Shown: positions 1 to 39,799 of the stretch, piece after piece | Numbering within the stretch: position 1 is the stretch's first letter | Layout: every line of letters begins with the position of its first letter | Virus record (IMG/VR): IMGVR_UViG_3300047557_001239 | Span: 1-39,799 of that record | Direction: 5' to 3' (one strand) | Source: a virus | DNA: 39,799 bases | The notes under the pieces: model-generated | Databases searched by the model: none | What the model saw: the letters and a program-made list of their open reading frames with translations, nothing else | Told to the model about the DNA's origin: nothing | Made by a program: the position numbers and the translations under genes

Positions 1-375
1 GTTGTTATCAACAGATTGAGTTTGCATATCGGTCTGCTGTTGGTAGTAAGCATTCCGTTGCTCGATCAATTCTGTCGGGGTCTTGCAGAGAATCAGTCCA
101 CCAATAACTACGTTGTCTTTGAACTTTTCGTTTACGTCAGTTCCGTGCAACATCAGTTCTGGGTGGTCAGACGCCCTAACGGGTTCCCATCCCTCGCGAA
201 GCTTGGCAGACAAGTTGGTCGGATCAGCTTGGTTCAGGGTTGAAAGGCGAATCCAACGAAACGCATATCCGTCCTGCGGTGCAGGGGTAGGCAAAAGAGT
301 AGGCGGCGCCCAGCTCTTTACACGCTCTGTGGTTTCACGTTTTTCAATCTCACGACTATTTCTGTTCTCAGCCAT
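1..375 (-). CDS. Virion-associated protein, C-terminus cut off by the window edge
   Basis: Open from an ATG at 375 down to base 1 with no stop (125 codons seen). The protein starts MAENRNSREIEK and contains a WAPP..LPTPAP segment, a YAFRWIR strand and a Q-rich stretch near the edge. Its ATG overlaps the stop of the scaffold gene (ATGGCTGA), so the two are translationally coupled. Small proteins of this kind lie between scaffold and major capsid genes in many podoviruses, so a head or virion role is inferred from position. I do not recognise a named family. The capsid gene probably follows just outside the window. Confidence 0.75.
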   Translation of the reverse strand, partial: MAENRNSREIEKRETTERVKSWAPPTLLPTPAPQDGYAFRWIRLSTLNQADPTNLSAKLREGWEPVRASDHPELMLHGTDVNEKFKDNVVIGGLILCKTPTELIEQRNAYYQQQTDMQTQSVDNN

Positions 376-1348
376 TTTGTTTCCTCGCTTCTTCTGCAAC
401 CTTTTTGGCATAGAGTTCCAAAGGAACACCAAGCCGCTTGGCGATGTTAACCTGCGTTTGAGTTAGTACGATCTTTTTAGAGGCCGTACTGCGGGTCGCA
501 GGCGCAACCACGCTAGCTTTAGCACGACTCGGCTTTTCAGCTCTGTCGGAATCGTCCGGAGAATCAAAGGCATCCGGAAAGACTTGTCGCATACGAGAGT
601 CAATGCGCTCGTAGTACTCATCACTTTGGGGGTTTACCCCCGATCTGACCAGTTTTTGGTGCAATCCAAGCGCGAAGCTGGTCATTTCCTCATCCTTACC
701 AAACCACCGATTGTTGTCTTGCCAGGCAAGTGCTTTGGTGTCAGGAGGAGGTGCTTGAACGAATGGTTTGGTTTCTACTCCCTTTTCTTCCTCTTGTAAA
801 GGGGTAGGTTTAAATGACGCAATCCGGTCGGCTTTCAGCTTTGCCGCAGTCAGGGCGTCTTGAGCCTCGACTAAAGCATCAGCGTCCCCGGCGTCATAGG
901 CTTCTTTGAATTTCTTTTTAGCCTTTTCTAGCTCTAACTCGGTGGCCGCCTTGGCCTGATTGATTAGAGCTTCTTGGCCACGGTTCAAAGAACCTTTGAG
1001 TTTTTTGTTTTCCTCAATAATGGCCTGGGCGATCCGGAGAGCTTCCTCCTTTTCCCGCATGGCGGCTTCTGCCCGGCGGCGTTCGTCGTGATAGCCCTTG
1101 GTGAATTTCTCAATCCGCTTACGAACATGCTCAGAATACTGAGACAGCTCGTCCTCGGTTGGGTCTTCGGGGGCAGAATCTAGCGGTTTTCGACCCCGGT
1201 CTTCCTCCGGAGTATCGTCTACCACCTCAATTTCTTCCTCAGACTTAGCTTCTTTTTCTAGCGGAAGCTCCTTCTGGGGGGATTCTTTAGCCTCCCGAGC
1301 CTCCTTTTCGTCTGGAAATTCGTACTCTACTTTTTCAATTTCAGCCAT
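368..1348 (-). CDS. Probable capsid scaffolding protein
   Basis: 326 residues. The first ~80 residues are very rich in Glu and Asp. A long charged coiled coil follows (about 75-180, with KEEALRIAQAIIEENKKL and an Ala/Lys/Glu-rich helix), and the C-terminal ~50 residues are basic. Acidic N-terminus, central coil and basic capsid-binding tail is the usual plan of phage scaffold proteins, which guide procapsid assembly and leave before DNA packaging. It lies between the portal/GroES genes and another virion gene, as expected. The identification rests on composition, coil and position, not on a sequence motif. A tail or other coiled virion protein is the alternative. Confidence 0.7.
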   Translation of the reverse strand: MAEIEKVEYEFPDEKEAREAKESPQKELPLEKEAKSEEEIEVVDDTPEEDRGRKPLDSAPEDPTEDELSQYSEHVRKRIEKFTKGYHDERRRAEAAMREKEEALRIAQAIIEENKKLKGSLNRGQEALINQAKAATELELEKAKKKFKEAYDAGDADALVEAQDALTAAKLKADRIASFKPTPLQEEEKGVETKPFVQAPPPDTKALAWQDNNRWFGKDEEMTSFALGLHQKLVRSGVNPQSDEYYERIDSRMRQVFPDAFDSPDDSDRAEKPSRAKASVVAPATRSTASKKIVLTQTQVNIAKRLGVPLELYAKKVAEEARKQNG

Positions 1349-1358
1349 TTTTCACTCC

Positions 1359-1769
1359 TTAAGCACGGGAAATACCCCGGGGATCTTCAACCACGGCCTC
1401 GACGGAATCGTCGTTTATCAGCCTAAACTCCCGGCCATGAATCTTTAGCCGAGTACCAGTGTTAGCCCGCACCAGAATAAAGTCGCCCTTCTTGCACCAC
1501 GGGCCGTTGGGGAAGCGATCTTTGTCTTTGTAGCAGTCTGGACCGAGTTCAACTACGAAAAGGACATTGGTAAGTAGCTCTTCATACCGAATAATCTGAT
1601 CGGCTTTTAAAATGCCACTTTCGTACTTTTCCTCGATTTCAGGGATACAGACCAGAATCTTGTATCCCTGCGGTTTAGGCAGCTGTCTTGCTTTTTCCTC
1701 GGGAGTCTCGGGCAGAACCGTTGCCTCCTCCGGATTATCAGGGTTTACCCCTATTAACAATTCACTCAT
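1359..1769 (-). CDS. GroES-like co-chaperonin (Cpn10 fold)
   Basis: 136 residues. After a ~30-residue Glu/Pro-rich leader the protein follows the Cpn10 plan: PQGYKILV (33-40), a loop with ESGIL (50-54) where GroES has its GroEL-binding GGIVL mobile loop, VVELGPDCYKD (72-82), KKGDFILVRANTGTRL (93-108), then IHGREFRLINDDSVEAVVEDP to the end. These features are visible. Known family members such as T4 gp31 replace host GroES so that GroEL folds the capsid protein. Placement between scaffold and portal fits that job. The start overlaps the upstream small gene by 8 nt. An insertion after residue 76 (DCYKDKDRFPNGPW) is longer than in bacterial GroES. Confidence 0.8.
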   Translation of the reverse strand: MSELLIGVNPDNPEEATVLPETPEEKARQLPKPQGYKILVCIPEIEEKYESGILKADQIIRYEELLTNVLFVVELGPDCYKDKDRFPNGPWCKKGDFILVRANTGTRLKIHGREFRLINDDSVEAVVEDPRGISRA

Positions 1770-1956
1770 CAGAGTTCTCCAAATTGCGCACGAGGTCTTG
1801 TATTAACTGCTTTGCGGCGAGTAGCCCTCGGATCCTGCCGCAACTTTCTCGGTACTCGGCGTAGTCTTTCGGCTGGCCGCTACCTAGAAATTCTTGTGTT
1901 TGTGCAATTTGGTCGTCTAACTGAGAGGAAATTACTTCTAGCACTCTCGTTTCCAT
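1762..1956 (-). CDS. Small helical protein of unknown function
   Basis: 64 residues, predicted nearly all helical (VISSQLDDQIAQTQEFL, then RGLLAAKQLIQDLVRNLE). It sits 3 nt after the portal stop and overlaps the GroES-like start by 8 nt, so it is part of the head operon and probably translationally coupled. No motif is recognised. Small helical proteins next to portal genes are often minor virion or assembly factors, but nothing in the sequence proves this. Confidence 0.7.
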   Translation of the reverse strand: METRVLEVISSQLDDQIAQTQEFLGSGQPKDYAEYRESCGRIRGLLAAKQLIQDLVRNLENSDE

Positions 1957-1959
1957 TGA

Positions 1960-4338
1960 TTAGCCTTTCGGTTTGAGTGTTTCTTTCAGTATTGCGGTTT
2001 GTGCTTTCTTGTCTTCGCCGCGTTCTTTTGCGGCCAGTCTCATAGCCTCGCGTTTGTTCTCGGCCATAATCCGCTCGCGCTCGATCTCTTGCTGTTGAGC
2101 CTTGAGCTGCAGATCGGCTTGATCCTTCTGGGCCTGCATCTGAAGTTTCTGAGCCTGAAGTTGGAGTTCCTGTTGCTGCATCTGGATAACAGGATCTTGT
2201 GCCTGAGCCTGAGCTTGTTGTTGGGCTGCTTCTGCCTGGTTCTTCTGGAGAAGCTGGGCCGAAGCTTGGGCCACGAGCTGAGACAGATTGACTTCAACAT
2301 CCTCTGGCAGAGGTTTGTCCGGAGGCGGTAGCGGAACGCCAAGCGTCATCTCAATATCGCGGCGATACTTGAAGCCAAGGTGTTCTGCGATGTGGGCCAT
2401 GAGTGAAGCCTGGATCTGTTGAGCCATCGGGTTCTGGCCAATCGCTCCCATGATCTTGGGATCCTGCATCATCGTCTGGTGAACCGCGATGTGTGCGTCG
2501 TGATCCTGGTAGATGAATGCCTTGAGAGGTTTGCCCTTCAGAGCATTCATGTTTTCTGAGACCGGATCTACAGGCTTTTGATCGTCGATGGTCGGTACGA
2601 GCTTGGCTGCATCTTTAATGCCAAGGACGTCAAGCATCTGGCGGTGTAAAGCAGGAAGATCATAAATCTGAGGCGCGGATTGAGCCAGTTGAATAACCGC
2701 CTGATACTGAACAACTCTTTGCGCCATAGTGGCGGCGTTTGGATCAGAGACTGGGATGACTTCAACAAGGTCGTAATCACTTTTCTTTGCGCGGGGCGGT
2801 GCGTTCTGCGGTTCGTAAGCATAAGCGTCCTCCGTATAGTCGCGAATGATGTTTTTTAGGAGCTTGAACTCCTGTTTCATCGCGTGGTGGACCCTCGCCT
2901 GCACGGCACTCATGGTCTTTAGCTGACGCTCAAGTAAAGCTAGCGTTGTTCCAACCGGAGCTTGTGCGCTCATGTCAGACACTTTCATGTCTGCAACTGA
3001 GGCAAGCCGGCGGGCTTCGTCGTTTACTTGATTAAGTAGTGCAAGAAGGGTTTGACTCGGCTCTTTATAGGGCAGAGTCATAATGTTGTCTTTAATTGCT
3101 CCGCCCGGAATGTCTACATCTCTAAATTCACCCGGAGCAATCGGTGTGTCGTCTCCCTTTACACGGAGTCCCCGGGCTTTAAGCCCTCCTGGAAGGTTAG
3201 CCAAGGATCCTGCGTCAATAAGTTGACGTATAAGCGTCGTGCCTCCGCGAGCATACCCACCGATAATATGAATGAGGCCAAGGTTGTAAAAGCCAAAGCC
3301 GGGAATATAGCCATAGTGGACAAAATGGGTCCGCTTAAGCTTAAGGGGGTCATTGGGATTCCAGTTTCTACGAATGGCGAGGACGGTTGAAGTCCCTTTA
3401 TCAATCGTAACGATGTACGGGAGTGCGATTCCATCTTTATCCTCGTATCCTGGCAGGTCAAGATCAGCTTGAATCTCAAGCAATGTGTACCTGTCATCTG
3501 AAGTTAGCGTAAAGCCTGCCTCTTCCGCCTTCTTCCTTTCAATGTCGGTCTGAATAAAGACCGGATCTCCTAGATCTACGTCGCGGTAAAAGCCAGCGAC
3601 TTGTAAACGCTTTAATTCGTTGCGCGTTTTACGCATTACGTGAGTAACACGTGGCGCTGTTTCAAGATTAGATGCGCCGTAAGGAACGATCACATCTTCT
3701 GCGGTTACAAATATCGCAACCTGACGTCCGAGACTCGGATCGTAATAAACCTTTTTAAATGCTGACCCCTGAAGACCTAGGGAGTAAAGAAGTCTTTCAT
3801 GTTCTGGGCGGTATTCAACCATTACTTCAGTCAGCTGGTAATTCATATCCTGCTGAACTCGCTCTGATGCCTCTTCTTTAAACTTGTTAGGCTGACCTAT
3901 GATCTTCGTCTTGACCGGTCCCTTGGCCGGGAAGGTCTCCATGATCGTCTCGGACTGGAACCTAATGGCTGCCTCAGAAAGCAGGGTGGAAAAAATCCCG
4001 CAGGCTCCGTTCCAGGGTTCGGTTCGTTCTTCGTATTTGATTCCAAGGACTTCGAGTCCTTTGACAAGCATGTCTGCCCAGTCTTTTCGGGAGTTTTCGT
4101 CATTCTCTACATCTGATGTAAGTTCAGATCCGAACTGGGTTAGCTCGGACTCACTCATAAATTCGGCTAAGTTGGCATCAAAGTCCGTCTCGTCGATCTC
4201 TTGGGGTTCTATCTCTACTTCCATGCCATCCATTTTTATAGACATGGATTCTGGATCTACAACCTCAATCTCGATAGCCTCGGTTGGTTCCTCTTCAATC
4301 CCGGCTGGGGCTTGGTATAGGGCTTTTTCAATCGCCAT
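1960..4338 (-). CDS. Portal protein
   Basis: 792 residues. An acidic N-terminus is followed by a portal-type core with RKDWADMLVKGLEVLGI and ERTEPWNGACGIFSTLL (about 85-115), and FHYGY/GFYNLGLIHIIG-like elements near 340. The last ~120 residues are a Gln/Ala-rich coiled coil (LQAQKLQMQAQKDQADL), resembling the long C-terminal barrel helix of P22-type portals. The dodecameric portal sits at one capsid vertex, nucleates assembly and is the channel for DNA entry and exit. The gene is 9 nt downstream of the large terminase and just before the head genes, the classic order. The length is in the range of podovirus portals with a barrel. Confidence 0.88.
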   Translation of the reverse strand: MAIEKALYQAPAGIEEEPTEAIEIEVVDPESMSIKMDGMEVEIEPQEIDETDFDANLAEFMSESELTQFGSELTSDVENDENSRKDWADMLVKGLEVLGIKYEERTEPWNGACGIFSTLLSEAAIRFQSETIMETFPAKGPVKTKIIGQPNKFKEEASERVQQDMNYQLTEVMVEYRPEHERLLYSLGLQGSAFKKVYYDPSLGRQVAIFVTAEDVIVPYGASNLETAPRVTHVMRKTRNELKRLQVAGFYRDVDLGDPVFIQTDIERKKAEEAGFTLTSDDRYTLLEIQADLDLPGYEDKDGIALPYIVTIDKGTSTVLAIRRNWNPNDPLKLKRTHFVHYGYIPGFGFYNLGLIHIIGGYARGGTTLIRQLIDAGSLANLPGGLKARGLRVKGDDTPIAPGEFRDVDIPGGAIKDNIMTLPYKEPSQTLLALLNQVNDEARRLASVADMKVSDMSAQAPVGTTLALLERQLKTMSAVQARVHHAMKQEFKLLKNIIRDYTEDAYAYEPQNAPPRAKKSDYDLVEVIPVSDPNAATMAQRVVQYQAVIQLAQSAPQIYDLPALHRQMLDVLGIKDAAKLVPTIDDQKPVDPVSENMNALKGKPLKAFIYQDHDAHIAVHQTMMQDPKIMGAIGQNPMAQQIQASLMAHIAEHLGFKYRRDIEMTLGVPLPPPDKPLPEDVEVNLSQLVAQASAQLLQKNQAEAAQQQAQAQAQDPVIQMQQQELQLQAQKLQMQAQKDQADLQLKAQQQEIERERIMAENKREAMRLAAKERGEDKKAQTAILKETLKPKG

Positions 4339-4347
4339 GTTTAGTCC

Positions 4348-5847
4348 TTAGTAATAAGCAGCCCGGCGCTGCTTGAAGTATTGAATGTCGTCCTCTTCGT
4401 CAAGAGTAGTGCGCACATAACCACCTTGCCTAAATCGCATTAAGGCAAGGGAGACCGAGTCCACATAGTCATCATGGTCCCCATTAGGGAAACTTGCAAC
4501 TTCTTCCACCACTTCCTCGGCCCAGTTAGTGTTTGGAACCCATATCCGGCTTGAAGCAAATAGATCAGATACAGCATTTAATCGCGTGATCTTATCGTTG
4601 CCTTTGGTTGGGGTAAACTCCTGCACGGGAACGCCCATAGATCTAAGCTCATAGATGAGGGGAGCGCCAGAGGCCTTCTTTTCTATGATGAGTCCGTCGG
4701 GGTTCCATTCCTTGTACTGTTCTAACACCCGTTTTTTCAATTCCGGGAACTCAAGCCGGTCCCGAAAGGCGTTTAACAGTATTAAATTTGCCTGTTCTTT
4801 GCCCGTATCGTCCGGGTGGTAGAAGACTCCCCAGGTAGTACAGGCCGAATAGTCGGCGCGGGTGTTCTTTTCAAACGCTGTATCCCAGGCTTGGATGATC
4901 ATATCGACCGGAGGCGGGGAATCGTTCTCCCAAATCTGCCACCACTCCCGTTTTACGATGGCTGAACCCTCTGAGGTAGGGTCTTGTTGGTACTGAGCCT
5001 GCCATTTTGGGTGCGGAAGCTCCTCTTTTAGGGCCGATAACTCACCTAAACTCCAAAATTCAGGCCAAAGTGGCTTTCCAGAGGGCAAAATTGCTGGAAA
5101 TTCAATGACTTCCCACTCATCTCCGCCCCGCTGAGCGCTGGCTTTAAGGACTTGGCCCGTTAAATCGCGCTTTCCCCACCGGGTCATCACGATAACAATG
5201 GATCCTCCCGGCTGAAGACGCTGCCGAGGTCCAGAGGAGTACCACTCGTAGACCTTATCAAAGACCCCCGGGTCTCCGGCGGCTAGGGCTGCTTCTTGTT
5301 CTGAGTGCGGGTCGTCAATAATAAGGAGGTCAGCTCCCTTACCAGTGACGGTACCGCCAACGCCAATAGCAAAATACTCACCATTAGCATTAGTAGACCA
5401 CCGCCCAGCAGCCTTAGAGTCGTGTCGCAGGGATACGTTCGGAAATACTTTTGCATAAGTCTCCCCATCTACTAAGTTACGGACCTTCCGGCCAAAGCCT
5501 ACCGCTAGTTCGGCCGTATTAGAGGTCTGGATAATCTTCTTCCCAGGATACTTCCCCAGGAACCAGGCCGGCAATAAGTAGGAGGCAAACTCCGACTTCG
5601 TGTGCCGGGGTGGCATATTGATAATAAGTCTCTTTAGCTTTCCGGCAGCTATGTCCTCAAACTTCTTAGCCATCACCGCATGATGGCGGCCGTGTATAAA
5701 GCCGGGCCACATAGACTTAACAAAACTCATAAAAGAGTTCTGAGACTTCTCCCTAGCTAAGGCGTCCTGGTACTGCTGCGCCATCAGGAGGATCTCGTCC
5801 CTCTGCGCATCCGGCAGATTGGAGATAAAGTCCAAAACCTTACTCAA
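4348..5847 (-). CDS. terL: Terminase large subunit (packaging ATPase and nuclease)
   Basis: 499 residues. The N-terminal ATPase domain shows a Walker A-like INMPPRHTKSE (76-86), Walker B LLIIDDPHS (174-182) and the coupling strand IVIVMTRWG (217-225). The C-terminal RNase H-fold nuclease begins at IIQAWDTAFEK (D322) and ends with a conserved acidic DDYVDS near residue 465. This motor cuts concatemers and pumps DNA through the portal. It overlaps the upstream LexA-type gene by 8 nt and is followed by the portal. Motif order and length are normal and I see no truncation. Confidence 0.96.
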   Translation of the reverse strand: MSKVLDFISNLPDAQRDEILLMAQQYQDALAREKSQNSFMSFVKSMWPGFIHGRHHAVMAKKFEDIAAGKLKRLIINMPPRHTKSEFASYLLPAWFLGKYPGKKIIQTSNTAELAVGFGRKVRNLVDGETYAKVFPNVSLRHDSKAAGRWSTNANGEYFAIGVGGTVTGKGADLLIIDDPHSEQEAALAAGDPGVFDKVYEWYSSGPRQRLQPGGSIVIVMTRWGKRDLTGQVLKASAQRGGDEWEVIEFPAILPSGKPLWPEFWSLGELSALKEELPHPKWQAQYQQDPTSEGSAIVKREWWQIWENDSPPPVDMIIQAWDTAFEKNTRADYSACTTWGVFYHPDDTGKEQANLILLNAFRDRLEFPELKKRVLEQYKEWNPDGLIIEKKASGAPLIYELRSMGVPVQEFTPTKGNDKITRLNAVSDLFASSRIWVPNTNWAEEVVEEVASFPNGDHDDYVDSVSLALMRFRQGGYVRTTLDEEDDIQYFKQRRAAYY

Positions 5848-6085
5848 TCTTATGAACCCTCATATAAGACGGACGCACTGTTCTGGCTCGGCCGGGGATT
5901 CCTTTACACACCCCCAGGCGGATCAGCATATTAATTTTCCTAGATACATTCCCCCTACCTCTCTCACCAGTGATAAACATAATCTCGTCTATAGACGGGG
6001 CATAGCCATACTTCTTCCACCACTCATCTATCACCATGTAGGTCTGCTTTAAGGCCGGAGTCATTTTAAGAACTTTTGTACCCAT
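5840..6085 (-). CDS. LexA-type winged-helix DNA-binding protein (no protease domain)
   Basis: 81 residues matching only the N-terminal DNA-binding domain of LexA: MTPALKQTYMVIDEWWKKYG, then YAPSIDEI, a turn with GNVSRKINMLIRLGV, and a final GRARTVRPS wing. The Ala-Gly cleavage site and Ser-Lys peptidase domain of LexA are absent, so self-cleavage is not expected. The gene is first in the packaging/head transcript and its stop overlaps the terL start by 8 nt. A role as a small regulator of the late operon, perhaps acting on the palindromes at 6204-6301, is inferred. Alternatively it could be a DNA-recognition partner for packaging. Confidence 0.8.
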   Translation of the reverse strand: MGTKVLKMTPALKQTYMVIDEWWKKYGYAPSIDEIMFITGERGRGNVSRKINMLIRLGVCKGIPGRARTVRPSYMRVHKIE

Positions 6086-6099
6086 CTCGTAAATTTATA

Positions 6100-6128
6100 T
6101 ATATACCCCCCACCCCTCTCTGAATCCA
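6100..6128 (-). promoter_or_regulatory. Candidate sigma-70 promoter for the packaging/head operon
   Basis: On the minus strand TTGGAT (6123-6128) is followed by 18 nt and TATATA (6100-6105), inside a TATATATATA run. Transcription would start only a few bases upstream of the ATG at 6085, leaving a very short leader. The -35 is weak and the spacer is G-rich. Confidence 0.4.
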
Positions 6129-6203
6129 AAACTGTAGGGGGGTGATTGCAGTAATTAACTCCCCCAGATAACTCGCCATTTTTAACTAGCCCCCACCCCA
6201 TGT

Positions 6204-6217
6204 TATCAAATTTGATA
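6204..6217. promoter_or_regulatory. 14-bp perfect palindrome, possible operator
   Basis: TATCAAATTTGATA is a perfect palindrome in the AT-rich gap upstream of the LexA-type gene. It contains the half-site TTGATAG (6212-6218), which recurs at 7029-7035, 7124-7130 and 7170-7176. No gene lies in 6086-6369. The gap holds this palindrome, the 24-bp palindrome below and the candidate promoter. Confidence 0.5.
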
Positions 6218-6277
6218 GCTTTTTCTGTTAAGTTAGTGAGTACTTAAGTTATAAGTCTTTGATTTCATTGAGAAAGT

Positions 6278-6301
6278 ACACCTTAACAGCTGTTAAGGTG
6301 T
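6278..6301. promoter_or_regulatory. 24-bp perfect palindrome, operator type A (copy 1)
   Basis: ACACCTTAACAG is followed directly by its exact reverse complement. The same 11-bp arms (ACACCTTAACA / TGTTAAGGTGT) recur at 23843-23865 with a 1-nt instead of a 2-nt centre. The site lies in the gap between the small-terminase-like gene and the LexA-type/terminase operon. Two near-identical long palindromes at separate control regions suggest a dimeric phage regulator binds both. Confidence 0.75.
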
Positions 6302-6369
6302 GATGTATGGGACAGGTTTGGGACATAGTTGAATGAGTGGATTAGTATGCGTAGTTAACTCCGGCACCG

Positions 6370-7008
6370 TCAAACTGTCTCGGGGGGGTGCGGGTGCGGT
6401 GGGGTCTCGGCTGGCGCGTTTTCAGTGGCGTCGGGGGCGGGAAGCGCGGACAGCTCAGCCAGTAAAGACTCGGCGTCTATCGTGTTTGCGTCTTGCGCGT
6501 CAGCCTTGGCTACGGCCCGAAGCGATTCCAGAAGCCGCTCCTTGATGTCCACAGATGCGGAAATTTTCAGCACCTCCCGCCGCTCAGTAAAGGCCGCGAC
6601 CTCGGTAACCTTGCCCAATAGCTCGAGGGCTTTGATCTGCTGGGCGTCCTTAACGCTGGGGTCGGTTGCCTTCTTTGTTAACTCGCTTATGACTAAGGCT
6701 CTTAGCTGGGCAGGGGTTCGTAATCGCTCCAGCTCAAACGCCCGCTCGAAGGCCTCCTTCAGCGATATGATCGCGGCATCCTTAGCGAGTGCCTGCCCTC
6801 GGCGGCTTGCAGACTGGGGCTTGGCCTTCGTCTCCCTGCTCTTCCGATACGCCCCAGCCTTGCTCTCTCCGAGTGCGAGCTGGCGGGCGAATTCAATATC
6901 CTTGCGGCTTAGCTTCTTTTCCTTCGTTGCTGTCGCGCCCACTAAAAGCACCTCTACGGGAACCTGATCCAGCCCTTCCCTGATCTGCTCTCTAGTCAAT
7001 TTTCCCAT
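6370..7008 (-). CDS. terS: Probable terminase small subunit
   Basis: 212 residues from the ATG at 7008; an in-frame TTG at 7035 would add nine residues. Neither has a clear ribosome-binding site. The N-terminal part KLSRKDIEFARQLALGE..AGAYRKS resembles the HTH region of small terminase subunits (F...Y/L..G....AY). A long helical centre (SLKEAFERAFELERLRTP, DAQQIKALELLGKV) would be the oligomerisation core. The C-terminus is disordered and rich in Pro and His (PHPHPPETV). The small subunit recognises phage DNA and hands it to TerL. Distance from terL (about 500 bp) and an intervening regulator are slightly unusual. The call rests on resemblance and position. Confidence 0.65.
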   Translation of the reverse strand: MGKLTREQIREGLDQVPVEVLLVGATATKEKKLSRKDIEFARQLALGESKAGAYRKSRETKAKPQSASRRGQALAKDAAIISLKEAFERAFELERLRTPAQLRALVISELTKKATDPSVKDAQQIKALELLGKVTEVAAFTERREVLKISASVDIKERLLESLRAVAKADAQDANTIDAESLLAELSALPAPDATENAPAETPPHPHPPETV

Positions 7009-7035
7009 GGGTATATTTTCGGAATCGGCTATCAA

Positions 7036-7216
7036 TTGGGCGGAGTGTATAGCTTCCCTTTATTGAGCGCAAGCCGGACTGTTTCGCTCCGCTCTTTTCC
7101 CCCGCGCTGTCGATTGATTCGGGCTATCAATTTCTGATTTCGATTAGAAAATAAAATGGCACCATTCGGTTGATAGTCAACCAAAGCATGAGATGATTCG
7201 TTTTATCAGTAACCGC
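7036..7216. promoter_or_regulatory. Divergent control region with two palindromes and a candidate rightward promoter
   Basis: No gene lies between the leftward terS start and the rightward gene at 7252. Visible elements are ATTGAT-N7-ATCAAT (7113-7131), a 15-bp palindrome GGTTGATAGTCAACC (7168-7182), and a direct repeat GGCTATCAATT at 7027-7037 and 7122-7132. A rightward promoter could be TTGATA (7170-7175), 17 nt, GATGAT (7193-7198), so the second palindrome would cover its -35. The -10 matches consensus at four of six positions. Confidence 0.45.
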
Positions 7217-7246
7217 CCCGGACGGTTTCCGGGATACCGCTAGGAG
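7217..7246 (+). promoter_or_regulatory. Intergenic cassette 1: hairpin plus CGCTAGGAG ribosome-binding site
   Basis: Stem CCCGGA (7217-7222) and TCCGGG (7228-7233) with a 5-nt loop CGGTT, then CGCTAGGAG at 7238-7246, five bases before the ATG at 7252. First of a repeated family of hairpin + CGCTAGGAG units in this region. Confidence 0.65.
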
Positions 7247-7251
7247 ATTTT

Positions 7252-7455
7252 ATGACCAAACACATCAACCTTGATGATTTATTCGAAGAGTGCCTTCAGG
7301 ATACCCGCGAAGCTCTCCGCAGAGGGGAGATCAGCGATTACAAGGCGAACATTGATCGGCTGGAGATATTCCTTCAGAGCAACCCCGGCGACCCTTATAC
7401 GCTCGCTTGGTCTGCTGATGGATACATGACCCCCGCTGAGAATTTCATTGACTAA
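7252..7455 (+). CDS. Small acidic protein of unknown function
   Basis: 67 residues (MTKHINLDDLFEECLQDTRE...), rich in Asp and Glu and mostly helical, with a tail predicted to be loop. First gene of the rightward module, behind the candidate promoter at 7170-7198 and a CGCTAGGAG cassette that fixes the start. I do not recognise the family. Position at the head of a run of tiny genes transcribed away from the packaging genes suggests an early host-interaction role, as is common in such clusters; this is inference only. Confidence 0.7.
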   Translation: MTKHINLDDLFEECLQDTREALRRGEISDYKANIDRLEIFLQSNPGDPYTLAWSADGYMTPAENFID

Positions 7456-7461
7456 CCCGCC

Positions 7462-7494
7462 GCCGGGACGGATTCCCGGCCTCACCGCTAGGAG
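7462..7494 (+). promoter_or_regulatory. Intergenic cassette 2: hairpin plus CGCTAGGAG
   Basis: Stem GCCGGGA (7462-7468) and TCCCGGC (7474-7480), loop CGGAT, then CGCTAGGAG at 7486-7494 before the ATG at 7504. Loop and spacing closely copy cassette 1. Confidence 0.65.
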
Positions 7495-7503
7495 ATCAAA
7501 ACC

Positions 7504-7695
7504 ATGAATTATCTAATCACCCACAGCAAAGGCCCTCAGGGTTGGTCAGAGGCCCGAATTGCACCCGTAACGAGTAAACGCCTCAGCCCTTTTGAGCGAG
7601 AGTGGCTCGATTGGATGCTCGCCAACGGTTCGACCGTAGTCACCATAGGCGACACCATGCTGGAGATCAAAACGCCTCAGGAAGTGAACGACTAA
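7504..7695 (+). CDS. Small protein of unknown function
   Basis: 63 residues (MNYLITHSKGPQGWSEAR...). The ATG follows CGCTAGGAG with a 9-nt gap. The sequence alternates a short beta-like start, a helix LSPFEREWLDWMLANG and a strand TVVTIGDTMLEI, so it is likely a compact alpha/beta fold. No motif is recognised. It is bounded by hairpin cassettes on both sides, so its message may be processed or terminated separately from its neighbours. Confidence 0.7.
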   Translation: MNYLITHSKGPQGWSEARIAPVTSKRLSPFEREWLDWMLANGSTVVTIGDTMLEIKTPQEVND

Positions 7696-7702
7696 CTAAC
7701 CG

Positions 7703-7739
7703 CCGGGGGTTCGCCCCCGGTTTTTCTCACCGCTAGGAG
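7703..7739 (+). terminator. Rho-independent terminator with UUCG loop, followed by CGCTAGGAG (cassette 3)
   Basis: CCGGGGG (7703-7709), loop TTCG, CCCCCGG (7714-7720), then TTTTTCT: a textbook intrinsic terminator with a stable tetraloop. CGCTAGGAG follows at 7731-7739, before the ATG at 7748. A terminator inside a same-direction gene string implies partial read-through or antitermination. Confidence 0.8.
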
Positions 7740-7747
7740 ATAACACC

Positions 7748-8179
7748 ATGTCAACATTTATCGAATTTGAAGGCGGCCTTGTAATCGAGACCGACAACCC
7801 GGAATTCCACCCCGAGGGGAAAAGACTCACCCGGAAAGCGGGTCAGCAAAAACGCCGGGAATACTGCCGCGCTCAATTGCTAAAGATTCTCAAACCCGGC
7901 GACACCGTTTACACCGTCCTGCGCCATGTATCCGCCTCAGGTATGAGCCGCCGCATTGACCTTTACACGATCAAAGACGGACGGATGCAGTATCTGTCTG
8001 GGTATGCCGCCGGACTGATGGATAGAAAACTATCCGATAAGCCGGGAATCGTGGTCGGCGGGTGCGGTATGGATATGGGGTTCCACCTTGTTTACTGCCT
8101 GTCTTATTCCCTTTTCAAAGACTCCCCGCCGGAGGGCCACAGAGACGGAGGCTATGCCCTCCGCCATGAATGGATCTGA
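7748..8179 (+). CDS. Conserved phage protein of unknown function
   Basis: 143 residues. The middle and end hold the segments VLRHVSASGMSRRIDLY and VGGCGMDMGFHLVYCLSYSLF, which I recall as the signature of a widespread but uncharacterised phage/prophage protein. GGCGMDMGFHLVY is the most conserved part and carries one of its Cys residues. The start is set by the CGCTAGGAG at 7731-7739. Nothing in the sequence tells the reaction. Position among tiny early genes suggests a non-structural role. Confidence 0.8.
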   Translation: MSTFIEFEGGLVIETDNPEFHPEGKRLTRKAGQQKRREYCRAQLLKILKPGDTVYTVLRHVSASGMSRRIDLYTIKDGRMQYLSGYAAGLMDRKLSDKPGIVVGGCGMDMGFHLVYCLSYSLFKDSPPEGHRDGGYALRHEWI

Positions 8180-8220
8180 AGCCCTCGACCTGCTGGGCCT
8201 TCCTCGGAGGGCTTAGCGGG

Positions 8221-8249
8221 GCGCGGACTTCGCGCTTAACCGCTAGGAG
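8221..8249 (+). promoter_or_regulatory. Intergenic cassette 4: GC hairpin plus CGCTAGGAG
   Basis: GCGCG (8221-8225) pairs with CGCGC (8231-8235); an outer pairing GCCCTC near 8181 with AGGGC near 8208 is also possible. CGCTAGGAG follows at 8241-8249, before the ATG at 8255. There is no U-run, so termination is less likely than at cassette 3. Confidence 0.55.
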
Positions 8250-8254
8250 GAAAC

Positions 8255-8443
8255 ATGAACAAAGTGAAGGTTTTTGACAAGGGTTCCGCAAGTATTGAGC
8301 GGCTATTTCCCTCGGGGATGTATCTCGTCCAATGCTACACGGGCCACGAGCTGCACGACAAAATCCGCTGCGACACATACCGCGCCGCTCTGGATTATTT
8401 CCGGGCATTTTGCCGGATTGCTAAAAATGGGGGTGCGCGATGA
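8255..8443 (+). CDS. Small basic protein of unknown function
   Basis: 62 residues (MNKVKVFDKGSASIERL...). It has beta-like segments followed by the helix TYRAALDYFRAFCRIAKNGG and two Cys. The ATG is placed 5 nt after CGCTAGGAGG. Its stop overlaps the next start as ATGA, and four consecutive genes (8255-9028) are linked this way, so they form one translation-coupled unit. No family is recognised. Confidence 0.7.
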   Translation: MNKVKVFDKGSASIERLFPSGMYLVQCYTGHELHDKIRCDTYRAALDYFRAFCRIAKNGGAR

Positions 8444-8622
8444 TTTACCAATACAAGCCACAACCGAACGATCCGCAGGCTCAGACGCTCCCCTATGGTC
8501 TGCGCTTGAAGGTCATCCCGGGAACCCGCGAGGGCTACCCGCAAAGCACCGTGCAGGTGAAGGATACCGCCGGGAATCCCCTCGGCCGGGTGCTGTTTTC
8601 ATCGCTGGAGGTGCTGAGATGA
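8440..8622 (+). CDS. Small protein of unknown function
   Basis: 60 residues (MIYQYKPQPNDPQAQTLPYG...), probably a small beta structure (LRLKVIPGTR, STVQVKDTAGNPLGRVLFSSLEVLR). It overlaps both neighbours by 4 nt (ATGA). No transmembrane segment, motif or cysteine is seen. Existence is supported by the tight overlaps on both sides rather than by similarity. Confidence 0.65.
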   Translation: MIYQYKPQPNDPQAQTLPYGLRLKVIPGTREGYPQSTVQVKDTAGNPLGRVLFSSLEVLR

Positions 8623-8894
8623 ACGAATGGCACATTGAAAAAAGCACCGGGTGGGAGATTGGATTCCGCGCAATTGTGGATTCTGAAGGGGTAACAGTGT
8701 GCAACCCCTCCCCAATGGGTGAGGCAAACGCCCGGCTTATTGCCGCCGCGCCTGATCTGCTGGCCGCGCTGTATCTTGCCCTCCCATTTGTCGAGGATCA
8801 CGAGGGAGAAGAAATCTACAAGCCAGGAACTGTAAAAAAGGCCATCGCCACTATTCGCGCCGCGATTGCCCGGGCAGAAGGTGAGGCCGTATGA
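8619..8894 (+). CDS. Conserved phage protein with ARLIAAAPDLLAAL motif
   Basis: 91 residues from the ATG at 8619, which overlaps the upstream stop as ATGA. The frame is open further upstream (to 8274), but that part lies over the two preceding genes and is rejected. The segment NARLIAAAPDLLAALYLAL followed by AIATIRAAIARAEGEAV is the hallmark of a very common small phage protein family of unknown function. The first half is a short beta region (WEIGFRAIVDSEGVTVCNP). No enzymatic residues are evident. Confidence 0.8.
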   Translation: MNEWHIEKSTGWEIGFRAIVDSEGVTVCNPSPMGEANARLIAAAPDLLAALYLALPFVEDHEGEEIYKPGTVKKAIATIRAAIARAEGEAV

Positions 8895-9028
8895 ACCGCC
8901 GAGACCTTGAGGAAATGCGCCGCCGATTGGCAGAGAGACAAGCCGCAGAGGCCGCTGACCATCCTGCGATGCTGATCGTGGGAGCGGTCGCGTTTATTTT
9001 TTTAATCGTAGTCATGAGTGCAATTTGA
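8891..9028 (+). CDS. 45-residue single-pass membrane protein
   Basis: The frame runs from ATG 8891 to TGA 9028. It has an N-terminal charged helix (NRRDLEEMRRRLAERQAAEA) followed by one hydrophobic segment (AMLIVGAVAFIFLIVVMSAI) that ends the protein. The start overlaps the previous stop as ATGA. A membrane-anchored helix with its charged N-terminus inside is the likely topology. Function is unknown; small phage membrane proteins can act in superinfection exclusion, lysis control or envelope stress, but none of these is shown. Confidence 0.7.
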   Translation: MNRRDLEEMRRRLAERQAAEAADHPAMLIVGAVAFIFLIVVMSAI

Positions 9029-9039
9029 CGGAGAGAAAA

Positions 9040-9519
9040 ATGGAAATTTTAGAAATTACGGTTTACTCATTCGACGAGCTGGAGGACAAGGCCAAAGAGA
9101 AAGCCCGGGAATGGTGGCGAAGAGACCTCGATTATCCGTGGTTCGATGAGGCCATCGGCTCGATCCGGGCCTTCGTTCGACACTTCGGGGCCGAGGTTAC
9201 GGATTGGTCACTAGGGTCAGGATCGGGCAGAGACTATATCAAAACTGATATAACCCCGGCGCATTTCCGAGGCGTAAAGCTCAAGGACATCCACCGCGAC
9301 TATATGCCCACGGGCTACGCCTTAGACGCCGATTTGTGGGGCGAATTCTATCGAGTGTTCGAGAAAACCGGGGACTCGAAGTATGCCTTCGATCAAGCCC
9401 TCGAAGAGGCCATTCTCGGGATACAGAGAGATATCGACTATCAGTATTCGGACGAGTGTGTAGATGAGACCCTGCGAATCAATCAATACCGATTCACCGC
9501 AGACGGAAAAGTTTTTTAA
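9040..9519 (+). CDS. Conserved phage protein, YSFDELEDKAKEKAREWW family
   Basis: 159 residues from ATG 9040, chosen because GGAGAG lies 5 nt upstream; an in-frame TTG at 9025 is less likely. The N-terminus (EITVYSFDELEDKAKEKAREWWRR) is a strand followed by an amphipathic helix typical of a widespread uncharacterised phage/prophage family. An aromatic, acidic body follows (FGAEVTDWSLGSGSGRDYI, and DIDYQYSDECVDETL near the end). No catalytic motif is clear. It is followed by another GCTAGGAG site and the next gene. Confidence 0.75.
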   Translation: MEILEITVYSFDELEDKAKEKAREWWRRDLDYPWFDEAIGSIRAFVRHFGAEVTDWSLGSGSGRDYIKTDITPAHFRGVKLKDIHRDYMPTGYALDADLWGEFYRVFEKTGDSKYAFDQALEEAILGIQRDIDYQYSDECVDETLRINQYRFTADGKVF

Positions 9520-9520
9520 C

Positions 9521-9529
9521 TGCTAGGAG
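9521..9529 (+). promoter_or_regulatory. TGCTAGGAG ribosome-binding site (cassette variant, no hairpin)
   Basis: TGCTAGGAG lies immediately after the stop of the preceding gene and six bases before the ATG at 9536. It differs from CGCTAGGAG in the first base and has no hairpin in front. Confidence 0.6.
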
Positions 9530-9535
9530 AAAACC

Positions 9536-9658
9536 ATGACTGCTAAAGAATTGTATGAATTATTGGCTCAAGCCGGAATTGATTTTGAAGTCGTTGAAAT
9601 TTTTGAAGGGGCTAGATGGCTCCGCTTTGAGGTCGAAGAGGAGGAGCTATGCGAGTGA
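9536..9658 (+). CDS. 40-residue acidic peptide
   Basis: ATG 9536 to TGA 9658, behind a GCTAGGAG site. The peptide (MTAKELYELLAQAGID...) is acidic, with a helix followed by a strand FEVVEIFEGARWLRFEVEEEE. It overlaps the next gene by 10 nt. No motif is recognised. Its reality rests on the strong ribosome-binding site and the tight gene packing. Confidence 0.55.
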   Translation: MTAKELYELLAQAGIDFEVVEIFEGARWLRFEVEEEELCE

Positions 9659-9828
9659 TTATCTCCGCTGAGGACATGATAACCGCCTTCGAGATCGTGA
9701 GGCTGACCCTTGAAAATAGGGCGTCTTACGACTCGATAGCGAGACAAATGGATATATCGGACGAAGAGCTATCCCGCATTTATCACAAGATCATGGGATT
9801 TTTAGACAACGATTTGAGGCAAGCATGA
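9649..9828 (+). CDS. 59-residue helix-turn-helix-like protein
   Basis: ATG 9649 to TGA 9828, preceded by GAGGAG and overlapping the endonuclease gene as ATGA (9825-9828). The segment ASYDSIARQMDISDEELSRIY has the spacing of a helix-turn-helix (small residue, turn, second helix), so a DNA-binding regulator is possible. The N-terminal MRVIISAEDMITAFEIVRLTL forms a strand and helix. Function is inferred only from this pattern, and no partner or site is known. Confidence 0.6.
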   Translation: MRVIISAEDMITAFEIVRLTLENRASYDSIARQMDISDEELSRIYHKIMGFLDNDLRQA

Positions 9829-10616
9829 AATCACAATATCCAATTATCCGCGAAGGACAAGGTAGTCGGTATCAATTAAAAGCATTGAAATTTAACAACC
9901 TTACCGTTTTGCGAGAAACGAAAGATAGAGCGTGCCGCCAAGTGGTATGGGAGTGCAAATGCGATTGTGGTAATAAAACATTGGCGACCTCAAAAGACTT
10001 GGTTTCCGGACACAAAAAGTCTTGCGGTTGTTTGAGGATTAGAACGTCCCAGTTAATCGGAAAAGTTTTTGGTTACTTAACTGTTACTGGGTTAAGCAAA
10101 AAACGGGGACCCCGAGGTGAACGATATTGGAATTGTTTATGTGAATGCGGGACACGTCACGCAGTTAAAACTTCGTTGCTAAACAACGGCGCAGTCAAGT
10201 CATGCGGATGCAAACGTAAAGATGCTACGAGCGGTGAAAATCATTTTCGAGTCAAAAACATACTTGAAAAATATGGCGAACGTATTTCTGTTGACGACCC
10301 GTGGTATAAAATGGCAAGCAGAGCAATTTCTAGAGCAAAACGATTTGGTTTGCCGCTTGGTTTTGAATCTCGTGCCGAGCTGGGAATTTATCTTAGAAAG
10401 ATTGCTCCGGAAAAATGCCCGATGCTTGGACGCACATTAGTTTTTGGCAAGGGTGGCGCCCATAAATACAGCCCCAGTCTTGACAAAATAATACCGTCCA
10501 AAGGCTATGTTCGTGGAAATATCCAGGTCATTAGTAACAAGGCCAACACCATGAAACAAGACGCAACACTCCAGGAATTTAAAAAGCTTTGCGAGTGGGG
10601 AGTTAAAAACCTATGA
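9825..10616 (+). CDS. HNH/endonuclease VII-type homing endonuclease with two N-terminal zinc modules
   Basis: 263 residues. There are two zinc-binding repeats: C44-x-C46-x-C48 with C67-x-C69, and C104-x-C106-x-C108 with C127-x-C129, each ending SCGC. The C-terminal nuclease-like part has KCPMLGRTLVFG (197-208), then YSPSLDKIIPSKGYVRGNIQ (215-234) and VISNKANTMK, the arrangement of free-standing phage HNH/endo VII-like nucleases. The gene is clearly more AT-rich than the GC-rich genes around it, a sign of recent insertion. It overlaps both neighbours as ATGA, so it has become part of the operon. Specificity is unknown. Confidence 0.8.
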   Translation: MKSQYPIIREGQGSRYQLKALKFNNLTVLRETKDRACRQVVWECKCDCGNKTLATSKDLVSGHKKSCGCLRIRTSQLIGKVFGYLTVTGLSKKRGPRGERYWNCLCECGTRHAVKTSLLNNGAVKSCGCKRKDATSGENHFRVKNILEKYGERISVDDPWYKMASRAISRAKRFGLPLGFESRAELGIYLRKIAPEKCPMLGRTLVFGKGGAHKYSPSLDKIIPSKGYVRGNIQVISNKANTMKQDATLQEFKKLCEWGVKNL

Positions 10617-10903
10617 ATTTGCGTGACGGAAACGGGAAGGTTCCTGTGTATATGGGGGGGGACTCCCCCTATATCCTGGTGGACTTCCCAGACAGAGAGA
10701 CATTCTTTCAGCTCTTCAAACGAACGCACCACCCCGGGAGCAAGGATAAATTCTGGGAGGTTCTGACAAAGAGAGCGGCCGGGGCTACACTCTCCCAAGC
10801 AGGTGAGCCATACATGACCAAGGAGGGAGTCCGGCGTATCGAAGCCCGCTTCCTCCGTCTGGTCAGAGAGGCTTACCAAGCAAAACTTTTTTCAGAGAGA
10901 TAG
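10613..10903 (+). CDS. Sigma-70 region 4-like DNA-binding protein
   Basis: 96 residues. The C-terminal half, KRAAGATLSQAGEPYMTK (53-70) then EGVRRIEARFLRLVRE (71-86), follows the sigma region 4.2 pattern (TL..xG.....T.E.VRxIEAxxLRxxR). The N-terminal half is short and lacks region 2, so it is not a full sigma factor. Proteins of this size may act as phage regulators or as sigma-4 mimics at RNA polymerase; that is inference. The start overlaps the endonuclease stop as ATGA and the 3' end overlaps the convergent primase gene by 41 nt. Confidence 0.65.
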   Translation: MNLRDGNGKVPVYMGGDSPYILVDFPDRETFFQLFKRTHHPGSKDKFWEVLTKRAAGATLSQAGEPYMTKEGVRRIEARFLRLVREAYQAKLFSER

Positions 10904-11705
10904 CCGCTTGGAAAAGACCGTGCCTGAGGTGGTAGTCGTTGAAATCCTCCCCGACTGTTGGGGAGATCCAATACGGCTTGCCTGTGTTCCTCGCGGCCTT
11001 TTCGCCCACTCCATTGGGGTCGTTGTCGGCGACCACAAAGAAGTCCGTGAGGCCCCGCGCTACTTCCTCCATGTTCGATGCCGAGAAACATACACGAATC
11101 GCATACGGGAGCTTTACAGCGTTCATGGCGGCCTTGATGCTGAGCGCAGTGGCGTAACCCTCGCAGAGCAGTGTGATTCCCTTTGCTCCCATGTTGTAGG
11201 TTGCCCCCTTAGTAATCTGTCCGTAGAGGAACTTCTTAGTCCCCTCTTCGTTGATGAGCTGCGCCCCCACAAGATCCCGATTACGGCGCATGGGGATAAC
11301 TAAAAGCCGCACGGGTTCCAATCTCTTGGGGTCGTGAATCGTCCAGACTTTGCTGGCCTCTTCCGGGAATCCCTTGCGGTCCAGGTATGGGTGAGGCGCG
11401 TTGAGGCATTCGTCTAGGATCTTCTGCGCTTTGACTGCCGCCCGGTCTGCGTCCTTCTGTCTCTGCTGATCGACCTCGACCCTCTGCTTGCGTAGCTCCG
11501 GGGTGAAATGGAATTGCTTATCCGCCTTCCAGAGGGCGACCTTCTGCATCGTGGCCCAGTTTTGTACGAAGCCGTGGTCTCCCATGAATTTATAGCGGCC
11601 GTTCTTTTTCCTCGGGTGATCCACCGTGGGAGTAGCGACCCACCGAAACGGAATCACATTGTCGATAATCAGCCCGTGATCGCGGGCGAAGTCCTCGAAC
11701 CTCAT
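10863..11705 (-). CDS. Toprim-domain DNA primase
   Basis: 280 residues. The C-terminal half is a toprim domain: ITLLCEGYATALSI with catalytic E182, DFFVVADNDPNGVG (acidic pair D227/D229), and GEDFNDYH (252-259) as the closing motif. The N-terminal ~130 residues are the usual poorly conserved primase region (KFMGDHGFVQNW..). No clear CHC2 zinc finger is seen. It synthesises RNA primers for phage replication. It overlaps the helicase gene by 4 nt, so primase and helicase are made together. Confidence 0.87.
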   Translation of the reverse strand: MRFEDFARDHGLIIDNVIPFRWVATPTVDHPRKKNGRYKFMGDHGFVQNWATMQKVALWKADKQFHFTPELRKQRVEVDQQRQKDADRAAVKAQKILDECLNAPHPYLDRKGFPEEASKVWTIHDPKRLEPVRLLVIPMRRNRDLVGAQLINEEGTKKFLYGQITKGATYNMGAKGITLLCEGYATALSIKAAMNAVKLPYAIRVCFSASNMEEVARGLTDFFVVADNDPNGVGEKAARNTGKPYWISPTVGEDFNDYHLRHGLFQAAISLKKVLLGKPL

Positions 11706-13186
11706 GCTCTTACCCCCTTGATTCTTCTAGCCCAAGCGATGTTCCTGCTCTTAACCCAGTTAACCGTCTTCAATGTCGGCGGGATGCCGATCTCTGTCAT
11801 GTTCTTCGGCCAAACTCCGAACTTCTCTTTGAACTTGTTGCTCGCCCATCCCTTTTTGTAATTCTTTTCATTGGCGATATAGACCAGCTCCGAGTAGAAA
11901 GTCTGCTTCTCATCTCTGAGATGTTTCGTGGTGCCGAATAGCTCGTGCATCTCCCCGGCCACCGAGTCCACATGATTGCGCTTGCGTCTGACATAGCCGC
12001 AGTTGGTACAGATGTCTGATCTACTGGGCCACAGATGGCCGCAGGCTGGACACTTGGATTCTTTCTTAACCTTCTCTGTCGGCTCCCGCTTTGCCCGCTC
12101 GCCCTCGTTGCTCAGCTCCTTGACTCCAGACTCAAAGATGTTGTCCCAGTCTTCACGGAACCGCAGGTAATTGCCCGAGTGATCCAGCCAGAGGGCAAAG
12201 TCTTTTCCCTCGCAGCCCCGCATGACCCGGCCCATCTGCTGAACGTGCGAAGAGATTGACTTTGAGAATGGCCTTGCTGATACGCCTATCTTTACATCGG
12301 GAACATCGAAGCCCCGGGTCAAGATGTCAGTAGCAATCAGTCCGTGGATCTGGGTGTCGGGCTTGGCGAAGTCCTCGATGGCCGCCTTCTTGAACTCGTC
12401 GTTATCCTTGTAGCTGATCGACACAAAGTTGTATCCCTTCCTGGCGAACTGCTCAACCAGGTCTGCGCCGTGCGCTACGCCTGCACAAAAGACAATCGTC
12501 TTTTCCGGCTTACCGAATACCTCGTGAGTCTTTTTCTCCCACTCGTTAACGATGTCTCCGGTGATCTTCATGCCGCGCTCGGTAACCTCATCGGGCGACC
12601 ACTCGCCGGCCACCTTCTTGGCCCCCTTCATGTCGATCTCTTTGGCGATGAAGACTTTCAGCGGGGTCAGCCACCTCTCATCGACCAGCCACTTTGTTGT
12701 GGCGCCATTCACCACATTGGTATAGATCTCCCCGAGTCCTTTGGTAAACGGAGTCGCAGTCAGCCCGATCACCCGGATGCCTGGGTTCTCTTTAATAAAG
12801 TCGGATGTCTGCTTGCGCGTGATGTGGCACTCGTCCACGATCATCAGATCAATGTTCGGGAATCCTTTGCGCCGCTCCATCGTCTGAGCTGAGCAGACTT
12901 GCAGTCTCTCGGCCAGGTTCCACTTCCAATGATCGGCCTGGAAAACTCCGTGCGGGATAGCGTACTTGGTCAGTCGGTTGCTAGTCTGATCGACCAGCAC
13001 CAGGCGATCCAGGACAATCGCCGCTCTGTTGTACTTCTCGATGGTGGCCTTCATCAGATAGATCGCCACCTCTGTCTTGCCAAAACCTGTTGGCGCGTAT
13101 AAGAGCTGCGCCCTGTGTCCCTTCCTGAATCCTTCTCTTAACTTCTCAATCACCTGCATCTGATGGTCTCTCAGATGTAATTCCAT
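11702..13186 (-). CDS. SF2 DEAD/DEAH-box helicase with zinc ribbon
   Basis: 494 residues. Walker A is APTGFGKTEVA (31-41), the DECH box 118-121, motif III-like TATP 143-146, RGFDVPD near 291-297 and motif VI QQMGRVMR 316-323. A four-Cys ribbon follows (CPAC 379-382, CTNC 393-396), then a ~95-residue extension with FKEKFGVWPKNMTE. The plan matches RadD/UvsW-like phage helicases that unwind replication forks or recombination intermediates. Being coupled to the primase, it is the likely replication or fork-remodelling helicase. No hexameric DnaB-type helicase is seen in the window. Confidence 0.92.
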   Translation of the reverse strand: MELHLRDHQMQVIEKLREGFRKGHRAQLLYAPTGFGKTEVAIYLMKATIEKYNRAAIVLDRLVLVDQTSNRLTKYAIPHGVFQADHWKWNLAERLQVCSAQTMERRKGFPNIDLMIVDECHITRKQTSDFIKENPGIRVIGLTATPFTKGLGEIYTNVVNGATTKWLVDERWLTPLKVFIAKEIDMKGAKKVAGEWSPDEVTERGMKITGDIVNEWEKKTHEVFGKPEKTIVFCAGVAHGADLVEQFARKGYNFVSISYKDNDEFKKAAIEDFAKPDTQIHGLIATDILTRGFDVPDVKIGVSARPFSKSISSHVQQMGRVMRGCEGKDFALWLDHSGNYLRFREDWDNIFESGVKELSNEGERAKREPTEKVKKESKCPACGHLWPSRSDICTNCGYVRRKRNHVDSVAGEMHELFGTTKHLRDEKQTFYSELVYIANEKNYKKGWASNKFKEKFGVWPKNMTEIGIPPTLKTVNWVKSRNIAWARRIKGVRA

Positions 13187-13188
13187 TG

Positions 13189-13380
13189 TCAGCCCCTTTG
13201 TTTGCGGTCTTCTCTTTCGATTGCATCCCGCATCATATTTGCGGTGATGCCAAGCTCGTGTGCCATAAACTTTGCTACATCGTAATTCCGTTTATTGCAC
13301 TCAAGCCCGATATTCATTATCAACATTTTGCAACGAATCAAAAACTCGGAATAATCCTGAGCCAGCTCAACCCGCTTCAT
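13189..13380 (-). CDS. Small protein of unknown function
   Basis: 63 residues (MKRVELAQDYSEFLIRCKML...), basic and helical, with a segment NYDVAKFMAHELGITANMMRDAIERED whose VAKFMAHELGITANMMRDAI part could be a helix-turn-helix. It lies 2 nt upstream of the helicase start and overlaps the ParB-like gene as ATGA. A small accessory DNA-binding protein for replication is possible but unproven. Confidence 0.65.
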   Translation of the reverse strand: MKRVELAQDYSEFLIRCKMLIMNIGLECNKRNYDVAKFMAHELGITANMMRDAIEREDRKQRG

Positions 13381-14258
13381 TCAACCCCCGCTTTCTTAAG
13401 TTTGTTTTGTAGTGTCTTAACTGTCCGCATAAGCTCGGAGTTCCTGTTCTGGAACATGTCCCGACTATCTCTGAGCGATTTGTTTTCCATCTCTAAGATC
13501 TTGATTTGATTACGAAGATCGTTGACCGTGTCCTGGATGTCGATCTTCTCGATCTCACTGGCGTCCCACTGGCCGATGGCGATCTTGTCCCTGAGCAGGA
13601 TGTTCTCTTCGTGGAGCTGGGTGATGGTGTCCGTTAGCTCCGCGATCTTGTCATCGAAGTCTGAGCTGGGTGCCTTCGGGCTTTCTTTAGCACTCTCAAC
13701 CGCACTGTCTTCCGTACTGTCGGGAGTACTCTTCTCCCGCTTTTTCTTGCTCTTCTCAGTGTTCATCTCGGTGGTGTTGCCGTGACGATCCACATACTTG
13801 CTCCGGGTTTTCTTGGTTACCTTGCCGGCCTCTTCCATAGCGTGGCGCACCCTGCCCACGGTCATGCTGGAGACGCCGATATGCTTGGCGATCTGGACGT
13901 CCGACCACTTGCTCCATTCCTCATCCAGTAGCATCAGGCCAATGATCTGCCGGATATCTTCTTTGTTCAGCTTCAGGCCGCGCTTGCCGTTGGCCCCGTA
14001 GGCGTACAGCTTGGCTTCCCGCTGGGTTCCCTCGTGGACGTCGAACTCTGCCTCCAGCTCGCCGTTGACCTTGCGGGCAAAGTATCTGTGAAACCCGTCG
14101 GCCAGCCAGTAGTCCGACCCGTCGTGGAAAACCACCATAGGAGGGAATTTGTCGCCCTCCTTGAGGCTGTCCGAGTACTCCATGACAACGTCTTGGTCCA
14201 GGCCAACACGGGCTTGTGTGCCTCCGTCTATGCGGATGGCAGATAGTTCCAGCTTCAT
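13377..14258 (-). CDS. ParB/sulfiredoxin-like domain protein with HTH and coiled coil
   Basis: 293 residues. The N-terminal ParB-type domain has IRIDGGTQAR (8-17), a PPMVVFHDG strand and the nucleotide-binding box ADGFHRYFA (53-61). A helix-turn-helix follows (WSDVQIAKHIGVSSMTVGRV, 117-136), then a Ser/Lys/Glu linker and a long C-terminal coiled coil (LHEENILLRDKI to LQNKLKK). Phage ParB-like proteins can be nucleases, regulators or replication adaptors. The position at the start of the replication operon favours a DNA-binding replication factor. The start follows CGCTAGGAG, the same cassette as in the rightward module. Confidence 0.8.
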   Translation of the reverse strand: MKLELSAIRIDGGTQARVGLDQDVVMEYSDSLKEGDKFPPMVVFHDGSDYWLADGFHRYFARKVNGELEAEFDVHEGTQREAKLYAYGANGKRGLKLNKEDIRQIIGLMLLDEEWSKWSDVQIAKHIGVSSMTVGRVRHAMEEAGKVTKKTRSKYVDRHGNTTEMNTEKSKKKREKSTPDSTEDSAVESAKESPKAPSSDFDDKIAELTDTITQLHEENILLRDKIAIGQWDASEIEKIDIQDTVNDLRNQIKILEMENKSLRDSRDMFQNRNSELMRTVKTLQNKLKKAGVE

Positions 14259-14263
14259 CTTCT

Positions 14264-14272
14264 CTCCTAGCG
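14264..14272 (-). promoter_or_regulatory. CGCTAGGAG ribosome-binding site of the ParB-like gene
   Basis: CGCTAGGAG on the minus strand, followed by AGAAG and the ATG at 14258. It is an exact copy of the sites in front of genes at 7252, 7504, 7748 and 8255, showing that the cassette is not confined to one strand or module. Confidence 0.7.
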
Positions 14273-14276
14273 TTTG

Positions 14277-14480
14277 TCAGTCTTTTAACTTATGCAGCTT
14301 CACACTTCCCTGCTGGACCACATCCGTGTATCCCTTCTCATGCAGGAACTTAAGTATAGTCGTGGCCCTGCTTTCGCTGAGGATAAATCTCTTAGCTATG
14401 GCCTTAGATGTAACCGGCTTCTTCAGCCCAAGTAAATACTCCAAAACCCTATCCTCTAGCTCACTCAATATCCTTGGCAC
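14277..14480 (-). CDS. Winged-helix DNA-binding protein
   Basis: 67 residues with a GTG start; AGGAGG lies 3 nt upstream (in GACAGGAGGAGCG) and decides it. The pattern LEDRVLEYLLGLKKPVTSKAIAKRF, LSESRATTILKFLHEKGY, then a wing VVQQGSVKLHKL is a typical small winged helix. It is the first gene after operator type B copy 1 (14496-14530), which sits 16 nt upstream of its start, so autoregulation or regulation of the replication operon is a fair inference. Confidence 0.78.
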   Translation of the reverse strand: MPRILSELEDRVLEYLLGLKKPVTSKAIAKRFILSESRATTILKFLHEKGYTDVVQQGSVKLHKLKD

Positions 14481-14495
14481 CGCTCCTCCTGTCTC

Positions 14496-14530
14496 TCAAC
14501 ACATGAAACCCACCCTCTCTCATGTGTTGA
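14496..14530. promoter_or_regulatory. Operator type B (copy 1)
   Basis: TCAACACATG (14496-14505), 15 nt, CATGTGTTGA (14521-14530): perfect 10-bp inverted arms. The same arms with the same 15-nt spacing occur at 23800-23834; the spacer sequences differ. A third, imperfect half-site CATGGTGTTGA follows at 14531-14541. The position just upstream of the replication operon head suggests a repressor or activator site. Confidence 0.75.
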
Positions 14531-14541
14531 CATGGTGTTGA

Positions 14542-14761
14542 CAATCTCCCCAAGGGGTGGAAGCCGAGGCTCTTACCCTGCCCGGAGGGCCACTCAAGGG
14601 GCCAACCCAGCAAACCCAGGGGGCAGCGATTCATTCACCAGGAGTCTTGTCCCACCACTTACCTCCTGGCTACACCAGTCCCTCGCTGACAGGCTGGTAC
14701 CTAAACGGGGGGTGTAACCGCTAGGTGTCTTTCTTGCGATTCAGCCGATTCAAGCCATCAA
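14542..14761. other. GC-rich non-coding region with several potential stems
   Basis: I see no gene here. Complementary segments include CTGCCC/GGGCAG around 14576-14626 and CCAGGAG (14638-14644) with CTCCTGG (14663-14669). A variant CGCTAGGTG at 14719-14727 has no credible gene behind it. Leftward RNA from the gene at 14762 would carry this as a structured spacer of about 280 nt before the winged-helix gene. A structured RNA is possible but not shown. Confidence 0.4.
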
Positions 14762-14992
14762 CTACCGTGTCGCGGACGCACCGGAAAACCACATTCGAAT
14801 GAGATTCTTGGTCTTAGTGGCTGATATTTGCTGGGACTCTGGGTTGGCTACCAGATAAGACTCCAGCTCCTTCAGACACCATTCCACCTCACATCCGGGG
14901 AATTTTTTAGCCAGGTCATGTTGCTCTTGGTTAGTCACGCAGTAGAACCGGCCATTCATTGGCAGGTATTTGCGGGAATAAACAATCGGCAT
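14762..14992 (-). CDS. Small protein resembling the C-terminal domain of phage replication proteins
   Basis: 76 residues with a GGAG 7 nt before ATG 14992. The segment LAKKFPGCEVEWCLKELESY..ANPES..... KTKNLIRMWF resembles the short C-terminal domain seen in many phage replication initiators (YPGVDVxxELRKxxxWLxANPxxRKT..G..RFIxxWL). Here it stands alone, without an N-terminal DNA-binding domain. It may be a split or minimised replication accessory factor. It is transcribed from the strand that carries the hairpin at 15053-15144, which would lie in its leader. Confidence 0.6.
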   Translation of the reverse strand: MPIVYSRKYLPMNGRFYCVTNQEQHDLAKKFPGCEVEWCLKELESYLVANPESQQISATKTKNLIRMWFSGASATR

Positions 14993-15052
14993 GACTAGGC
15001 TCCGATGATTCAGCAGGAACCGCCCACCTACGGGTCAGATCCCAAGCGCCCA

Positions 15053-15144
15053 TAAAAAAACCCTTTAGTGGAGACTTGGGCTTGACAGGCCAGCATCGGG
15101 CGGTTACCAAACGATGACTACAAGCCCCCACTAAAGGGTTCTGT
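15053..15144 (-). ncRNA. Candidate leftward small RNA or leader attenuator ending in a terminator
   Basis: On the minus strand a 13-bp stem (AACCCTTTAGTGG at 15140-15128 on the + complement, with its partner at 15071-15059) continues as a 7-bp stem (15127-15121 with 15084-15078) after a 6-nt bulge. An inner stem CATCG/CGATG (15116-15112 with 15098-15094) closes the apical part. The fold runs straight into seven T. A TTGACA promoter candidate lies just upstream, giving a ~92-nt RNA. It could be a free small RNA or an attenuator for the gene at 14762-14992. On the + strand there is no U-run. Confidence 0.55.
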
Positions 15145-15150
15145 TGCTAC

Positions 15151-15178
15151 CTAGTAACCGCCAAACGCCGGGTGTCAA
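15151..15178 (-). promoter_or_regulatory. Candidate promoter for the leftward small RNA/leader
   Basis: Minus strand: perfect TTGACA (15173-15178), 16 nt, TACTAG (15151-15156). The -10 is weak (3 of 6). Transcription would begin near 15144, just before the large hairpin. Confidence 0.4.
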
Positions 15179-15268
15179 CCGACAAGTAGAAGACTATCAC
15201 AGTCCAGGAAAGTTCCGCAAGATATTTTTTGCCCCCGGCCTAGCTATGTACGCCCGGCGTTATTAGTG

Positions 15269-15293
15269 ATAACCCTAATATACATTAGGTTAT
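15269..15293. promoter_or_regulatory. Interrupted palindrome upstream of the HslV-like gene
   Basis: ATAACC, one unpaired C, TAAT, ATAC, ATTA, GGTTAT: arms of 10 paired bases around a 4-nt centre. It lies 42 nt before the ATG at 15335 in an AT-rich promoter-like stretch (TATAAC at 15323-15328 could be a -10). Apart from this and the small RNA candidate, the 342-nt gap 14993-15334 has no gene. Confidence 0.45.
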
Positions 15294-15334
15294 TTCTACT
15301 TAATTCGTACAAGTATTTTTGTTATAACGAACTT

Positions 15335-15829
15335 ATGACTACCGTTGCAGCCAAATTTTCAACCCTGGAGATCGCCGCCGACAGCATGGTTAGCGGGGAA
15401 GACTCCTTTTACATGGTTTCAAAATTGCGGCATGGCAAAAATTCTATCTATGGCGCATGTGGTGACTGGGACAAAGTATTGAAGGCGTTCCAGCTGATCG
15501 AAGTGGGCGACAAAGAATGGGAGTCAGACTTAGACGTAACTATTCTTGAGCTGAGATCGGACGGGATATGGATTTACGAATCCACAATCATTCCTGTCAG
15601 GCTGAAGAATGATTACTGGGCAGTGGGGACGGGAGCTAACTTTGCTATAGCCGCGATGAGGCTGGGTAACAGTCCAGCTACAGCGGTATCAATAGCGGCG
15701 GAGTTTGATCCTTTTACGCATCATCCAATCGAATCATACAAACTAGAGGTCCATGATGGTAAGAAGAGTACCCGAAGAGGAATTCATCCGGGTGTGGCAA
15801 AGGTTAGAAAGCCCAACGCTGGTATCTAA
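15335..15829 (+). CDS. HslV-like (proteasome-type) Ntn-hydrolase
   Basis: 164 residues from ATG 15335; the open frame starts at 15266 but the extra residues are hydrophobic noise, and removing them exposes the MTTVAAKF start. After Met removal the N-terminal Thr would be the nucleophile, as in HslV and proteasome beta subunits. D16 (IAADSM) and K30 (VSKL) stand where the family has its charge-relay Asp and Lys, followed by a GACGDWDK turn and a late VGTGANFAIAAMRLGNSPATAVSIA helix. No HslU-like unfoldase is encoded here. Substrate and partner are unknown. The 3' end overlaps the next gene by 77 nt. Confidence 0.78.
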   Translation: MTTVAAKFSTLEIAADSMVSGEDSFYMVSKLRHGKNSIYGACGDWDKVLKAFQLIEVGDKEWESDLDVTILELRSDGIWIYESTIIPVRLKNDYWAVGTGANFAIAAMRLGNSPATAVSIAAEFDPFTHHPIESYKLEVHDGKKSTRRGIHPGVAKVRKPNAGI

Positions 15830-16694
15830 AGCTCTTGGAATGTCCCTCAGGGGGGCGCAGAAAAGACGAAAAGAATTAGAAGAAAAAGGAGTTGTACTTA
15901 AAACGCTAGACCCAAGGACCAAGCTAGATAAGTTTCCAAGAACCTTTGTACCAGAAGACCGCAGGGTAATTAAGCACGATGTAAAGAACGGTCAAATCTT
16001 TGTGGCGTCAGACGCCCACTACTGGCCCAATGAGGAAACGGTAGCTCATAAAGCTTTCGTCAAGCTTATCAGTGAGATGAAGCCACAAACCATCGTGATG
16101 AACGGTGACGTATTCGATGGGGCCAGGATCTCCAGGCATGAACCGCTGATGGGGACAAACCCACCCACTGCCAAGCAAGAGATCGAGGCATGCGTTGACC
16201 GGCTGCATGAAATCAAAAACGCATCCAAGAACGCACGGACATTCTGGACGTTCGGTAACCATGATGTGCGGCTCCACAGGTATATCGCTATGAATGCCCC
16301 GGAGCTGACCGATGCTATGAATCTTTTTGATTACTTCCCAGGATGGCTCACCTGCTGGCGACTGGATATAAACGATCTAATCATCAAGCATCGCTGGCAC
16401 AACGGCATCCATGCCAACTACAACAACACCCTCAAGTCTGGCCGAAGCATTGTGACCGGGCATCTACACAAGCTCATGGCCACCCCATGGGCGGACTATA
16501 ACGGCCGGCGCTGGGGCATAGACTCCGGCACCTTGTCAGAACCGGAGAGCGAGAAATTTTCGTACACCGAAATGAATCCGGTACCGTGGGCAAGCGGCTT
16601 CGTAGTACTCACCATGATAGATGGCAAGCTAGTCACGCCAGAGTTTTGTGAGGTGCTTGACGGGGTTGCGTACTTCCGAGGCAAGCCGGTATGA
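15753..16694 (+). CDS. Calcineurin-like metallophosphoesterase with N-terminal HTH
   Basis: 313 residues. An N-terminal helix-turn-helix-like region (EEEFIRVWQRLESP..VSKALGMSLRGAQKRRKELEEKG, residues 8-46) is followed by the metal-binding motifs DAHYW (D87, H89), NGDVFDG (D119), GNHD (168-171) and GHLHK (236-240). These define the two-metal phosphoesterase family, which includes phosphatases and nucleases such as Mre11. The HTH suggests it acts on DNA. The start has a second ATG at 15756. It begins 77 nt inside the HslV-like gene in another frame, so the two are co-translated. Confidence 0.88.
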   Translation: MMVRRVPEEEFIRVWQRLESPTLVSKALGMSLRGAQKRRKELEEKGVVLKTLDPRTKLDKFPRTFVPEDRRVIKHDVKNGQIFVASDAHYWPNEETVAHKAFVKLISEMKPQTIVMNGDVFDGARISRHEPLMGTNPPTAKQEIEACVDRLHEIKNASKNARTFWTFGNHDVRLHRYIAMNAPELTDAMNLFDYFPGWLTCWRLDINDLIIKHRWHNGIHANYNNTLKSGRSIVTGHLHKLMATPWADYNGRRWGIDSGTLSEPESEKFSYTEMNPVPWASGFVVLTMIDGKLVTPEFCEVLDGVAYFRGKPV

Positions 16695-16834
16695 GTGCCT
16701 GGCTCATCATTGCGGTGGGCCTGGTGTATGCCTATATAGCGGTGGATAACTTCCTGAAGGGCAACATATCTATGGGGATAGTGTTTGCCGGGTATGCGTT
16801 TAGCAACTACGGGCTGTACAGATTATCAGTGTGA
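16691..16834 (+). CDS. 47-residue membrane protein with two hydrophobic segments
   Basis: ATG 16691 overlaps the phosphoesterase stop as ATGA; the stop is at 16834. Two hydrophobic stretches (AWLIIAVGLVYAYIAV and MGIVFAGYAFSNYGLY) flank the loop DNFLKGNIS. I recall small proteins of this pattern (D..KGN..M...F.GYA..N.GL) next to phage structural or early genes, always of unknown function. A hairpin topology in the inner membrane is likely. It could act in superinfection control or lysis, but nothing decides. Confidence 0.72.
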   Translation: MSAWLIIAVGLVYAYIAVDNFLKGNISMGIVFAGYAFSNYGLYRLSV

Positions 16835-16835
16835 G

Positions 16836-16899
16836 GTGGGGCAGGGGTGTGTCAACAACCGAACCCCACGTTGCAGGAATCCTGTTATTCCCTGCCCCA
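16836..16899 (+). other. Competing hairpins downstream of the rightward operon
   Basis: The segment TGGGGCAGGG (16837-16846) can pair with CCCTGCCCCA (16890-16899, 10 bp), while GTGGGG (16836-16841) can pair with CCCCAC (16864-16869). CAGGA-A-TCCTG lies between. Only one long stem can form at a time. No U-run follows on the + strand, so this looks like an RNA 3' structure or Rho-dependent end rather than a canonical terminator. Confidence 0.45.
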
Positions 16900-16918
16900 G
16901 GAAAAGATAGCACGGAGA

Positions 16919-16954
16919 TAAAAAAACCCCCAGAGTTTTTGGCCCCGGGGGTTT
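16919..16954 (-). terminator. Intrinsic terminator of the leftward early operon
   Basis: AAACCCCC (16924-16931) pairs with GGGGGTTT (16947-16954) around a 15-nt loop. On the minus strand the stem is followed by further T residues. It lies about 75 nt beyond the stop of the last leftward gene (17028), where transcription from 23751 would end. Confidence 0.65.
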
Positions 16955-16982
16955 CACCAAGGAGGTGTGTCCATACATCGGC

Positions 16983-16991
16983 CGCTAGGAG
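16983..16991 (+). promoter_or_regulatory. Orphan CGCTAGGAG cassette
   Basis: An exact CGCTAGGAG on + with a hairpin (GCCGG/CCGGC near 17001-17018) behind it instead of in front. Downstream there are only a 6-codon ATG frame and a 23-codon TTG frame, neither convincing. It may be a remnant of a deleted gene, or CGCTAGGAG may have a role beyond ribosome binding. Confidence 0.45.
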
Positions 16992-17027
16992 ACTTTTGGA
17001 CTGCCGGTGTGTATGCCGGCAAAATGG

Positions 17028-17300
17028 TTATAACACTGTGTTAACTAACCCGTCAAGGGGGCGGTAAAGGGGTACCGTGAAGTAGCACTCAGACAGCCAG
17101 GAATCCCCCGGCTCGGTGAGGCTGATCTTGACCGGCTGCCCCGTGGTCCGATCCAGGATCATCCAGGCATCTGGGAACCGCTTAAAAAAGAGCTGAGCGG
17201 CCCGGTTCTCCACCAGACAAGCGAAGTCCAGGAGTTCATCCCGGGGGACCCCTTGTATCCCTACGGATACAGCCATATCTAGGACTTCGTCTTCGGTCAT
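17028..17300 (-). CDS. Small phage protein of unknown function
   Basis: 90 residues (MTEDEVLDMAVSVGIQGVPR...). An N-terminal helix MTEDEVLDMAVSVGI, then LLDFACLVENRAAQLFF and a beta-rich C-terminal half. I recall similar short proteins (DE...A...G.........L..FA.LV) in many phage early regions, with no known function. It is the last gene of the leftward early operon, ahead of the terminator at 16919-16954. Its stop lies in a short AACACTGTGTT palindrome (around 17030). Confidence 0.7.
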   Translation of the reverse strand: MTEDEVLDMAVSVGIQGVPRDELLDFACLVENRAAQLFFKRFPDAWMILDRTTGQPVKISLTEPGDSWLSECYFTVPLYRPLDGLVNTVL

Positions 17301-17344
17301 CTAGCAAATATACCTGTTTATCTTGGCCCGCATCAAGGCGATGC

Positions 17345-17602
17345 CTATGTGTTCTTATCTTTTAGTTTTGCCTCTGCCCATTTGGCGCCGTTTTCAAAAG
17401 TGCTTTCCGATGGCCACAAATCAATCGAATAATCATGTATTTCCTCATCCTTCAGCCCAACCCATTCACGCTCAGGCTTGGCTAGTCGGTCACGCAGGGC
17501 TTTGTGTGTTGACCTAAAGTTTTTCCTTCCAACGGTATGGTCATCAGAATAAAACCAGTCAAAAAACTTCAGCGCCCTCTCAATTAGTTCGCGATCTGTC
17601 AT
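17345..17602 (-). CDS. Conserved phage protein of unknown function
   Basis: 85 residues. An N-terminal helical part (MTDRELIERALKFFDWFY), then KPEREWVGLKDEEIHDY, a segment frequent in small phage proteins (WVGLTDEEI..), and an amphipathic C-terminal helix ending AKLKDKN. GGAGGTGAA precedes the ATG, which overlaps the HNH gene stop as ATGA. Function is unknown; the WVGL..EEI motif is a recurrent tail piece seen in otherwise unrelated early phage proteins. Confidence 0.72.
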   Translation of the reverse strand: MTDRELIERALKFFDWFYSDDHTVGRKNFRSTHKALRDRLAKPEREWVGLKDEEIHDYSIDLWPSESTFENGAKWAEAKLKDKNT

Positions 17603-17889
17603 TTCACCTCCAGGTGTTCGTTATCAAAGAGCCACCCAACAGTCTTCCGATGGGCCATTTCCCAAATGTCTACCCGGTCTTCCTTGCTCATCTTGGAACC
17701 CTGGTCTAGATCGAAATGGCACCGATAGCACAGAGCTGCGATCCGGTAGTCATGGGCCTTGATCGAGCGGCCCTTCCCATCCCGTAGCTGGTTGGAATGG
17801 GCGGCCACAATGGTGCCATCTTTAGCACCACAAAGTTGGCACGGAGATTCTCGGACTATCTCCAAGAGCTTCTTGTTTCGGTAATTCAT
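17599..17889 (-). CDS. HNH-like nuclease of the DUF1364 / phage recombination endonuclease type
   Basis: 96 residues. C17QLC20G, then VAAHSNQL (28-35), KAHDYRIAALCYRCHFDLDQG (44-64) and EDRVDIWEMAHRKTV (70-84). Paired CxxC motifs with AAHSN and LCYRCHFDLD are characteristic of DUF1364, a compact His-Me/HNH zinc nuclease found near recombination genes of lambdoid and other phages. Role in recombination or replication restart is inferred from family and operon. The gene starts inside the preceding gene (68-nt overlap) and is ATGA-linked to the next. Confidence 0.82.
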   Translation of the reverse strand: MNYRNKKLLEIVRESPCQLCGAKDGTIVAAHSNQLRDGKGRSIKAHDYRIAALCYRCHFDLDQGSKMSKEDRVDIWEMAHRKTVGWLFDNEHLEVK

Positions 17890-18076
17890 TGATCAATCCC
17901 CTGACTTCAGACAGCGTTTGCTGGGCCTTGTATAAAGCTTCTAGGCTGGCAATCCGATCATCTTCTAACATCCGTAGCATCTGAGCTGCCTTGATCATCT
18001 CAAGACGCTCACCCTCAAACTTCATGTGTTTGGCGTTGGCCTTGAGCCAGGCCGCCAGTCTGTATGCTTCATTCAT
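17822..18076 (-). CDS. Small coiled-coil protein of unknown function
   Basis: 84 residues (MNEAYRLAAWLKANAKH...), almost entirely helical up to residue ~65, with a loose C-terminal tail (GDSPRISVPTLWC) that lies over the HNH gene start. The 68-nt overlap is long, but both frames are well supported at their distinctive ends. Helical proteins starting EAYRLAxxL are common in phage early operons. No motif indicates function. Confidence 0.65.
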   Translation of the reverse strand: MNEAYRLAAWLKANAKHMKFEGERLEMIKAAQMLRMLEDDRIASLEALYKAQQTLSEVRGLINELPKQEALGDSPRISVPTLWC

Positions 18077-18182
18077 GTTTAGCCTCCCACCATAGCAAAA
18101 TTGCGATATAGGCCATCATAGCCAGATAAAACTTAGCCGGCCCCAAGCTACTCCACTCCACTACCAGTACTGTTAAGTTCAT
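18069..18182 (-). CDS. 37-residue single-pass membrane peptide
   Basis: ATG 18182 to TGA 18069. The sequence MNLTVLVVEWSSLGPAK then FYLAMMAYIAILLWWEAKHE has one hydrophobic helix near its C-terminus followed by charged residues. It overlaps the following gene by 8 nt and the preceding one by 35 nt. Evidence is the membrane segment and the coupled spacing; there is no similarity I can name. Confidence 0.5.
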   Translation of the reverse strand: MNLTVLVVEWSSLGPAKFYLAMMAYIAILLWWEAKHE

Positions 18183-18351
18183 CAATCTCCTCCATCTGCT
18201 CCTTGGTTAGAACATCTCCGTCGCAGCACTCTGAGACTACATGCCAATTCTCATGGGTGGACATAGCACCCCAGAATTCTGTGCGGCCGTATCCAAAATC
18301 CCGCCTGACCTCACGGCAGGGCTTTCTGCACTCGCTACAGATCCCGTCCAT
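18148..18351 (-). CDS. Small cysteine-rich (zinc-ribbon-like) protein
   Basis: 67 residues from ATG 18351 (a GTG one codon upstream is possible). CSECRKPC near the start and ECCDGD later give five cysteines in two groups, consistent with one zinc site. The rest has aromatic residues (DFGYGRTEFWGAM, HENWHVV) and an acidic end. Such mini zinc-ribbon proteins are frequent in phage early operons; the function is unknown. The upstream gene stop overlaps the start by one base. Confidence 0.68.
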   Translation of the reverse strand: MDGICSECRKPCREVRRDFGYGRTEFWGAMSTHENWHVVSECCDGDVLTKEQMEEIDELNSTGSGVE

Positions 18352-18542
18352 CACCGCACCTTTTTGTTTTGTTCGCCCACCCAGAGGCCGGCGCAGACTA
18401 GCTCCAGCTGCTCAGACGGGGGGTTGGTTTTAAGTGCGTAGGTCATGCCAAGCTTAAAGCCCTCCCTGTGTGCGTTTTCTATGCGGTTATTAATTAACAA
18501 CAAAACAACAGCAAATAAAGAAAGTCCAAAAATTATCTTCAT
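18351..18542 (-). CDS. Small membrane-anchored protein
   Basis: 63 residues. The N-terminus MKIIFGLSLFAVVLLLINNR is one transmembrane helix or an uncleaved signal. The remainder (EGFKLGMTYALKTNPPSEQLELVCAGLWVGEQNKK) ends in a conserved-looking LE.VCAGLWVGxQNKK that I recall from other small phage proteins. It overlaps the Rap1a-like gene as ATGA. A periplasm-facing C-terminus is expected. Function is unknown. Confidence 0.7.
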   Translation of the reverse strand: MKIIFGLSLFAVVLLLINNRIENAHREGFKLGMTYALKTNPPSEQLELVCAGLWVGEQNKKVR

Positions 18543-18874
18543 ACCGGGTTCCTATTGTTTCTGGTTGGACACGGCCAGACCTGAGCGAATGCCTCGCGAA
18601 CCAAGGTATATCCCTGCTCGTTCCTGCGGGCCGGATTCATTGATAGATACTGGCGGATCATGTCATTGACCTGACCGGCTGTAATTCCGGACTCGGTCTT
18701 GGGACAGAAATGCACATGGACATAGGCGTCATAGATTCCCATGACGTAACCAAGGGCCTGCATCCGTTCCATGACTTCCGTAGAAGTTTGTTTTTGAAAC
18801 AGATCGTTACCTGTCCAAAACTCTGCCCTGGCCATAGCTGGGACGAATAGTAAACACACCAACCATTTTTTCAT
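18539..18874 (-). CDS. Rap1a/Tai-like periplasmic protein
   Basis: 111 residues from ATG 18874, chosen because GGGGAG lies 5 nt upstream and it gives a clean Sec signal (MKKWLVCLLFVPAMARA, cut before EFW); a GTG at 18889 would hide it. The mature part reads FWTGNDLFQK, ALGYVMGIYDA, CPKTESGITAGQVNDMI, YLSMNPARR, LVREAFAQVWPCP, matching the Rap1a/Tai family (G..L......GYI.GV.D....C.P....Q....V..YL...P......L...A.....PC). The family was defined by type VI secretion immunity proteins. Here a protective or envelope role is inferred. Confidence 0.82.
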   Translation of the reverse strand: MKKWLVCLLFVPAMARAEFWTGNDLFQKQTSTEVMERMQALGYVMGIYDAYVHVHFCPKTESGITAGQVNDMIRQYLSMNPARRNEQGYTLVREAFAQVWPCPTRNNRNPV

Positions 18875-19050
18875 TTTATCTCCCCGCACTTAAGTTCTTT
18901 ATCGCACCTCTCCATAGTTCCGTCTTGGGTGTTCATCCTAATCACAACCCCATCCCGGTCTACCGTAAATGCGTACTTGGCGTTGTTAACCTGCGGCATC
19001 AGCACTTGGTATCCCAGCAAACAAGTCATTAAAAACGTAAGGGCTACCAT
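18871..19050 (-). CDS. 59-residue protein with N-terminal signal anchor
   Basis: ATG 19050 to TGA 18871, overlapping the Rap1a-like gene as ATGA (strong support for both starts). MVALTFLMTCLLGYQVLMPQ is a signal or anchor; then AKYAFTVDRDGVVIRMNTQD and a two-Cys end (ERCDKELKCGE). The mature part looks like a small beta hairpin with a disulphide. Same-strand spacing with four other envelope-directed genes suggests joint action in the periplasm. Family name not known. Confidence 0.7.
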   Translation of the reverse strand: MVALTFLMTCLLGYQVLMPQVNNAKYAFTVDRDGVVIRMNTQDGTMERCDKELKCGEIK

Positions 19051-19256
19051 TACATTTTCCTTTGACAGTTAAATGCCTGGGTGCCGACCCTGAAAGACCC
19101 AGCATACCGGCAGTCCTCCATGATGTCGGTTTGTTTGTACAGCAAACCAAGAAGTAATCCTAGTATCAATGCAATCGCAGCACCGAGAGACTCGGACCAC
19201 ACTGACTTGCACCAAGCTTTAAACTTTTTCCACTCGATTAATGGATGTCCGTTCAT
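19050..19256 (-). CDS. Small membrane protein, C-terminal YAGSFRVGTQAFNC motif
   Basis: 68 residues. An N-terminal amphipathic part (EWKKFKAWCKSVWSE), one transmembrane helix (LGAAIALILGLLLGLLY) and a periplasmic tail with DCRYAGSFRVGTQAFNCQR, two Cys likely bonded. The tail pattern recurs in small phage proteins I recall, always unassigned. Stop and next start overlap by one base (TAATG). With 18351-19050 it forms a four-gene envelope cluster. Confidence 0.72.
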   Translation of the reverse strand: MNGHPLIEWKKFKAWCKSVWSESLGAAIALILGLLLGLLYKQTDIMEDCRYAGSFRVGTQAFNCQRKM

Positions 19257-19258
19257 AG

Positions 19259-19879
19259 CTAGTCCTGTGATAGCTCAAAGTTATTAACAACGAACCGGCC
19301 ATAGGTTGGACGAAAGTCCCCAATCCCAATCAGCCGACCGCTTGTGTCAATCACATCCCGCAGCAGCACCGGGTCAATGTACTCGGGCAGCAGAACCTGG
19401 AGACTGAAATCAGCAGTCCACCCCTGCTTCATAGCTGGACGGGTGCGGTTGATACCAGCTCGCTGAATAGTTACGCGACACGTATGTAGGTAGTCCCAGT
19501 TATCGACGCCCAGCGTGGACAGGTTGGTCAGCGGTACGATGCCGGCCTTAAAAAGATCCATAGCTGACTTACGTGGGCTGCGCGGGTCTTGCTTAAACTT
19601 GGCCGCATGAATGATCGCCTGGCGTAGATACTCGCCGGGTACGCATAGCTCACCATCACTGTTACGCCAGACATAAGACTCAATGTCATCGGTCTTCTTG
19701 GCTGCGCTGTTTTTGGATGCCTTGGACTTAGCCTCAACCGCCTCGCAGTTCCAGCGGTGAAACAACATGTCCGATGTTCCCTCAAGTCTTACGTGTACCG
19801 CATACGGAAGGCTTGCTTCGATTGCCTGCTTTGCGCCGTTTGTCTTTTCTGACACCACCTTTAAAGCTGTCTTGCCCAT
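19259..19879 (-). CDS. Conserved phage protein of unknown function
   Basis: 206 residues from ATG 19879, which has AAGGAGA 7 nt upstream; the frame extends 12 codons further but without a site. It contains LPYAVHVRLEGTSDMLFHRW, DDIESYVWRNSDGELCVPGE, AIIHAAKFKQDPRSPR and IGIGDFRPTYGRF near the end. The pattern (small-molecule-free, beta-rich, ending G(D)FRPxxGRF) belongs to a conserved early phage family whose role I do not know. It is the first gene after the pentamer array at 19929-20307, which forms its 5' leader, so it is the obvious target if the array acts on translation or read-through. Confidence 0.72.
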   Translation of the reverse strand: MGKTALKVVSEKTNGAKQAIEASLPYAVHVRLEGTSDMLFHRWNCEAVEAKSKASKNSAAKKTDDIESYVWRNSDGELCVPGEYLRQAIIHAAKFKQDPRSPRKSAMDLFKAGIVPLTNLSTLGVDNWDYLHTCRVTIQRAGINRTRPAMKQGWTADFSLQVLLPEYIDPVLLRDVIDTSGRLIGIGDFRPTYGRFVVNNFELSQD

Positions 19880-19956
19880 TTTTAATTCTCCTTGTTGAGT
19901 AAAAAACCACACCACACACTTCCCTACTTGACCGCGACCAGCCTTACCTCAAAGTC

Positions 19957-20036
19957 TCATTGGAAAAACCGTGCCATGCCGTACCCTGCCTAGCCCAACA
20001 TTTCCACAACAAGCCCAACCACAGCCTTTCCAATGA
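19957..20036. repeat. Inverted repeat unit 1 in the pentamer array
   Basis: TCATTGGAAA (19957-19966) and TTTCCAATGA (20027-20036), perfect 10-bp arms enclosing pentamer blocks. The left arm belongs to CAAAGTCTCATTGG..., repeated 140 nt later at 20090 with few changes. Confidence 0.75.
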
Positions 20037-20093
20037 AACCTCACCATACCGGGCCGAACCCCGCCTATCCCTACAGCACCTTACCGCTCCAAA

Positions 20094-20198
20094 GTTTTAT
20101 TGGAAAAACCAAACCTCACCCAACCTTTACCCACCTGACCGGACCGGACCTTACTTCGGCTCGCCGTGCCTCACCTTACTTAGTTTTTCCAATAAAAC
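20094..20198. repeat. Inverted repeat unit 2 in the pentamer array
   Basis: GTTTTATTGGAAAAAC (20094-20109) and GTTTTTCCAATAAAAC (20183-20198), a perfect 16-bp inverted repeat around 73 nt of pentamer blocks. ATTGGAAA arms alternate in orientation through the array, giving two tandem stem-closed units. Confidence 0.8.
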
Positions 20199-20312
20199 CT
20201 TGCCACACCAAACACGTGCCATACCATTCCCAGCCCGACCGAACCAGACCAAACCGGGTAAAAATCCATGCCATGCCCCAGCTCACCATGTCCGACCGGA
20301 CCATGCCGAGAC

Positions 20313-20540
20313 TTAGTCTTGCGTTAACTCTTTTATTCTGTTTTGCAGATGGTTGATATGAGCTGACTGCTGCTCAATCCTTTCTTGATACCTACGCATC
20401 TGCATTCCTACCTCTTCAATCTGATGCCCCAGCTTTATTGCAAACTCTCGGAAGTCTGCTGCATTTGATTCTGGATCTGCGCTGGGGGTATGCCCCCGTG
20501 CATACATATCCTCTGCAAGCTGAATCATGTCTCGGATCAT
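20313..20540 (-). CDS. Small coiled-coil protein
   Basis: 75 residues. The N-terminus (MIRDMIQLAEDMYARGHTP) is helical, followed by a loop, then a coiled coil from about residue 30 to the end (HQIEEVGMQMRRYQERIEQQ..). It overlaps the ribbon-helix-helix gene as ATGA. Its stop abuts the pentamer array (6 nt). No function is recognised; the coil may pair with the upstream regulator. Confidence 0.65.
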   Translation of the reverse strand: MIRDMIQLAEDMYARGHTPSADPESNAADFREFAIKLGHQIEEVGMQMRRYQERIEQQSAHINHLQNRIKELTQD

Positions 20541-20824
20541 CTTGTCCTCAGTAGTTCATTTATTTGATCTGACAATATCGCTCCGACATCCCGACCATGA
20601 ACTGCAACCATCTGAGCTTCTTTGCAGTCGTAAACAACCTTGGCAGCATCTCGGACTCCTTGGTTATATCCCGCAACAAACTGATCAGTGCTTCCGTCTA
20701 AAAGCATTGCAATAGCATCCCGCACAAGCGTCGATGCCTTGCGTTCTTTGGCCAGCTCCTTGAGCTTCAAGTGCTGATCCCGTGGCAAGTAAAACGAAAA
20801 CGGGACTAACTTACGCTCTTCCAT
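20537..20824 (-). CDS. Ribbon-helix-helix DNA-binding protein
   Basis: 95 residues. KLVPFSFYLPRDQHLKLKEL (5-24) then AKERKASTLVRDAIAMLLDG is the Arc/CopG/MetJ plan: a beta strand with alternating residues, helix, ST turn, helix. The C-terminal half (FVAGYNQGVRDAAKVVYDCK, GRDVGAILSDQINELL) may be a dimer or ligand region. Such proteins bind DNA as dimers on inverted repeats, so it is a candidate for operator type A or B. It overlaps the previous gene by 19 nt and the next by 4. Confidence 0.8.
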   Translation of the reverse strand: MEERKLVPFSFYLPRDQHLKLKELAKERKASTLVRDAIAMLLDGSTDQFVAGYNQGVRDAAKVVYDCKEAQMVAVHGRDVGAILSDQINELLRTR

Positions 20825-21246
20825 GTTTGAAATTCCCTGTTAACTCTCTCCAAAAGCTTTCTTGCTTCTGGATTGGTTTTAAGTTCTGACCGTGATGTGA
20901 CGTTGCAATACGACCGCAGCCACTCTGTTGCTTCCTTTTCTTCTGCATCAAAGATCTGGTTCTCGCTATGCAAGTACTCCCAGAACTCTTTGTCCCTGCA
21001 TAACAACCCAGCCAGGCGGACAGCCTTGTCGCCCTCGAACTCGCGGTCCCGATCAAGCGGCATCTCATCAGAGCTGAGCCTGACCATTACCACCTGATAC
21101 CGGGAGCCAACGAAATCCCGAAGCAGATCCTCGGGAATCTCGTCTGGGTGCATAGACAAGGTCAGCACGTAGCCGGTCTTGTCTTGTTTGAGGGCAACCT
21201 TGACCGCCTCAAACTGAAGTGTTTTAACCTCAGAATGGTACGTCAC
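20806..21246 (-). CDS. Conserved phage protein of the recombination operon
   Basis: 146 residues. It starts with a beta-rich half (FEAVKVALKQDKTGYVLTLS, MHPDEIPEDLLRDFVGSRYQVVMVRL), followed by an acidic helical part (EFWEYLHSENQIFDAEEKEATEW) and SRSELKTNPEARKLLERVNREF. I recall this as a frequent neighbour of SSB/Erf genes in phages, but it has no assigned activity. Overlaps of 17 nt with the SSB-like gene and 19 nt with the RHH gene tie it to the operon. It may be a recombination accessory factor, by context only. Confidence 0.75.
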   Translation of the reverse strand: MTYHSEVKTLQFEAVKVALKQDKTGYVLTLSMHPDEIPEDLLRDFVGSRYQVVMVRLSSDEMPLDRDREFEGDKAVRLAGLLCRDKEFWEYLHSENQIFDAEEKEATEWLRSYCNVTSRSELKTNPEARKLLERVNREFQTWKSVS

Positions 21247-21532
21247 TGTCGTCCTCGGCAGAGTTGTCGTGAGCTGCCTTCTGCTGCTGGTCAGCTCTGG
21301 GTTGTGGAATAAACGGTTCCGATACCGATAGCGACATGTAGTCGCGCCCAGCTAAAGATGTTCGGTTCCACGCCGATATGGATAGCTTGACTGGGTTCTC
21401 ACCCTTGTTAATCTGATCCATCAGCAATTGCTTATCAACAACAATCTCTCCCCGCATATCTGGGTGATTGTCTGAAGACTTCTTGTCGTTGTGCCACAAC
21501 GATCCTGTGTTTGGCTTCGGTACAAAACTCAT
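21230..21532 (-). CDS. SSB-like single-stranded DNA-binding protein
   Basis: 100 residues. The N-terminal body (PNTGSLWHNDKKSSDNHPDM, then a strand set KLSISAWNRTSLAGRDYMSL) is compatible with a small OB-type fold. The C-terminus EDDSDVPF resembles the acidic tip (DDDIPF) by which bacterial SSB recruits partners. It lies directly downstream of the Erf annealing gene (ATGA-linked), a typical phage arrangement. Sequence resemblance to canonical SSB is limited, so the call rests on the tail and context. Confidence 0.75.
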   Translation of the reverse strand: MSFVPKPNTGSLWHNDKKSSDNHPDMRGEIVVDKQLLMDQINKGENPVKLSISAWNRTSLAGRDYMSLSVSEPFIPQPRADQQQKAAHDNSAEDDSDVPF

Positions 21533-22239
21533 GCTGCCTCCTTAAATTTGTTACGGGCTTGGGTAAATTTGTCCATCAGGTCTTTAAAGAACGTAGCGTC
21601 TTGAGCTTTAACCTCCTCAAATAGTTGCTTGTTCTTTTTGTAGATCGCCATCACATCCTCTTCGCTGGTTGTAATGCTCAGCATCGAGGTGGCGGCGGTC
21701 TCAATGATCTCCATCCAATCAGCTGATCCTGGAGTGCCAGACACAACCATCTGCCAATCACCAGGTCTACCTGCGATAGTTGTCTCAGTCTTGGGTGGCA
21801 GCGCGGGCGGAGCTGCAACAGGCTTTGGCACGGGCTTCGGTGCTACAGCCGGAGCAGAGTCCTTGCCAGTCGTTGCATCAAGGGCGTCATGCTCAACGAT
21901 CTCCAGGGCATTCACATACAGATAGCGGCGCAGATAGGAAATTGACGCACCCAGATTCTGGATGGGGTGACAACCTTTGAGTTCAGCAGCAGCCATCGGA
22001 GCCGTGAACAACACGTACTCTTCCGGCTTGTCGGTGTTGTAGACCGTCAAAGTAGCATCGCTAGAGCCAACCCTAAACACACCACAAAGGCCAGTATCAC
22101 TAAAGATGGTTTGAACAGCCGGTAAAAAATCTTGAAGCTCGAAATATTCATAGCCAGCAAACTTGTTCTTGCCAGACTTGTTGAGCTTCTTTTCCTGAAG
22201 CACTAGCCTAGCGGTTTGTAATTTTTGATATACGTTCAT
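21529..22239 (-). CDS. erf: ERF-family single-strand annealing protein
   Basis: 236 residues. The N-terminal domain carries the family signature: MNVYQKLQTARLVLQEKKL, KSGKNKFAGYEYFELQDFLP (21-40), and SLGASISYLRR-like GASISYLRRYLYVNALEI (about 97-114). A Pro/Ala/Lys-rich linker (about 128-160) leads to a small helical C-terminal domain (EDVMAIYKKNKQLFEEVK). ERF proteins form rings on single-stranded DNA and anneal homologous strands, giving recA-independent recombination and genome circularisation. It is coupled with an SSB-like gene and two nuclease genes in the same operon. Confidence 0.88.
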   Translation of the reverse strand: MNVYQKLQTARLVLQEKKLNKSGKNKFAGYEYFELQDFLPAVQTIFSDTGLCGVFRVGSSDATLTVYNTDKPEEYVLFTAPMAAAELKGCHPIQNLGASISYLRRYLYVNALEIVEHDALDATTGKDSAPAVAPKPVPKPVAAPPALPPKTETTIAGRPGDWQMVVSGTPGSADWMEIIETAATSMLSITTSEEDVMAIYKKNKQLFEEVKAQDATFFKDLMDKFTQARNKFKEAA

Positions 22240-22274
22240 TGTTTATAGTCCTAGTTCTTGTCTAGTGGCCCAGC

Positions 22275-22418
22275 TCAATAACAAGATATGGGCTTAAACG
22301 GACCATCGCGGTTGGTGTCCCAACAGCACATACCCTTGGGCGTGTTCTCACATTTGATAACTGCAAACGCAGGGCCAGACAACATCAATGCACAAAGTAA
22401 CGTAGCGATCTTTTTCAT
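22275..22418 (-). CDS. 47-residue secreted cysteine-rich peptide
   Basis: ATG 22418 overlaps the stop of the Cas4-like gene as ATGA; the stop is at 22275. A clear Sec signal, MKKIATLLCALMLSGPAFA, is followed by a 28-residue mature part with four Cys (VIKCENTPKGMCCWDTNRDG..PISCY). The rest of the gap down to the Erf start has nothing else. A tiny secreted disulphide-bonded peptide inside a recombination operon is unexpected. Function is unknown; an envelope or host-protein inhibitor role would be speculation. Confidence 0.7.
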   Translation of the reverse strand: MKKIATLLCALMLSGPAFAVIKCENTPKGMCCWDTNRDGPFKPISCY

Positions 22419-23290
22419 TTCACACTCTCCTGATAGTCACGCCATTGCTGGCAGTAGTTAGAAACTGGGCAGAAGTTTTCACATCGGGTGCGACTGCCCG
22501 GACGCACTTCGATCTCGTAAGCTTTTCCTATCTTGGCAAGCACCTCCAAGGCTTCTTGCCGGGTATCGTGGACGGACCTAGCCCGCGCACCGCCCACTTT
22601 TTTGACGGCATAGACCGTTGGCCTCTCCCACATTTCCTCGGGGGTGCAGTCCGGAAGATCCCCATCGGTCTCTAGCTCAAACTCGCAATTTGCATGTAAA
22701 TGGATTCTTGACTTGATAAATTCCTCGGCCTTGGACTTCTCCCAAATTGGGATACCGATCTCTTTGACCGGAGCCTGTGGGTAGTCAGGATTCCGGCCCG
22801 CCTCCCTGCGGTTCCAGTCCCGGATGATGGCCACGATGCCCAGGGATCTGACTGGGTTTTTCTTGACCGTCTCTACCAGCCAGGCGTAGATGTTGAGCTG
22901 ATGCTCCCACTCGATCTTCTCGTTCATCACCGACCAGGCGGATACGGTCTTGTAGTCTCGGACGTCGATACTATCGCCGTTCAATATCTGTAGATCTATG
23001 GCGCCGGAAATCTTCCAGCCATCGACCTCGGTATGCAGCCGCTCCTCAACAATGTGATTCTCATCCTGGCCATGCTCCAGAACCTTGTGGACAGCCGAGC
23101 CGAAGATCGACCAGACCATATCGGCCACATCCTGCTCCAGCTCGTCTTCAAACTTGCGGGTCAAGGCTACGATCTTGGGGCTATTGATCAGCTGGGTCAC
23201 GGACAGGTTGGCCTTCCCCTTGCTGTAGGTGGGCCGGTCCAGCACGTTCACAAACGTCTGGGGGATGTTGTGTTTGTTGGTAAGTTTCAT
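22415..23290 (-). CDS. Cas4/RecB-like PD-(D/E)XK exonuclease
   Basis: 291 residues. GSAVHKVLE (H68), SGAIDLQ (D99) and DVRDYKTVS (D112, K114) form the RecB-type active site; QLNIYAWL is the usual following helix. The C-terminal RCENFCPVSNYC (C270, C274, C280) resembles the iron-sulphur cysteine cluster of Cas4 and AddB-type nucleases. No N-terminal fourth Cys is evident. The enzyme would resect DNA ends to give single strands for the ERF and SSB-like proteins. It is ATGA-linked to the secreted peptide and to the upstream nuclease. Confidence 0.87.
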   Translation of the reverse strand: MKLTNKHNIPQTFVNVLDRPTYSKGKANLSVTQLINSPKIVALTRKFEDELEQDVADMVWSIFGSAVHKVLEHGQDENHIVEERLHTEVDGWKISGAIDLQILNGDSIDVRDYKTVSAWSVMNEKIEWEHQLNIYAWLVETVKKNPVRSLGIVAIIRDWNRREAGRNPDYPQAPVKEIGIPIWEKSKAEEFIKSRIHLHANCEFELETDGDLPDCTPEEMWERPTVYAVKKVGGARARSVHDTRQEALEVLAKIGKAYEIEVRPGSRTRCENFCPVSNYCQQWRDYQESVK

Positions 23291-23751
23291 ATCGCTGTCA
23301 GCTTGTCCTGGGTTAGGCCATAGCCTTCGCCGTGGCCAAGGTTTGTGATGTTTTCAAAAGAAAAGAGCTGGTCCTTGGTGGCATAGCCAATGATGTTTCC
23401 ACCGCTGTCATCGACTATCACCAGGATGTAGATATCGCAGGGATCTTTGGCCTTCTCTAGGGTGGCTAGAAGGCGACCATTGGGGATCCGAGTAGTCTTG
23501 ACATCTATGCTTTGCTTGGTCCGGCTGATCAAGTCAGCGCCGCCTTTGCGGGGGCCTACCGTCAGATCGGGGCAGACGTTCAGGGCTTTGGCCACACAGT
23601 ACTCGCCAACCATCCCATCAATGTCAATCGACCACGTATCGTCCTTGCCGACCTGGCGATCCTTGACTGCGTCCATTGCTGATGACCGGCGCATCACGCC
23701 GAGCATGCGGCAGATAAACAATTCCTCTGTAGTGAGGTTAATTCTTTTCAA
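23287..23751 (-). CDS. Small PD-(D/E)XK nuclease-like protein
   Basis: 154 residues with a TTG start; CGCTAGGAG seven bases upstream decides it. DGMVGEYCVAKAL (E50), GGADLI (D73) and SIDVKTTR (D83, K85) give the E...D...DxK layout of restriction-type endonuclease folds, followed by DIYILVIVDD and GYATKDQL. The small size and absence of a helicase domain suggest a stand-alone nuclease or a Holliday-junction/repair enzyme. It is the first gene of the leftward early operon. A role in host-DNA processing or recombination is inferred. Confidence 0.78.
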   Translation of the reverse strand: MKRINLTTEELFICRMLGVMRRSSAMDAVKDRQVGKDDTWSIDIDGMVGEYCVAKALNVCPDLTVGPRKGGADLISRTKQSIDVKTTRIPNGRLLATLEKAKDPCDIYILVIVDDSGGNIIGYATKDQLFSFENITNLGHGEGYGLTQDKLTAI

Positions 23752-23757
23752 GTTTTA

Positions 23758-23766
23758 CTCCTAGCG
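23758..23766 (-). promoter_or_regulatory. CGCTAGGAG ribosome-binding site of the early operon head
   Basis: CGCTAGGAG then TAAAAC and the TTG start at 23751. This is the second minus-strand copy of the cassette; it makes the unusual TTG start credible. Confidence 0.7.
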
Positions 23767-23774
23767 ATGGCGTC

Positions 23775-23803
23775 AATTTAAACCAGCTTTTTCTGGATGT
23801 CAA
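23775..23803 (-). promoter_or_regulatory. Promoter of the leftward early operon
   Basis: Minus strand TTGACA (23798-23803), 17 nt, TAAATT (23775-23780; 4 of 6). The -35 overlaps the left arm of operator type B (23800-23809), so a bound regulator would compete with RNA polymerase. Confidence 0.65.
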
Positions 23804-23834
23804 CACATGGTTCCCATATTCTTTCATGTGTTGA
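23800..23834. promoter_or_regulatory. Operator type B (copy 2)
   Basis: TCAACACATG (23800-23809), 15 nt, CATGTGTTGA (23825-23834). Arms and spacing are identical to 14496-14530, and it overlaps the -35 of the early promoter. It lies in the divergent gap between the early operon and rusA. Confidence 0.8.
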
Positions 23835-23842
23835 TAGAATTC

Positions 23843-23865
23843 ACACCTTAACAGTGTTAAGGTGT
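23843..23865. promoter_or_regulatory. Operator type A (copy 2), upstream of rusA
   Basis: ACACCTTAACA, one centre base G, TGTTAAGGTGT: 11-bp perfect arms. The palindrome ends six bases before the rusA ATG, and its AAGGTG is the only ribosome-binding candidate, so binding (or the RNA hairpin itself) would block rusA expression. The other copy is at 6278-6301. Confidence 0.78.
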
Positions 23866-23871
23866 AAACCC

Positions 23872-24219
23872 ATGATCCAGCTTGAGCTACCCTACCCGCC
23901 GACCATCAACCACTATTGGGGACAGTACGGCAACCGCCGTTTCATAGGGAAGAAAGGCAAGCAGTTCAGGATAGATGTGGCAGAAGCATGCCTTGAGGCT
24001 GGAATACAGACCCTAGAAGGCCGTCTTTCGGTACACGTAGCCCTCTGGCCCCCGGATAGGCGGGCAAGGGACGTAGACAATGTTTTAAAGCCTTTGCTTG
24101 ACGCTTGTGAGCATGCCGGCTGCTTTGTGAACGACAGCCAGATAGATGAGCTTCACATCATTCGGCAGGAGGTCCGCAAGGGCGGGGCCTGCACGATAGT
24201 CATCCTACCTATTTCCTGA
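23872..24219 (+). CDS. rusA: RusA-family Holliday-junction resolvase
   Basis: 115 residues from ATG 23872; an upstream in-frame start at 23797 would run through both operators and is rejected. LPYPPTINHYWG (6-17) is the N-terminal signature. RARDVDNVLKPLLDAC carries D67, D69 and K73, and VNDSQIDE carries D88: the acidic and Lys residues that match the E. coli RusA active site. It cuts four-way junctions, resolving branched DNA before packaging. It is the only rightward gene in this part, convergent with the ejection protein gene (15-nt overlap). Confidence 0.93.
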   Translation: MIQLELPYPPTINHYWGQYGNRRFIGKKGKQFRIDVAEACLEAGIQTLEGRLSVHVALWPPDRRARDVDNVLKPLLDACEHAGCFVNDSQIDELHIIRQEVRKGGACTIVILPIS

Positions 24220-27200
24220 CTCTTTGGCCTGACCAACCCGCTCATTGAACCGGGTCATGATGTCAGTGATCCGCTTGTCGATGGCCTTGATGTCCTCTTT
24301 GGGGGCGTCCTTCTTGATCATCTCAGACTTCCGCCTGCGCAAAGCTTGAACCGTGCGCTCAACATTGTTGGCTGCGCCATACAGTCTGGCCTCGGGGTTT
24401 TCCCTAATATATTCATCTACAGGTTCCCGATTCTTGCGGCGCCCCTTGATCTCATTCTCATGCTCATTGATGAGTTTGATGTTTTCGTAAAACTTAGCGC
24501 TTTGGGCGGCCTGGCTTTTAGTCTCGCCAACAAACCGACCAACCAGCGGGATCTTATAGGTGGGCAGCTCTTCCCCTGTAACAGCAGCTGCTGCTGTCTG
24601 CTGGGCTTTTATAGCCTCCCGCCCAATACCACCAAACGCTTGGCCGATTAGGTAATCAATCTGGTCCGGAGTAGGACTGAACTTACCGGGCCGGAATTCG
24701 GTTCCGCCGCTCGCATAGTTAAAGAATTCGGAAAGCTTCTTGCTAACCCAGCTTGCTGTGTCCTTGGCCCTGGTGTATCCAGGAGTTGGATCAAGACTGG
24801 AGATATCTTTCTTGGCAATTGTTTTCCCTGTCCAATCTTTGTTCTCAATCAAAGCTACCACTGGATCAAAAGGCGTTGGGGCAAAAGTTTGCCAAGACCA
24901 ACCGGCGTTACCCAGAGGGTTAAACATATCTAAAACTGCGCTAGTTATCTGAGCCACACGCTTTCCCGGATCTCTGAAATCATTCAATGCCCACTCGGTT
25001 GAAACCCTGGAAACAGTAGGAATGATGTTGAATCCAAGGGGCATGGGAATGGTGATGTATTTTCCATCTCCAGTTGGGATAACAATGTTTCGATCCTTGA
25101 TGAAATCGGGCGGCTCATCCTCATCAAACCCGGCAGCGTCCAGCAACATGGCCTGAGCAAATCCAAGAATCAAACCACCAGCGAGAATTTTTTTGCCGGC
25201 CGGCCCACGAAGGGTCTGGTACATCCTGGCGGTGCCTTGTACTGAAGCGTTAAAGAACGCATACAAAGCACCAACTTGCCGAGCTACTTGACCCTTGCGG
25301 TTAAAGTTAACCGTCAAGTTCTTTGCTACGGAAGCGGCCTGCTGCTTGCTTAATCCCTGATCCAGCGCTGCCTTGTAAGCAGCCAGGCGGACTGCATTCT
25401 CCATCGTCTCGTTATAATCAGACAGCCAATCAAAAATTACACGAGCAGACTTTTTGGCTTTGCCCTCAGAAAGTTTTTTTAGCTCACTTGTTAGTGCATC
25501 ACGACGCTCATCAGCTCGACTGAACTGATCACGGAATCCCGTTTGGCCACCTTCTTTTTGGAACTCATCCCACAAGCTAGACCACTTCCCAGATGGAGTG
25601 GCTTTCCCGTCCCGTCGCGCCCGCAGATCAGCGTAGATTCCGCGCAAGGCCGGCAACGTGTCAGCCATAACTTGCTTGGTCTTTCCTTTGATCGGAGTGT
25701 TTGTCAGATTAAGAGCTGCGCCTTGATAGTCACGTAAGAAGTTGATGGCACCAAAGATTGGGTTGTACTGCGTGTTAACCCTAGCAAAGTATCTGGTAAC
25801 CACACCCAAAAACTCTAACGCTTGGCTGAGCTGGTCGGCATCCAGATTCTTAAGTGCAGTCGCCATGCGAATTGCACGGGGATCTTTTGTGTTAAAGAAA
25901 ACAAACTTATCTTCGCCATTTACGCGAACAGATACAACATTCTCTGCGCCACGTAATGTCGGATTGATTCCATGAATAACCGAATTGGTCGTTGGATCAA
26001 CGTATGACCGAGTCGGCTCTTTCATAATGTTGGCCGCATCAGCCGGATTAATTCCCATCGACTGCAACTGTTGAGCCGTCTTGAGAGGATCTTTGATGGC
26101 TTTGGGGTCTACCGCAAACCAGAAGTCAGTGTTTGGGTGTTGGACAGCTAAGCCATAAATTGCCTGAGATACACGGTTTTTTTCCGAACGGACAATTGCC
26201 CGCTCTCTTTGCATAGCGATATTGGCAAGGATGTCTACTACCTGGCGACTAGAGCCAGCAGCCCTCTTGCTGGTAGGGCCACGAACACTGAAGCCCTGGC
26301 CAATACCGCGACCAATATTGCTAACCTCATAGTCCATCTCTTCGCGGGCAAGAGGTATGTAGTTCTTGTAGGAATTTTCCCAGGCCTGAATTGTTGCAGG
26401 ATCTTCAATACCGTTTTGAATCAGAGTCTGGCGTGTCTTGGCCGTGATGGCATCAACCTTCTTGGCTATTGACTCTAAGTCCTTGCGCTTTTGAGGAGGC
26501 AAAGCATCTAAATATTTATTAGCATCGTCAGTAAAAATCCCTGACCCGCCATCTGGCATAGCTGGATTTACTTTGGCGACCTGAATGTTCCGTTCTTCAG
26601 CATGGCGGTTGTGCAGATATTCTTCAACATCGGCAATCGTAAATTTTTTAGCATTAATCTCTTTAAGCAGCGGAGTAAGCTCTTTTTGTATAAAGTCATT
26701 CGTCTGCTTAGCTGTACGCCCGTGGTATAGCTCCTCTTGGAGATACGCATTCCAGCGATCCTGTAGCTTGCCTCTTGCCTCTTCAATGTTGGCGATAACC
26801 CGCTTGGTATCAACCATCTTGTCTTGCAGCCTGTAGATGACATCGTCGGTCTTCCTGTCATCTGGACGACCCCAACTCGGCTTGACTGGCTTCTGACCAA
26901 AGATATTCGTCCGAACATTTGGATAGATACCTGTGCCGGCTAGCATCTCTGTAGATACAAACTTGCCATCTGACTTAGACAGGCTGTCCAGCGCCCTGAT
27001 AATCGGGGCATCAGACTTCATTCCAAGAGCGCTCTTAAGCTTTTGTACCAGCTCTGATAGCCAGCGTTTCAAAGCTCCAAGCCTGTCTCCGCGAACGTCA
27101 TAACGTCCCTGCACAATCCCAGAGGCGTTAACCGCCCAAAACTCTGACGGATTTGCAAACTGGTAGTACTGATAATCAACCTTTCCGTCCTGGATCATTT

Positions 27201-30200
27201 TTGTAGCCAGATTAAACGGAGCTGCACTTCCAGTTTTATGATGCTCGTCCAACAGATCAAAGTAGGTGGTTAAATTTTCATCACCTTTTGCAGATTTTTT
27301 AGCTGCCCCATACTGAGCTGCCCATGACTTAACAATAGCGCTGCGTACCTTCTCCGGCATCATTCGCTCAAGATGGTGCAGGATTTCATGCACAGCCGTA
27401 TCGGTCTTTGTGGAGCCGACAATCAGCTTAACAATGCGCGGCGTTGGCATGTATTGGCCGCTTGTACCTGTCTCTTCAGAGTTGCGAATTGAAATACCCA
27501 GGTCTTGAACTAGTGCTGGGTTTTGTTTCATAAACCATTCGGTCAGCTCTACCGTTTCCTCAGTCAAGGCACCATTACGCAAACCGTTGCGTAGGCGCTC
27601 GATGATGAAATCCATACCACGGACACGGTCTCTGATCGGCTTGGATGCTTTAGCTGCAAGCGTAACTGCACGGGCTGCTTGTACGCCAGCGGCAAATTCA
27701 TTCGGTGTAATAACGCCCTTATCTAGGGATTTTGAAAGCCGATCAAACTCACGGGTGAATGATGGAGTAACTTCGTTTGCCTCCAGCATCGGGGCTGGAG
27801 TAGCTACCGTTACATCAAACAAGCTCTGTTGTACTGGAGGAGTAACAGGATTGGACTGTTGCTCCAGTTTGAATAGATCCCGCTCGTTGTCAGCAATCTT
27901 CTTGAGTTCTCTCTTTTCTAGCTCAGCAGCTTCTCTTTCCTGGCGGGCTACAGTTTCCTCAGCGGTCTCTGACTTAAGTTCTAGCTCTGGACGCTCAACT
28001 GCGGTTGCTTGCTCACGAAGTTTGTTGGCGTATGCAGTAGCCCCTTCTAGCGCTTTGTCGCCCTTGTATCGACGAATGCTGCCGTTTACGTATTGCTCAG
28101 CATCTGCGTCATACAGTCCTGCTCCATACCCATCAGACGTCTTAAATACATTTACCTTCATGCCGTCTGGAAGATCAGACGAAATAATATTTTTATCTTT
28201 CTTGCCGGATGGAACAACCTGTTTAAATTCAATCCCAGGTTTTGCCTTAAAGTATTGCTCAAACTCTTTAAACGATCTACCACTTAATACATCGTCTAAT
28301 GTGCCATAAGCTTCTTGCTCTTGATAAAGTTTTCCGGTGCTGTCTAATCCGCGAGCAATGATTGCGCCAGTAGGTGATTTGATTTCCTGCCGGGGGCCAA
28401 TGCCTTCCATAACATACTGTCGATACGAAAATCCGTTTGGCAACGCAGTCCAAGATACTTTGCGGTCATCATCGGTTTGAAATTGCTCTGGATTCTCCAG
28501 CATATCCCGGAGGCTGCGAACCGCCGCTACTTGCTCCGGCTCTCCCTCCGGAGTAATACGTTCTGTAATACCTCCAGTTGTGACGATTTCGGGAGCTGTT
28601 TCAGCAACTCTAGGGCCTTCTTCTGCTGCGATTTCGGCTGCAATTTCATTGGCTTTTTGTCTGATTTGTTCATCTGTTAACTCCCGTGCAAGGGCCTCTT
28701 CTATTTGTGCCAAGTCCATATTCAGCTTCTGCAATCTGATGTCTGTCTCAAATGTCAGATAGTTCTGATTTCGAATCTTGTCTTTGATGTACTCAACCGC
28801 TTCGGTTTCACGCCCAGGTGCCTTAAGTTCTGGATCAAGAAAGTCGTCTAGCTGGTTAGTGTTTGCTAACACATCAGCAATGTTCTCTCCTTCGCCACGC
28901 TTGGGCGACATACGGAATACCTTGGCAACGCCCGGCTCCGGGGAGATGTCAAATACTTCTGACTCACTAAGTCTGTTGCGCAACACGGTGGCCAGGCTTG
29001 GGCCTTTATCCCGCATGGCACGGCTAATATCTTTTTCTGCTGCCGCCTTCTCAGCTTTAAGTCCAGCAATTTCTTCCGGCTCTGGAGGCAGCTCCTCAGA
29101 AATGTATGGTCGAGTCTCGGTGGGGATTTCTGGCGGGGCTTCAAGTTCAGCTGCGGCTTCTGCCATCTGGCGCTGGGTTTCAGACAAACCGGGTACAGCC
29201 TCTGCCGCCTTGGGTTCTGGCATCAAGCCTAGCGCCTTGAGAGCCTCCTCTTCTGGTGCCATGCCCGGCTCAGTCGCCTCAATAGCCTGCTCTCTAGAAA
29301 GACGCTCCGGTGCAGACTCCACAGCCTGTTGCTTGAGATCTTCTTCTTTCTCTGGGGCCGGAGTTTCTTTACGACCGCTTAGAACTTCTCTAGTAGCCTG
29401 AACGCCACCGCCCAAGCCGCCACCAACGATGGCGCCTTCCAGCATCCGTTCGCCAAGTTCTTTTGGATCAACTCCTTTGATCGTGCCAGCGGTCTCACCC
29501 AGGTATGCGGCACCCTCTTCAACGGCCTCAGTTCCTCCCTGAACGCCTGTTTCTCTTGCTAATCTGCCAGTGCGACTTTGTGCCTCAGCGCCCTTGCCAA
29601 GACGTTTTGTAGCAAATCTTTCTAATGTTGCTTCTGTTATGGCCGCACCAGCTGCCGCTGTTACATCACCAACAGTAGCGTCATTTAGTGTCTTATTGTC
29701 ATTCTTAACCCGCTCATCCAGGATTTCTTTGGTTCTTGCACCGATGTACGGGATAAACGCATACACCGCTGCTGCCATGTCCGGGGTGGATGTAATAACA
29801 CGCTCAGCAATAAACGGAACCGCATTTAGTGGATTGTCAGCTAAATCGCTTAGCTTGGTGCTGGGGCTGTAACCAATATTCTTTTCAACGTCCCTTAGAG
29901 ACCCAGCCAAGTTAAACAATGGTTGAAGTTGTTTTTCACTTTTAATCTGTTCGGGTGGAATGTTACTTAACGGAATCTTAGATTCCATAAAGTCACCAGC
30001 CCGTTCTGCCACCTCGGCAACTGCCTCTACCCCAGATGCAGTAAGACCAGCAGCCCTGCCCAATGCTCCCATCAAGGGATTTTTTGTCCCGCCTGGTGGG
30101 GCGCCTAGCCCAGGCATTTGTTGTACAACAGCCTGGTAAGCCTGAGCGTCATCTAACTCTACTGGCGACTCTACGCGAAAGGTTCCCTGTCCCGGGATGT

Positions 30201-30219
30201 CAATCCGGTAAACCGGCAT
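24205..30219 (-). CDS. Giant internal virion (ejection) protein with metallopeptidase and LPD38-like domains
   Basis: 2,004 residues. The N-terminal ~35 residues (VYRIDIPGQGTFRVESPVEL) resemble the start of other giant phage proteins. A low-complexity Glu/Ala-rich region follows (to ~330). An HExxH zinc-peptidase motif TAVHEILHHLE has H944, E945 and H948. A region about 1560-1760 has FDWLSDYNETMENAVRLAAY, VNFNRKGQVARQVGALYAFF and a hydrophobic ILAGGLILGFAQAMLL, like the large polyvalent protein LPD38 domain. Such proteins are packed in the capsid and ejected with the DNA, sometimes digesting the cell wall or host proteins. The peptidase target is unknown. Confidence 0.8.
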   Translation of the reverse strand: MPVYRIDIPGQGTFRVESPVELDDAQAYQAVVQQMPGLGAPPGGTKNPLMGALGRAAGLTASGVEAVAEVAERAGDFMESKIPLSNIPPEQIKSEKQLQPLFNLAGSLRDVEKNIGYSPSTKLSDLADNPLNAVPFIAERVITSTPDMAAAVYAFIPYIGARTKEILDERVKNDNKTLNDATVGDVTAAAGAAITEATLERFATKRLGKGAEAQSRTGRLARETGVQGGTEAVEEGAAYLGETAGTIKGVDPKELGERMLEGAIVGGGLGGGVQATREVLSGRKETPAPEKEEDLKQQAVESAPERLSREQAIEATEPGMAPEEEALKALGLMPEPKAAEAVPGLSETQRQMAEAAAELEAPPEIPTETRPYISEELPPEPEEIAGLKAEKAAAEKDISRAMRDKGPSLATVLRNRLSESEVFDISPEPGVAKVFRMSPKRGEGENIADVLANTNQLDDFLDPELKAPGRETEAVEYIKDKIRNQNYLTFETDIRLQKLNMDLAQIEEALARELTDEQIRQKANEIAAEIAAEEGPRVAETAPEIVTTGGITERITPEGEPEQVAAVRSLRDMLENPEQFQTDDDRKVSWTALPNGFSYRQYVMEGIGPRQEIKSPTGAIIARGLDSTGKLYQEQEAYGTLDDVLSGRSFKEFEQYFKAKPGIEFKQVVPSGKKDKNIISSDLPDGMKVNVFKTSDGYGAGLYDADAEQYVNGSIRRYKGDKALEGATAYANKLREQATAVERPELELKSETAEETVARQEREAAELEKRELKKIADNERDLFKLEQQSNPVTPPVQQSLFDVTVATPAPMLEANEVTPSFTREFDRLSKSLDKGVITPNEFAAGVQAARAVTLAAKASKPIRDRVRGMDFIIERLRNGLRNGALTEETVELTEWFMKQNPALVQDLGISIRNSEETGTSGQYMPTPRIVKLIVGSTKTDTAVHEILHHLERMMPEKVRSAIVKSWAAQYGAAKKSAKGDENLTTYFDLLDEHHKTGSAAPFNLATKMIQDGKVDYQYYQFANPSEFWAVNASGIVQGRYDVRGDRLGALKRWLSELVQKLKSALGMKSDAPIIRALDSLSKSDGKFVSTEMLAGTGIYPNVRTNIFGQKPVKPSWGRPDDRKTDDVIYRLQDKMVDTKRVIANIEEARGKLQDRWNAYLQEELYHGRTAKQTNDFIQKELTPLLKEINAKKFTIADVEEYLHNRHAEERNIQVAKVNPAMPDGGSGIFTDDANKYLDALPPQKRKDLESIAKKVDAITAKTRQTLIQNGIEDPATIQAWENSYKNYIPLAREEMDYEVSNIGRGIGQGFSVRGPTSKRAAGSSRQVVDILANIAMQRERAIVRSEKNRVSQAIYGLAVQHPNTDFWFAVDPKAIKDPLKTAQQLQSMGINPADAANIMKEPTRSYVDPTTNSVIHGINPTLRGAENVVSVRVNGEDKFVFFNTKDPRAIRMATALKNLDADQLSQALEFLGVVTRYFARVNTQYNPIFGAINFLRDYQGAALNLTNTPIKGKTKQVMADTLPALRGIYADLRARRDGKATPSGKWSSLWDEFQKEGGQTGFRDQFSRADERRDALTSELKKLSEGKAKKSARVIFDWLSDYNETMENAVRLAAYKAALDQGLSKQQAASVAKNLTVNFNRKGQVARQVGALYAFFNASVQGTARMYQTLRGPAGKKILAGGLILGFAQAMLLDAAGFDEDEPPDFIKDRNIVIPTGDGKYITIPMPLGFNIIPTVSRVSTEWALNDFRDPGKRVAQITSAVLDMFNPLGNAGWSWQTFAPTPFDPVVALIENKDWTGKTIAKKDISSLDPTPGYTRAKDTASWVSKKLSEFFNYASGGTEFRPGKFSPTPDQIDYLIGQAFGGIGREAIKAQQTAAAAVTGEELPTYKIPLVGRFVGETKSQAAQSAKFYENIKLINEHENEIKGRRKNREPVDEYIRENPEARLYGAANNVERTVQALRRRKSEMIKKDAPKEDIKAIDKRITDIMTRFNERVGQAKESGNR

Positions 30220-30220
30220 G

Positions 30221-31885
30221 TTATTTCTCTCTGGTTACTTTGACGCCAGACGGGACCGTTACAGATGGCCCACCACTTGCACCACCAAGCCTCATCAACT
30301 CCTCAGCTCTTTGACGAATTTCATCCATTGATGCGCCCGGGCCAAGGCTTTGTATGGCCCTAGCAATTGCATCTTCCCTGGTCATAACCATACTAGCTTT
30401 GCCGCCAAGAAGGATCCGGTTTCTAAACTCTAGGTATCCTTCAACCGAAGGCGTTAAACCCTTCTCCCGAACGTAGTTGCGGTACATCGCTTGAATCTGT
30501 TCATCAGATGTGGGCTTGCCAACTTGGCGGGCATAGGACTCAGCCTGAACCCCTTGTGTCTCAGCAGTTGCCTGGGACTTGAGCAGGTTTGCACGATCTT
30601 CTGCAACCCTACGACGAGCATCTTCTTCGCGCTGGGTAGCAGCCTCGATGTCCTTAAGGTCACCGCGACGGATAGCGTCACGCTTAGACGCAGAAGCAAA
30701 CTTAAGCTCTTCCATGTCCAGGTCTTGCTTATCCTTCAGAGCGCGTTGCTCCTCACGATACTTGGTCGAGGCAGCTACACCCGCAGCGCCTTGAGTACCA
30801 AACGTACCGCCACGGGGGCCAGCTGCAACGCCCTGGAGGAATCTGGTCAGTTCATTCATGGGCTGATCTGCCCGCTCGGCTTCGCGTCGAGCCTGTAGTG
30901 CTGCCAGGCGGCGATCCCGCTCATCCAGATATTCTTCGCTGATCCCTAATTGACGTTGACGCTGTTGCCGCTGGGCCAGTAGGTCTTCAAAAGATTTCTC
31001 TGGACGATCCGGGTAGACCTCATCTGGATTAACTTTTAAGAATTTAGACAACGCACCGAGGCCACGAGCCTGGCCAGGCGCACCCCTACCACCAAACATT
31101 TCGTCTAAATTGACAGGCGGTGGCGCAGGAGTTCTGGCTGCCGGCTGGGTTCTAATACCGCGATTCTGCTCTTCCGGGTATTGAGTTGGTTCTACAAAGC
31201 CAGGATCGGCGGGAGAATTATTAAACTGCTCTCTAGCCCGATTGATTGCATCAATCTTTTCCTGCTCTGTCATCTGTGTGTTGGCTTTCAGTGACTCTGC
31301 TACCGAAGCTAAGTACTCAGACAGGGTTTTACCGCTAACTCTTTTAACTGCGCCGCCACGCTCAAACGCCACAATCCCACCACCAGCATAGTCAGCACGG
31401 CGGATGTTGTCTGCGGGCAGACCAGCTACGCCAGGACGGCGCTGCTTCATAGCCTTGAGCATCATCAGCTTCTTGATCATCTCTGGGTTCATGGCCATGC
31501 CACCACCCTGATAATCCCTGGGAACCACGATGTCATCAATGAATCCACCGCCTGCTAACTGGGCTGGCTCAGAGGTTGTTGTGTTGGGTGCGGCCATAGG
31601 CATATTGGCCTGAATGCCTTGTTGCTGTTGGGCGGCTTGACGCTGACGGCTACCCTGAAGCGCCATGAGGCCGGTGGCCTGCTCGATCTGCTGCTTAACC
31701 GTGGGCGCTCCTTCCATCTCTTGGGCTTGCTCGGCAGCGGCTGACTCTTGCATTTTCTTACGGCGGTTCAGTTCGCCTAGAGCAAGGAACGGGGGAACCT
31801 GCGGATTAGCCCCGTTGGCATACTGCATGAGCGCCTGCATTGGTACATCTTTAAGACGCTCTTGAAGTTGAACAAGATTCATCAT
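30221..31885 (-). CDS. Virion structural protein (ejection/tail module)
   Basis: 554 residues. The N-terminal 60 residues form a small domain (LQERLKDVPMQALMQYANG). There is a GGGFIDDIVVPRDYQGGGMAM motif near 115 and a GGGIVAFERGGAV motif near 170, Gly-rich turns I recall from podovirus tail/ejection proteins. The second half is a long charged coiled coil (EEYLDERDRRLAALQARREAE). It overlaps the upstream gene by 4 nt and ends 1 nt before the giant gene. A virion component is a safe inference; the exact role is not. Confidence 0.7.
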   Translation of the reverse strand: MMNLVQLQERLKDVPMQALMQYANGANPQVPPFLALGELNRRKKMQESAAAEQAQEMEGAPTVKQQIEQATGLMALQGSRQRQAAQQQQGIQANMPMAAPNTTTSEPAQLAGGGFIDDIVVPRDYQGGGMAMNPEMIKKLMMLKAMKQRRPGVAGLPADNIRRADYAGGGIVAFERGGAVKRVSGKTLSEYLASVAESLKANTQMTEQEKIDAINRAREQFNNSPADPGFVEPTQYPEEQNRGIRTQPAARTPAPPPVNLDEMFGGRGAPGQARGLGALSKFLKVNPDEVYPDRPEKSFEDLLAQRQQRQRQLGISEEYLDERDRRLAALQARREAERADQPMNELTRFLQGVAAGPRGGTFGTQGAAGVAASTKYREEQRALKDKQDLDMEELKFASASKRDAIRRGDLKDIEAATQREEDARRRVAEDRANLLKSQATAETQGVQAESYARQVGKPTSDEQIQAMYRNYVREKGLTPSVEGYLEFRNRILLGGKASMVMTREDAIARAIQSLGPGASMDEIRQRAEELMRLGGASGGPSVTVPSGVKVTREK

Positions 31886-32763
31886 GACTGTCTTCCGATC
31901 TGTCCAAGAATTTTTAGAAGTTCTAAGGTGGTTCCAGCACCGCCTGCGGCAGACTGGAATGCGCTAGGCGCAGGCTGGTAGAAGCTAGCCGCGGCAATCG
32001 GCAGACCAGCAAGCATATTTCTTTGGAACTCAAGCTGTTCTCTCGGGTACTGAAGTTCGCGCAGGTATTGGTTGTAGTCTGCGGTCAGTCCAGCCTGCTC
32101 GATGTCACGCTGAGCTGCGCCCTGACGAGCCATCTCTTGGAGATTAGCCAGACCGTACTGAGCCTCTTGACCACCAGCTTGGGTCAGTGCTTGGGTTGCG
32201 GCAGTCTGAGCGGCAAGCCCACGAAGCCCTGCGTCAATGTCAGCCTGGCGTTGTTTCTGAGCCGTCTCAAAGGCACCTGCATATCCCTTACCAGTGATGT
32301 CTCCCAAAAGGGTCTGAAGGTTGCGCTGGGCCTCTGCCTCCATGATTGCCTGACGGGAGCCGCCATAAGCCCCTGCTTGAGCCATACGGCCTTGCATCTG
32401 GTTACGGGCAATCTCAGCCTGACGACTTGCCTCCCGGCGCTGGGGTTCTAAGACAGCCTCAAGGTACGGATTCATGTAAGACTGAACCGTGCCGACCGTT
32501 GGCATGTATTGTTGGCTGGTGCCAAATGTCTGCTGGGCCTGCTGCCCTGCCGTGGTCAGAGCCGTAGGTATAGTCAGCCCACCTATCCCCTGGAAGGCTT
32601 GCGTCTGTAGCGCAGACGGGCCGCTGGTTAATTGACCGGTATAGGGCTGATAAGGAAGCTCAGAAAATGCCTGAGCCTTACCGAGCATGTCGGTTACATA
32701 CGGGCCAGCCCACGTTGATAGTGAGCCTTCTTGACCGCCTGTGGTTTCCATTGCGTCTGCCAT
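31882..32763 (-). CDS. Virion structural protein, helical (pilot/ejection-like)
   Basis: 293 residues. A Tyr/Pro-rich start (LPYQPYTGQLTSGPSALQTQ) is followed by a long Ala/Gln-rich helical body with RNQMQGRMAQAGAYGGSRQA and EAQRNLQTLLGDI, typical of podovirus internal or tail-pilot proteins. The ending (EQLEFQRNMLAGLPIAAASF) is conserved-looking. It lies between the repeat-containing tail protein and the 554-residue virion protein, linked by ATGA. No catalytic motif. Role inferred from composition and place. Confidence 0.7.
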   Translation of the reverse strand: MADAMETTGGQEGSLSTWAGPYVTDMLGKAQAFSELPYQPYTGQLTSGPSALQTQAFQGIGGLTIPTALTTAGQQAQQTFGTSQQYMPTVGTVQSYMNPYLEAVLEPQRREASRQAEIARNQMQGRMAQAGAYGGSRQAIMEAEAQRNLQTLLGDITGKGYAGAFETAQKQRQADIDAGLRGLAAQTAATQALTQAGGQEAQYGLANLQEMARQGAAQRDIEQAGLTADYNQYLRELQYPREQLEFQRNMLAGLPIAAASFYQPAPSAFQSAAGGAGTTLELLKILGQIGRQS

Positions 32764-32772
32764 ATCAGTTCC

Positions 32773-34131
32773 TTACGCCGGGGTGTATTTCCGGGGGTTA
32801 ATCTGTTTGCCCTGCTTGGTTGTTCCAGTCCGAGCCTTACGAATCTTTGCCATCATGTCATACAACACATCTGCCCCGGCATCGGAGTTACCGTTGCCAA
32901 GGTGCGATACCACATCTGCCGGGATCACAAACTCGCCATGACTGAGCCGGGCTGGCTGTTTGCCATCAATATCGGTCTTAATTTTATCGGCCATTCCATC
33001 TGTGCCACCACGCAGATACCGGGCTGGGCGTCCACCTGCCGACAGTCCCATTAGTCCACCTTGAGCTGCGCGTTGGAAGCTGACCCCACCTGTCAGAGAC
33101 GGGATACCTGCGCCACCGGGACGACGACCTCCTGCTGTTGGAGCTGTCGGAGTTCCGCGAGTTGCGGTGTATTTAGGAATGCCGCCCTGATAACCAACCG
33201 GCCCTTTGGGTGCAGAGCCTTTGCTGAGCAATCCGAGCAGACCGCCAAGCAAAGCCATTAACATGGCGTTGTCTTTTGATATACCGGTTGTAGTAGTAGT
33301 TTTTGACTTAACGCATTGTTTACTTACTGGATCATAGGTATATCCCGTTGGACATTGTTTTGTGTCAGTTGTTGTAGCTTTCTTACACTGCTTAGTAGCG
33401 GCGTCATATACATAGCCTTCAGGACACTGAGTGCCATCGGGCTTTGTTCTGTCTTCATCCGTTCCTTTTGTCGCTGTGTCTTCGGTGCGACTACCTTGTC
33501 TGCCGTCAACCTCAAATGGATCAGTCCCAGTTGCGCCTTGATATACCTCGTCTGATACATCACCAAAGCCTTCAATACCTGGAATCCCCATAGAGCCTTG
33601 GTAAACTTCATCAGAAACATCTCCAAATCCTTCGATGCCGGGTATCCCCATTGATCCTTGGTATACCTCATCGGAAATATCACCAAACCCCTCGATGCCC
33701 GGAATGCCCATAGATCCCTGATAGACCGTATCCGAGATGTCACCAAAACCTTCTAGCCCAGGAATGCCCATCGACCCCTGATACACCTCGTCTGAAATAT
33801 CGCCGAATCCATAGTTACCGGGCTGAGTTAAATCAACTAACGCTACATCTCCACCAGTAATTTCTGGGCCGATGTTAATGTCTGTAATATTGCCTAAATC
33901 TAAATTTCCAAGATCTACACCACCAAGATCTACACCACCAAGATCTAACCCACCAATATCAAAGTTAAGACCACCTAGATCTAAGCTACCAAGCCCTAAA
34001 TCTCCAAGATTTATTCCGCCTAAATCAAATCCAAAATTTGGCAGGCTGCCAAGGTCAAGATCAAATCCGCCGTAATAGTCGTCGAACGCTAGATCTTCAA
34101 AACCACCTAAATCAAATCCGTAGTCGCCCAT
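32773..34131 (-). CDS. Repeat-rich tail fibre-like protein
   Basis: 452 residues. Residues ~35-81 are pentapeptide-type repeats (IDLGG/VDLGN style), which would form a right-handed beta helix. Residues 108-207 are five 20-residue repeats of GFGDISDEVYQGSMGIPGIE type, the last one divergent. Two Cys modules follow (C-P-x-G-Y-x-Y-D...K-Q-C), then a Gly/Ala-rich stretch and a C-terminus with SHGEFVIPADVVSHLGNG and ADVLYDMMAKIRKAR, an end I recall from podovirus tail proteins. A tail fibre or adhesin is inferred. It is acidic and low in basic residues up to ~210. Confidence 0.72.
   Translation of the reverse strand: MGDYGFDLGGFEDLAFDDYYGGFDLDLGSLPNFGFDLGGINLGDLGLGSLDLGGLNFDIGGLDLGGVDLGGVDLGNLDLGNITDINIGPEITGGDVALVDLTQPGNYGFGDISDEVYQGSMGIPGLEGFGDISDTVYQGSMGIPGIEGFGDISDEVYQGSMGIPGIEGFGDVSDEVYQGSMGIPGIEGFGDVSDEVYQGATGTDPFEVDGRQGSRTEDTATKGTDEDRTKPDGTQCPEGYVYDAATKQCKKATTTDTKQCPTGYTYDPVSKQCVKSKTTTTTGISKDNAMLMALLGGLLGLLSKGSAPKGPVGYQGGIPKYTATRGTPTAPTAGGRRPGGAGIPSLTGGVSFQRAAQGGLMGLSAGGRPARYLRGGTDGMADKIKTDIDGKQPARLSHGEFVIPADVVSHLGNGNSDAGADVLYDMMAKIRKARTGTTKQGKQINPRKYTPA
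33511..33810. repeat. Five 60-bp coding tandem repeats
   Basis: Each 60-bp unit encodes a 20-residue repeat of the tail protein. The units keep the protein sequence but differ at many third positions, so they are held by selection on the protein rather than by recent duplication. Confidence 0.8.
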
Positions 34132-34133
34132 AG

Positions 34134-36755
34134 TTATGCCTGTATTGTTGGACTGCGCGTGTCATTTAAAATGTCACGAGTTTTAATAACATCTTTAAGT
34201 TCTTTGCTAAGTATGTTAGTTGCCATACCAGTTAAAGACTTAGTTGGGTCTTGACCCAAGATCGAACTTGAAATGATATTGGCTACTACATTTTTGTATT
34301 GCTCTGGAATTGCATCAGTAAAATCTAAACCAGCTTTGGTTGTCTGAAACACTCCAGAAGAAATTAATGCTCTAGTTGCTGCATCAACGGGATCTTGACC
34401 TGTCAAAGTTGCAATACCTGATGAAAGTATTGCGTTTGACCCAGCTTTGGTAATGAAGTTAGCCAAGGCTGTATTTGACTGGGCCAACGATGACACTAAA
34501 TCAGTTTGAGCAATTTTTAGTTGAAGATCAGGGCCAAGAACTTTAGGAATGTAATTGCTTGCTAAGTAAGCCATTCCACCTGCCTTAATTGCGTCTTCAA
34601 GATCGCCACCAAGAGCTAAAGTTTGAGCGCCTTTCAGTGCTGCATAGACTGCTGGATTTCCTCCTGAAGCATAAGCAGCAATTTCTGCAACAAAAGGAAT
34701 GCTTGCAATGCCTTGAGCTAAATCACCAAAGAATCCCCGAGTTGTGTTGGGATCATCAAAGTTAAAAGTTTTTAAAGTTTTAACCGGAATTAGCTTGTCA
34801 CCAACCCGCTCATATAAAACTTGGGCGTGGTTGACACCACCACGACTTTGTCCAACACCAGTAATGCCGGCCCGATTTGCAACATCTTCATCCCAGTTAT
34901 TGGCCCGACCGGTTACTATGTAAGTATTTTGTAATTTATCGTCAACTGCTTTAAACAGTGATGACGGAGTACCAAAACTTGCAGGATTTAATCCTAACTG
35001 TTGAGCGCCTTGGTTTAAGGCATTCATTGTTTCTTGATAGAGTTTGTAGTTTTCTCCACCGTTTGATCCACCGTCTTCAGTTACTTCAGTAGTGAAGAAA
35101 TCAGATACTGGAACATTTGACATGAACTTCCGACCTGTTTCTGGGTCGGTTTGCTCAACGGTTACATATCCATTTCTTTCACCGCCAAGTTCATTTATTT
35201 TTTTCTGAATTCGATCAAATTCATTGATTTGATCTTCGGTAGCTTTGACACCTACTACTCCAGCTCCGTTAGCAATGTAACCAGCATACTTGCTACGCAA
35301 ATCCCAACCTAACGAATCATCGCGTTCAGTGCCAGAACCATACCCAAAATAGTTATTACCACCAACGTAAGTTTTGTTGCCTAATAACCTATCTGCTTCG
35401 GTTGCACTAAGTATTGGAGCATCGTTGTAGTAACCGTACTGACCTGAATCTTTTGGTGATGCAACAATATTGTCTATTGGTTTATAAACCGTTAAAACAT
35501 TTGGATTGTCTTGAAAAAACTTTGATCCTGGTGCGCGAGTAGCTGCATCAATTAATAACTTATCTTGTAAATCTTTTGTTAAGCCAGAGTTAATTAGTTC
35601 ATTGTAAAATTCTTTGGCTTTTGAATCTGTTGATTTTCCAGCTATCAGGTCATCTCTAAGTTTTTTAGCATCTTCACTGGATACCCCATAAATATTTTGA
35701 GCCATCCGTGAAAGTCGATTGGCTTCTTGTAACTTATTTATAGGATTTTCTCTAATGGCTTTTTCAATTTCTTCAATACTTTGTGAAGAAAATTTTGTTG
35801 GATCAAATTGAGACGTTTGTACTCTTGTAAAGTCTCCTGGCTGTAATCCCAAATCTTTTTCAAGTTGTGCAATTTCTTGAGTGTTACCAAAAGTAGAACT
35901 AACAATATCGGATACACGGGTACCTAAACCAGCTTTACCTTGAGCAAGGTAATCTTCAATCGCCTTGATTGTTGGGATGTCTTGACCACCAACCGCCTGT
36001 TTAGCCGCAAGGATCTCTGCTGGGTCAACCCCGTATCGAGCAGCAGCTTGTGCAATTTTGACCGGATCTTGAATGTTGGCGTTGATGTAATCAACAATGT
36101 CTTGGTATCCAAAGCCGCTAGTTCCACGGAGAAACTCTTCTGGGGCGTAGATGTCTTTGCCTAAATATTTTTGAAGAGCTATGCGATCTTCAAGTGTCTT
36201 AGCTACAGGTATTGCAGCCTGGGCTAATGTGGATGTTAGGTCTTCAGGCTTTAATGCGCCTGACGCCAGCTGTTGTGTGAAATAATCAATACCCGCTGTA
36301 TCGCCCGCACGGCCCAGCACATCTTGATAGGCTTGAGTTACGGCCTGTGTATTAAGACCGCTAAGTAGTTCTTTGGCTTTAGCAACATTAGATGCATAGG
36401 TTGGTTCAGTAACTCCGGTCGCGGCAGTTAAGAAGCTGCGTTGAAAATCTTCTGGCTTAATTGCCCCGGACTGAAGTTGCGACTGCCAATAGCTAGCACC
36501 AGGCTGATCCGGCGATGTGATGCCAACACTGCTATAAGCTTGATTAATTAAGTTTGCATAATCAGGAGCAGCTGGTGCAGCAGCAGAAGCAGCTGTTGGT
36601 AACGTTAACCCAGCGGCACCAACATCAAAACCAGGAAAGTATTGAGCAACGTCAGCCTGAGTCACGCCCATTTGATTGACGAGACTTTGCAACCCGGCAT
36701 CACCGGATTGATATGCAGATGCAAGTTGGGCAGCCTGTTCAGCGGAAATAGCCAT
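34134..36755 (-). CDS. Large tail protein with DUF4214-like repeats
   Basis: 873 residues from ATG 36755, chosen over a TTG six bases upstream because AGGA precedes it at good distance. The N-terminal third has two or three units like QAYQDVLGRAGDTAGIDYFTQQL followed by ASGALKPEDLTSTL, the DUF4214 repeat found in surface and fibre proteins. The middle and C-terminus are Asn/Gly/Tyr-rich with no clear domain. The codons are more AT-rich than in the head genes. It is the first gene after the canonical promoter at 36838-36866. Function as a tail or receptor-interacting component is inferred. Confidence 0.7.
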   Translation of the reverse strand: MAISAEQAAQLASAYQSGDAGLQSLVNQMGVTQADVAQYFPGFDVGAAGLTLPTAASAAAPAAPDYANLINQAYSSVGITSPDQPGASYWQSQLQSGAIKPEDFQRSFLTAATGVTEPTYASNVAKAKELLSGLNTQAVTQAYQDVLGRAGDTAGIDYFTQQLASGALKPEDLTSTLAQAAIPVAKTLEDRIALQKYLGKDIYAPEEFLRGTSGFGYQDIVDYINANIQDPVKIAQAAARYGVDPAEILAAKQAVGGQDIPTIKAIEDYLAQGKAGLGTRVSDIVSSTFGNTQEIAQLEKDLGLQPGDFTRVQTSQFDPTKFSSQSIEEIEKAIRENPINKLQEANRLSRMAQNIYGVSSEDAKKLRDDLIAGKSTDSKAKEFYNELINSGLTKDLQDKLLIDAATRAPGSKFFQDNPNVLTVYKPIDNIVASPKDSGQYGYYNDAPILSATEADRLLGNKTYVGGNNYFGYGSGTERDDSLGWDLRSKYAGYIANGAGVVGVKATEDQINEFDRIQKKINELGGERNGYVTVEQTDPETGRKFMSNVPVSDFFTTEVTEDGGSNGGENYKLYQETMNALNQGAQQLGLNPASFGTPSSLFKAVDDKLQNTYIVTGRANNWDEDVANRAGITGVGQSRGGVNHAQVLYERVGDKLIPVKTLKTFNFDDPNTTRGFFGDLAQGIASIPFVAEIAAYASGGNPAVYAALKGAQTLALGGDLEDAIKAGGMAYLASNYIPKVLGPDLQLKIAQTDLVSSLAQSNTALANFITKAGSNAILSSGIATLTGQDPVDAATRALISSGVFQTTKAGLDFTDAIPEQYKNVVANIISSSILGQDPTKSLTGMATNILSKELKDVIKTRDILNDTRSPTIQA

Positions 36756-36837
36756 GCGCAATCCTAGAAGATTGGTTTGTGTTGCAAAACGCGCACGGCT
36801 GGGCTAAGGCCGGGATTAACCCTACAGATTGGTCGGG

Positions 36838-36866
36838 ATTATATATCTGTACCATATCTGCGTCAA
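36838..36866 (-). promoter_or_regulatory. Canonical sigma-70 promoter
   Basis: Minus strand TTGACG (36861-36866), exactly 17 nt, TATAAT (36838-36843). The -35 overlaps the stop codon of the preceding gene (36863-36865). It would drive the tail/ejection genes from 36755 to 24205 with a leader of about 75 nt. No phage-specific sigma factor is needed to read it. Confidence 0.85.
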
Positions 36867-37810
36867 GCAGTGTTGTTAGTTACATCAATAGTTACAGAAC
36901 CGATCCGGGTTGAACCAATTACCCCGATTGGCGTAATTTGAGTTTTTGCTGGTACCGGTGCGGATACATAGACGATGGCACCAATAGAAGCCGGAATAGC
37001 AGGTCGGGCGTATGGTGGTGCAGTTTGAGCTGCCTCGTAAATCATGTAGACACCCTCTACCGGGCCGACCGGGTCGTAAGCCGTATCAGTTGCCCAGTAC
37101 AGGGCAAAGTCATCCCCAGCCTGGCACTCAAACATGATGGTCGAGTAAGCCAAAAGGTAAGACGGATCTCCAGCACTTTTACGGGCTGGGATGCTGAACT
37201 TGGTGGCCGACCGGGCTACATCAGCGTTATTGACCTGTAGCCACACCGTTACGTCGTGGATGGCGTTGTCGGTATTAACAAACTGAAGGCTGTAGTCGAT
37301 CTTATAAACCCCGGCGTGGTCTGCCGTAGCCTGGTTGGAGGCTAGGGTAAACCCACGGATTTCCTCAACGGTATCCCACTCCACAATAGTCGGGTCGTCA
37401 TCTGCATCGGCGTACTGATTTGCGTTACCAGATGCCCCGATATGGGGGTAGTTGATTTGATACCCAGCCCCGGTAAATAAGCTGGCGTTGACGTTTGCCC
37501 CGGTCAGCTGATTAAAGACGCCATTCCCACCTTGAATGCTGCCTCGCAACACTTGAGCTAACACATCGGTAAGCGTAGCGTTCAGTCCACTAAAGTTACC
37601 ACCGGTAAACTGGTTGGCCGTAACCGTCCCAGCCGTTAGGCTTGGAAAATACCCCCCGTCGTTTAACAGGGCGATGATGGCATTGACCGTGGCGTCGTTG
37701 TTATCAAAGTAGAGACGGAGAATCTTGATCAGCTCGTTGCCGTAGGTCTGAGCATAATCTTGTGGCGGAAGCGGGAGGGTCGGCGCTGTATAGCGCTTGC
37801 TTATCGTCAC
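36863..37810 (-). CDS. Tail protein with C1q/TNF-like beta-sandwich
   Basis: 315 residues. The N-terminus YTAPTLPLPPQDYAQTYG..LIKILRLYFDNND is a conserved-looking attachment piece of phage tail proteins. A Gly/Asn/Thr-rich linker follows (about 55-115). The C-terminal domain has AGVYKIDYSLQFVNTDN, HDVTVWLQVNNADVAR and ECQAGDDFALYWATD, the alternating strands of C1q/TNF-type jelly rolls. Such trimeric knobs are common on tail fibres. Start overlaps the upstream gene by 4 nt. Receptor binding is inferred. Confidence 0.72.
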   Translation of the reverse strand: MTISKRYTAPTLPLPPQDYAQTYGNELIKILRLYFDNNDATVNAIIALLNDGGYFPSLTAGTVTANQFTGGNFSGLNATLTDVLAQVLRGSIQGGNGVFNQLTGANVNASLFTGAGYQINYPHIGASGNANQYADADDDPTIVEWDTVEEIRGFTLASNQATADHAGVYKIDYSLQFVNTDNAIHDVTVWLQVNNADVARSATKFSIPARKSAGDPSYLLAYSTIMFECQAGDDFALYWATDTAYDPVGPVEGVYMIYEAAQTAPPYARPAIPASIGAIVYVSAPVPAKTQITPIGVIGSTRIGSVTIDVTNNTA

Positions 37811-39708
37811 CTACGTCCATCCGGTCTAATGTCGATACGAGGAGCGCCAAGCTGCCAGGTCACATCCAAAGTATTGGAGTCCACCCTGAAAATCAGTTGC
37901 CGCGCCCGAACCCTGGTGTAGACGATATTGGTAAATGCCTCAATCGGAACTGTCGCTGTCCGGGTAACTGCGGCCGAATTAGTCCCGCCCTCTGAAGCAG
38001 GGGTTGTAAACCCCGATCCAGATCCTTTCATTGGCTTTAGGGTAAATGTCGCACTTGGATTGCCAGCTCCAGATCCGTCAAAGGTGATATCCGGCAGCAT
38101 CCTCCAGATAAACCCAAAGTTATGGCCGTCGTCAATGTCAAACTCTGATGACCCAATGTACGCCTCGATGGCTACCGGGGTGCCGGTCTCATTGTCATTT
38201 ACACCGTTTTCATGTTCGACCAGGTTATAGGTGTAGGTCGCCGCTATTGGGAAGTCTTGAAGTCCACTGTCAAGCCACGCCGTCCTAGCCAACGTGCCGT
38301 AGTACCAAGCCTTCTCTAGGTAGTTGTAGATTACATACCGATCTACGGTTGTGGAGTTGGCGCTACAGTAGAACCACCATACCTCGGTAAATCCTTCGTT
38401 TGTCCCGGCAAAGATCTGTCCGGCCTGCTGTTGATTGATGTCATTAAATACATACCGCCGCAGATCGCATGACAGGGTTTGAACCCGACCATCGTAGAAG
38501 TAAAACTTGTCTATTCCCATCCAATACACAACGCCGGAGGCAAAGGCTACGGCATTTGGACTCTCAATGGAGATGTTGTCTGCCAGAAGCGTTGCTCCCC
38601 AGACGCCTGCCGATGGGCCTAGGTACTGGAGCGAGTAGACCGCTGAATCGGTAAATATAATAATCTCTTGGCGTGACTGAATAACAGTTACAATCTCAGA
38701 CCCTGAAGACAGGCGCAGACTACCGGCCTGATTGGTTGCACTTGGCGTCCAGTTAACTGCGGATTCCTGATCAGACCAGCGAATCAGCATTGGGTCGATT
38801 CCAGCCGCTCCAATGTCATTACATCCAAACGCCATACAAAATCGGAAGATGTCTGACACGAATACTTTATTTACTATGGTCGGCACATCGGAGGCGCCCA
38901 ACTTGCTGCTTAGCAAAACTCCACGGTTATTGGTAGTTCCAGCTGACGAATCCCAGTAATAAATAGGACTGCCGCGATAGGCAAAAATTAAGTCCTCACC
39001 AAAGTTAGATTGGCTCCAAAGCCTTAGCCCGGCTAGTGTGGTGGTACCAATACCCCAAGGCCCAGCGCCCCATTCTCCAGCGCCCCATCCAGATAACGGA
39101 ACTTGAATAGCTGAACCTACAGGAATTTCATAAGCGCCAACAACTGCCGCTCCTCCGTTACCAGAGTCGCTAGCGTTTGAAGTTACCGGATTACCAGTTG
39201 TAGGATCTTTGGCTACTATCGTGTATGAGTTGGCATTAACTATGTTTGCAATTTGATAGTTTTGGTTTAATACCGCCGCAGTAATATTTCCACCTAGACT
39301 TACTGCCCCAGAAAAAGTTACAAAGTCATTAGTAGATGCGCCGTGGGCTGTATCGTTGACCGTAATAGTTGAGCTAAACGGAGGAGTTGTGACCGCTGAA
39401 AAAGTAACATCTCCGGCTGCGGTTGTCGCTCTTAGCGGGGTAATGTCGTAATAAGCGCCGCCTTGCTCAATGTAATACTTAAGATTAGTTCCAACAGAAA
39501 TTAAGTTAGCAAACCCTAACGTAACCCAGTTAAAGAGTGACCGACATACCCCAAGGAATCTGTTAGCCGAGATCTGAGTCCAGCCACCAATCTTCTCTGG
39601 GCTACCCTGGCGGAAGCGAACTTTGTCGCACTCATACCACCCACCCTCGGTGGTGTACCGAGTGTTCTCGCGGTTGACCCCTGGTTTAAACAGTATCTTT
39701 TTTAACAT
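37807..39708 (-). CDS. Structural tail protein (hub/tube or stabilisation-like)
   Basis: 633 residues. KVRFRQGSPEKIGGW (about 29-43) is a signature found at the start of podovirus tail-module proteins. The rest is beta-rich with many WG, SG and Tyr residues (WGAGEWGAGPWGIGTTTLAGL, IRWSDQESAVNWTP), fitting a large beta-propeller or multi-sheet virion protein. It is ATGA-linked to the C1q-like gene, so the two are assembled together. A hub or tail tube/stabilisation role is inferred; I cannot name the family with certainty. Confidence 0.7.
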   Translation of the reverse strand: MLKKILFKPGVNRENTRYTTEGGWYECDKVRFRQGSPEKIGGWTQISANRFLGVCRSLFNWVTLGFANLISVGTNLKYYIEQGGAYYDITPLRATTAAGDVTFSAVTTPPFSSTITVNDTAHGASTNDFVTFSGAVSLGGNITAAVLNQNYQIANIVNANSYTIVAKDPTTGNPVTSNASDSGNGGAAVVGAYEIPVGSAIQVPLSGWGAGEWGAGPWGIGTTTLAGLRLWSQSNFGEDLIFAYRGSPIYYWDSSAGTTNNRGVLLSSKLGASDVPTIVNKVFVSDIFRFCMAFGCNDIGAAGIDPMLIRWSDQESAVNWTPSATNQAGSLRLSSGSEIVTVIQSRQEIIIFTDSAVYSLQYLGPSAGVWGATLLADNISIESPNAVAFASGVVYWMGIDKFYFYDGRVQTLSCDLRRYVFNDINQQQAGQIFAGTNEGFTEVWWFYCSANSTTVDRYVIYNYLEKAWYYGTLARTAWLDSGLQDFPIAATYTYNLVEHENGVNDNETGTPVAIEAYIGSSEFDIDDGHNFGFIWRMLPDITFDGSGAGNPSATFTLKPMKGSGSGFTTPASEGGTNSAAVTRTATVPIEAFTNIVYTRVRARQLIFRVDSNTLDVTWQLGAPRIDIRPDGRR

Positions 39709-39740
39709 GTTATCATCCTGCCATTAACAAGGAGATCACT

Positions 39741-39799
39741 ATGTATGTTTATATTTGGAAAACACCAGACGCAATTCCGTTTTACGTTGGATTTTCTAA
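39741..39799 (+). CDS. GIY-YIG endonuclease, N-terminus only (window edge)
   Basis: ATG 39741 with AAGGAG 6 nt upstream; 19 full codons are seen (MYVYIWKTPDAIPFYVGFS). The segment YVYIW...PFYVGF is the GIY-YIG core of the homing-endonuclease superfamily (vY.....pfYVGk). It faces away from the leftward tail gene, whose ATG is 32 nt away, so it is inserted at an operon border. The remainder lies outside the window. A mobile, site-specific endonuclease is the most likely product. Confidence 0.7.
   Translation, partial: MYVYIWKTPDAIPFYVGFS

Follow-up and report, generated by a model that had tools for sequence, protein, structure and literature searches.

A five-base repeat array beside a RAMP gene in an environmental phage probably represents a divergent VIPR locus

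A run of five-base units lies between two genes in the window, by which we mean the whole 39,799-nt stretch analyzed (IMG/VR record IMGVR_UViG_3300047557_001239, positions 1 to 39,799). What is this array, and which protein, if any, reads it?

A five-base array fills an intergenic gap

We measured identity at a lag of five bases and compared it with 2000 dinucleotide shuffles. At 19929-20307 the lag-5 identity is 0.433, against 0.284 ± 0.023 in shuffled sequence (z 6.4), and lies above every shuffle (maximum 0.361). A single phase modulo 5 holds 39 of the 69 CC dinucleotides at 19929-20320 (shuffles 17.4 ± 1.6, maximum 24); the in-phase count of the runner-up 300-bp stretch elsewhere in the window is 15. 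The original prediction had proposed a five-base beat and suggested the comparison with shuffles, and both measures bear it out. It had also placed the unit GGYNN on the leftward RNA, which is supported by the units read there and by the strand bias among relatives described below.

The units are readable over 19904-20307 and occupy the full gap from the stop codon of a 75-aa ORF (20313) to the Shine-Dalgarno sequence of a 206-aa gene. The register slips between segments, for instance by an extra base at 20210, so the array consists of six phased segments (9, 12, 13, 11, 10 and 9 units, in order 1 to 6). Of the near-strict register predicted for 19929-20307, the period therefore stands, the extent has to be widened and the single ladder gives way to the six segments. 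The inverted element ATTGGAAAAAC / GTTTTTCCAAT separates several of these. An Rfam search of the window gave no match.

The adjoining gene encodes a RAMP protein

Units of this kind have been described in a preprint on VIPR, the Viral Interference Programmable Repeat (PMC13142463; bioRxiv 2026.04.26.720920, v2 June 2026). VIPR combines a phage RAMP protein, Vipr, with vrRNAs of 9-16 GGY/NN units and a structured tail; successive NN pairs read double-stranded DNA, skipping one base in between, and so silence competing phages (PMC13142463). The experiments reported for SUSP1 and relatives comprise sequencing of small RNAs and tests of co-purification, binding and repression, and VIPR, with its gapped code, was proposed as the ancestor of CRISPR RAMPs (PMC13142463). 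A literature search for a second paper on VIPR found none. The earlier statement that no described phage element resembles the array was true until this preprint appeared in April 2026.

The genes considered beside the array are:

19259..19879, minus strand: vipr gene, 206-aa RAMP (Cas7-like) predicted RNA-binding protein, family phrog_4652
20537..20824, minus strand: RHH-like 95-aa protein, upstream

The family profile (A1) of the 206-aa protein matches PDB 36pp_D, 'SUSP1 Vipr protein', with an E value of 5e-39. All 88 aligned Vipr homologues match phrog_4652, a family annotated as of unknown function. Foldseek matches the AlphaFold2 model (pLDDT 91.7) best to CRISPR RAMPs, namely gRAMP and chains of Csm3/Cas7, at TM-scores near 0.5 and E values of roughly 1e-7 to 1e-5; Pfam and PADLOC searches with the protein gave no match. 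On the basis of homology and the predicted fold, we identify the 206-aa protein as Vipr, a single-domain RAMP homologue. The predicted partner had been sought among the products of 20313-20824, and the RAMP encoded by the next gene takes that place instead.

The RHH-like protein matches RHH_3 below the cutoff for that family (E 0.0024) and occurs in only one of 35 vipr-clade loci; it is a weak candidate for an accessory (vap) gene. A search for a conserved accessory gene across the 35 loci found none. Among the neighbours scanned we found no CRISPR repeat/spacer array and no further cas-like genes, the RAMP fold being the only shared CRISPR feature. The Erf annealing protein was considered as a reader of the five-base units and rejected, as within the clade it adjoins vipr only in the window phage and L002, its nearest relative. 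In Phage DSL-LC04 (L277, OR003939.1; 4970-5587, minus strand) a Vipr homologue with 70% identity is annotated as 'helix-turn-helix transcriptional regulator', likely a misannotation, and GGYNN units lie in the unannotated gap adjoining it.

Putative guides and hairpins

Read on the leftward RNA, the six segments and two hairpins are:

20263..20307, minus strand: putative vrRNA segment 1, 9 units, NN = AT CC CG AT GA GG AT AT TT (sequence reading)
20195..20255, minus strand: putative vrRNA segment 2, 9 units (TT CT TC CG TG AT AT AC TT), the extra base at 20210, then 3 units (GT AA TT) (sequence reading)
20111..20175, minus strand: putative vrRNA segment 3, 13 units, NN = GA AC GA GA AA CC CC CA GG AA TG GA TT, in the loop of hairpin 1
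20036..20090, minus strand: putative vrRNA segment 4, 11 units, NN = GC AA GC AG TA GG TC CC AT GA TT
19971..20020, minus strand: putative vrRNA segment 5, 10 units, NN = TG TT GT AA TG TA AG AC AT AC, in the loop of hairpin 2
19904..19948, minus strand: putative vrRNA segment 6, 9 units, NN = AA TG GC CA AG AG GT GT TT (sequence reading)
20086..20206, minus strand: hairpin 1, arms 20180-20202 and 20090-20112 (ATTGGAAAAAC / GTTTTTCCAAT)
19946..20043, minus strand: hairpin 2, where the inverted element recurs (CATTGGAAAG / TTTTTCCAATG)

The leftward RNA is more stable than its shuffles (z -4.6) owing to the two long hairpins, whose loops each enclose one guide. The arms of hairpin 1 are 23 nt long and 91% complementary (RNA fold -39.7 kcal/mol, z -4.25), and hairpin 2 folds at -39.5 kcal/mol (z -6.0). 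L002 retains one of the two, with its pairing intact. The hairpins may set guide processing. What lies between the segments is paired inverted elements and hairpins, not a single invariant 3' tail; clear hairpin tails occur at L025 and L009. A near-constant hairpin element of ~50 nt splits the arrays of L025 (4443-5023), L026 (3081-3641) and L011 (2911-3192) into guides of 60-95 nt, and these repeated elements (z -6.65 in L025) are clear vrRNA tails.

Array and gene are linked across phages

Relatives were collected by two routes. Searching viral contigs with the 206-aa protein alone gave 35 loci, and in nearly all of them GGYNN arrays adjoin vipr on the upstream side, the downstream side or both. 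The period and GGY are kept across these relatives and NN differs; both the arrays in related phages and the conservation of period rather than sequence had been proposed as checks of the prediction. When the motif was left out of the test, almost all 35 loci had one or both flanks in which lag 5 or 10 was best.

By the second route, a pattern of nine GGY triplets with two free bases between them matched at least 120 stretches, and among the array matches listed 110 contigs were diverse rather than microsatellite. A Vipr homologue lies within 1 kb in 87 of these 110 contigs (median distance 69 bp) but in only 1 of the 178 viral contigs used as controls (Fisher 1e-50), and that single positive control locus also has weak arrays alongside. 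Arrays near vipr lie on the same strand in 350 cases and on the opposite strand in one. They are found only downstream of vipr at 56 loci, only upstream at 29 and on both sides at 20. Erf, SSB, exonuclease and other genes surrounding this module are shared almost only with L002, so vipr and the array behave as a cassette. As the window locus and the ~120 contigs collected show, environmental phages commonly carry the pair. The array predicts the gene and the gene predicts the array, and both travel jointly between unrelated gene neighbourhoods.

No Vipr was detected in the available stretch of 23 of the 110 diverse-array loci (L044, L057, L065, L118, L127, L149 and 17 others), where the contigs may be truncated, their Viprs may have diverged further, or the arrays may act in trans. 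L029 has an unusual arrangement, with extra GGYNN arrays at 2950-3034 (plus strand) and 5598-5662 (minus strand), about 3 kb from vipr and one of them on the opposite strand. Searched genome-wide, the array pattern matched mostly true microsatellites; diverse arrays were found in about a dozen cases, four loci having Vipr. Bacterial genome contigs with diverse arrays include L176 (Aureimonas), L202 (Selenomonadales), L230 (Acidimicrobiia), L185, L196, L198 and L224, with Vipr present in L176, L185, L196 and L202. They are probably prophages or proviruses.

Which positions of the unit carry information

Over 1342 units the base frequencies are G 0.97, G 0.84 and Y 0.93 at positions 1-3, values partly built in by the array detector, and near even at NN. 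Substitutions were counted only in truly homologous array pairs; pooling pairs at 80% identity was rejected because shared GGY alone yields about 60% identity. Between the window and L002, units carry 8 substitutions, of which Y has 5, N has 2 and G has 1 (p 0.01 under an even spread), with GG and NN mostly conserved and Y variable. In other close pairs, Y accounts for 2 of 4 and 6 of 12 substitutions. Such a concentration at Y is what one would expect were the guide held in NN and Y free to vary. The two N bases had been predicted to be spacers; by the published VIPR rule they hold the guide information (PMC13142463).

The locus as a probable member of VIPR

A GGYNN array with an adjoining RAMP gene places the region within the VIPR system, and we estimate a probability of about 95% that it is the VIPR locus of an environmental phage, its function being assigned by analogy to the preprint relatives. 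Observed here are the array, the RAMP protein with its homology to a solved Vipr, same-strand linkage in >100 phage contigs, a free Y against a conserved GG, and hairpin potential. At the sequence level every VIPR feature is matched apart from two, an evident invariant tail and a vap gene. The kind of system was already known from the preprint (PMC13142463); the window holds a divergent, previously undescribed member.

By analogy with those relatives (PMC13142463), vrRNA processing, RNP assembly, DNA pairing and silencing would proceed as follows. A leftward transcript of 19904-20307 would yield about six vrRNAs, each of 9-13 GGYNN units with structured tails on either side. Vipr (19259-19879) would oligomerise on them, one RAMP subunit gripping the GGY of each pentamer, and the exposed NN pairs would follow the 1-nt skip rule in reading DNA, so that the target is gapped (NNxNNx...). 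Target binding would then repress genes of competing phages. The multimeric reader of a triplet plus two bases that had been predicted would thus survive as a multimer with one subunit per unit, and its TRAP-like ring would be replaced by a Cas7-like RAMP. Since guides are readable from the sequence, it becomes possible to test which uncultured phages fight which others.

The window shares the Vipr RAMP family with the systems of Escherichia phage SUSP1 and a Pseudomonas fulva prophage (PMC13142463; PDB 36pp). Like them it is phage-borne and has GGY/NN guides (9-16 units there, 9-13 here) on the same strand as vipr, in a long intergenic space beside it. Unlike them, its guides run head to tail in one upstream block and there is no clear vap gene. 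Its Vipr is only distantly like that of SUSP1 (single-sequence match to 36pp, E 3.8e-6), and where the SUSP1 clade has a compact pseudoknot tail, the tails here are long inverted repeats shared by adjacent guides, with two guides within hairpins. Class 1 CRISPR RAMPs (Csm3/Cas7, gRAMP) share the predicted fold and, as we infer for Vipr, oligomerisation on RNA at fixed spacing. However, Class 1 systems have a 6-nt period, a contiguous spacer, CRISPR repeats and adaptation genes, whereas the period here is 5 nt and none of the others was seen.

The most serious alternative, though still improbable, is a decayed or inactive VIPR locus, in which protein and array, though homologous, have lost their function. 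Off-consensus units (AGTAA, TGTAG, TGTTG) and the lack of a target in the viral-contig collection for most decoded guides are in its favour, but the vipr ORF is intact, the hairpins keep their pairing, and the comparison with L002 shows little change in GG or NN but variation at Y. A regulatory leader resembling the targets of TRAP (trp RNA-binding attenuation protein) would also combine a fixed triplet with a period of five and, in the window, a leader position; a phage ring protein would bind GGY and attenuate the operon, with NN as free spacers devoid of information. This is very unlikely, since arrays are as often downstream of vipr as upstream, TRAP is an 11-mer with a fold unrelated to Vipr and is not linked to RAMP genes, the partner here has a RAMP fold and a homologue in the solved Vipr, and close relatives differ at Y rather than NN, the opposite of what free spacers would give.

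We give hardly any weight to two readings in which no RAMP takes part. GG does recur every 5 nt on the RNA strand, as it might in an element that works purely through its structure, a two-tetrad G-quadruplex or an R-loop. Quadruplexes, however, require no fixed Y in third place and no loop of exactly 3 nt, would not tolerate the GCY, GAY and GTY units that are kept in register, and leave the RAMP linkage without explanation. The plus strand is C-rich and has open frames, which could suggest a DNA iteron array, a Rho entry site or an ORF (118 aa, 19960-20316, plus strand). Frames stay open because NNRCC is poor in stops, the segments shift frame through indels, a 5-bp beat alternates between the faces of the duplex, and array orientation follows vipr in 350 of 351 cases. 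The original prediction had offered the quadruplex, Rho-site and iteron readings, and all three leave the fixed Y, the strand bias and the RAMP linkage unexplained.

Candidate targets of the guides

Under the VIPR reading, guides were decoded by the published 1-nt-skip rule, and scans of viral contigs covered guides 2, 3, 4 and 5. For guides 2, 3 (both halves) and 4 no convincing target was found in the viral contigs, extension being at chance level and frames inconsistent. Within 2.3 Mb of collected loci, skips of 0-3 gave no enrichment signal against shuffled guides. For guide 5, all 20 bases of its ten NN pairs match in 9 contigs in a scan of all viral contigs. The nine matches share a single homologous site, within the C-terminal portion of the T4-like large terminase, with no other site in the viral collection. 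They span the ten units between the tails, and flanking tail units match poorly.

From 16-base patterns, which mostly have 3-9 matches, we estimate that about 0.02 such families would arise by chance per guide; because several guides were tried, the match is only suggestive. The T4-like large-terminase gene is therefore a suggestive but unproven target of guide 5. The base skipped in this gene is codon position 2, as against the wobble position favoured in the preprint (PMC13142463). A tentative reading, to which we give rather less than even odds, is that guide 5 is a functional weapon against T4-like phages that share its waters, and that the locus belongs to a VIPR subtype in which adjacent guides have complementary tails that pair into long hairpins, with guides carried in the loops.

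Other features of the window

In-frame tandem repeats of 60 bp (33535-33801) and 15 bp (33908-33960) lie within a 452-aa ORF (32773-34131, minus strand), which encodes a repetitive protein. The minus strand at 24205-30219 holds a 2004-aa ORF, very large for the size of the window.
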